Of a stretch of 35,161 bases of DNA, positions 1 through 35,161 are shown one piece after another (the stretch's first letter is position 1; each line of letters opens with the position of its first letter). Both the position numbers and the translations under genes were made by a program. Source of the DNA: Verrucomicrobiaceae bacterium E54 (GTDB taxonomy: Bacteria; Verrucomicrobiota; Verrucomicrobiia; Verrucomicrobiales; Akkermansiaceae); the NCBI GenBank assembly GCA_022548915.1, contig JAKZES010000055.1, positions 1-35,161 of the forward strand, written 5' to 3'. Under the pieces are notes generated by a model. It was given only the letters and a program-made list of their open reading frames with translations. It was not told where the DNA came from and searched no databases.

Positions 1-63
1 ATCGGCATCTTTGGGAATCTGGAGGGGATGCCGATTCGGAGATCGGCGGTCCTCCCCGACCCG

Positions 64-780
64 TCACTCCAGATCCAGCTTCTGGATCCAGACGTTGCGG
101 AACTTCACCGGGTTGTGGTGGCCCTGGAACTTGATCGGGCCCGGCTCGGGTCCCTCCGGCTTGCCGGCGCCGGTCTTGCGGGGGATCTCGTAGTCGTCGT
201 GGATGACCTCGCCATTGTGAACGACCGTGATCCGTGCGTTCTCGGTCTTCTCCCCGCCCTCGAAACGGGCCGCGCGAAAGACGATGTCGTAGCTTTGCCA
301 CTCACCGGCGGGGCGTGAGACGAGTTTGTCCGGCTTCTTCAGCTTGTAGAGGCTCCCCGCGTAGCTGGGCTTGTAGTCCTTCTCGCTCACCCCGTGCGAG
401 TTCAGGATCTGCACCTCGTAGCGCTGCTGGATGTAGATGCCGGAATTGCCGTTTTCCTCGGCACTCTTCGCGTCCTTCCGGTCGTTGACGTTGAACTCCA
501 CATGCAGACGGAAATCCCGGTAGTTCTCCGGCGTGACCAGGCTGTCCCATTTCGGCGAGGCGGTCAGCACCCCGTCCTCGAACACCCACTGGTTCTTCAC
601 CTTGTCGTTCTCGGGAATCAGCATGTGCCCTTCGGGGCCGACGAGTTGAACAGCATCGGCGGGCATTCCCTCCTTGCCAGCTTCAATGATCCCTTTGGTC
701 GTCGGAGCACCGGTCAGGACCGTGGCGGACAAGAGAAAACCCAGGGAGACGAAGGATCGCGGCGACAGGTGATGCTTCAT
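64..780 (-). CDS. Secreted DUF1080 (3-keto-disaccharide hydrolase-type) protein
   Basis: This 238-residue protein starts with MKHHLSPRSF followed by a hydrophobic stretch ending near a TGAPTTKG cleavage region, so it should be exported. I chose the ATG at 780 over an in-frame start at 816 because it places the signal peptide at the N terminus; neither has a clear Shine-Dalgarno. The body has the concanavalin-like signature of the DUF1080 family: FEDGVLTASPKWDSLVTPE, then YRDFRLHVEFNV, NGNSGIYIQQRYEVQIL and the C-terminal PGPIKFQGHHNPVKFRNVWI. Members occur in large numbers in Planctomycetes and Verrucomicrobia and some hydrolyse 3-keto-glycosides. It lies 197 bp downstream of the PVC heme protein on the same strand, fitting oxidation of a sugar followed by hydrolysis of the keto-sugar. 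The substrate is unknown. Confidence 0.9.
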   Translation of the reverse strand: MKHHLSPRSFVSLGFLLSATVLTGAPTTKGIIEAGKEGMPADAVQLVGPEGHMLIPENDKVKNQWVFEDGVLTASPKWDSLVTPENYRDFRLHVEFNVNDRKDAKSAEENGNSGIYIQQRYEVQILNSHGVSEKDYKPSYAGSLYKLKKPDKLVSRPAGEWQSYDIVFRAARFEGGEKTENARITVVHNGEVIHDDYEIPRKTGAGKPEGPEPGPIKFQGHHNPVKFRNVWIQKLDLE

Positions 781-977
781 GAGGAAATCAATGGCTGTCC
801 TGAAAGGGAAAATCAATTCAACAGAAGACCGCGAAGAAAGCGAAGAATGAATGCGTTGGGAGCGTTTGGCCTCTCATCCAAAGTTGGAATCCTCCAAGCT
901 GGCCTCCGATCCAGTCAGACTCTTGAGACTTGGCGAACTTTGCGACCTTCGGTGAAAACCCATGTCGGCATCCAGGC

Positions 978-3900
978 TCATGGAAACTCGAGAGTGCGGA
1001 GGTAGGCGATGAGGTCGCGCATCTCCTTCTTGCTCAGGATCTGGCCCATCGGCGGCATGGTCGACATGGCGCTGGAGACCGACTTGATCCCGGACCGGGG
1101 ATACTCGGTGCGCTCCTGGTCCACGGGATCGGCGATGGCCACGAAGTCGTCCGCGTCCTCGAGCAGCATGCCGCCGACCAGGGTGCCGTCATTGAGGCTC
1201 AGGGAAACCATGCCGTAGCCCGAGGCGATTCGCGCATTGGGATCCACGAGCGATTCCATGAGGTAGGCCGCGCTATGCCGGGTACCGGCATCCTGCAGGC
1301 TCGGTCCGGCCACCCCGCCCTTGCGGTGCGGACTGGCAATGTGGCAGCGGGAGCACTGCGCGGCCCCATGATTGTAGAAGACCCGGCGCCCCAGGCCGGG
1401 GTCGCCCCCTTCCAGGGTGAGCTCGAACTCGGCAAGTGGATCGTCGGACGGCAGGCCGGCCCGGTAGGCCGACAAGGCGGCCCCGACCTCCGCCTCGTCA
1501 CGCTTCTCCGCCGCCTCGATCACATCGAGCCGGATCGCCAGCGGCAGCTCGTCGAGCTTTTCCAGCATCTCCAGGATCGCCGCCGCGGCCCCGCTACCCG
1601 GAAGCCCGCCCAGTTCGCTGAGTGCCACTTGCGCATCGAAGACGTCATCCCGGCCCAGCATCGCCGCGGCTTCGACCAGGGCCTCATCGGGCGCCACTTC
1701 CACCAGCGTCTGGAGGCTCGCCCGGCGCACTTCGGGCTCCTCCGCCCGGACGGTCTGCTTGAGGATCCCGATCAACTCGGGGGTCACCTCCTTGCGCAGG
1801 CTCTTGAGCGCCGCCAGGCGCACGTCGCGAAGGTTCTCGTCATTGAGGAACTGCGCCTTGAGGATGGCTCGCGACGGGGCCTCGTCGAAGGATTCCCCGG
1901 TGTTCAAGGATTCGGCGAGGACCATGCCCACGGCATGCTTGAACAGACGCTGGAGACCGGCGCCAATCGCCTCTCTCACCGCATCCAGGCTCCGTTCCCC
2001 GGAAATCGGGCGGATCTTGCCCGTCGTCGGATCCCCGGCCGGTGGATTCTCCCAGCGCTTCAGTTGAAACAATGCCTCCACGCGCGTGTCATCGGGAAGA
2101 CTCTCGTCTTCCGCCATCGCCAGCAGCGCCAGCGCCCCCTCCGGTTCACCCACCCGCACGATGGAGTTGATGATGCGGTAGTCGATCGGGGTGGTCGAGG
2201 TGCCCACCAGATGAGTCGCCGCGGCCAGCGCCGGGCGGGCCCCATCGATGTAGCCGTCGTTGATGGCCTGCACGGTCTCGATGACCAGCGAGGGGTCCTT
2301 GTCCCCGAGGAAATGCGCGATGGCCGGGTCAGCCAGGCGCCGCAGCGCGATGATGAGGCCGAGCCGGACTTCGGCCGAGGCGTGATCCTTGAATCGCAGA
2401 AGATCCGCGCTGGTCCCATTCGCCTCGGCAATGAGCCGCATCCCGTGCACCGCACCGTGGCGCAGGTAGGCGTCGCCCCCGTCGTTGCCCTCAAGAACCT
2501 TGATCAGGTGCGGGACGTCCTCGGCGTGGCCGAGCTTGCCGAGCGCGATGGACGCCAGCATGCGGGTATTGAGATGCGGATCATCAAGCAGGGCGACCAG
2601 GACTTCGCGGCCGGCCTGCGCGCGGGCGTCGCCGAGCGCCTGGGCGACCTGTCCGCGCACCCGCCAACTGTCGTCCGCCGCCAGCCGCGTGAGCGCGGCC
2701 ACCGAGGCCTTGTCCTGCTGCACCCGGGCCAGTTGGCCGAGCCCCCACACACCGTGAAGGCGGGTGACGAGCGGGTTCTCCGGGCGGGTCGCCTTCACGA
2801 AATGAGGACGATTCGCCACCTCGGCCGCGAGGGCGAACTGGGCCCGCTGACGCACCCGCAGATCCTCATGCTTCATCAGCTCGGCGAGCGCCTCCGGGCG
2901 GCGATGCCCGAAGCCTTCGGCAAACAGGGAGCGGACTTCCTCGACGACCGGCTTGGCCGTCTGCTTCGGATCGTGAAACACGAAAATCGTGCCAAACTCG
3001 TAGGTCTGCCACCCTCCAGTAAAATCACTTACGTAAATTTTCCCGTCGTATCCAAATTCGATATCGGTGTTCAGAAATCCCTTGATGAAGGTCTCGGCGG
3101 CGGCGATTTCGAAGCCGGCACCGGCCGGTGCCATCTCAAACGCGATCACCTCGCTCTCCCCGCCCCGGTAGTCGCAGACGAAGAACCGGTTGTCCCAGTG
3201 CTCCGCCAGCCCGGTGCCCGGGTTGTAGGCCAATCCGGACGGTCCCACGCTGAGGTGCCCCGCCGGGGGAAGAATGGCCCGGGGACGGTTCTCGCCCTCG
3301 ATCTCCCACCACGACTCCGCCATCCAGGGCGTGTCGTGCCTCGGGGTCACATCAATCGCGTGCGGGAAGTTGCGGAAGTTCTGGTTGCCGCGGTTCCATC
3401 CGGAGACCGCCCCTTCCACCATCGGCACCACCCGCGCCTTGTCGCCGTAGTCGCAGTTGTTATCGACCGAAAAGGCCATGCCGTAGCGGTCGAAGGCGAT
3501 CTCCTTGGGATTGCGCAACTCGTAATGGACGACCTCCAGATTACCGCCGTCAGGTTCCATCCGGAAGATCGCGCCGCCATACTGGTCGTAGAGATGACGC
3601 CCGTCGGCGGTTTCGAGGTCGTAGCCGCGATCGCCGATGGTGAAATAGATGCGCCCGTCCGGCCCGAAGGCGAAGCCGTTGAGGTCGTGACCGCTCAAGC
3701 TGACGCTGATCCCGTAGCCGTCCTGCAAGGAGGTTCGCTCGTCGGACACCCCGTCCCCATCCTTGTCCTCGAGCATCCAGACATGCGGGATGCAGGCGAA
3801 GTAGACCTTGCCGTTGGCCGCCATGATGCCGGCAGCGGTGCCGTCGAGCGGGTCGTTGAAGCCGTCGGCATACAACCATGACTTGTCCGCCTTCCCATCG

Positions 3901-4364
3901 CCGTCGGCATCCTCCAGCACGCGGATCTTCTCGGCATGCTTCGTGTAGTAGCCGGGCTCCTTCTTGTCGGCGTACTTCTCGTAGAGCGCGAGGCGATCCG
4001 CGGTGGTGCGCAGTCCCACTTCATCCCGCAGCCAGTGCCAGTTCCGGCGGTTGTCCTCGATCCCCCGGCCGAAGCGGTGCGTCTCCGCGACAAACAGACG
4101 GTTCTGCTCGTCGATCGAGATTGCCGTGGCATTCAGCACGTCCGGTTGCCGCGCAAACACGCCGGCCTCCATCCCCTCGGGATAGGTGATGGTCGCCAGG
4201 ATCGCCTTGTCGGCATCGACCAACTCGACGGGTTCCTCGCTGGCGGTTCCCTCGATCTTGGCGGGAGCCGCCTTCTCTGCCGGCAGGGCCGTGACCAGAG
4301 GCGGGGCCATGGCGAGGAGGAACCAGCAGATTAGCGAGCAATGATGGGATTGGGAGAGCTTCAT
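978..4364 (-). CDS. PVC-type membrane-bound dehydrogenase with HEAT repeats and C-terminal cytochrome c
   Basis: The protein has 1128 residues. The start at 4364 gives MKLSQSHHCSLICWFLLAMA, an obvious signal peptide; the open frame continues upstream to 5798 but that part is antisense to the sulfatase. Residues about 55-460 form the beta-propeller-like domain seen in PVC membrane-bound dehydrogenases, with calcium-loop-like patches such as EDADGDGKADKSW and EDKDGDGVSDE. About 480-850 are alanine/leucine-rich HEAT-type repeats. A heme-binding motif CSRCH sits at about residue 1004-1008, and a distal heme-ligand candidate lies in the STMPPMGQILS segment near the C terminus. These multi-domain proteins are typical of Planctomycetes and Verrucomicrobia and are thought to oxidise sugars in the periplasm and pass electrons to cytochrome c. 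It is divergent from the sulfatase at 4515 with a 150 bp shared upstream region. Confidence 0.93.
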   Translation of the reverse strand: MKLSQSHHCSLICWFLLAMAPPLVTALPAEKAAPAKIEGTASEEPVELVDADKAILATITYPEGMEAGVFARQPDVLNATAISIDEQNRLFVAETHRFGRGIEDNRRNWHWLRDEVGLRTTADRLALYEKYADKKEPGYYTKHAEKIRVLEDADGDGKADKSWLYADGFNDPLDGTAAGIMAANGKVYFACIPHVWMLEDKDGDGVSDERTSLQDGYGISVSLSGHDLNGFAFGPDGRIYFTIGDRGYDLETADGRHLYDQYGGAIFRMEPDGGNLEVVHYELRNPKEIAFDRYGMAFSVDNNCDYGDKARVVPMVEGAVSGWNRGNQNFRNFPHAIDVTPRHDTPWMAESWWEIEGENRPRAILPPAGHLSVGPSGLAYNPGTGLAEHWDNRFFVCDYRGGESEVIAFEMAPAGAGFEIAAAETFIKGFLNTDIEFGYDGKIYVSDFTGGWQTYEFGTIFVFHDPKQTAKPVVEEVRSLFAEGFGHRRPEALAELMKHEDLRVRQRAQFALAAEVANRPHFVKATRPENPLVTRLHGVWGLGQLARVQQDKASVAALTRLAADDSWRVRGQVAQALGDARAQAGREVLVALLDDPHLNTRMLASIALGKLGHAEDVPHLIKVLEGNDGGDAYLRHGAVHGMRLIAEANGTSADLLRFKDHASAEVRLGLIIALRRLADPAIAHFLGDKDPSLVIETVQAINDGYIDGARPALAAATHLVGTSTTPIDYRIINSIVRVGEPEGALALLAMAEDESLPDDTRVEALFQLKRWENPPAGDPTTGKIRPISGERSLDAVREAIGAGLQRLFKHAVGMVLAESLNTGESFDEAPSRAILKAQFLNDENLRDVRLAALKSLRKEVTPELIGILKQTVRAEEPEVRRASLQTLVEVAPDEALVEAAAMLGRDDVFDAQVALSELGGLPGSGAAAAILEMLEKLDELPLAIRLDVIEAAEKRDEAEVGAALSAYRAGLPSDDPLAEFELTLEGGDPGLGRRVFYNHGAAQCSRCHIASPHRKGGVAGPSLQDAGTRHSAAYLMESLVDPNARIASGYGMVSLSLNDGTLVGGMLLEDADDFVAIADPVDQERTEYPRSGIKSVSSAMSTMPPMGQILSKKEMRDLIAYLRTLEFP

Positions 4365-4514
4365 GGAAAGGACCCCGGGCAGGCCGGCTGCCGGAAGGCA
4401 CAGTTGACGGTCGCGGCGGCCCTCCTCTTTCACCGCCGGGTGGCCTTTGCAAGTCGTGGGGGGAGCTCGAAAGCGCCATTGCCAGCCCGAGGGCCCTTCC
4501 TTCAGTCTCCCCCC

Positions 4515-5834
4515 ATGCCCCGCCTGTTTCTTGCCCTCATCGCTCTGATCACCGCCGCCGTGGCCCGGCCGCCCAACATCATCGTCATCCTCGTCGACGA
4601 CCTCGGCTACGGCGACCTCGCCTGCTACGGCGCGAAAGACATGCGGACGCCGCGGCTCGACCGCCTGATGCAAGCCGGCACCCGCTTCGACCAGTTCTAC
4701 GCCAACTGCACCGTCTGCACGCCGACCCGCGCCTCGCTGATGACCGGGCGCTATCCCGACCTCGTCGGGGCTCCCGGGGTGATCCGGCAGGATGCCCCGA
4801 AAAGCTGGGGCTACTTCCGGCCTTCCGGTCCCACCCTGCCCGAGCTTCTCAAGACGGGAGGCTACCACACGGCCCTGATCGGCAAGTGGCACCTCGGCTA
4901 CGACTCCCCCAACCTGCCCAACGACCGTGGCTTCGACCACTTCCACGGCTTCCTCGGGGACATGATGAACGACTACTACACCCACCTCCGCGGCGGGGTG
5001 AACTGGATGCGCCTCAACAAGGAAACCATCACCGCGGAAGGGCACGCCACCGAGGTCTTCACCCGCTGGTCGATCGACTATCTCAAGGAGCGATCCAAGC
5101 AACCGGAGAAGCCCTTCTTCCTCTACCTCGCCTACAACGCCCCGCACTTCCCCATCCAGCCACCCGTGGAATGGGAGGACAAGGTCCTGGCCCGCGAGCA
5201 GGGCATCGATCCCGCCCGCGCGAGGAACGTCGCCTTCGTCGAGCACACCGATCACGAGATCGGCAAGGTCCTCGATGCCCTTGAGGAACTGAAGCTCAGC
5301 AAGGACACGCTCGTGATCTTCACCTCCGACAACGGCGGTTCGATCCCCCACGCCCAGCGCAACCTGCCGCTGCGCGGCGGCAAGCAGGACCACTGGGAAG
5401 GCGGCATCCGGGTGCCCACCTGCGTGGTCTGGCCCGACCGGATTCCCGCCGGAAAACGCAGCGCTACCCCGGGCATGACCATGGACCTGCTCCCCACCCT
5501 TTGCGAGATCGCCGAGATCCTGGTCGAGCACGAGATCGATGGCCAGAGCCTCGCTCCTGTTTGGCTCAAAGGCGAAGCCGGTGACCCGGACCGCACCATG
5601 ATCTGGGTGCGCCGTGAAGGCGGCCACCACCAGGGCCGCGCCTACTACGCCATTCGCCAGGGCAAATGGAAACTCCTGCAGAACACGCCGATGGAGCCGA
5701 TGCAACTCGTCGACCTCGAAGCCGATCCATTCGAGGAGAATCCGAAGCCGGCGGAGGGCCAGATTGCGAGCAAGCTCCACAACAAGCTCATGAGCCACAT
5801 CCAGAAGGCCGGCGCGGTGCCGTGGCAGAAGTAG
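4515..5834 (+). CDS. Secreted type I (formylglycine-dependent) sulfatase
   Basis: This 439-residue protein begins MPRLFLALIALITAAVARPP, a short signal peptide. The start at 4515 is preferred over the open frame from 4341 because the upstream part overlaps the divergent gene's start. Residues NIIVILVDDLGYGD (about 21-34) carry the metal-binding Asp pair D28-D29. The motif CTPTR at 68-72 is the Cys-X-Pro-X-Arg formylglycine site, so an anaerobic or aerobic sulfatase-maturing enzyme elsewhere in the genome should activate it. IGKWHLG (about residue 122) and TSDNGG (about 273) are the other family hallmarks. It probably removes sulfate esters from a polysaccharide or glycan in the periplasm. It converges on the SGNH hydrolase and ends at a nested inverted repeat. 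No Shine-Dalgarno is evident. Confidence 0.95.
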   Translation: MPRLFLALIALITAAVARPPNIIVILVDDLGYGDLACYGAKDMRTPRLDRLMQAGTRFDQFYANCTVCTPTRASLMTGRYPDLVGAPGVIRQDAPKSWGYFRPSGPTLPELLKTGGYHTALIGKWHLGYDSPNLPNDRGFDHFHGFLGDMMNDYYTHLRGGVNWMRLNKETITAEGHATEVFTRWSIDYLKERSKQPEKPFFLYLAYNAPHFPIQPPVEWEDKVLAREQGIDPARARNVAFVEHTDHEIGKVLDALEELKLSKDTLVIFTSDNGGSIPHAQRNLPLRGGKQDHWEGGIRVPTCVVWPDRIPAGKRSATPGMTMDLLPTLCEIAEILVEHEIDGQSLAPVWLKGEAGDPDRTMIWVRREGGHHQGRAYYAIRQGKWKLLQNTPMEPMQLVDLEADPFEENPKPAEGQIASKLHNKLMSHIQKAGAVPWQK

Positions 5835-5837
5835 AGA

Positions 5838-5904
5838 GGAGGTCAGACACTCCTGTCTGACGAAACGGTCGCGAGATGGAGTCAGACAAGAGCGTCTGAC
5901 CTCC
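5838..5904. repeat. REPIN-like nested palindrome between convergent genes
   Basis: Two 24-base arms (5838-5861 and 5881-5904) are inverted copies with two mismatches, separated by 19 bases. Each arm is itself a small hairpin: GTCAGACA CTCC TGTCTGAC in the first, and GTCAGACA AGAG CGTCTGAC in the second. In RNA from the minus strand both mismatches become G-U pairs, so the long stem would be complete on that strand. It begins 3 bases after the sulfatase stop and ends 5 bases before the stop codon of the SGNH gene. No T-run follows on either side, so it is a palindromic repeat that may act as a bidirectional transcript end or mRNA stabiliser rather than a classic intrinsic terminator. Confidence 0.8.
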
Positions 5905-5909
5905 CCCCC

Positions 5910-7160
5910 CTACTCGAGCGCCTTCTTGATTCCCGCGGCCACCGCCTCGCCGAGCACCTTCCGCTCCTCGTCCTTGTAGAAGTGGACATCGTTCTGCTTG
6001 CGCCAGTTGTCGAAGACCGGCGATGCCTCAATGACACCGTAAAGGTCGGTCACGATGATGTCCGGGTGGCGCTGGATCACCCCCAGCGCGGCTTCGTTGA
6101 ATTCCTTCGCCGCCCCCTTGCGGCGGGCGTACGGGCCCGGACGGTTGTTGGGCACGGGAGTGGTCGAGCACCAGATCAGTTTCGCCCCGGTCTTGCGCAG
6201 GCTCGTGATCAGCTTCTCGAGGTTGGCCTGGTAGTCGGCCTTGGGCACCGAATAGGCCCCGAAGCTGTCGCTCTCCCCGTCGTAGACCTGCTTGAGGTCG
6301 TGGAGCCCGTGGTTGAACTGGATGACATCCCATCCAAATCCCTCGTCCTCGTATTCACCGAGCCACAGCTCGACATTGGTCACGCCCCGCGTGCTTGGCC
6401 CGCCATTGCCCTCGATCCGGTGGTAGTTGGCAATTCCCTTCAGGGCCGCCTTGGCCGCGTCGTGGTAGTTCATGCTGATCGAATCGCCGATGACCAGCAC
6501 CCGCGGCAGATCCGGATCGTCGGTCGCCCGCGGGTCGGGCAGCGGCTCGACTTCGAGCCTGTCGGCCACAACGCGCTCTTCGCCCGGCGCCCCATGAACC
6601 GTCGCCCTCCAGAAACCCTCGGCCAGGGCCGCGGGCTCGAGCGGCTCACGGACGAAAATCCGCCAGTTCCGGTCGCGAAGTGAGACGGGCAGGCTTTTCC
6701 CGTCCACCTTGAGCACGCCGCCGCGCGCCGCATCGTCCGTCCCGGCCTTGAACCATCCGGTCACTTCGTTTCCGTCGGCGGAGACCCCGGTCTTGGCACC
6801 GCGATCGGCTCCAAGGAAAATCGTCGCCACCCGGGCGACGAAGGGTTGCCCCGCCGCCACCGCCTTCCGGTTCGCCCCATCGATGCCCTGGAAGGTTGCC
6901 AGCGCCGGTCCCTCCAGCTCCTTGAAGCTCTTCCACTCTCCGAGTTCCACAACCTGGGTCTCATCGGTCCAGTGGATGGTGAACCGCGACTTCGCGGCCT
7001 CCGTCTTCGGGTCGTATTCCGTCTCTTTGAGAAGCTCGAAGGACTTTGCCGCCACATCCACCTTGAAGATGTGCCCGTTGGCACCGTCGAGGTCTTCCGC
7101 GGCGGCAGAAGGTCCGGCAAGCATGAGGCCGACAAGGGCCATTGAGGAGATCGCTTTCAT
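5910..7160 (-). CDS. Secreted SGNH/GDSL hydrolase with N-terminal accessory domain
   Basis: The protein has 416 residues and a signal peptide, MKAISSMALVGLMLAGPSAAAED; the ATG at 7160 was chosen for this reason. The C-terminal half is an SGNH hydrolase: VLVIGDSIS gives the nucleophile S227, GNGGPSTRG (251-259) looks like the glycine block, FNHGLHD (282-288) replaces the more usual GxND block, and DVH (391-393) supplies the Asp-His of the triad. Residues about 25-200 form a separate beta-rich region I do not recognise by name. The likely role is deacylation of a carbohydrate or other ester in the periplasm. It lies 19 bp downstream of the DUF6288 gene on the same strand, so the two are probably co-transcribed. 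Confidence 0.88.
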   Translation of the reverse strand: MKAISSMALVGLMLAGPSAAAEDLDGANGHIFKVDVAAKSFELLKETEYDPKTEAAKSRFTIHWTDETQVVELGEWKSFKELEGPALATFQGIDGANRKAVAAGQPFVARVATIFLGADRGAKTGVSADGNEVTGWFKAGTDDAARGGVLKVDGKSLPVSLRDRNWRIFVREPLEPAALAEGFWRATVHGAPGEERVVADRLEVEPLPDPRATDDPDLPRVLVIGDSISMNYHDAAKAALKGIANYHRIEGNGGPSTRGVTNVELWLGEYEDEGFGWDVIQFNHGLHDLKQVYDGESDSFGAYSVPKADYQANLEKLITSLRKTGAKLIWCSTTPVPNNRPGPYARRKGAAKEFNEAALGVIQRHPDIIVTDLYGVIEASPVFDNWRKQNDVHFYKDEERKVLGEAVAAGIKKALE

Positions 7161-7179
7161 GGTCTCGTTGAAGCGTGCT

Positions 7180-10100
7180 TCAGTCGCGTTCGAACACCAG
7201 CAGGGGCGAACTCCAGCCCTCCTTGTGCCGGTTGCTGAAGTCACCCCTCTCGATGAAGAGGTAGTCGGTGCCGTTCACCGTCTTCGGTTTCATCCGCAGC
7301 GCCTGGTAGCGCTCGAGGTCCATCAAGTGGTCACCGGACCAGATCCGGATCGGATCATCCGTGGTTCCGCCATTCCCGAGGGTGATGTCGCCAAAGGCCG
7401 GGTTCCGGGGATTGCGGGGCTTCCCGGGGTCGAACTCGTCGATCGTCGGCACCTCGCCGATCAGCTTCCACGAATCCATCACGCCCGGATTCGCCACGAA
7501 CTCGCCGTCCCAACGGAACATCGGCGCATTCTCCCGCTCCTCGTCGCTGTCCGAGAACTGCGCCGCCTGCCACTCGGTCGAAAGCATCGGCACCACGGTC
7601 GCCGACTTGCGGACCAGATCGTCGCCGGTCGGCGGGAGTTTCTGTTCCTCAAGGATCAGGCTGATCCGCCCCTGCGGGATGCGCTCCGTCGGCTTCGCGT
7701 CGCGCTTGTCGTTGTAGCGGATGAAGCTCTTGAGCGCGATGGTCACCTCGCCCTTGTTGAACTCGTCGACCCATTCCTTGGTCACGAAGGCACCGTAGGG
7801 CTGTTCGCCTCCACCGCGGTTGATCGTCCTGTCGTGCTCGATGAACGGCTTGCCGTTGATCCAGATGCCGTAACCGTTGCCGTTGCCCACGTGCACGGCG
7901 TGATTGACCCGCATCCGGTAGCGGTGCCCGTCCTTCAGCGGCGGCACGTCGAAGGTCCCGCGCATGAGAAGCACCTCCTTGTCCCACAGGGTATGGATCG
8001 GGGTCGCCCCGAAACAGACCGGGCCGACACACTGGTCCGAACACTTCGAAAACGGTCCGTCGGGGATCTTCCCCATGTAGTTTCCGAAGGGAGACCGCCC
8101 GGTCTTCCACCCGGCGGCAGCGGCATCGAAATCCCGGCTGAACCAGGCCTCCATGCCCTTCGGCAGGGTCACCGGGCGGTAGCGGCAGGTCAGTTGGTCA
8201 AAGGGAACCTGCTCGGACGGAATCGGATCGAAGGTGTGGTAGGCCCATTCGGCCTCGTGGAGATCAAGGAACATCCGCCAGTCGTAGTCGGAGTTCCCCG
8301 CCCGCTCATGGAGCCCGACGAGCTGGTCCATCGGGTCGCTGCGTCCCCCACAAACGATGTTCTGCACCTCGAGGGCGGCCAGCGGACCGAGCCGCTTGCG
8401 GTTTCGCCCGACGAATTCCGGGATCAACTCGTCGGTGATGATCGGCGTGATCGCCTTCTTCAGCTCCGGTCCGAACTGGCTTGGATCCGCGGCCAGGAAG
8501 AACTCCTTGTAGGGAAGGATCTCGTCCGGATAGCGCTCCCGGGCGATCCGGTAGAGCACGTCGAGACCGCCCGGCACGTCCGCCAGCGATCCGGCGATGT
8601 ATTCCAGATGCGAATCGAGCGTGGAGGCGATGTCCTGGCCGCCCGGGGCGGTCTTCACCCCCGCGTAGCCGGTGTAGCTTTCCTCGAGCGTTTCGACCGC
8701 CAGCTGCTGCACTTCGGGCGCGGCCTCGCGGAGCCTGTCCCGGATCGGGTGCAACAGACCGAGCGTGAGCGCCGAGCGCTGGTTGGTGCGGATGAGTTCG
8801 CCGATCGGCGGAAGCACCTTGCGGTAGGTCCTCTCGTCGGCCGCCGCCGGGGTCAGCGCCATCATCGCCGCATTCCGGAGCCACCACTCGGAATGGTCGA
8901 GATAGGACAGCAGCAGGTCGACATGCGGGACCACCTTGTCGGCCGGTGCCCGGCCGATCACGTGCAGGCAGGCATCCTTGACCCACCACGATTCCTCGGG
9001 GTCCGCCACGGCCTTGACCGCGAGGTCGATCACCTCATCGGTGAGCAGGTCGGTCATCTTCTCCTTCACGAGGGCGGTATCGAGGGCCGAGAACATCGCC
9101 CGGCGGATCCGCGGCGACTTGGACTGGAGGAACTCCATCATCAGCTCCGGTCGCGCCTCTCCTCCCGGTTCCCGCCAGCCGATGTAGCCGCGGTTGACGC
9201 CCAGCACCTTGGCCGCGGCGATCTGCCGGATGACGTAATCCTGGTGGTGGATGTAGTAGCGGATCAGCTCGTCGCTGACGGTCCCGGGCCCGTGGAACTT
9301 GCGCAGGAAGGGGATGCTCGCAGCGGTCGCAAGCGTCTCGCCGGACAGGTCCGCCTTCTTGCCCTCGGCATCCGGGACCGCTTCAAGCGACAGGAAGTCG
9401 TTGTCGGCCTCGGTACCCCAGGGTTGTTCGGGCAGCTTGTAGGGCTTCGAATACTTCGTCGGCGGCGCGCCGAAGATCCGCAGTTTCTTGCGGGGCACGG
9501 TGTAGGCCCAGCCGTAGGCGACGCCCCACTTCTCGACGTCGTAGCCGCCTCCTCCGAGGATTCCGAACGAGCCGTCATGGCGGCGGGAAAGCTCGTAGTG
9601 CCAGCGCCGCTGGTCCATGAAGTCGCGGTACTGCGTCGGCTGCTTGTCGCGCATCAGCCCCATCGAGGAACTCCGCCAGATCTCCCCGATGCCCCCGCCG
9701 GTGTGCCCGTGAAGCATGAAGGACGTGGTGTAGAAGGAGGTCTTGGCATTGACGTCGCGGGCGGCGGCATAGACCGAGTTCTCACCGTCGGGCGTCAGCG
9801 CCGCCGCCGCCGCCATCGCGAAGGCGAGGTTGCCGTTCTTGCCGTTGTCCACGAATCCGCACTCGGGGCGGCCGTCGCCATAGGGATTACCACCCCGGCC
9901 GGAATAGCGGTAGAAATGGCGCAGCGCTCCGAGCAGGGCGTGCTCCGGAACATCCGCCCCGCACTCCTTGGCCAGCAGCAGGAAGGTCACCACCGCCGTA
10001 CCGGCGGCATTGAGATGGCCCATGCCGTAGGTCACGCTGGGCACGCCGCCGCGACCGGCCCAGGCATCGTTGTACTGGCCCGCCACGGCGCTATCGACCC

Positions 10101-10800
10101 ACTTCTGGATGTTGGGCAGCACCTCGGCATCGCCGGTGCGCAGATAGTATTCGCACAGCGGCACCCCGCCGAAACCCAGGAACCAGGCGTAGTTGCTCGG
10201 GTTCTTCGCACCTCGGGCCCACTCGCCCACGACCGCGAGATCCTTCTCGTCACCGGTCGAAAGCAGGAAGGTCATCCCGATGTCCCCGATTCCCTTGTTG
10301 CCTTCCGGGCTGGCGATGTAGTCGGCGAGGCCCCGCACGATCTTGTCCGACTTCGGGCAATCCAGCGGCCAGCTCTCGCTATAGGCCCCCAGGACCGGCA
10401 GCGTCACCACGACCGGCTCGGACTGATCCTTGATCTTGAACTCCAGCTTGCCGTTGCTCGCCTCCGCTTCCCCAAGAATCCCGGCCAGTTGGATCCGGGG
10501 ATCGATGTCCTTGAGGACCTGGCCATTGATCGACTCGATGACCTGCCCCTTCTCCAGCTTGCCGGTCGCGGCCGCAGGCGAGCCTTCCTCGATATTCTTG
10601 ATCCGCATCGTGAAGGCCGGCTGGATCAACTCGATCCCCATGCCGACCGGCCCGAAGCGATCGATCGTCTGGAGGGACTTCTCCTCGCCGGGCCGGGTGG
10701 AAAAGAGCGCGGGTTCCTTGTAGAAGGATTCCTCCCCGGGACATGGGAGTGCCTGGAGGCAAAGGAGAGCGAGGGCCGGAACGATTGTTTTCATGGGCAT
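7180..10800 (-). CDS. Large secreted DUF6288-type protein (PDZ, alpha-toroid-like and HEAT regions)
   Basis: This 1206-residue protein begins MPMKTIVPALALLCLQALPCPG; translation may start at either Met (10800 or 10794), both giving a signal peptide. Residues about 45-135 read as a PDZ-like domain (GMGIELI, EEGSPAAATGKLEKGQVIESINGQ). About 150-430 contain repeated helix-rich, glycine-rich segments such as NYAWFLGFGGVPLCEYYL and TYGMGHLNAAGTAV, resembling an alpha/alpha toroid. About 550-720 are HEAT-like repeats. The C-terminal third has a beta-rich section, including a segment about residues 905-1000 that looks like a carbohydrate-binding or galactose-binding-like fold. I recall this architecture from PVC proteins annotated DUF6288; function is unknown. 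It heads a two-gene unit with the SGNH hydrolase and probably acts on the same substrate. Confidence 0.8.
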   Translation of the reverse strand: MPMKTIVPALALLCLQALPCPGEESFYKEPALFSTRPGEEKSLQTIDRFGPVGMGIELIQPAFTMRIKNIEEGSPAAATGKLEKGQVIESINGQVLKDIDPRIQLAGILGEAEASNGKLEFKIKDQSEPVVVTLPVLGAYSESWPLDCPKSDKIVRGLADYIASPEGNKGIGDIGMTFLLSTGDEKDLAVVGEWARGAKNPSNYAWFLGFGGVPLCEYYLRTGDAEVLPNIQKWVDSAVAGQYNDAWAGRGGVPSVTYGMGHLNAAGTAVVTFLLLAKECGADVPEHALLGALRHFYRYSGRGGNPYGDGRPECGFVDNGKNGNLAFAMAAAAALTPDGENSVYAAARDVNAKTSFYTTSFMLHGHTGGGIGEIWRSSSMGLMRDKQPTQYRDFMDQRRWHYELSRRHDGSFGILGGGGYDVEKWGVAYGWAYTVPRKKLRIFGAPPTKYSKPYKLPEQPWGTEADNDFLSLEAVPDAEGKKADLSGETLATAASIPFLRKFHGPGTVSDELIRYYIHHQDYVIRQIAAAKVLGVNRGYIGWREPGGEARPELMMEFLQSKSPRIRRAMFSALDTALVKEKMTDLLTDEVIDLAVKAVADPEESWWVKDACLHVIGRAPADKVVPHVDLLLSYLDHSEWWLRNAAMMALTPAAADERTYRKVLPPIGELIRTNQRSALTLGLLHPIRDRLREAAPEVQQLAVETLEESYTGYAGVKTAPGGQDIASTLDSHLEYIAGSLADVPGGLDVLYRIARERYPDEILPYKEFFLAADPSQFGPELKKAITPIITDELIPEFVGRNRKRLGPLAALEVQNIVCGGRSDPMDQLVGLHERAGNSDYDWRMFLDLHEAEWAYHTFDPIPSEQVPFDQLTCRYRPVTLPKGMEAWFSRDFDAAAAGWKTGRSPFGNYMGKIPDGPFSKCSDQCVGPVCFGATPIHTLWDKEVLLMRGTFDVPPLKDGHRYRMRVNHAVHVGNGNGYGIWINGKPFIEHDRTINRGGGEQPYGAFVTKEWVDEFNKGEVTIALKSFIRYNDKRDAKPTERIPQGRISLILEEQKLPPTGDDLVRKSATVVPMLSTEWQAAQFSDSDEERENAPMFRWDGEFVANPGVMDSWKLIGEVPTIDEFDPGKPRNPRNPAFGDITLGNGGTTDDPIRIWSGDHLMDLERYQALRMKPKTVNGTDYLFIERGDFSNRHKEGWSSPLLVFERD

Positions 10801-10871
10801 TCAGCAGCATAACGCCGATTCGCCCCCGAACCTTCCATCGAAGGAGGTCATTCCGGTCGCCCGGGACGGGC

Positions 10872-11600
10872 TCACTTCACCGCCTGATACTCGCTGAAAA
10901 TGCCCAGATCCGCCCGACGCTTCACGTCCCTGAAACCGGCCGCATCGATCGCTTCCAGAATCTCCGCCGGTGGCACACAGGCATCGATGGTCTCCCAGTA
11001 GTAGACCATCATTTCCCGCGCGTCTTCACTCCCGGTCACCAGCTTGGAAACCGCCGGAATGAGGTCCCTGAAGTAGAACTTCGAAAACGCCAGCCCGACC
11101 TTGCTCTTCGGACGGGTGATTTCCAGAATGCAGATTTTCCCGCCGGGTCTGAGAACCCGGTGGTACTCGCGGAAGGTGTCCAGCAGGTTGTCGACGTGAC
11201 GCAGGGCGTATCCCATGGACAGGAAATCGAAGCTCTCGTCCCCGGCCGGCAGGTTCTCGGCGTTGCCCTCCTTGAACTCGATGTCGCTGTATTTCCTGGC
11301 CTCCGCCATCATCCCGGCATTCGGATCCACGCCGAGCACGGATCCCGTTTTCCCCACCAGTTCAATCGCCGCCCGGGTCACCGCGCCGGTGCCGCATGCC
11401 ACATCGATCACCTTCATTCCGGGCTCGAGACCCGCGCGCTTCAGCGCCGCCCGCCGGTAAACATGGCCGGTCCCGAAAAACCCGACCTTGCCAATGGTCT
11501 CGTAGTGCGGTGCTCCGCGCTCGAAGAGGCTGTGAACATACTCCGGCTTATCCAGCTTGGATTCGTATCGACCGGCAATGGCCTCGTGCGGGGAACTCAT
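10872..11600 (-). CDS. UbiE/COQ5-family SAM-dependent methyltransferase
   Basis: The protein has 242 residues. The start at 11600 (MSSPHEAIAGRY) was chosen over the longer frame to 11738 because the extra N-terminal part is low-quality and the family homology begins after it. YVHSLFERGAPHYE at 21-34 matches the UbiE-family N terminus. Motif I is VIDVACGTG (64-72) and the acidic residue binding SAM ribose is in GVDPNAGMM (90-98). YALRHVDN (131-138) and LRPGGKICILEITRP (150-164) are typical of class I methyltransferases in the ubiquinone/menaquinone group. A demethylmenaquinone methylation role is possible, but no other quinone gene is near, so the substrate is left open. It stands alone between the DUF6288 gene and the response regulator. 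Confidence 0.85.
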   Translation of the reverse strand: MSSPHEAIAGRYESKLDKPEYVHSLFERGAPHYETIGKVGFFGTGHVYRRAALKRAGLEPGMKVIDVACGTGAVTRAAIELVGKTGSVLGVDPNAGMMAEARKYSDIEFKEGNAENLPAGDESFDFLSMGYALRHVDNLLDTFREYHRVLRPGGKICILEITRPKSKVGLAFSKFYFRDLIPAVSKLVTGSEDAREMMVYYWETIDACVPPAEILEAIDAAGFRDVKRRADLGIFSEYQAVK

Positions 11601-11792
11601 AGGCGCAGGGAAAAGACCCCGGAAACCCGCCCAAGCCAAGCCCAATCGGGTCATTTGCCCCCGGGCCGGATTGCGGAGCAAAGACGAATACTCACGGAAA
11701 TGGCCGCGGGGCGGGACGCGAACTCCATCGACTCCCACAACCGCTCACTGCTCCGCAACTGCCCCGGCAGGGACAAGCTCCGGCATCCCACT

Positions 11793-12452
11793 TCATCCCG
11801 CGTCCGGATGCTCTCCGGTTTCCACCCAGCGGACCGCGTAGCGCATCAACTCCGCCGAATCGGCGAGGCCGAGTTTCTCGCGGATGTGTGTGCGGTGGGC
11901 ATCGACGGTCCGTGAGCTGATGCCGAGCTTGTCTCCAATCTCGTGGGCATCCCCTCCCCGGCCGATCAACTCGAACACCTCGAACTCCCGATCGGTCAAG
12001 CTCTGCATACCCGTCTTGGAGTTGTGCGCCCCGCCGCCGGACAGACCGCCGAGGATATGCGAAGATGCCTCGACACTCAGCGCGATCTGCCCCTCCAGCA
12101 CCCTGCGCATCGCTCCCACGAGCTGGCTCTTCGGAGCTCCCTTCATGACATAGCCGCGGGCTCCCGCCCGGATCACCCGCTCCGCGTAGAGCGCCTCGTC
12201 ATGCACCGAAAGCACGAGCACCCGGACCTCGGGACACAGGGCGAGCAGATCCTTCAGCAACTCGAGGCCGTTGCTGTCGGGCAACGACATGTCGAGAAGC
12301 ACCAGATCCGGCCGACACTTCGGGATTTCCGCCAGCGCCTCGCCTCCGGTCCCCGCCTGTCCACAGACCTCGAATCCTTCCTCGCCTTCGAGAAGGTGGA
12401 TCAATCCGTCCCGGAGAAGGGAATGGTCGTCAACGATGAATACGGTGGTCAT
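11793..12452 (-). CDS. NarL/LuxR-type response regulator
   Basis: This 219-residue protein has a receiver domain at about 1-118 with the acidic pair D8-D9, phospho-acceptor D54 (VLLDMSLPD), the switch residue S82 (VLVLSVHD) and K104 (GYVMKGAP). Residues about 148-212 are a LuxR-type helix-turn-helix: LTDREFEVFELIGRGGDAHEIGDKLGISSRTVDAHRTHIREKLG. It should be a DNA-binding output partner of a HisKA_3 kinase. The hybrid kinase at 14097-16103, 1.6 kb away, is the only kinase in the window and belongs to the right class, so pairing is plausible though not shown. It is divergent from the first tandem-BOF gene, whose upstream region it shares. Confidence 0.95.
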   Translation of the reverse strand: MTTVFIVDDHSLLRDGLIHLLEGEEGFEVCGQAGTGGEALAEIPKCRPDLVLLDMSLPDSNGLELLKDLLALCPEVRVLVLSVHDEALYAERVIRAGARGYVMKGAPKSQLVGAMRRVLEGQIALSVEASSHILGGLSGGGAHNSKTGMQSLTDREFEVFELIGRGGDAHEIGDKLGISSRTVDAHRTHIREKLGLADSAELMRYAVRWVETGEHPDAG

Positions 12453-12778
12453 GACCGGGGATGGGAAGGGGGCAAGCCAGGGGCCCCAACAATGCCCAAG
12501 TCATGGTGTATCGGCCAAGACTATAGTTTCAAACCCCCGCCGGGGCCCTCCTGCCGAACCCCAACCAGAGCACCCCTAGTGATTCTTCGTACGCACGGGC
12601 GGTTTGGTCACTAAAGTGCCACTGCGTGCTCCCCGATTTCACTCACCAACGGTGGCCTTATGCTGAACACGAACCCGCAAGCCCCCGGCATTCACCGCCG
12701 GGAACCGGACGGAAGAAAGTTCCCCCGGTGGACTTGCTCCGGCCCCTCCGGGCCGGAAACCCACAACCTGAAATAGCC
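12453..12778. other. Intergenic region between response regulator and first BOF protein gene
   Basis: These 326 bases separate two divergent genes. The only element I can support is the 17-base motif at 12577-12593, shared with the upstream region of the paralogue at 17670. A GC-rich palindromic patch lies near 12535-12550. No open frame starting within this stretch looks real, and no clear sigma-70 promoter is seen. Confidence 0.6.
12577..12593 (+). promoter_or_regulatory. Shared upstream element, copy 1
   Basis: TAGTGATTCTTCGTACG lies 186 bp upstream of the first tandem-BOF gene. It matches 15 of 17 bases of TAGTGATCTTTCGTACG at 17485-17501, which lies 169 bp upstream of the paralogue. Conservation at similar distances before two paralogues suggests a promoter or activator site; which regulator or sigma factor reads it is not known. 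Confidence 0.5.
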
Positions 12779-13420
12779 ATGAAGAAGAAAATGAAACTGA
12801 TGACCACCGCAGCCGCCACGACATCCCTGCTCGTCGGAGCCCCCACGGCGCTGGCTGCCAACCCGCAGACCGCACCGGAAGACAGCTGGGTGAGTGTTTC
12901 GGGCGAAGTCACGGATGTGACGCCCTCGACCTTCGACCTCAAGTATGATTCGGGAACGATCACCGTCGAGTTCGACGACTGGGATGCCGACGCCGATGCC
13001 TACAAGCTCGTCACCGGAGACAAGGTGACGGTGACCGGAAAGATCGACGATGGTCTGTTCGAGAAGCGCACGATCGAAGGTAGCAGCGTGTATGTTGATT
13101 CCATCAACACCTACTACTACGCCAGCGCCGCCGATGAGGAGGCCTTCGTTTCCGTGAAGACCCCGATTGACGGTGTCGCCACGGTTCTCCAGGGGAATGT
13201 GACGGCGATCACCGAGGACGACGAGTTCCAGATGATGGCCGGATCCACCCTCATCACGGTCGAAACCGAGGACATGTCCTACAATCCGCTCGATGACGAA
13301 GGATTCCAGAAGATCGAAGTGGGTGACCGCGTCAGCGTCAGCGGCCGTTTCGACAAGGACTTCCTCGAAGGATACGACCTCGTTGCCGACACGATCATCA
13401 CGCTCTCCAACAATGGCTGA
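12779..13420 (+). CDS. Secreted tandem BOF-like (OB-fold) protein, paralogue 1
   Basis: The 213-residue protein starts MKKKMKLMTTAAATTSLLVG and has a signal peptide with likely cleavage after ALA (about 24-26). The ATG at 12779 was chosen for this; the frame is open from 12626. Two OB-fold-like repeats follow. Repeat 1 (about 36-108) runs WVSVSGEVTDV, ITVEFDDWDAD, GDKVTVTGKIDDGLFEK, VYVDSI. Repeat 2 (about 135-210) runs LQGNVTAI, ITVETEDMSYNP, GDRVSVSGRFDKDFLEG, ADTIITL. The pattern W..v.G.V, VE.DDWD, GD.V.v.G..D resembles the YgiW/BOF stress-tolerance family (PF04076), but doubled and acidic. Paralogous to 17670-18314, with the block MSYNPxDDEGFQKIEVGDRVSV almost identical. A periplasmic, possibly metal- or ligand-binding role is only an inference. 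Confidence 0.85.
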   Translation: MKKKMKLMTTAAATTSLLVGAPTALAANPQTAPEDSWVSVSGEVTDVTPSTFDLKYDSGTITVEFDDWDADADAYKLVTGDKVTVTGKIDDGLFEKRTIEGSSVYVDSINTYYYASAADEEAFVSVKTPIDGVATVLQGNVTAITEDDEFQMMAGSTLITVETEDMSYNPLDDEGFQKIEVGDRVSVSGRFDKDFLEGYDLVADTIITLSNNG

Positions 13421-13473
13421 GCCCAGATCCCGGCCCGGTCGATTGCATCGGCCGGATTTCCAACCCGACCGGA

Positions 13474-13502
13474 ATCCCGGCCGCGCACTCCGCGGTCGGG
13501 AT
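13474..13502 (+). terminator. GC-rich hairpin after first BOF gene
   Basis: ATCCCGGCCGCG (13474-13485) and CGCGGTCGGGAT (13491-13502) form a 12-bp stem with one G-U pair and a 5-base loop, about 54 bp after the stop codon. The following T-content is low, so termination efficiency is uncertain. The paralogous gene at 17670 is also followed by such a hairpin. Confidence 0.5.
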
Positions 13503-13673
13503 CTCCCGTTCCCCATACCCCTTTCCCCAATGCCTTCCGCCTGCTTCATCCGCCGCTCGTTTCATGCCTGGCTTTTCAGCTGCGCACACCCCGCAAATCC
13601 ACGAACCCGTCAACGTCGCCGCAGACCCGAACGGCGTCCCAAGTCAGGTCGCTAACACCAACCAACCAATTCC

Positions 13674-14060
13674 ATGACTCTTGAATCCAAAGCACTTCGC
13701 CTGACCGAAACCCGTGGCGGGAGAATCCTGTCCGTCGGCATTCAGGGCCAGCTCGACAAGGGCGACTACGAGACCTTCGTCCCGGAAGTCGAGCGGCTCA
13801 TCCGGACTCACGGCAAGATTCGACTGGTGGTCGAACTGGAGAATTTCAACGGATGGGATACCGGCGGCCTTTGGGAGGACATCAAGTTCGACATCAAGCA
13901 CTTCACCGACATCGAACGGATTGCCATCGTCGGGGACGAAGCCTGGGAACGCGGCATGGCCCTGTTCTGCAAGCCCTTCACCAAGGCGGAGGTCAAATTC
14001 TTCGGGCCGGACCAGCGCGAGGAGGCCCATCACTGGGTGGCTGCCGACCTCTCGAACTGA
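13674..14060 (+). CDS. SpoIIAA-like (STAS/CRAL-TRIO-like) protein
   Basis: This 128-residue soluble protein matches the SpoIIAA-like family (PF11964): GRILSVGIQGQLDKGDYETF near residues 16-35, IRLVVELENFNGWDTGGLWED at about 49-69, HFTDIERIAIVGDEAWER at about 76-93, then KPFTKAEVKFF and the terminal REEAHHWVA. Members fold like anti-sigma antagonists but lack a proven phosphorylated serine; some bind lipids or act in membrane-associated stress responses. It lies 253 bp after the first BOF gene on the same strand and converges on the hybrid kinase, with 36 bp between stop codons. The start at 13674 is the only sensible Met. A role in the local stress regulation is inferred from context only. 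Confidence 0.88.
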   Translation: MTLESKALRLTETRGGRILSVGIQGQLDKGDYETFVPEVERLIRTHGKIRLVVELENFNGWDTGGLWEDIKFDIKHFTDIERIAIVGDEAWERGMALFCKPFTKAEVKFFGPDQREEAHHWVAADLSN

Positions 14061-14096
14061 AGGAAATCGTGGTGCCATTCCGCGGCAGCGCAGGCC

Positions 14097-16103
14097 TCAT
14101 CCGGACTCACCCCCGTCGAAGGAATCGAGAATCGTTTTGATCAGGCCTCCGGCGTCCGCGTCCTTCTTCAGGAAATGAGAGGCACCGGCCTCGATCATCA
14201 CCTCCCCCAACTCGGCGCGATCGTGCAGGGAAAGACCGATGATGACGACCTCCGGCATCTTTTCGGCAATCTGCCGGGTCGCCTCGATGCCGTTGAGCCG
14301 GGGCATCGAGATGTCCATGATGACGACGTGCGGTCGAAGCCGACGGGTCAGCTCGATGGCCTCTTCGCCGTTCGAAGCCTCAGCGACGACATCCATTCTC
14401 GAATCGGCCGACAATAGCCGGGCGATGCCCTCACGCACCATCTGGTGGTCGTCGGCCAGAAGCACACGGAGCACCCCTCCGGAAGGCATGGAGCGGCGGC
14501 GGCCCCGGGTTTTGCGCGAGTTGTCAGCGGTAAACCTTTCATCCGCCCTGGGTTCCGAGGAAACGAGAGGCGCGCGGATCCGGAACCGTGCCCCCTCGCC
14601 GGGAGCGGATTCGATCTCCATGCTGCCCCCGAAGGCCTCGATCCTCTCACGCGTGTTGAAGAGTCCGAAACCGTCACTTTGTTTCCGGATCTCCGCGGGA
14701 TCGAAACCTTTGCCCTCGTCTTCGACTTCAAGAAGAAGGGAGCCCCCCTTGCGGCTGACCGAGACCCACGCCGGCGAGCCTCCGGCGTGCTTGGCAGCAT
14801 TGAAGAGGAGCTCGCGCACGGAACAAAAGAGCAGCGTCCGCAGGTTCTCACCCATCTCGTCGAGGTCTCCCTCGAACCGGATCCGCACGTCGAGCCGGTG
14901 ATGTTCCTCCATCCAGCGGGCAAGCCAGCCGAGGGCGTCGGTGAATGATCCCTCGCGCAAGACCGGCGGACTCAGCTCGCTCACCATCATGCGGGACTTC
15001 CGCAGCACCTGGTCGAGGATTTCGGATATCGAATCCAGCTCGCCGGACGAAGGCACCTGATCCGGCTCCGGCAATCTCATCTTGGCGGCCACCAGCAACT
15101 GCTGGAGGTCGTCATGGATCAGCCGGGCCAGCTTGCGGCGGGCACGCTGCTCGGCGTTGGTCATCTGGCTGGCAAGCAGGCGCAGGTCCGCCGCCTTCTC
15201 CTCGGCAACGGCGGTGCGCTCGGCGACCTTCTCCTCGAGCCGGTCGGTCGCCTCCGCAAGCTGCTCTTCCGCCTCACGGCGCTCGGTGATGTCCTCGATC
15301 ATCGCATGGAAGCCAAGGACCTCTCCGGCGTGGTCGATGCGGGGAATATAATGGACCCGGACTTGCCGTGGCGGCCCGTGCCGGTAGGGAAGATCGGCCT
15401 CGAAGCACACGCTTTCGCCAGCCATCACCCTGCGAATTTCGGGCTCGAGGCGGCCCAAGACCTCCTTGCCGAGCACATTTTCCAGCTTGCGACCGATGAC
15501 CTCCCCACGTTCGAGCCCGAACCACTCGCGGTAGCGCGCGTTGCAGTAGCGGTAGGTGAGATTGCGGTCCACTTCGGCGACCAGCACCGGAATGGCGTCG
15601 GTGAGCTGCCGGAGGTCCTGCTCGCGCTGCTCCAACCGGTGGTCGACTTTTCGTAGCGGGGTGACGTCGGTGAAAGTGACCACCACGCCCTGCCTCCTCC
15701 TGGTTCCCTCGGCGCGCCACGGCAAGACCCGGCGCGTGACGCTCCGGCCGCCCGCGTTGCGGACCTCGCACTCGACCGGGACGCCGGTTTCAAGCACGCT
15801 CCTCGCGTCGTCGACGAGCTCGGGATCATTGGCCCGCGTGGCCAGTTCGCTGATCGGCTCGCCTTCGTCCGGCGGGATGATGTCATGCAGCCTGGCACCT
15901 GTCGGAGTCAACCGACGGATCCGGAGACCCGTGTCGAGGAAGATGGCAACGATCCCGGCGCTTTCGAGCAAGCTGTGGAGATCCTTGTTGAGCCATCTCA
16001 GCTCATCGACCTTCTCCATGAGTTGGGCGTTGGCGGAGTTCAGCTTCTCGTTGAGCACCTGCAACTCCCCGCGTGAGGGCCCCAGCTCACCGTTCTCCGA
16101 CAT
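14097..16103 (-). CDS. Hybrid HisKA_3 sensor kinase with two PAS regions and C-terminal receiver
   Basis: The 668-residue protein starts at the ATG at 16103, with GAGGGGGTG just upstream; a GTG at 16106 is the alternative. Domain order: coiled coil (about 13-47), a PAS domain like that of CheB/CheR fusion proteins (LLESAGIVAIFLDTGLRIRRLTP, about 46-155), a second PAS (about 165-275, with YCNARYREWFGLERGEVIGR), coiled coil (about 275-318), HisKA_3 with phospho-acceptor H330 (RLIHDDLQQLL), HATPase with N435 (ELLFNAAKHA) and D462 (EDEGKGFD), then a receiver (about 544-662) with D551/D552, D597 and K646. There is no membrane segment or HTH, so it is a cytosolic hybrid kinase that should phosphorylate itself and NarL-type regulators. 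It lies downstream of the REC-only gene on the same strand. Confidence 0.93.
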   Translation of the reverse strand: MSENGELGPSRGELQVLNEKLNSANAQLMEKVDELRWLNKDLHSLLESAGIVAIFLDTGLRIRRLTPTGARLHDIIPPDEGEPISELATRANDPELVDDARSVLETGVPVECEVRNAGGRSVTRRVLPWRAEGTRRRQGVVVTFTDVTPLRKVDHRLEQREQDLRQLTDAIPVLVAEVDRNLTYRYCNARYREWFGLERGEVIGRKLENVLGKEVLGRLEPEIRRVMAGESVCFEADLPYRHGPPRQVRVHYIPRIDHAGEVLGFHAMIEDITERREAEEQLAEATDRLEEKVAERTAVAEEKAADLRLLASQMTNAEQRARRKLARLIHDDLQQLLVAAKMRLPEPDQVPSSGELDSISEILDQVLRKSRMMVSELSPPVLREGSFTDALGWLARWMEEHHRLDVRIRFEGDLDEMGENLRTLLFCSVRELLFNAAKHAGGSPAWVSVSRKGGSLLLEVEDEGKGFDPAEIRKQSDGFGLFNTRERIEAFGGSMEIESAPGEGARFRIRAPLVSSEPRADERFTADNSRKTRGRRRSMPSGGVLRVLLADDHQMVREGIARLLSADSRMDVVAEASNGEEAIELTRRLRPHVVIMDISMPRLNGIEATRQIAEKMPEVVIIGLSLHDRAELGEVMIEAGASHFLKKDADAGGLIKTILDSFDGGESG

Positions 16104-16164
16104 CACCCCCTCGTTCTAGGTCTTGAATTGCTCATTGAAAGTCCCGAGTTCCCCATCGTGCGCT

Positions 16165-16184
16165 GGTGAACCTCGCAGTTCACC
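16165..16184. promoter_or_regulatory. Short inverted repeat upstream of the kinase gene
   Basis: GGTGAAC (16165-16171) and GTTCACC (16178-16184) form a perfect 7-bp inverted repeat with a 6-base spacer, about 60 bp before the kinase start codon. It could be an operator or a small hairpin in the intergenic part of a two-gene transcript. No more can be said from sequence. Confidence 0.35.
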
Positions 16185-16253
16185 CGTGGTTGCCTCAACC
16201 AAACCGCCGGTTGTGGGCCCGCTGCCAATGGACGCGCCTGGAGAATTGTGGGA

Positions 16254-16679
16254 TCACTCAGACCCGCTCCGGGCAACCGAGCGGACCGTTTCGCGAATGA
16301 CCGAGGCAGGTGCCGACTTCACGACGAAGGCCCTGGCACCCGCGCGTTCCATCATTCGTCGCAGCATCGGTTCGCTGTCGTACATCGATAAGCCGAGAAC
16401 CCCCACGTCGGGGCAGCACTCGGAGATTCTCCAGGTCGCCTCAATCCCGTTCATTTCGGGCATTGAGACGTCCATGATTACGACGTCGGGCAGGAGCCTC
16501 CGGCACTCCTCCACGGCCTCCCTGCCGTCCCGGGCCTCGCCTACAACCTCGAAATCCGCCCACTTCGAGAGCATCTGCTTCAGCGCGATGCGGACTTCGG
16601 GATGGTCATCCGCCAGAAGGATCCGAATTCCCCGGTCCCCACCACCCCCGGCAGGTCGACTGCGATGATCAGAACTCAT
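16254..16679 (-). CDS. Stand-alone receiver (REC-only) response regulator
   Basis: The 141-residue protein begins MSSDHRSRPAGGGGDRGIRILLADD. I chose this start because the receiver fold begins right after it; the frame runs open to 16898 with low-complexity residues. Key residues are D24/D25, phospho-acceptor D70 (VVIMDVSMPEMNGIE), S98 (GLSMYD) and K121 (AFVVKSAP). It ends after the receiver, with no HTH, so it cannot bind DNA itself. Its receiver resembles that of the hybrid kinase more than a CheY (both share MDxSMPxxNGIEAT). It lies 150 bp upstream of the kinase on the same strand and may be an intermediate, a phosphate sink or a protein-interaction output in the same pathway. Confidence 0.9.
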   Translation of the reverse strand: MSSDHRSRPAGGGGDRGIRILLADDHPEVRIALKQMLSKWADFEVVGEARDGREAVEECRRLLPDVVIMDVSMPEMNGIEATWRISECCPDVGVLGLSMYDSEPMLRRMMERAGARAFVVKSAPASVIRETVRSVARSGSE

Positions 16680-16758
16680 CTCATGCCAAGCCGTTTCAAG
16701 CCGCTGCCGGGAAGGGACGGGTGTGTGGACGGGACGGAACGGGCGGGATGCCCGAAGT

Positions 16759-16995
16759 TCACATGGATCGGACGCCTCCGGGACCACCGAGGGATGACCC
16801 CCGCGCCTCGATCCAGTCGCGCGCGTCCTTCTCGGTCTCGTCGCGACCCTTTCCATAATGCTTCTGGAGGGTGCCGACCAGCTTGTCGAATTTGCCATCG
16901 ATCTGCTTGAGGTCGTCGTCGGTCAGCTTGGCCCAGCGGGACTTTACCTCCCCTTTGAGTTCCTTCCATCGGCCCTTGAGAATGTCGGTGTTCAT
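16759..16995 (-). CDS. CsbD-family stress protein
   Basis: This 78-residue hydrophilic protein matches the CsbD family (PF05532) along nearly its whole length: ILKGRWKELKGEVKSRWAKLTDDDLKQIDG is the conserved N-terminal part and KFDKLVGTLQKHYGKGRDETEKDARDWI the rest. The start at 16995 is the one that places this motif at the N terminus; the frame is open well upstream. CsbD proteins are abundant under general stress in many bacteria, but their molecular role is unknown. It lies between the REC-only regulator and the entericidin-like gene, all on the minus strand, which supports a stress-responsive unit. Confidence 0.93.
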   Translation of the reverse strand: MNTDILKGRWKELKGEVKSRWAKLTDDDLKQIDGKFDKLVGTLQKHYGKGRDETEKDARDWIEARGSSLGGPGGVRSM

Positions 16996-17063
16996 GATGT
17001 TGCGTGTTTTGGTGTTATTGGTTTCTGCTGGTGATTCGAAATGATCGGAATGAGGCGGTCTTG

Positions 17064-17255
17064 TCAGTCGCCGACCCTCTCGGCGGCTTCCTCGATGTGA
17101 TACCCGGCGTGTTGCACGTCTTCTCCGACGCCCTCGACAGTGTGGCAACCGGCCATGGTGATGATCCCTGCCAGGCATCCGAGACAGCCGAGTATCCGCT
17201 TCACGAAAGCTGCCGCGTCTGAATTCCTGCCGTCCATTGTCTGTTTTCTGTTCAT
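17064..17255 (-). CDS. Entericidin-like small lipoprotein
   Basis: The 63-residue protein has a signal region (FVKRILGCLGCLAGIITMAGC) with a lipobox-like MAGC ending at C37, followed by HTVEGVGEDVQHAGYHIEEAA. The pattern C-N/H-T-v-x-G-x-G-x-D-x-x-x-x-G is typical of the entericidin A/B family (PF08085), small lipoproteins linked to stationary phase and envelope stress. Only one such gene is visible; the paired entericidin A-type antidote of enterobacteria is not seen here. Cys24 and Cys27 within the signal region are unusual. It is divergent from the second BOF gene and 68 bp upstream of the CsbD gene on the same strand. Confidence 0.85.
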   Translation of the reverse strand: MNRKQTMDGRNSDAAAFVKRILGCLGCLAGIITMAGCHTVEGVGEDVQHAGYHIEEAAERVGD

Positions 17256-17669
17256 GATTCTTCAGTTTTCGCGAAGCTTTCACGCACGAATTCCATTCCG
17301 TGCGATCGCCGCGACCTGCCCAAGAGTCTGAATGACTTTTCCGTATCGTAAATTGGTCAAACCACAGTCCGCCCCTGCGCATTCAAACAAGACCACGTAC
17401 GGGATTCTTGTACGATCGCCGGGAGCAGCGGGTGGGAAGAAATGGGATCGGAAACAAAAGTCCGATCCATCGCGGTCGCGATGATAGTGATCTTTCGTAC
17501 GGACCACCTGAGAACCTCGGAGAGCCGTGTGTGCTGGACACCGATTTCTCGTGTCACGAACCGGTGATAGAAAAAAACCGTCATGGCGACGGCGCTGCGG
17601 CAGCCACTTCCTCATCGAGCGGCCCGCCGCCGGCACCATCGACGACAAGCAACAAACGACGCAACAGAC
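17256..17669. other. Intergenic region upstream of second BOF gene and entericidin-like gene
   Basis: These 414 bases lie between divergent genes. They contain an inverted repeat CGCACG-N10-CGTGCG at 17283-17304, a CGTAC-N9-GTACG inverted repeat at 17396-17414 that includes a partial copy of the shared motif (GATTCTTGTACG), and the full shared element at 17485-17501. I see no convincing gene in it. Confidence 0.55.
17485..17501 (+). promoter_or_regulatory. Shared upstream element, copy 2
   Basis: TAGTGATCTTTCGTACG lies 169 bp before the second tandem-BOF gene and matches 15 of 17 bases of the element at 12577-12593 before the first. A shorter related sequence, GATTCTTGTACG, is at 17403-17414, and TTCTCGTACG is at 26628-26637 upstream of another small membrane protein gene. 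Confidence 0.5.
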
Positions 17670-18314
17670 ATGAAGAATACAAGAATCCTGCTAACAACCG
17701 CACTGTGCGCCGGAATGCTTCCGGCCTTTGCCGAAGAGAATCCGTACAACAAGAAGGACGGCAGCTGGATCAGCATCAGCGGCACCGTGACCACCGTCGG
17801 CCCCGACGCATTCAACCTCGACTACGGCGAGGGTCTCGTGACGGTCGAAATGGACGACTGGGACCTTGATGCCGACGGCTACAAGCTACTGGAGGGAGAC
17901 GACGTGACCGTCTACGGACGTGTCGACGACGACTTTCTTGAGACCACCTCCATCGAGGCGGGAAGCGTCTATGTGAAGGGTCTGAATACCTTCTTCTACG
18001 CCAACAGCGCCGATGAGGAAACCTTGCCGGCGGCGGCGACCGTGACGGTCGTTGACTACGACCTCAAGTTGACCGGTGAGGTCGCCTCGGTCGACGGACG
18101 GGAGTTCACCATCGACACCGGCCCGCGCGAGATGCGTGTCGATACGATCATGATGTCTTACAACCCGATGGACGACGAGGGCTTCCAGAAGATTGAAGTC
18201 GGTGACCGCGTCAGCGTGACCGGCGACATCGACGTCGACACCTGGGAAAAACGTGAGCTGATGGCCGAGACCATCGTCACCCTTGAGGACTCCTCGGGCG
18301 ACTCGGACTCCTGA
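17670..18314 (+). CDS. Secreted tandem BOF-like (OB-fold) protein, paralogue 2
   Basis: The 214-residue protein starts MKNTRILLTTALCAGMLPAFA, a signal peptide probably cleaved after residue 21; the ATG at 17670 was chosen for this. Repeat 1 (about 32-104) reads SWISISGTVTTV, VTVEMDDWDLDADGYKLLEGD, VTVYGRVDDDFLE, GSVYV. Repeat 2 (about 131-205) reads LKLTGEVASVDGREFTID, then MSYNPMDDEGFQKIEVGDRVSVTG and AETIVTL. The two repeats follow the same template as each other and as paralogue 1 at 12779. The mature protein is strongly acidic. Family resemblance is to the YgiW/BOF periplasmic stress proteins, but the doubled form is not one I can name. It is followed by a strong hairpin at 18329-18359. 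Confidence 0.85.
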   Translation: MKNTRILLTTALCAGMLPAFAEENPYNKKDGSWISISGTVTTVGPDAFNLDYGEGLVTVEMDDWDLDADGYKLLEGDDVTVYGRVDDDFLETTSIEAGSVYVKGLNTFFYANSADEETLPAAATVTVVDYDLKLTGEVASVDGREFTIDTGPREMRVDTIMMSYNPMDDEGFQKIEVGDRVSVTGDIDVDTWEKRELMAETIVTLEDSSGDSDS

Positions 18315-18328
18315 TGCACCAAGTCCCG

Positions 18329-18359
18329 ACAACGGCAGCCGGGTCCCGGCTGCCGTTGT
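18329..18359 (+). terminator. Strong hairpin after second BOF gene
   Basis: A near-continuous palindrome with 15-base arms (18329-18343 and 18345-18359; ACAACGGCAGCCGGG and its complement) begins 15 bases after the stop codon. The trailing sequence TTGCGT is only weakly T-rich. It is the best terminator-like structure in the window. Confidence 0.7.
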
Positions 18360-18453
18360 TGCGTCGCATCATTCGTCCTCTTCATTTCCGCTCAACCCTT
18401 GAATCACCGGTAGCCCCTGACGCTGCCGGACCAAGTCCTTCCACCAAACCGTC

Positions 18454-18858
18454 ATGAACGAAATCTTCTTTGTCATCGCCCTGGCACTGATCGCTTCCGC
18501 CGTATTCATCGGCATGGGTCGACGCGGACCTGGAATCGCAGCCGGGCTCGTCTTCTTCTTCACGATATTCCTGCTCTTCGGCTGGGCCGCGACCCTTTGG
18601 ATCGAACCGGTTGGACCCCCCTTCCTCGGGATCTATTGGACCGCCCCCTTCACGGCCACCATTCTGCTCGCGCTGATTCTGCTGTCCATCATTCCGCCCC
18701 GGCAGCCCCGTGGGCTCATCGAAGAAGAGCTGCGTCAACAATCCGAGACTCCCGGAGAAACCCGGACGCGGCACGCCGTGGAGATCGGCGTCGGAGCATT
18801 CTTCTGGCTGGCAGTGATCGGCCTCGTCGCAGTCATCTTGATGCGATCGTTCTCGTGA
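18454..18858 (+). CDS. Small membrane protein of unknown function
   Basis: This 134-residue protein begins MNEIFFVIALALIASAVFIGMG and has about four predicted membrane segments: residues about 4-21, 27-48, 62-83 and 111-131. Between the third and fourth is a hydrophilic stretch, PRQPRGLIEEELRQQSETPGETRTRH. I do not recognise the family. It is on the same strand as the GltS-type gene, 48 bp upstream, so it may be co-transcribed with it. Codon use and the membrane pattern support a real gene; an antisense open frame (18382-20064) over the same region is not credible. Confidence 0.7.
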   Translation: MNEIFFVIALALIASAVFIGMGRRGPGIAAGLVFFFTIFLLFGWAATLWIEPVGPPFLGIYWTAPFTATILLALILLSIIPPRQPRGLIEEELRQQSETPGETRTRHAVEIGVGAFFWLAVIGLVAVILMRSFS

Positions 18859-18906
18859 ACGGTTCCGTGGCGGGAAGTTCCGGCCGCCGCAGGCGCTCAT
18901 CGACTC

Positions 18907-20253
18907 ATGCAAGAAGCATCCTTCGTCCTGGTCACGATCGGGCTCGCCGCCGGCTTGGCGCTGCTCGGGGAGGCCCTGCGGTTGCTGGTGCCCGGACTCC
19001 GGAACGTCTTCCTGCCCGGGGCGGTCCTCGGGGGAATGCTCGGGTTGGCAATCGGCCCGCAGATCAATCCTCTGGCGGCCGACGCAAGCTTTGTCCGTCA
19101 GATTTATGGCACGCTCGGGGAACTGCCCGGGTTGTTCATCAACGTCGTGTTTGCCTGCCTGATGCTGGGCCGACGGATTGAACCGTTCTCCATGATCTGG
19201 CAGCGCGCCCGCCCTCAGATCGTGATGGGCCATGTCTACGCGTGGGGGCAGTATGTCGTCGGACTGGTTCTCGTCCTGCTCGTTCTGGCGCCCTTCGTCG
19301 AAACGGATTCGCTGGCCGGGCTGACCATCGCGATCGGGTTCCAAGGAGGGCACGGTACCGCCGCGGGATTGCAGGATACCTTCGCTGGCTTCGGGTTTCC
19401 CGACGGCAAGACGGTGGCCTACGCCTTGGCAACATTCGGCGTGATCGGCGGTTGCACCGTCGGCCCGCTTCTGGCGACTTGGTTTGGAAAACATCACCCG
19501 ATCGAGTCGACACCGGACCAACCCGGCGGGAGCCCGGAGAACGAAGAGAAGGAAGCACCCGTCGAGATGAGTCCACTCACCGGCCAACTCACCATGCATC
19601 TTGCGCTGGTGGCGCTGGTCATCCTGGGCGGCTACGGGATCCGTTCCGGCCTCGAATGGGTGGAAGGGCTGCTGCGGCCGGGTGCCGGACCGCTCTACAC
19701 TCCCTACATCCCGTTGTTCTCGGTGGTCCTGCTCGTCGGGTTCGGAGCGCAGTTGCTGTTCCAGGCATCCCGGCTGGACCGGCTCATCCGTCGCCCGCTG
19801 GTGGACGCGCTTTCCGGACTGGCGTTGGATGTGGTCATCGTCAGCGCGCTGGCAACCCTGGCGCTTGCGGTGGTGGCGGAGTACTGGATCTCCACGCTTG
19901 CGCTGTGTCTGGCCGGGCTCGGCTGGAATCTGGCGGTGTTTTTCCTCCTCGGTCCACGGGTCTATCAGAAGCCGTGGCACGCTTATGGGCTCGGTGATTT
20001 CGGTGGCGGCACGGCGACCACTGCCACCGGCCTGCTCCTGATCCGGGTCGCCGACCCCAAACAACGCACCGAAGCGAGGCAGGCCTACTCGGAGAAGCAG
20101 CCCTTTTACGAACCTTTCATGGGAGGCGGGCTGGTGACCGCCTTCGCCGTCCCTGTCACGGCAGGGCTCGGAGCCGGTGCCGCCCTCGGAATCGCGGCAA
20201 CCGTCCTGGGCCTTTGGATCGCCTATGCCGTGGTGCTGGCCCGGCGGCGCTGA
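18907..20253 (+). CDS. gltS: GltS-type sodium/glutamate symporter
   Basis: The 448-residue protein has about ten hydrophobic helices. The first half carries GFQGGHGTAAGLQDTF (about 144-159) and the second half FGGGTATTATGLLLIR (about 365-380), the two pseudo-symmetric glycine-rich re-entrant loops of the ESS (GltS) family. Between the halves is a charged cytoplasmic loop around residues 195-225 (HHPIESTPDQPGGSPENEEK). GltS proteins import glutamate with sodium in the inner membrane; the exact substrate here is inferred from the family. It converges on the APC permease with 83 bp between stop codons. No clear Shine-Dalgarno precedes the ATG. Confidence 0.85.
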   Translation: MQEASFVLVTIGLAAGLALLGEALRLLVPGLRNVFLPGAVLGGMLGLAIGPQINPLAADASFVRQIYGTLGELPGLFINVVFACLMLGRRIEPFSMIWQRARPQIVMGHVYAWGQYVVGLVLVLLVLAPFVETDSLAGLTIAIGFQGGHGTAAGLQDTFAGFGFPDGKTVAYALATFGVIGGCTVGPLLATWFGKHHPIESTPDQPGGSPENEEKEAPVEMSPLTGQLTMHLALVALVILGGYGIRSGLEWVEGLLRPGAGPLYTPYIPLFSVVLLVGFGAQLLFQASRLDRLIRRPLVDALSGLALDVVIVSALATLALAVVAEYWISTLALCLAGLGWNLAVFFLLGPRVYQKPWHAYGLGDFGGGTATTATGLLLIRVADPKQRTEARQAYSEKQPFYEPFMGGGLVTAFAVPVTAGLGAGAALGIAATVLGLWIAYAVVLARRR

Positions 20254-20336
20254 AACCGGTGGCTGGGAGTCATCAGCCCCTTGTTGCGGTATGGCGCTGA
20301 GATCACCCGTGGAGTTGGGCGCGACTGCAGGTCGGG

Positions 20337-21713
20337 TCAGGGGTTCTCATCCTCCTTCTCATCCTCGGACCACTCCTGCGACATCGTTTCCATGGGATGA
20401 TTGCCGAATCGGCGGAACAGAATCTCAAAGGCAAAGGCACCACCCATCATCAGCCCGAAAATGACCACCACCAGCGGCGATTCATGCCAACTCTTCACCA
20501 ACAGGAGCACGCAAGCCGCGAGGCAGCTTAGGATCGCCGCGACGATCCACCACGCCTTCCCCCCGGTCTTGCGACGGATCCTCAGGTGCCCGAGGTTGAC
20601 CACGCCGTAGATCACGAGAAACAGGGCGCTGCCCACGGCCGCGATCTCATCGAGGGGCAGCAGGTTCGCGGCCACGATCACGACGCCGGAGGTGACATAA
20701 AGTCCGGCCTTGCTTTCCTGCCAGACCTTGCGTTCGAAAAAAGCGGGCAGGTGACCCTTGTGGGCGACCATGTAGCTGACGTTCGCCCCGCCATACAGAG
20801 TCGCATTGATCGCCGATGCGATCGAGAAGAGCGCGGCGACGGTGATCGCGACGTAGCCCGCCCGGCCCAGAAACGGTTCGGCCGCCCGGGCAAGGGCATG
20901 GTCCTTGGCCTCGACAATTTCCGGGACGGCGAGATTGCCGATGACGGTCAGCCCGATGAGCACGTAGATCACCAGTGTGATGAGGACGCTGAGATAGAGA
21001 GCCTTCGGCAGCGTCCTGCGGGGTTCCCGCATGTCGTCGCCGGCATTGGTGATGAGCCCGAATCCCTCATAGGCGATGAACACGAAGACCGCCGCCTGGA
21101 GAATCGACAGCCAATTCCCCTCACCCGCCGCGTCCAGGGAAAGGCGCGACGGCTCGACAAAGCATAGACCAATCGCGACGAAAGCCAGAAGGATGAAGAC
21201 CTTCACGCCCACGATGACCAACTCGGATCGACCGACGGTTCGGGCACCCGCCACATTGATGGCGGTGAAGGCGATCACGATCGCGGTCGCACCGAGGGGC
21301 TTCCAGAAGCCGGCCCCGCCGAAAAGCCCCGCCAGATAGCCCCCGAAGGCGCGCGCATACAACGCCAGCGCGAAGCAATAGCCGACCCACAGCAGAAGGT
21401 TGAAGGCACCACTCACCACCCCGTTGCCAAAGCTTCGCACCAGGAACTCGACGGGTCCCCCGGCCGAAGGATAGCAGGCTCCCAGCCGTGCGAAGGAATA
21501 CACACTGAGTAGGGCGATCAGCCCTCCGACGAGAAAGGCCCACGGAAGCCCCGATCCGGTGATCCGGGCGGCGACCCCGATCACCGAGAAAATACCGGCA
21601 CCGATCATGCCGCCGACTCCGATGGAGGTGGCGGCGGCAAGCCCCATCCCCCCTCCCGGGGTTTGCCCGTCCCGCCGCGGCGAACTTTCGTCGGTTCCTC
21701 CTGCGCACATCAT
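20337..21713 (-). CDS. APC-superfamily amino-acid permease
   Basis: The 458-residue protein has 12 predicted membrane segments. The first helix carries the APC signature SIGVGGMIGAGIFSVIGVAARITG (from about residue 30), where the GxG loop binds the substrate carboxylate; it is followed by SFARLGACYPSAGGPVEFLV. The start is an ATG at 21713 or 21710; a TTG precedes them. The tail is charged (HPMETMSQEWSEDEKEDENP). It should move an amino acid or related compound across the inner membrane; the specificity cannot be read. A 96-residue remnant of a different APC permease lies at 28076. It is divergent from copA across 376 bp. Confidence 0.9.
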   Translation of the reverse strand: MMCAGGTDESSPRRDGQTPGGGMGLAAATSIGVGGMIGAGIFSVIGVAARITGSGLPWAFLVGGLIALLSVYSFARLGACYPSAGGPVEFLVRSFGNGVVSGAFNLLLWVGYCFALALYARAFGGYLAGLFGGAGFWKPLGATAIVIAFTAINVAGARTVGRSELVIVGVKVFILLAFVAIGLCFVEPSRLSLDAAGEGNWLSILQAAVFVFIAYEGFGLITNAGDDMREPRRTLPKALYLSVLITLVIYVLIGLTVIGNLAVPEIVEAKDHALARAAEPFLGRAGYVAITVAALFSIASAINATLYGGANVSYMVAHKGHLPAFFERKVWQESKAGLYVTSGVVIVAANLLPLDEIAAVGSALFLVIYGVVNLGHLRIRRKTGGKAWWIVAAILSCLAACVLLLVKSWHESPLVVVIFGLMMGGAFAFEILFRRFGNHPMETMSQEWSEDEKEDENP

Positions 21714-22089
21714 CAAAAATCCCGGGCCTTGATTCCTCTTGTCGAGGCAGGCCCCCGCCCTGTCAAGGGATCCACTCCCGACGAAAGGCGCATACCCGGC
21801 AATCTCATCCTATCACCGAGTTGCAAAGCCGGCAACTATCCGGCGTCCGCTTCCTCGGACAATCCGGTTCCTGATGCAGGGGGGGTCCGGCGACGCCGCA
21901 CGAGTGCCGATAGGCAATGCGCGTACGCAGCCTCTGTGATGCACTCATGCCCCCCTGTTGATCCGACCGATTGCCGAGGCGTGCCGGGCTCGACAGTCTC
22001 AGTTCTTTCAGTTGATGCGGCACCGTGCAGACAAGTGATGCCCGGCAATCACCCGGCGACGCCATGCAACTGGACCACCCGGCATCCCG
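21714..22089. other. Intergenic region between the permease and copA
   Basis: These 376 bases separate divergent genes. I looked for a copper-sensor operator (CueR/CsoR/CopR type) and a riboswitch and could support neither. Short inverted repeats such as GCCGGCAACTATCCGGC near 21834 are present but not distinctive. No convincing gene is encoded. Confidence 0.5.
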
Positions 22090-23898
22090 ATGAGCATTCC
22101 AGACCCCCTCCTTCCCATTCGCCCCAGCGACCGCCGGCACTTCCTGGCAACCAGCGGCCTGGCCCTGGGGTCGTGGCTCTGTGGCCGGCCCGCCACGGCC
22201 GCCGAGGCCACCGGGCGGGCGGGCGAGTTCGGCGAACTCGATGCCACCCGCCCGGGCGGCATTGATCTCTATCTCGAACACCGGACCCTGATGGTCGGGG
22301 GCAGGCCGGGACGCGCGATCGCCATCAATGGCTCGATCCCCGGTCCCATCATTCGCATGCGTGAGGGCCGCGAGGCCCTGATCCGGGTTCACAACCGACT
22401 CCCCGAATCGACCTCGATCCACTGGCACGGGATCCTGCTACCCTTCACCATGGACGGCGTGCCGGGGATCAGCTTCCCGGGCATCCCCGCCGGCAGCACC
22501 TTCACCTACCGCTACCCCGTCCGCCAGAACGGCACCTACTGGTACCACAGCCACACCGGCCTGCAGGAGCAGCTCGGCCACTACGGCCAACTGATCCTTG
22601 AGCCGGCCGCGCCCGACCCGGTCGGCTACGACATCGAGCACTCGGTCGTGCTTTCCGACTGGACCTTCGAGGAGCCGCACCAGGTGCTGCACAAGCTCAA
22701 GACCATCGAGGGATACTACAATTTTCAACGTCCGACCCTCGCCAACATCAGGGACCAGATGGAAGCGACGGGAATGTCACTCGAGGATGTGCTCGAGAAG
22801 CGCTTCGCCTGGGACCGAATGCGCATGGACCCCACCGACATCGCCGACATCACCGGGGCAACCTACACCTACCTGATGAACGGCAGGGCGGCCCACGAGA
22901 ACCCGACCTTCCTCGCCAGGCCCGGGCAGCGCGTGCGACTGCGGATCTCCAACGCCTCGACGATGACCTTTTACGACATCCGCATCCCCGGCCTGCCGAT
23001 GACCGTTGTCCAGGCCGATGGCCAGAACATCAAGCCGGTCGAGACCGACGAGCTGCGCATCGCCGTGGCGGAGACCTACGACGTGGTGGTCACTCTGCCC
23101 GACTCCCGTCCCCGCACCCTCTTCGCCGAAACCATGGACCGCAGCGGTCACGCACGGGGCACGCTGGCACCACGGCACGGCATGGAGGCGGAGGTGCCCG
23201 CCCAGCGTCGGCGCCCGATGCTGACGATGGCCGACATGGGCATGATGATGGGCAAGGACGGCCACGACATGAAAACGACGGCCGCCGCATCCCCGCCCAC
23301 CGGGCGCCGCACGCCTCTCCCGATGAGCGGCTTGCCGGACCGCATCCGGCACGGCCCGGAGGACCACGGGCCGGCCAGCATCACGATGGCGCAGACCGCC
23401 TATCGCCGCTTGGACTATCCCGGTGCCGGACTCGGCGAGGATGGTTGGCGCGTGCTCACCTACAGCCAGCTGCGCGCGCTGCGCCGCCCGTATGGACGTC
23501 GCGCTCCGACCCGCCAGTTCGACCTCCACCTGACGGGCAACATGCACAAATACGTGTGGGGCTTCGACGGAAGGAAATGGTCGGAGTCCGACCTGATCCG
23601 CTTCCAGTACGGCGAGCGGCTGCGGATCAACATGATCAACGACACGATGATGAGCCATCCGATCCACCTCCACGGGATGTGGATGGACCTCTACGCCGGC
23701 GGGGACCTCGATAGCAATCCCCGCAAGCACACCGTGATCGTGCAGCCGGCCGAGTTGCTGACCGTCGACATCCTGGTCGACGCACCGGGCCAGTGGGCCT
23801 TCCACTGCCACCTGCTCTACCACATGGAGGCTGGCATGTTCCGCACCGTCGCGGTCGTCCGTTCATTGAAAGGAGGTCCCATTGCAGTCGATCCCTGA
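22090..23898 (+). CDS. copA: Copper-resistance multicopper oxidase CopA (Tat-exported)
   Basis: The 602-residue protein has a twin-arginine signal, SDRRHFLATSGLALGSWLCG (R15-R16), so it is folded with cofactor before export. Copper ligands are seen in HWHG (111-114), WYHSH (151-155), HPIHLHG (523-529) and HCHLLYHMEAGM (575-586), the full set for types 1, 2 and 3 copper. Between domains is a Met-rich stretch, MLTMADMGMMMGKDGHDM (about 377-394), typical of CopA/PcoA and thought to bind Cu(I). It should oxidise Cu(I) in the periplasm. copB follows with an overlap of 17 bases. No Cop regulator gene is in the window. Confidence 0.95.
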   Translation: MSIPDPLLPIRPSDRRHFLATSGLALGSWLCGRPATAAEATGRAGEFGELDATRPGGIDLYLEHRTLMVGGRPGRAIAINGSIPGPIIRMREGREALIRVHNRLPESTSIHWHGILLPFTMDGVPGISFPGIPAGSTFTYRYPVRQNGTYWYHSHTGLQEQLGHYGQLILEPAAPDPVGYDIEHSVVLSDWTFEEPHQVLHKLKTIEGYYNFQRPTLANIRDQMEATGMSLEDVLEKRFAWDRMRMDPTDIADITGATYTYLMNGRAAHENPTFLARPGQRVRLRISNASTMTFYDIRIPGLPMTVVQADGQNIKPVETDELRIAVAETYDVVVTLPDSRPRTLFAETMDRSGHARGTLAPRHGMEAEVPAQRRRPMLTMADMGMMMGKDGHDMKTTAAASPPTGRRTPLPMSGLPDRIRHGPEDHGPASITMAQTAYRRLDYPGAGLGEDGWRVLTYSQLRALRRPYGRRAPTRQFDLHLTGNMHKYVWGFDGRKWSESDLIRFQYGERLRINMINDTMMSHPIHLHGMWMDLYAGGDLDSNPRKHTVIVQPAELLTVDILVDAPGQWAFHCHLLYHMEAGMFRTVAVVRSLKGGPIAVDP

Positions 23899-24799
23899 AG
23901 CCCGTCGCGCATTCCCCGCCCTCCTCGCCCTGCTCTGCCTGCTTGCCACGCTACCGCCGGCCGGTGCCGAAATGCCGACCACCGCCGATCGCCCGAGTCA
24001 TCAGGAGTCGGCCCAGCTCTACAGCGACGCTCCCCCGCCGCCGCTGCCCGAGGCCCCACCGCTGCCCGAGGGCATGTCCCTCAACGAGGTGCTCGACCGT
24101 GCCGCGGGACTACCGCCCGAGGACTTTCCCGACTCGGTTCCCGACGAACGAATCTACGCCTTCACGCTCTTTGACCTGTTTGAGTACCGGCTTCCGGATC
24201 ACGGGGGCCCGGGTCGCTTCGGCTGGGAGGCCCAAGGCTGGATCGGTGGTGACATCCACAAGTTCTGGTGGAAACACGAGGGCGAGGCCGTGTTCGAGGG
24301 CCAAGACCGCGCCGAGTCGGAAACCGACCTGCTTTACTCGCGACTGATCACGCCCTTCTGGAACCTCCAGGCCGGCGTCCAGTATGCCAACGAGTGGAGT
24401 TCATCGAACTACGGCGACCGCTGGTCGGCGGCGCTCGGCATCCAGGGACTCTCTCCCTACAAGTTCGAGGTGGACGCAACGCTCTACCTCTCCGAGCACG
24501 GCAACCTGACCGCCGACCTCGAGGCCGAGTACGACATCCGCCTGACCCAGCGACTGGTGCTCCAGCCGCGTGCCGAGCTTGGTCTTTCTGCCCAGGACAT
24601 CCCTCGACGAAGTCTCGGCACCGGCCTCACCGATGCGGTGCTCGACCTTCGCCTGCGCTACGAGATCAAACGTGAGTTCGCTCCCTACATCGGAGCCCGC
24701 TACCGCTTCCTGATCGGTGAGACGCGCGACATTGCCAAGTCCGCCGGACAGCGGACCGATGAATGGCTGCTCCTCACCGGCCTGCGCTTCTCTTTCTGA
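23882..24799 (+). CDS. copB: Copper-resistance outer-membrane protein CopB
   Basis: The 305-residue protein starts at a TTG at 23882, inside the end of copA, after an unusually good Shine-Dalgarno, AGGAGGT at 23871-23877. This gives MQSIPEARRAFPALLALLCLLATLPPAGA, a signal peptide. Residues 50-64 are proline-rich (PPPPLPEAPPLPEG). The CopB domain (PF05275) follows, with GWIGGDIHKFWWKHEGEAVFEG (about 119-140), LYSRLITPFWNLQAGVQY (about 150-167) and beta-strands up to the terminal LRFSF, whose last Phe is typical of an outer-membrane barrel. It is made with CopA and acts in copper sequestration or export at the outer membrane. The Met/His-rich N-terminal repeats of Pseudomonas CopB are missing. 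Confidence 0.93.
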   Translation: MQSIPEARRAFPALLALLCLLATLPPAGAEMPTTADRPSHQESAQLYSDAPPPPLPEAPPLPEGMSLNEVLDRAAGLPPEDFPDSVPDERIYAFTLFDLFEYRLPDHGGPGRFGWEAQGWIGGDIHKFWWKHEGEAVFEGQDRAESETDLLYSRLITPFWNLQAGVQYANEWSSSNYGDRWSAALGIQGLSPYKFEVDATLYLSEHGNLTADLEAEYDIRLTQRLVLQPRAELGLSAQDIPRRSLGTGLTDAVLDLRLRYEIKREFAPYIGARYRFLIGETRDIAKSAGQRTDEWLLLTGLRFSF

Positions 24800-24859
24800 G
24801 CCGCCCCACAACGCCCTCCCGATTGCCGGGCACGGGCAACCCATTCCATCCCGTCACCC

Positions 24860-25195
24860 ATGCTTCTGTCTTCCGCCATGCCCACGCTCCCGGTCGCCCA
24901 ACTCCTCGTGCAAGCCACCTCGATGGGCCTCGAGCCGCCTGCCTGGTCACCTTACGCCGTCGGAGCCGCCCTCGGGCAAGGCAACTGGGATGCCCTCGCG
25001 GTGATCGCGGGCCTGCTCGCCGGCTCCTATCTCTTCGCCGAATGCTCCGGCTGGATCCGGCGCCACCCGCGTCGGCGTGGTGACCTCGGCGAAATCTCCA
25101 TCGCCCGCATCTTCCGCCTGGGCGAGAGCACGACCGTCGTCGTGCTGGCGGTCGTGCTCGTCTCGTTCCTCGTCATCCTCGAACTCCAAACCTGA
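24860..25195 (+). CDS. Small membrane protein resembling part of YeeE/YedE
   Basis: The 111-residue protein has hydrophobic segments at about 6-20, 29-38, 44-60 and 92-108. PPAWSPYAVGAALGQ and NWDALAVIAGLLAGSYLFAECSGWIRR look like pieces of YeeE/YedE (thiosulfate/sulfur transport) proteins, which are normally two to four times longer. Cys63 lies in the membrane-proximal FAECSG. The fit is by memory and only moderate; the protein could be an independent small subunit. It lies 60 bp after copB and 7 bp before the persulfide-dioxygenase gene, so a role in sulfane-sulfur handling is suggested by position. A truncated transporter is the alternative. Confidence 0.6.
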   Translation: MLLSSAMPTLPVAQLLVQATSMGLEPPAWSPYAVGAALGQGNWDALAVIAGLLAGSYLFAECSGWIRRHPRRRGDLGEISIARIFRLGESTTVVVLAVVLVSFLVILELQT

Positions 25196-25202
25196 CCCCG
25201 AC

Positions 25203-26600
25203 ATGTCCCTGATCCACCAAACCTTCCACACCGAGGGCATCGCCATGCTGTCCTACCTCATTGGTGACGACGCCACCGGCGAAGCCGCGGTGATCGATCC
25301 GCGCCCCGACCCGGAGATCTATCTCGCTGCCGCCCGCCATCACGGCGTGGCGATCACGCACATCCTCGAGACCCACATCCACGCCGACTTCATGAGCGGT
25401 AGCCGGGAACTGGCCGCGAACGCACCGGGAGCCCGAATCCACGTCAGCGCCGAGGGCGAGCCCGACTACGGCTTCGAGCACCAGCCCTTGCGCGACGGTG
25501 AACGGCTGGAAATCGGCGACGTGGTGCTCACCGCCCGCCACACCCCGGGCCACACGCCCGAGCACCTGAGCTACGAGGCGGCTGCCCGCGACACTCCCGA
25601 CCAGCCGTGGGGAGTCTTCACCGGCGACTCGCTGTTCGTCGGGTCGGCGGGCCGACCGGACCTACTCGGCTCCGACCAGGCCCGCGACCTGGCCCGTCAG
25701 CTCCACTCCACGCTGCACGACTATTTCATGAAACTTCCCGACGGCGTGCTGGTGCTTCCGGGTCACGGTGCCGGCTCACCTTGCGGTGCGGGCATCGGCG
25801 ACCGCAAGGTGAGCACGATCGGCTACGAGAAGAAGACCAACGAGTTTCTGCTCCACGACGGCGACGAAGAGGCATTCGTCGAGTTCGCCCTCGAGGCACC
25901 CGCCGCACCCGAATATTTCCAGCGGATGAAGAAGCTGAACCTGGCCGGCCCCGAACCGACTCACGGGTTGCCACGGGTTCGGGCCCTGCCGCCGCGCGCC
26001 TTCCGGCAGCGGGCCGAGGATCCACGCGCCGTGAATCTCATCGATACCCGCTCCATGCTTGCCTTCGGAGGCGGCCACGTGCCCGGCGCGCTCCACATCG
26101 AGGCCAAACCGATGCTCTCGCTGTGGGCCGGATGGATGCTCGACCCGGACAAGGACACCTTCCTGATTCTCGAAGACGACACCTATCTGGAAGAAGTCGT
26201 CCGATTGCTCCTGCGCGTCGGTCTAACGCGTTTCGGCGGCTACCTGGCCGGTGGCATGGATGCCTGGGTGAAGGCCGGGCTGCCCATGGACGACCTGCCG
26301 CAACTGACCGTCCACGAGTTGTCCGCCGAACTCGATCACGAAGCGGAGCTCCAGCTTCTCGACGTCCGCACCGCGGAGGAATTCGAGGCCGGTTGCATCG
26401 ACGGAGCGCGGCATCTCTTTGTCTCCGAAGTCGGAGACCGGGCCCGCGAAATACTCGATCCTTCGCGACCGGTCGCCACCTACTGTGGAAGCGGTTACCG
26501 CGCCAGCATCGCCGCCAGCCTGCTCCAACGACAAGGCTTCGGAGAGGTCCGCAACGTCCCCGGCAGTTGGCAGGCCTGGCAGGCGATGCACCGGGGATGA
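25203..26600 (+). CDS. Persulfide dioxygenase-type metallo-beta-lactamase fused to two rhodanese domains
   Basis: The 465-residue protein starts at 25203 (MSLIHQTFHTEGIAMLSYL); the longer frame from 25077 overlaps the preceding gene. The N-terminal MBL-fold domain (1-250) has iron-binding ETHIHADFMSG (H58, H60, D62), TPGHTPEH (H117), FTGDSLFVG (D142) and LVLPGHGAGS, as in ETHE1-type persulfide dioxygenases. The first rhodanese domain (about 268-370) has LIDTRSMLAFGGGHVPGALHI but no active-site Cys; the second (about 375-463) has YCGSGYRAS with C428. One dead and one live rhodanese is the layout of CstB. It should oxidise glutathione or other low-molecular-weight persulfide to sulfite and thiosulfate. 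It fits detoxification of reactive sulfur next to a copper operon. Confidence 0.92.
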   Translation: MSLIHQTFHTEGIAMLSYLIGDDATGEAAVIDPRPDPEIYLAAARHHGVAITHILETHIHADFMSGSRELAANAPGARIHVSAEGEPDYGFEHQPLRDGERLEIGDVVLTARHTPGHTPEHLSYEAAARDTPDQPWGVFTGDSLFVGSAGRPDLLGSDQARDLARQLHSTLHDYFMKLPDGVLVLPGHGAGSPCGAGIGDRKVSTIGYEKKTNEFLLHDGDEEAFVEFALEAPAAPEYFQRMKKLNLAGPEPTHGLPRVRALPPRAFRQRAEDPRAVNLIDTRSMLAFGGGHVPGALHIEAKPMLSLWAGWMLDPDKDTFLILEDDTYLEEVVRLLLRVGLTRFGGYLAGGMDAWVKAGLPMDDLPQLTVHELSAELDHEAELQLLDVRTAEEFEAGCIDGARHLFVSEVGDRAREILDPSRPVATYCGSGYRASIAASLLQRQGFGEVRNVPGSWQAWQAMHRG

Positions 26601-26735
26601 CCTTTGTTGGCCTTCCGTCTGATCCCGTTCTCGTACGCCCGGTACGCATGCCACTCATCACCTACCGCACCTTCCGCTGATTGTTTCTCCCGAAGGATCC
26701 GGCGATTCTTGCTCCTCCGCACCCCCTCCTGCTCC

Positions 26736-27185
26736 ATGAATAATCGAAGAACCGCATTTTCTCCCGATGGCCCGCCGCCCCGCGGCAGCGGATACCTGTA
26801 TTTTGTCGGCGTGCTGCAGATTGGCACCGGAATCCTGAGCATTCTCTTCTCCGTCCTCGGCCTCATTCACGCCAGCTCGGCGGATGCCGCCGGGCTCCTG
26901 AATCCCCACGCGGTCGAACATCTGTTCGCCGGACATGGATCGGAAGGCTGGAACAGTCTGGTGGCCGGCCTGGTGTCGTTGCACATCACCTATGGTTGGA
27001 TCCTCGGGCTTCTGCTCATCACGGCGGGGATCTGCTGCATCCGTCGGCGGGCGCGGCGGTTCGTTTGGACCAGCACGCTGCTCAACCTCGTCAATTTTCC
27101 CCATGGCACGACCGCCGCTCTGATGACGTGGCACGGTCTCACCCGAAACCGAATCTCGAGCGCCTTCGCCCGCAACGAATCCTGA
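26736..27185 (+). CDS. Small membrane protein of unknown function
   Basis: The 149-residue protein begins MNNRRTAFSPDGPPPRGSGYLYFVG. The start at 26736 is preferred because the upstream frame (from 26604) lacks membrane or family character. Hydrophobic segments lie at about 22-45, 66-76, 82-102 and 112-128. The loop HAVEHLFAGHGSEGW between the first two holds two His residues, and HITYGWILGLLLITAGICCIRRRARR is positively charged at its end. I do not recognise the family. It lies 135 bp after the persulfide dioxygenase gene and 115 bp before the glutaredoxin-MauE fusion. A TTCTCGTACG sequence resembling the shared stress element is at 26628-26637. Confidence 0.65.
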   Translation: MNNRRTAFSPDGPPPRGSGYLYFVGVLQIGTGILSILFSVLGLIHASSADAAGLLNPHAVEHLFAGHGSEGWNSLVAGLVSLHITYGWILGLLLITAGICCIRRRARRFVWTSTLLNLVNFPHGTTAALMTWHGLTRNRISSAFARNES

Positions 27186-27300
27186 GCCGGATTCCAACAC
27201 ACGACGCGCCCGGGCGTCGCGTCCCTGCCTTCCGCGAGGTTCGCCAGGCATCAGGGCCGGGGATGACGTCGCATGCGACCCGAAACCCATCCGTCCTTTC

Positions 27301-28062
27301 ATGAGCAAGACCGCAACCCTTTACCGCATGGCGACCCCGGACCACCTCTGTCCGTGGGGTCTCAAGGCCCGAAGCCTGCTGCGCCGCGCGGGTTACCGCA
27401 TCGAGGACCATCACCTCCGATCCATGGAGGAGGCTGAAGACTACAAGAAGGAGAACGAGGTCGATGAGACACCCCAGATCCTCATCGAGGGCGAGCGGAT
27501 CGGCGGCTACGACGACCTTCGGGACCACCTCGGCAAGTCCCCCGAGCCGCGCGAAGGGACCAGCTACCGGCCGGTGGTCGCGGTGTTCGCGACCACCTTC
27601 CTGATGGCGGTGACCGCCACTTACGCGATCCACGGCGGGGCGGGTTTCGGGGCGCACGCGTGGATCCGGCTGGTTGAGCTGTTCATCGCCTTCAGCATGT
27701 GCGTGCTGGCCATCCTCAAGTTGCGGGACCTGTCGTCGTTCACGACACAGTTCCTTGGATACGACCTGCTGTCGCGGAGGTTCGTTCCCTATGCCTATCT
27801 CTACCCCTTCGTCGAAATCGGTGCCGGCATCCTGATGATCGGCCGACTCTGGACCTGGGTGGCGGCGCCGGGTGCCCTTTTCATCGGCCTCGTGGGAGGC
27901 GTTTCCGTGTTCAAGGCCGTCTACATCGACAACCGGGAACTCAAGTGCGCCTGCGTCGGCGGCAACAGCAGCGTGCCACTCGGGTTCATCTCCCTGACCG
28001 AGAACGTGATGATGGTGTTGATGGCGGCCTGGATGATGACGAGAGGCATCCTCGGATCCTGA
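27301..28062 (+). CDS. Glutaredoxin domain fused to MauE/DoxX-like membrane domain
   Basis: The 253-residue protein has two parts. Residues 1-80 are a glutaredoxin fold with CPWG at 17-20 (a single Cys in the active-site position instead of CPYC) and the conserved TPQILIEGERIGGYDDL (about 57-73) that binds glutathione. Residues about 90-250 are four membrane helices of the MauE/DoxX type, ending with ELKCACVGGNSSVPLGFISLTEN, where C216 and C218 form a CxC pair at the membrane surface. Such fusions are known in Gram-negative bacteria and probably exchange thiol electrons across the inner membrane. Placement beside copper and persulfide genes fits thiol or metal stress. It lies 13 bp upstream of the APC remnant. 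Confidence 0.88.
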   Translation: MSKTATLYRMATPDHLCPWGLKARSLLRRAGYRIEDHHLRSMEEAEDYKKENEVDETPQILIEGERIGGYDDLRDHLGKSPEPREGTSYRPVVAVFATTFLMAVTATYAIHGGAGFGAHAWIRLVELFIAFSMCVLAILKLRDLSSFTTQFLGYDLLSRRFVPYAYLYPFVEIGAGILMIGRLWTWVAAPGALFIGLVGGVSVFKAVYIDNRELKCACVGGNSSVPLGFISLTENVMMVLMAAWMMTRGILGS

Positions 28063-28075
28063 ACCGCCGGCAATC

Positions 28076-28366
28076 ATGGAAGACAAGAACAGCGACGACC
28101 GCTCCGCCCAATACGAGAAGGGCAGCCTGTCCCTGACGGGCGCCGTTTCGATGGGAACCGGGGTCATGATCGGGGCGGGGATCCTGGCCCTGACCGGGCA
28201 GATCGCCGGACTGGCGGGCGAGCTATTCCCGCTGGCATTTGTCCTCGCCGCCTTCGTCTGGGTCAAGGCCGGGTCCGACACCCTGGTGGTCTGGGCATCG
28301 GCGCTCGGCCTGGCTCTGGTGTTCGTCGGAGAGAAATTCTTCCTGCGGAGGGTGCGGGAGGAATGA
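28076..28366 (+). pseudogene. Internally deleted APC-type permease remnant
   Basis: The 96-residue frame begins MEDKNSDDRSAQYEKGSLSLTG. Residues about 22-58 (AVSMGTGVMIGAGILALTGQ and IAGLAGELFPLAFVLAA) match the first helix and the start of the second helix of an APC permease. Residue 62 onwards (WVKAGSDTLVVWASALG and LALVFVGEKFFLRRVREE) match the last helix of the same kind of protein. The roughly 300-400 residues in between are missing, yet the frame is intact. This is a family-based judgement. It may be an inert remnant or a small expressed membrane protein; a similar but full-length APC gene exists at 20337. Confidence 0.7.
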
Positions 28367-28405
28367 TCCTCCGCAAATCGGAAGAGCCCTGAATCCTTGA
28401 ATCAA

Positions 28406-29461
28406 ATGATGAAAGCCCTGACGCTAACGGCGCTGCTCACCGCGCTCCTTCCCCTCCGTCTCCCGGCATCGCCACTGGATCAGGAAGGCTATCTGACCTT
28501 CCAGCTGGACAACGATCTTTTCGGCGGCAGTGATCGCGGTTACACCAACGGTGCCCGCCTGTCCTGGATCTCCGGCAGCCGGGACGTCGACAGCCTGCGC
28601 GGCCTCCATGCCTGGCTGCGTCGCCTGTCGGGTGACCCGGAGAGCTTCCGGGTTTTTCAGGCGGTCACCGGCTTCGAGGATCCGGACTCCATCGTCTACA
28701 ACCACGGCTTCTCGCTGACCCAGTTGATGTTCACGCCGGCCGATCCGCTCCCCTACGCCCAACCGCCCCTCCAGCGGCGCTACGCCGGATGGCTGGGATT
28801 GGGTATCTCCCTGCACGCCAAAACCGACCGCATCCTCAACTCGGTCGAGTTCGCGGTGGGAACGACCGGAGAGAATTCCTTTGCCGAGGTCACGCAGGAC
28901 TTCGTGCACAGTGCGACGGGCACCCGGAAGTTCAACGGTTGGGACGCCCAGGTGCCATCCGAGATCACCTTCGACCTGAGTTTCATCCAGAAACGCCGCC
29001 TCGATCTCCTCCAGCGTCGCTACGGTCCGATCCATGTGGATGGCATCGGCGAATGGGGAGTCAGGCTGGGAACCTTCCGGACAGCCGCCCACCTCGGGGG
29101 GATGCTCCGCGTCGGTTACAACCTGCCACCCGATTTCTCGGATCCGCGCCTCTCTCCGACTTCGTACTCCCACCGCTATTTCGGCTCGGCGATCGGTTAT
29201 GAAAGCGACTGGTCGTTGTTCCTGATTCTGGGCGCTGAGATCCGCGGGGTCGCCCACGATGCGACCCTCGACGGACCGGTCTTCCGGGACTTTGACACGG
29301 GCATCGAGCGTCGCCCATGGGTCGGGGAAGTCTACTGCGGGGCGGGCGTCCGTTACCGGGCCGTCGAACTCGGCTACGCCCACACCTGGAGAACCGAGGA
29401 ATACCGCACCCAAAGGGGACCGGCACAACTCGGGACGGTGACGGTCCGCTGGCGATTCTGA
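28406..29461 (+). CDS. LpxR-like lipid A 3'-O-deacylase (DUF2219), outer membrane
   Basis: The 351-residue protein starts at the ATG at 28406 or 28409 (MMKALTLTALLTALLPLRLPAS, a signal peptide); a TTG at 28397 is in frame. The mature protein begins with FQLDNDLFGGSDRGYTNGAR, where N36-D37 correspond to the Asn-Asp pair of the LpxR active site. Downstream, QDFVHSATGTRKFNGWDAQ holds H168, the candidate catalytic His, followed by the GWD and Gln typical of the family. Beta-strands run to the end, VTVRWRF, with a terminal Phe as expected for a barrel. It should remove acyl chains from lipid A in the outer membrane, which implies an LPS-bearing cell. Context suggests envelope remodelling under stress. 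Confidence 0.85.
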   Translation: MMKALTLTALLTALLPLRLPASPLDQEGYLTFQLDNDLFGGSDRGYTNGARLSWISGSRDVDSLRGLHAWLRRLSGDPESFRVFQAVTGFEDPDSIVYNHGFSLTQLMFTPADPLPYAQPPLQRRYAGWLGLGISLHAKTDRILNSVEFAVGTTGENSFAEVTQDFVHSATGTRKFNGWDAQVPSEITFDLSFIQKRRLDLLQRRYGPIHVDGIGEWGVRLGTFRTAAHLGGMLRVGYNLPPDFSDPRLSPTSYSHRYFGSAIGYESDWSLFLILGAEIRGVAHDATLDGPVFRDFDTGIERRPWVGEVYCGAGVRYRAVELGYAHTWRTEEYRTQRGPAQLGTVTVRWRF

Positions 29462-29558
29462 TCGGCGGGCTTCGCCCCAAGACCGGTGACCCTTTCAGGC
29501 GGCGACCTCGGTGGCCGCAGGCAAAGCCTTCGCAACCATTCCCGATCTTCTCAAAACC

Positions 29559-30324
29559 ATGGAACTCCAGACCCTCCTTATCACGACCTTCGTCGCCGCC
29601 GTTCTGGCGGATGTCTCAATGGTGTTCGGCGTCCTTCCATTCTATTTCGTCAAGAACATGTCCGACCGGGTGACCGGCATCATGGCCGCCGCGGCAGCGG
29701 GCATGATGGCGGCTGCGAGTCTGGTGCAACTCGTCGGGGAAGGTCTTGAAAAGGCCCCGGGAATCGAGGCTTGGGAAGTTTCGGCCGGCCTTGCCGCCGG
29801 GGCCCTGCTTTACGCGGCTGCCGCCCACTGGGTGCGTGACAACGAGCGCTTTGATCTGATGAACCTGCGCAAGAGCGGCGGGGCCCAGTCGCTGCTGATC
29901 GTCGCCGCCATGACGGTGCATTCCGCGCCGGAGGGAGTCGCGATCGGCGTGGCGTTTGGATCCAAGGATGTCGGTCTCGGCTATTCGGTGGTATCCGCCC
30001 TGGCCGTCCACAACATTCCGGAGGCCATCGCCATCACATTGGCGCTGCGTGCCAACGGAGTGCCCCGTCCTCCATTGCATCGGCTGGGCCCTGTTCACAA
30101 GTCTCCCGCAGCCGGTCTTCGCACCGCTCGCCGCCTGGTTCATCTGGCTCTTCGAACCACTCTTGCCGGCCGGCATGGGCTTCGCCGCCGGGGCCATGAC
30201 GTTCTTGGTGGTCGATGACCTGATCCCGGACGCATTGGAAAACACCTCCAAAACCCGCGTCGCAGCCGCCTTCATGGCCGGCGTCGTGTCGATGATCATC
30301 CTCGGCCGCCTCGTCGGATTGTAG
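29559..30324 (+). pseudogene. ZIP-family metal transporter, broken by a one-base frameshift
   Basis: The first part, from MELQTLLITTFVAAVLADVSMVFG at 29559, reads as a ZIP transporter with TVHSAPEGVAIGVAF and AVHNIPEAIAITLAL, whose His and Glu residues form the metal site of helices 4 and 5. At the CCCC run at 30063-30066 the frame shifts: removing one C gives VPVLHCIGWALFTSLPQPVFAP and then FIWLFEPLLPAGMGFAAGAMTF to the stop at 30324. The restored protein has about 255 residues, normal for a bacterial ZIP. The error may be in the sequence or may be a true frameshift or a slippage site. ZIP proteins import zinc or similar divalent metals. Confidence 0.8.
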
Positions 30325-30434
30325 CGGCCCGCAAAATGCGCCGTCCCGCTACGACGTGTACGCAACTCACCAAGGCAAGGTCGGTCGGCAAGACCTATTG
30401 TCCCACCGGGCGTCCGCGGGAGACGATCACGGGC

Positions 30435-31256
30435 ATGAACGCCAGAGAAAAGATCATCCAGGGCACACGAGTGCCGACGCTCGGAATGGGAACCTATGAA
30501 CTCGAGGGACGGGCCTGCCGCGAGGCGGTGACCGCGGCTCTCGAAATGGGATACCGCCACATCGACACGGCCCGGGCTTACGGCAACGAGGCATCGGTCG
30601 GGGCGGCGATCGCCGAAAGCGGAATCCTCCGCGACCGGTTGTTCATCACTTCGAAGGTCTGGTTCGACAAGCTCCGGCCCGATGACGTCCTGAGCGAGGT
30701 CGATGCGAGCCTGCGAAGCCTGCGGACCGACTACCTGGACCTCGCCCTGATCCACTGGCCCAACGAGGAGATCCCCCTCGCGGACACGCTCACGACCTTC
30801 AAGCGACTCCGGGACGAGGGAATCATCCGCCATGTCGGCGTCAGCAACTTCACGCCCGAACTGCTCGATCAGGCCTTGAGGGCGGGTCCGATCTTCTGCA
30901 ACCAGGTCGAGTATCACGTGCTCCTCAGGCGTAATCGGCTGCATCAGATGGCCGTCGAGCACGACCTGCTGATGACCGCCTATTCCCCCCTGGCCCAGGG
31001 AGACCTCGGCGATCATCGACCGCTCTCCGACGTCGCCCGCAAACACGGCTGTTCGGTCGAGCAGGCGGCGCTCGCCTGGCTGCTGGGGCAGGCCCAGGTT
31101 GCCGCGATTCCACGGTCGGGAAACCCGGAGCACCTGCGCAGCAACCTCGCCGCGCTCGAGATCGTGCTCGACGAGGAGGACCGCCGAAGGATCGAGGAGC
31201 TGCCGGACGGAAGGCACGTGGTCGATCCGGAATTCGCCCCCGCCTGGGAGAAGTAG
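30435..31256 (+). CDS. Aldo/keto reductase
   Basis: This 273-residue TIM-barrel protein starts MNAREKIIQGTRVPTLGMGTYELEG; the longer frame from 30336 lacks homology. The catalytic tetrad is D44, Y49 (HIDTARAYGNE), K74 (TSKVW) and H107 (LIHWP). GVSNF (about 138-142), NQVEYH, and IPRSGNPEHLRSNL, which binds the NADPH 2'-phosphate, are conserved. It has the compact length of the 2,5-diketo-gluconate-reductase type and reduces aldehydes or ketones with NADPH. It is 23 bp upstream of the large two-domain hydrolase and probably co-transcribed with it. The substrate is unknown. Confidence 0.95.
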   Translation: MNAREKIIQGTRVPTLGMGTYELEGRACREAVTAALEMGYRHIDTARAYGNEASVGAAIAESGILRDRLFITSKVWFDKLRPDDVLSEVDASLRSLRTDYLDLALIHWPNEEIPLADTLTTFKRLRDEGIIRHVGVSNFTPELLDQALRAGPIFCNQVEYHVLLRRNRLHQMAVEHDLLMTAYSPLAQGDLGDHRPLSDVARKHGCSVEQAALAWLLGQAQVAAIPRSGNPEHLRSNLAALEIVLDEEDRRRIEELPDGRHVVDPEFAPAWEK

Positions 31257-31279
31257 CCCGGCCCTCCGGGATCGACGGA

Positions 31280-34231
31280 ATGATCGCCGCCGACCATGAC
31301 GCAGAGGAATCCCTCCGTCTGCACTTCGAGCGGGACGAGCTTTCCGGCCTGCCCTTGATCGGGGAAGCACCGGCCGTGTTGGAGCTTACCCTGAACTTCC
31401 TTCCCCTGCCCCACTCGGTGGTGGAATTCGGGTGCGGCAAGAAGGCCTCGCTCATCCTCGACCTGCTCGCCCGGCACGGCGTGCCGGTCCACGGCCTCCA
31501 ACGCGGACTGATCCTCGAGGGTGACTTGTCACCGGACGCGCTTGAGGAGCAGGACCACCACGCCCGCCCCCGGTCGCTGCATGTCGCCAACCCGCTTTAC
31601 CGGCGCGCGTCGCTCGACGACGAGCCCCTGCGCCGGATGATGGAGGACGAGGGCTTCGGCATCGACGACGAGCAATCCATAATCCGGGCCGGAGACTTCG
31701 AACTGCACCACGTCGAAACGGTGGGGTTCGCGATCGCCCGCAGCCACGTCTATTCCATCGTCACCTTCTGGGACCCGGATGAAGACCAGACCGCTGACCT
31801 CGTGATCGATCCCACGCTCGACCGCGAGCGCATGTTCCCGGTGGCCGAGACCCGGGACTACCTCCACGGGCCGGAGGCGCTGGTGTTCTCCGCTCCGATG
31901 CTCGGCCGCTTCCGGCTGGACCCGGAACATCTGACCGACCGGCAAGGCCGCGAAGTGGATGCGTGGATTTCCGGACCGGGGCCCGTCGATCAACGACTCC
32001 GCGGGCTCGACGTAGCCCGCCACGCCGAACTGGTCCGGAAGCTCACCGGTGCGCCCGCCGGCTCGATCGGCGACCCGGAAACGTGGAGTTACGCCAACAA
32101 CATCCGCCCTTCCGGCGACCGGAACCACGACGACCTCCAGACGGAGGACACCGGCGTCGGCGAAGGGCTTCGCGCGCTCATGCGCAGGCTGCGGAACGAG
32201 CGCCCGGCCGCGTCGGGTCCCGAACTCGAAGAGAGCCGGCGGGGCCTCCACGACCGTGCGATCGAGATGGAGGTCAGGCGACGGATGACGCGCGACGCTG
32301 TGTGGTCCGGCAAGAAGCTCGAACCGCTGGCGAGGCTGGCCGCCGTGGTTTCCTCGCATCTCTCCCTCAAGGATCTGGCGAACTCGATCCGCGAGGGCCG
32401 CGAGTTGCCGCTCGACCCCGCCAATCCCGATCACCTCAAGCGCATGCGCGGGGCCGCCGTCCGGCTCCGCCAGCGAATCGAGCGGCTCGCCCTGGCCTCC
32501 ACCGACGAGGCCGGGACGATCAATGCCAGCGCGCTGACGCTCCCCTTCATGCGGGCGGCCGCGGAGACCATCGCGCAGATGAACCGCGCGGGCATGACGG
32601 TCTTCATCGACCGGGTCGGCAACCTTCACGGCCTCCACTTCCCGGCCGGCCCGCAAGAGCCGCCCGGGAAGCGGCAGCGCCCGCCGGGTGAATTCTGCGT
32701 CGACGCCATCTGCCACGCGTCGCACATCGACACCGTCAGTGACGCCGGCAAGCACGACGGCAGGCTCGGCGTGGTGGCCGGCATCGAGATCGCGCAGACC
32801 GTGCACGACCTCAAGAGCTACTTCGAAGTGGCCTTTCCACGCCACCCGGGCCGGGGAAACCTGATGGTCACCGCCTTCATCGGCGAGGAGATGACCTATT
32901 CCGGCGAGGGGGTGGTGATGCCCGGCAGCTCCGCCGTTGCCGGCCATGCCCCGGTCGAATCCGTCCACCGCATGACCAATGCCGCCGGCGAACGATTCAT
33001 CGACGGCCTGCTCGAAATGCTGCGGTATCTCGAGGAGCGCCGCCGGAACGGCGACATTCACTTCGAAAACCGTTTTCCCGCAGACGGTGACTCCGGAGAA
33101 TGGATCGACGCCTGCCCGCGACCCGGGGAGTTTTTCACGCCGCACACCTACGAACGGCACATCGAACAGGGCCCCGAGCTCAACCGGGGCGGCGTGCCGC
33201 TGGTGCTCGTGGACCGGGTCATGGGCATCCGGCAGGAGGATGTTTCCATCCATGGGCGTTTCGCCGGAGACGCGGCCCTCGAGTTCGGCCTCAGGCTCCG
33301 CGAACTCGTCCTGCAGCCCGACTACAGGCAAATCCGGGTGACCGTCGGCATCGTTAAGACGACCGAAACGGGCAGCGAACGGCAACCCGCCTCGGCCTGG
33401 CGATGTCAGCTCCGGGGCCGGGAGAACCACGCCGGATCGACCCCGACCCGCGACCGCCGGGACCCCGTTGTCGCCGCGGCCCGCCTCGCCCGGGAATTCC
33501 GCCGTCGCGCGGGCCGGACCAACCCGGTGGCGGGCGATCTCGAGGTCCGCCCCGGCACGAACCGAAACGTGATTCCCGGGACCGTCGCACTGACGCTCGG
33601 GACGGACGACGACCTCACGCAGGCCGACCAGGAGCACCTCCGGAAACGGCTCACGGACTTCATCAGCCTGACCCTCGGACGGGATGTGGACGGAGGGGGC
33701 GAGGGCGTCGTCCTCGACGAACTTCGCCGGGTCCGGACGGTGCGCAACCCCGGGCAGGCTCGCCTCAGCATCGATGTTCGCGGTCCCCGTCGCTCCCTAC
33801 TCCGCCGCTTCCGATCGGAGATCCGTGACCTGCGGGACCGGCTTTCCGACGAATTCGGCGTCGAGCTTTCCCGCGAGACCGTGCAGCATTTCGAGCCGCA
33901 ATCACTCGCTGAGTCCGGCCAGGTCCTCCAACTCGAACGGAGCTACGGCGGCAGCCACAGCCCGACCGAGACGGAAATGGCGAGCGACCTGCTGCGCGGC
34001 ACCCTGATCCAACTCGCGGTAACGGCAGATTTCCAGCGCTCCATCCGCCCCCCGGAAGCGGGCCTCCGCGCGATGGCCCTGGAACGCGTTCCGGAACCGT
34101 GGTGCCAACGGCTCCCGGGCTTCGAGTCGGGGGCTCTCCACGACACCTGCAATATCGCCCGGTCAACCGCCCGTGAAAGCGACGAGACCTCTGAAGCCGC
34201 GACCCCGACCGACGGCGCGCAACATGGCTGA
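31280..34231 (+). CDS. Putative papain-fold (transglutaminase-like) domain fused to M20-family amidohydrolase
   Basis: The 983-residue protein has no signal peptide. Residues about 1-215 look like a transglutaminase-like cysteine hydrolase: FGCGKKASLILDLLARHGVPVHGLQRG with C52, SHVYSIVTFWDPDE with H156 and LVIDPTL with D177 form a candidate Cys-His-Asp triad with normal spacing. Residues about 240-410 are helical and unrecognised. Residues about 393-960 are an M20 amidohydrolase of the N-carbamoyl amino-acid/allantoate type: SHIDTV (H482), KHDGRLG (D493), FIGEEM (E536/E537), ERHIEQGP (H627), RENHAGSTPTRDRRDPVVAAA and GALHDTCNIA (H954), so all metal ligands are there. The AKR lies 23 bp upstream; the antiporter overlaps its end by 8 bases. 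The M20 half is certain, the N-terminal assignment is inference. Confidence 0.85.
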   Translation: MIAADHDAEESLRLHFERDELSGLPLIGEAPAVLELTLNFLPLPHSVVEFGCGKKASLILDLLARHGVPVHGLQRGLILEGDLSPDALEEQDHHARPRSLHVANPLYRRASLDDEPLRRMMEDEGFGIDDEQSIIRAGDFELHHVETVGFAIARSHVYSIVTFWDPDEDQTADLVIDPTLDRERMFPVAETRDYLHGPEALVFSAPMLGRFRLDPEHLTDRQGREVDAWISGPGPVDQRLRGLDVARHAELVRKLTGAPAGSIGDPETWSYANNIRPSGDRNHDDLQTEDTGVGEGLRALMRRLRNERPAASGPELEESRRGLHDRAIEMEVRRRMTRDAVWSGKKLEPLARLAAVVSSHLSLKDLANSIREGRELPLDPANPDHLKRMRGAAVRLRQRIERLALASTDEAGTINASALTLPFMRAAAETIAQMNRAGMTVFIDRVGNLHGLHFPAGPQEPPGKRQRPPGEFCVDAICHASHIDTVSDAGKHDGRLGVVAGIEIAQTVHDLKSYFEVAFPRHPGRGNLMVTAFIGEEMTYSGEGVVMPGSSAVAGHAPVESVHRMTNAAGERFIDGLLEMLRYLEERRRNGDIHFENRFPADGDSGEWIDACPRPGEFFTPHTYERHIEQGPELNRGGVPLVLVDRVMGIRQEDVSIHGRFAGDAALEFGLRLRELVLQPDYRQIRVTVGIVKTTETGSERQPASAWRCQLRGRENHAGSTPTRDRRDPVVAAARLAREFRRRAGRTNPVAGDLEVRPGTNRNVIPGTVALTLGTDDDLTQADQEHLRKRLTDFISLTLGRDVDGGGEGVVLDELRRVRTVRNPGQARLSIDVRGPRRSLLRRFRSEIRDLRDRLSDEFGVELSRETVQHFEPQSLAESGQVLQLERSYGGSHSPTETEMASDLLRGTLIQLAVTADFQRSIRPPEAGLRAMALERVPEPWCQRLPGFESGALHDTCNIARSTARESDETSEAATPTDGAQHG

Positions 34232-34874
34232 CATGCTGGGGACGCTCGCCATTTTCGCGGCCGGAGCACTGGTCATTCTCATCGCCGGCTCCCGCCTCGC
34301 CGGCGTGGCCGACCAACTGGCCGACCGGACGGGGCTCGGCGAAGCTGCCGCGGGTACCATCCTTCTCGGCGCGGTGACCTCGCTACCCGGATTGATCGCC
34401 TCGTCAACCGCCGCCTGGAACGGACTGCCTGAAATGGCGGTGAGCAATGCGGTCGGCGGCATCGCCGCCCAGACCGTGTTCCTGGTGGTCGCCGACTTCT
34501 TTCACAAGCCGGCCAACCTCGAGCACTCGGCCGCCTCGGTAACCAACCTTTTCTCCTCCCTCCCCGAACTGGTGACGACCGTCGCCTGCATCCGTCAGGG
34601 CGCCTACACGCTGGCGGTCTCGGGCATCGTCGGCGGCAACGCCTTCGACACGCTTTTCGTTGCAGCGTCGGACCTGTTCTACCTCGACGGCTCGATCTAC
34701 CATGCGATGAGCGGCCGCCAGGAGTTTTTGCTCGCCCTCTCGATCATGATGACCGTCACCCTCGTCGCCGGCATGGTCCGGAGGGAAAGGAGGGGACCCG
34801 CGAACATCGGCTTCGAGGGCGTCCTGCTGATCGCCTTCTACGCGCTGGCGGTCGCGACCATGGCCTTCGCCTGA
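34224..34874 (+). CDS. CaCA-family cation antiporter, apparently lacking its middle
   Basis: The 216-residue membrane protein starts MADMLGTLAIFAAGALVILIAG at an ATG inside the end of the preceding gene (8-base overlap), which suggests translational coupling. AAAGTILLGAVTSLPGLIAS and NAVGGIAAQTVFL (about 41-87) form alpha-repeat 1, and SSLPELVTTVACIRQG with SGIVGGNAFDTLFVAASD (about 111-150) form alpha-repeat 2. In CaCA antiporters these repeats are about 100 or more residues apart and total length is about 320-370; here they are only some 20 apart. In alpha-repeat 1 the usual acidic residue of TSLPE is replaced by Gly (TSLPG). A shortened protein or a deletion product is likely. The cation is not clear. 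Confidence 0.75.
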   Translation: MADMLGTLAIFAAGALVILIAGSRLAGVADQLADRTGLGEAAAGTILLGAVTSLPGLIASSTAAWNGLPEMAVSNAVGGIAAQTVFLVVADFFHKPANLEHSAASVTNLFSSLPELVTTVACIRQGAYTLAVSGIVGGNAFDTLFVAASDLFYLDGSIYHAMSGRQEFLLALSIMMTVTLVAGMVRRERRGPANIGFEGVLLIAFYALAVATMAFA

Positions 34875-35066
34875 AACACCCGCCACCGATAGTCCACCAG
34901 CCTCAGGAACTCCCCCACGAGCACCGGTGCGGACCTTGGACCGGATGGCCCCGGGTCAGATCGCGGGCACCAACGGGCCGCCTCATTCCGCCTTTGACGG
35001 CCCATCCTAGTGTAGGCCGCCTTACAGACGAGTGATTATCTGCCAAGGCTGAATCGTGCCGAATAA

Positions 35067-35142
35067 CGCGGATTTAGGGGATTGAACGGATTACGCAGAT
35101 TTTCTGGACTCTTAAAATCTGCGTAATCCCCTTAATCTGCGG
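35067..35142. repeat. Long hyphenated inverted repeat at the window end
   Basis: A perfect 16-bp inverted repeat, GGATTACGCAGATTTT (35088-35103) and its complement (35114-35129), has a 10-base loop. Outside it a second imperfect pair continues the symmetry: CGCGGATTTAGGGG (35067-35080) against CCCCTTAATCTGCGG (35128-35142). The AT-rich composition differs from the neighbouring genes. It looks like a dispersed palindromic element; it could also end transcription from 34874. No gene is seen from 34875 to the window end. Confidence 0.75.
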
Positions 35143-35161
35143 TTCCAAAAACTACCAATCT

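Follow-up and report, generated by a model that had tools for sequence, protein, structure and literature searches.

A small, patchily distributed protein family in which a putative protein-glutaminase-like domain appears joined to a segment-swapped M20 hydrolase

The lids of M20 hydrolases bring together a His, an Asn and an Arg that, in carboxypeptidase G2, come from different chains, the Arg of one subunit meeting the His and Asn of the other, and that in PepD all lie in one monomer (both as given in excerpts of PMC6271292); both monomers likewise contribute residues to the ligand site of the R. radiobacter enzyme, whose Arg291 binds the carboxylate (excerpt of PMC10952681). Protein-glutaminase, whose family PF18626 is named in an excerpt of PMC10318531, has the triad Cys156, His197 and Asp217 (excerpt of PMC4214742). 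A fusion with the same M20 type is already on record as PRK13799 (NF010373), in which a domain labelled as unknown is joined to an N-carbamoyl-L-amino acid hydrolase. In the open-access literature searched we found no description of the fusion considered here, or of these two catalytic classes paired.

The gene lies in the window (the whole 35,161-nucleotide stretch of DNA analysed, from Verrucomicrobiaceae bacterium E54). The second codon position has the lowest GC content in all 24 of the 40-codon blocks up to residue 960, with a third-position GC content of 0.72-0.97 over those blocks, and the pattern is lost only in the last partial block (residue 961 on); because it holds in every block through residue 960, the 983-residue frame is not a product of chance, and it is real and coding. 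By eye there is no apparent N-terminal signal sequence, which suggests the cytoplasm as the probable location of the protein. The initial annotation had proposed that a Cys-His-Asp domain and an M20 hydrolase are joined in this one protein, which holds for a conserved family of 13 records (12 genomes and one contig from a viral database, the window included), and the residues that it singled out (C52, H156, D177, H482, D493, E536, E537, H627 and H954) are at the positions it gave. The features are as follows.

31280..34231, + strand: whole fusion gene, 983 amino acids plus stop; a single open frame, with relatives found
31280..31945, + strand: N-domain, residues 1-222, Cys-His-Asp, probably protein-glutaminase/transglutaminase-like (triad in 13/13; weak PF18626 and PDB protein-glutaminase matches)
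31433..31435, + strand: codon of Cys52, the proposed nucleophile, in GCGKK (conservation; starts helix 52-65 of a poor model)
31745..31747, + strand: codon of His156, the proposed catalytic His, in R[ST]H (conservation, alignment)
31808..31810, + strand: codon of Asp177, the proposed catalytic Asp, in DP (conservation, alignment)
31946..32455, + strand: residues 223-392, conserved, with GDPxxWxYxNN and TGxG, without a named relative (13-row alignment)
32456..33229, + strand: residues 393-650, first part of the M20 catalytic domain, with H482, D493, E536, E537 and H627
33230..33385, + strand: residues 651-702, beta-alpha-beta unit 1 of the outer lid, without a counterpart of HAG
33386..33739, + strand: residues 703-820, inner lid, nested within the outer one, with H717 (NHAG) and N763 (NRNV)
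33740..33886, + strand: residues 821-869, second unit of the outer lid, with R834 (DxR)
33887..34057, + strand: residues 870-926, catalytic-domain segment B, GGSHSPTE (H893), displaced forward
34058..34174, + strand: residues 927-965, catalytic-domain segment A, SGALHDT (H954), displaced to the C terminus

The N-domain likely has a papain/transglutaminase-type fold, and its nearest named relative appears to be protein-glutaminase, itself a papain/transglutaminase-like enzyme, rather than a classical transglutaminase. Cys52, His156 and Asp177 are identical in all rows of the 13-row alignment, an invariance that the initial annotation had put forward as a check, and so are R75, R154, W164 and D165. 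The N-domain shares with protein-glutaminase (PDB 2zk9, 3a54) the order Cys-His-Asp, and its His-Asp distance is 21 residues, compared with 20 in that enzyme (excerpt of PMC4214742), whereas the Cys-His distance is 104 residues compared with 41 (same excerpt); it further differs in being fused to an M20 hydrolase, in having GCGKK around the Cys in 13/13 members and in that the match falls short of significance. Three methods give weak signals for PF18626, none significant alone. In Pfam the gathering score is not reached, one of the 13 members being matched (E 0.043), and matches to unrelated families in Pfam and PHROGs are of similar size (DUF6862, 0.015, in 2/13 whole proteins; Med15_N, 0.057; an unnamed PHROG, 0.034). 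The N-domain profile gave no PDB match at E up to 10. Foldseek ranked protein-glutaminase first, its ranks being a hint only since the N-domain model is of low confidence (mean pLDDT 38, with Cys52 as the first residue of helix 52-65). When six single glutaminases were aligned, a comparison that omits four of the ten PF18626 loci (L139, L140, L141 and L143, missed by the motif filter), the His-Asp stretch fell in register only for L136 and L142, where the HV...DP motif coincides, and out of register in the other four; among 300 decoys, one scored better than L136, three better than L142 and nine better than L137, and the scores of the remaining three glutaminases were ordinary. The glutaminase alignment score of 32.4 is one without a decoy control, and the lower-ranked alignment that places C52 scores 14.1, equal to the decoy mean. 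As all of these matches are weak and the model is poor, they do not amount to proof of the fold.

The initial annotation had proposed an enzyme that cuts an amide or isopeptide and then removes a carbamoyl or amide group from the product. On this reading the N-domain would be a classical transglutaminase-core protease or isopeptidase that cleaves a peptide or isopeptide bond, and the M20 half would trim what is released. The catalytic order is indeed the same, and the Cys loop of a transglutaminase-core protein (L143) aligns with C52 in register; that alignment, however, scores 16.5 in hhalign, within one standard deviation of the decoy mean (14.4, s.d. 2.5), Transglut_core (PF01841) has no match in the 13 members at E up to 10, and it is protein-glutaminase that Foldseek puts first, albeit with a poor model. 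We therefore regard this reading as unlikely: of the proposed papain/transglutaminase-like N-half, the invariant triad stands, and the closer relationship, through matches that are all weak, is with protein-glutaminase. The L143 protein, identified by its motifs, comes from a locus that was retrieved because of its glutaminase (PF18626) match.

Somewhat less probable again is that only the M20 half is enzymatic, and that the N-domain forms, with the conserved region that follows, a binding or regulatory module in which the Cys is otherwise used. That the fold of the N-domain is not established leaves room for such a role. Against it, Cys, His and Asp are identical in 13/13 rows, where a scaffold would have no need to keep all of them, and the His and Asp are in register with a known triad. 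As for the region that follows (residues 223-392), it was described as an unrecognised linker of 170 residues. Residues 1-392 alone have no match in Pfam or NCBIfam at E up to 1, so it is indeed unrecognised there, but a mere spacer it is not, as G264, D265, P266, W269, Y271, N273, N274, T291, G292 and G294 are identical in all 13 rows.

The C-terminal half is an M20 carbamoylase-type hydrolase with a doubled lid and swapped segments. H482 and D493 are identical in 13/13 rows, E536, E537 and H627 in 12/12 covering rows, as are H717, N763, R834 and the HIEQGP motif, and H893 and H954 in 11/11; the metal-ligand or catalytic roles of H482, D493, E536, E537, H627 and H893 are those that we assume from known structures. 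In ordinary M20 relatives the last metal ligand lies in SHxPxE, the counterpart of which is H893 in GGSHSPTE, and H954, in SGALHDT, belongs to the counterpart of the ordinary SGA[G/A]HD loop. Thus the M20 type proposed for this half, with every ligand present, is borne out, except that H893 takes the place assigned to H954 as the last ligand, because the last two segments are swapped. Pfam gives only a sub-threshold M20_dimer match in the fusion protein, and NCBIfam models of the hydantoinase/carbamoylase type match in separate pieces, with E-values reaching 1e-33 and scores well short of their cut-offs; TIGR01879 (cut-off 204 bits) scores 112.4 bits with the whole protein and 115.1 with the M20 half. 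The N-carbamyl-glutamate hydrolase ErtE is among the NCBIfam M20 matches. A PDB profile search matched 18 sequences, the names among which are carbamoylase, beta-alanine synthase, allantoate/ureidoglycolate hydrolase, amidase, amidohydrolase/peptidase and deacylase. With the hydantoinase/carbamoylase M20 enzymes (TIGR01879; AllC, N-carbamoyl-beta-alanine amidohydrolase) the fusion shares the metal ligands, the Glu-Glu pair and the HIEQGP, NHAG, NRNV and DxR motifs; it differs in its nested double lid, in its swapped C-terminal segments and in the 392 extra residues in front. NF010373 (591 positions) is matched in 13/13 members, for the fusion at 55 bits against a cut-off of 1087, the best stretch being in the lid part of the M20 half. 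The genome of the window also has an ordinary hydantoinase/carbamoylase-type M20 gene (G000:C233:127483-128676; 395 bits, over the cut-off), so the fusion is not the sole such enzyme there.

In the M20 carbamoylase family SGAxHD ordinarily comes before SHxPxE. In the fusion family SHxPxE precedes SGAxHD in 11/11 covering rows, a natural segment swap inside the M20 catalytic domain. For comparison, 28 distinct M20 ORFs were selected by a filter and two without SHxPxE (one apparently in the wrong frame) were excluded; the loop precedes SHxPxE in 26/26, in three of them as a variant (AYHDSL). Profiles of the two segments both match 16 comparison ORFs, the SGA loop first and SHxPxE second in each, at poor E-values (0.02-5) and with the motifs themselves as the matched letters. 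The case for the swap is one of sequence, since neither the catalytic domain nor the two swapped segments are confidently modelled. That the fold can tolerate permutation follows from 7m6u, by its PDB title a designed, circularly permuted carboxypeptidase G2.

An AlphaFold model of the fusion built with five rows is weak overall (mean pLDDT 49), but most ten-residue blocks of the lid region (650-868) have pLDDT values of 62-87, and four beta-alpha-beta units are seen (652-694, 705-757, 768-817 and 826-866), where an ordinary M20 chain has one lid. With VIA-align, residues within 649-869 superpose on the single lids of ordinary M20 proteins (8xzc, 96 residues at 2.3 Å; carboxypeptidase G2 6xj5, 91 residues at 2.2 Å) and 704-820 alone on ferredoxin-like folds, hence we read one lid as lying inside the other. 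In sequence, the profiles of unit 3 (best E 8e-4) and unit 4 (best E 2e-6) fall on one and the same region of ordinary M20 proteins and that of unit 2 on their HAG stretch; for unit 1 the best match to ordinary lids, at E 0.97, is not a useful one. The lid motifs are divided between the copies in 12/12 covering rows, NHAG and NRNV being in the inner and DxR in the outer one. Through this doubling and nesting, the His, Asn and Arg that are shared between subunits in dimeric relatives come to lie in one chain, and the simplest reading is that the lid of the M20 half is an internal pseudo-dimer.

PepD (PDB 3mru, 2qyv), like the fusion, has a double lid that supplies the His, Asn and Arg from a single chain (in the fusion H717, N763 and R834), and the whole double lid of the fusion superposes on the lids of these X-His dipeptidases (2qyv, 164 residues at 3.4 Å; 3mru, 161 at 3.3 Å), so that the M20 half might be a dipeptidase of this type and not a carbamoylase; the chain order His, Asn, Arg is that given for PepD in the excerpt of PMC6271292. 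We consider this improbable, as the sequence matches are with the carbamoylase/allantoate group and HIEQGP is kept in every covering row. The NCBIfam matches include carbamoylase-type models and no PepD model. The catalytic half of the fusion differs from PepD in being carbamoylase-type by sequence and in having its segments swapped, and the excerpted text of PMC6271292 mentions no cysteine domain in PepD.

Neither genome contigs nor viral contigs yielded a relative when scanned directly with the window protein, and viral contigs also yielded none with an alignment that two altered copies of this protein had been used to steer. The family was reached with a DNA pattern based on the ordinary segment order, written for the reverse (SHSPTE before SGALHDT), which matched the window once; slightly relaxed, it matched 66 stretches in genome contigs, and slightly stricter, none in viral contigs. 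By tblastn, three of the 66 loci hold true relatives, in a Spirochaetaceae MAG, a Bacteroidia MAG and Lacimicrobium alkaliphilum, each of these genomes having a match over almost the whole length at 40-43% identity. Such a pattern selects for the swap; members found later, with a whole-protein profile and other peptide patterns, are also swapped where they cover that part. Profile searches, whose counts take in the starting genomes as well as members already found, place the family in 5/198 genomes of the phylum of the Spirochaetaceae MAG, 6/30 of an order around genome G1023, 1/296 of the phylum of the Bacteroidia MAG, and 1/321 class and 4/177 family genomes of Lacimicrobium; one further member is on an IMG/VR contig. 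Both halves are present in all 13 records as far as each sequence reaches, two (L118, L130) running into contig ends and one (L127) being frameshifted near its end. That frameshift (L127, from G1463, and L129) falls just before the SHxPxE segment, the frame being otherwise open.

Among the window's own relatives, 22 of 97 genomes were matched, its own included, and among the matches listed only that of the window itself reaches the N-half proper (residues 1-373), those outside its own gene being with M20 parts only. The initial annotation had suggested looking for the same fusion in related genomes; no credible second copy of the N-half was found in 387 genomes of the phylum and 188 of the class (overlapping draws, own genome included). 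Besides the window, the phylum draw gave four weak N-half matches and the class draw none; three (L033, L034 and L036) were dropped as what we take to be pyrophosphatase-like proteins, and the fourth, L035, contains internal stops. In plasmids, no place covered 80% of the query and the N-half had no match. In a 12-row tree the branch of the window is long (1.88), its placement not being resolved. The members, which include Spirochaetaceae, Bacteroidia and Lacimicrobium, are 38-44% identical, and theirs is a small, patchy family, with the same fusion in a few unrelated bacteria, so that it is a real, though uncharacterised, enzyme. That two neighbouring genes or frames were joined by chance in one draft genome, as its 255 contigs and the lack of a credible second N-half in the phylum and class might suggest, is refuted by the same fusion in 12 other records.

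The neighbours of the gene in the window are an aldo/keto reductase, an Na/Ca exchanger, a ZIP-like gene (below the Pfam cut-off), LpxR, a MauE/glutaredoxin-like protein, a metallo-beta-lactamase-rhodanese protein and a multicopper oxidase. The proposed unit of aldo/keto reductase, hydrolase and antiporter is thus present in the window, but is not conserved at homologue loci, as none of the seven neighbours (for ZIP, the 5' part only) had a tblastn match at 1e-3 in the flanks of 12 such loci; the gene therefore looks self-sufficient, and a pathway is not indicated by any conserved neighbour. Neighbours common to homologue loci are found mainly among those of the spirochaete lineage, as expected for close relatives. 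The ZIP-like metal transporter gene (29511-30324, + strand) appears to have its second half split between two frames, perhaps because the gene is broken or the assembly wrong at this point, and the LpxR-type outer-membrane protein (28397-29461, + strand; E 2e-81) is unrelated to the fusion. The IMG/VR member (L121, about 6.4-10.1 kb) adjoins phage-family genes (an HNH endonuclease and unknowns), so a prophage may carry it or lie next to it.

The most likely reading of the fusion, as predicted from its two halves, is that of a two-step amidohydrolase, probably with two active sites; that its parts are specifically a protein-glutaminase-like N-domain followed by an M20 carbamoylase-type half, making it bifunctional, we hold at even chances. 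Cys52 would attack a carboxamide, assisted by His156 and Asp177, to form a thioester with release of ammonia, and the resulting N-carbamoyl or N-acyl amino acid would then be hydrolysed at a di-metal site formed by H482, D493, E537, H627 and H893, with E536 as the general base, roles that we presume from the family. R834 from the outer lid would hold the carboxylate of this product jointly with two inner-lid residues, H717 and N763, such that one chain would build the site that dimeric carbamoylases make from two subunits. Both steps would probably be consecutive on one metabolite. Because the N-half is glutaminase-like and ErtE is among the M20 matches, a glutamine-derived substrate is suggested, and our guess is one of the N-carbamoyl-glutamine or N-acyl-glutamine type, which would suit both halves.

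Taken as a whole, and more tentatively than its parts, the protein could represent an unnamed family in which a protein-glutaminase-like amidase feeds a segment-swapped, single-chain, pseudo-dimeric carbamoylase, for two nitrogen-releasing hydrolyses of one metabolite. The fusion pairs two catalytic classes that were not found paired in the searches made, and would bring within one chain an active site that is otherwise built by a dimer, each copy of the lid supplying part of the catalytic residues. Its substrate could reveal a new step of nitrogen metabolism.
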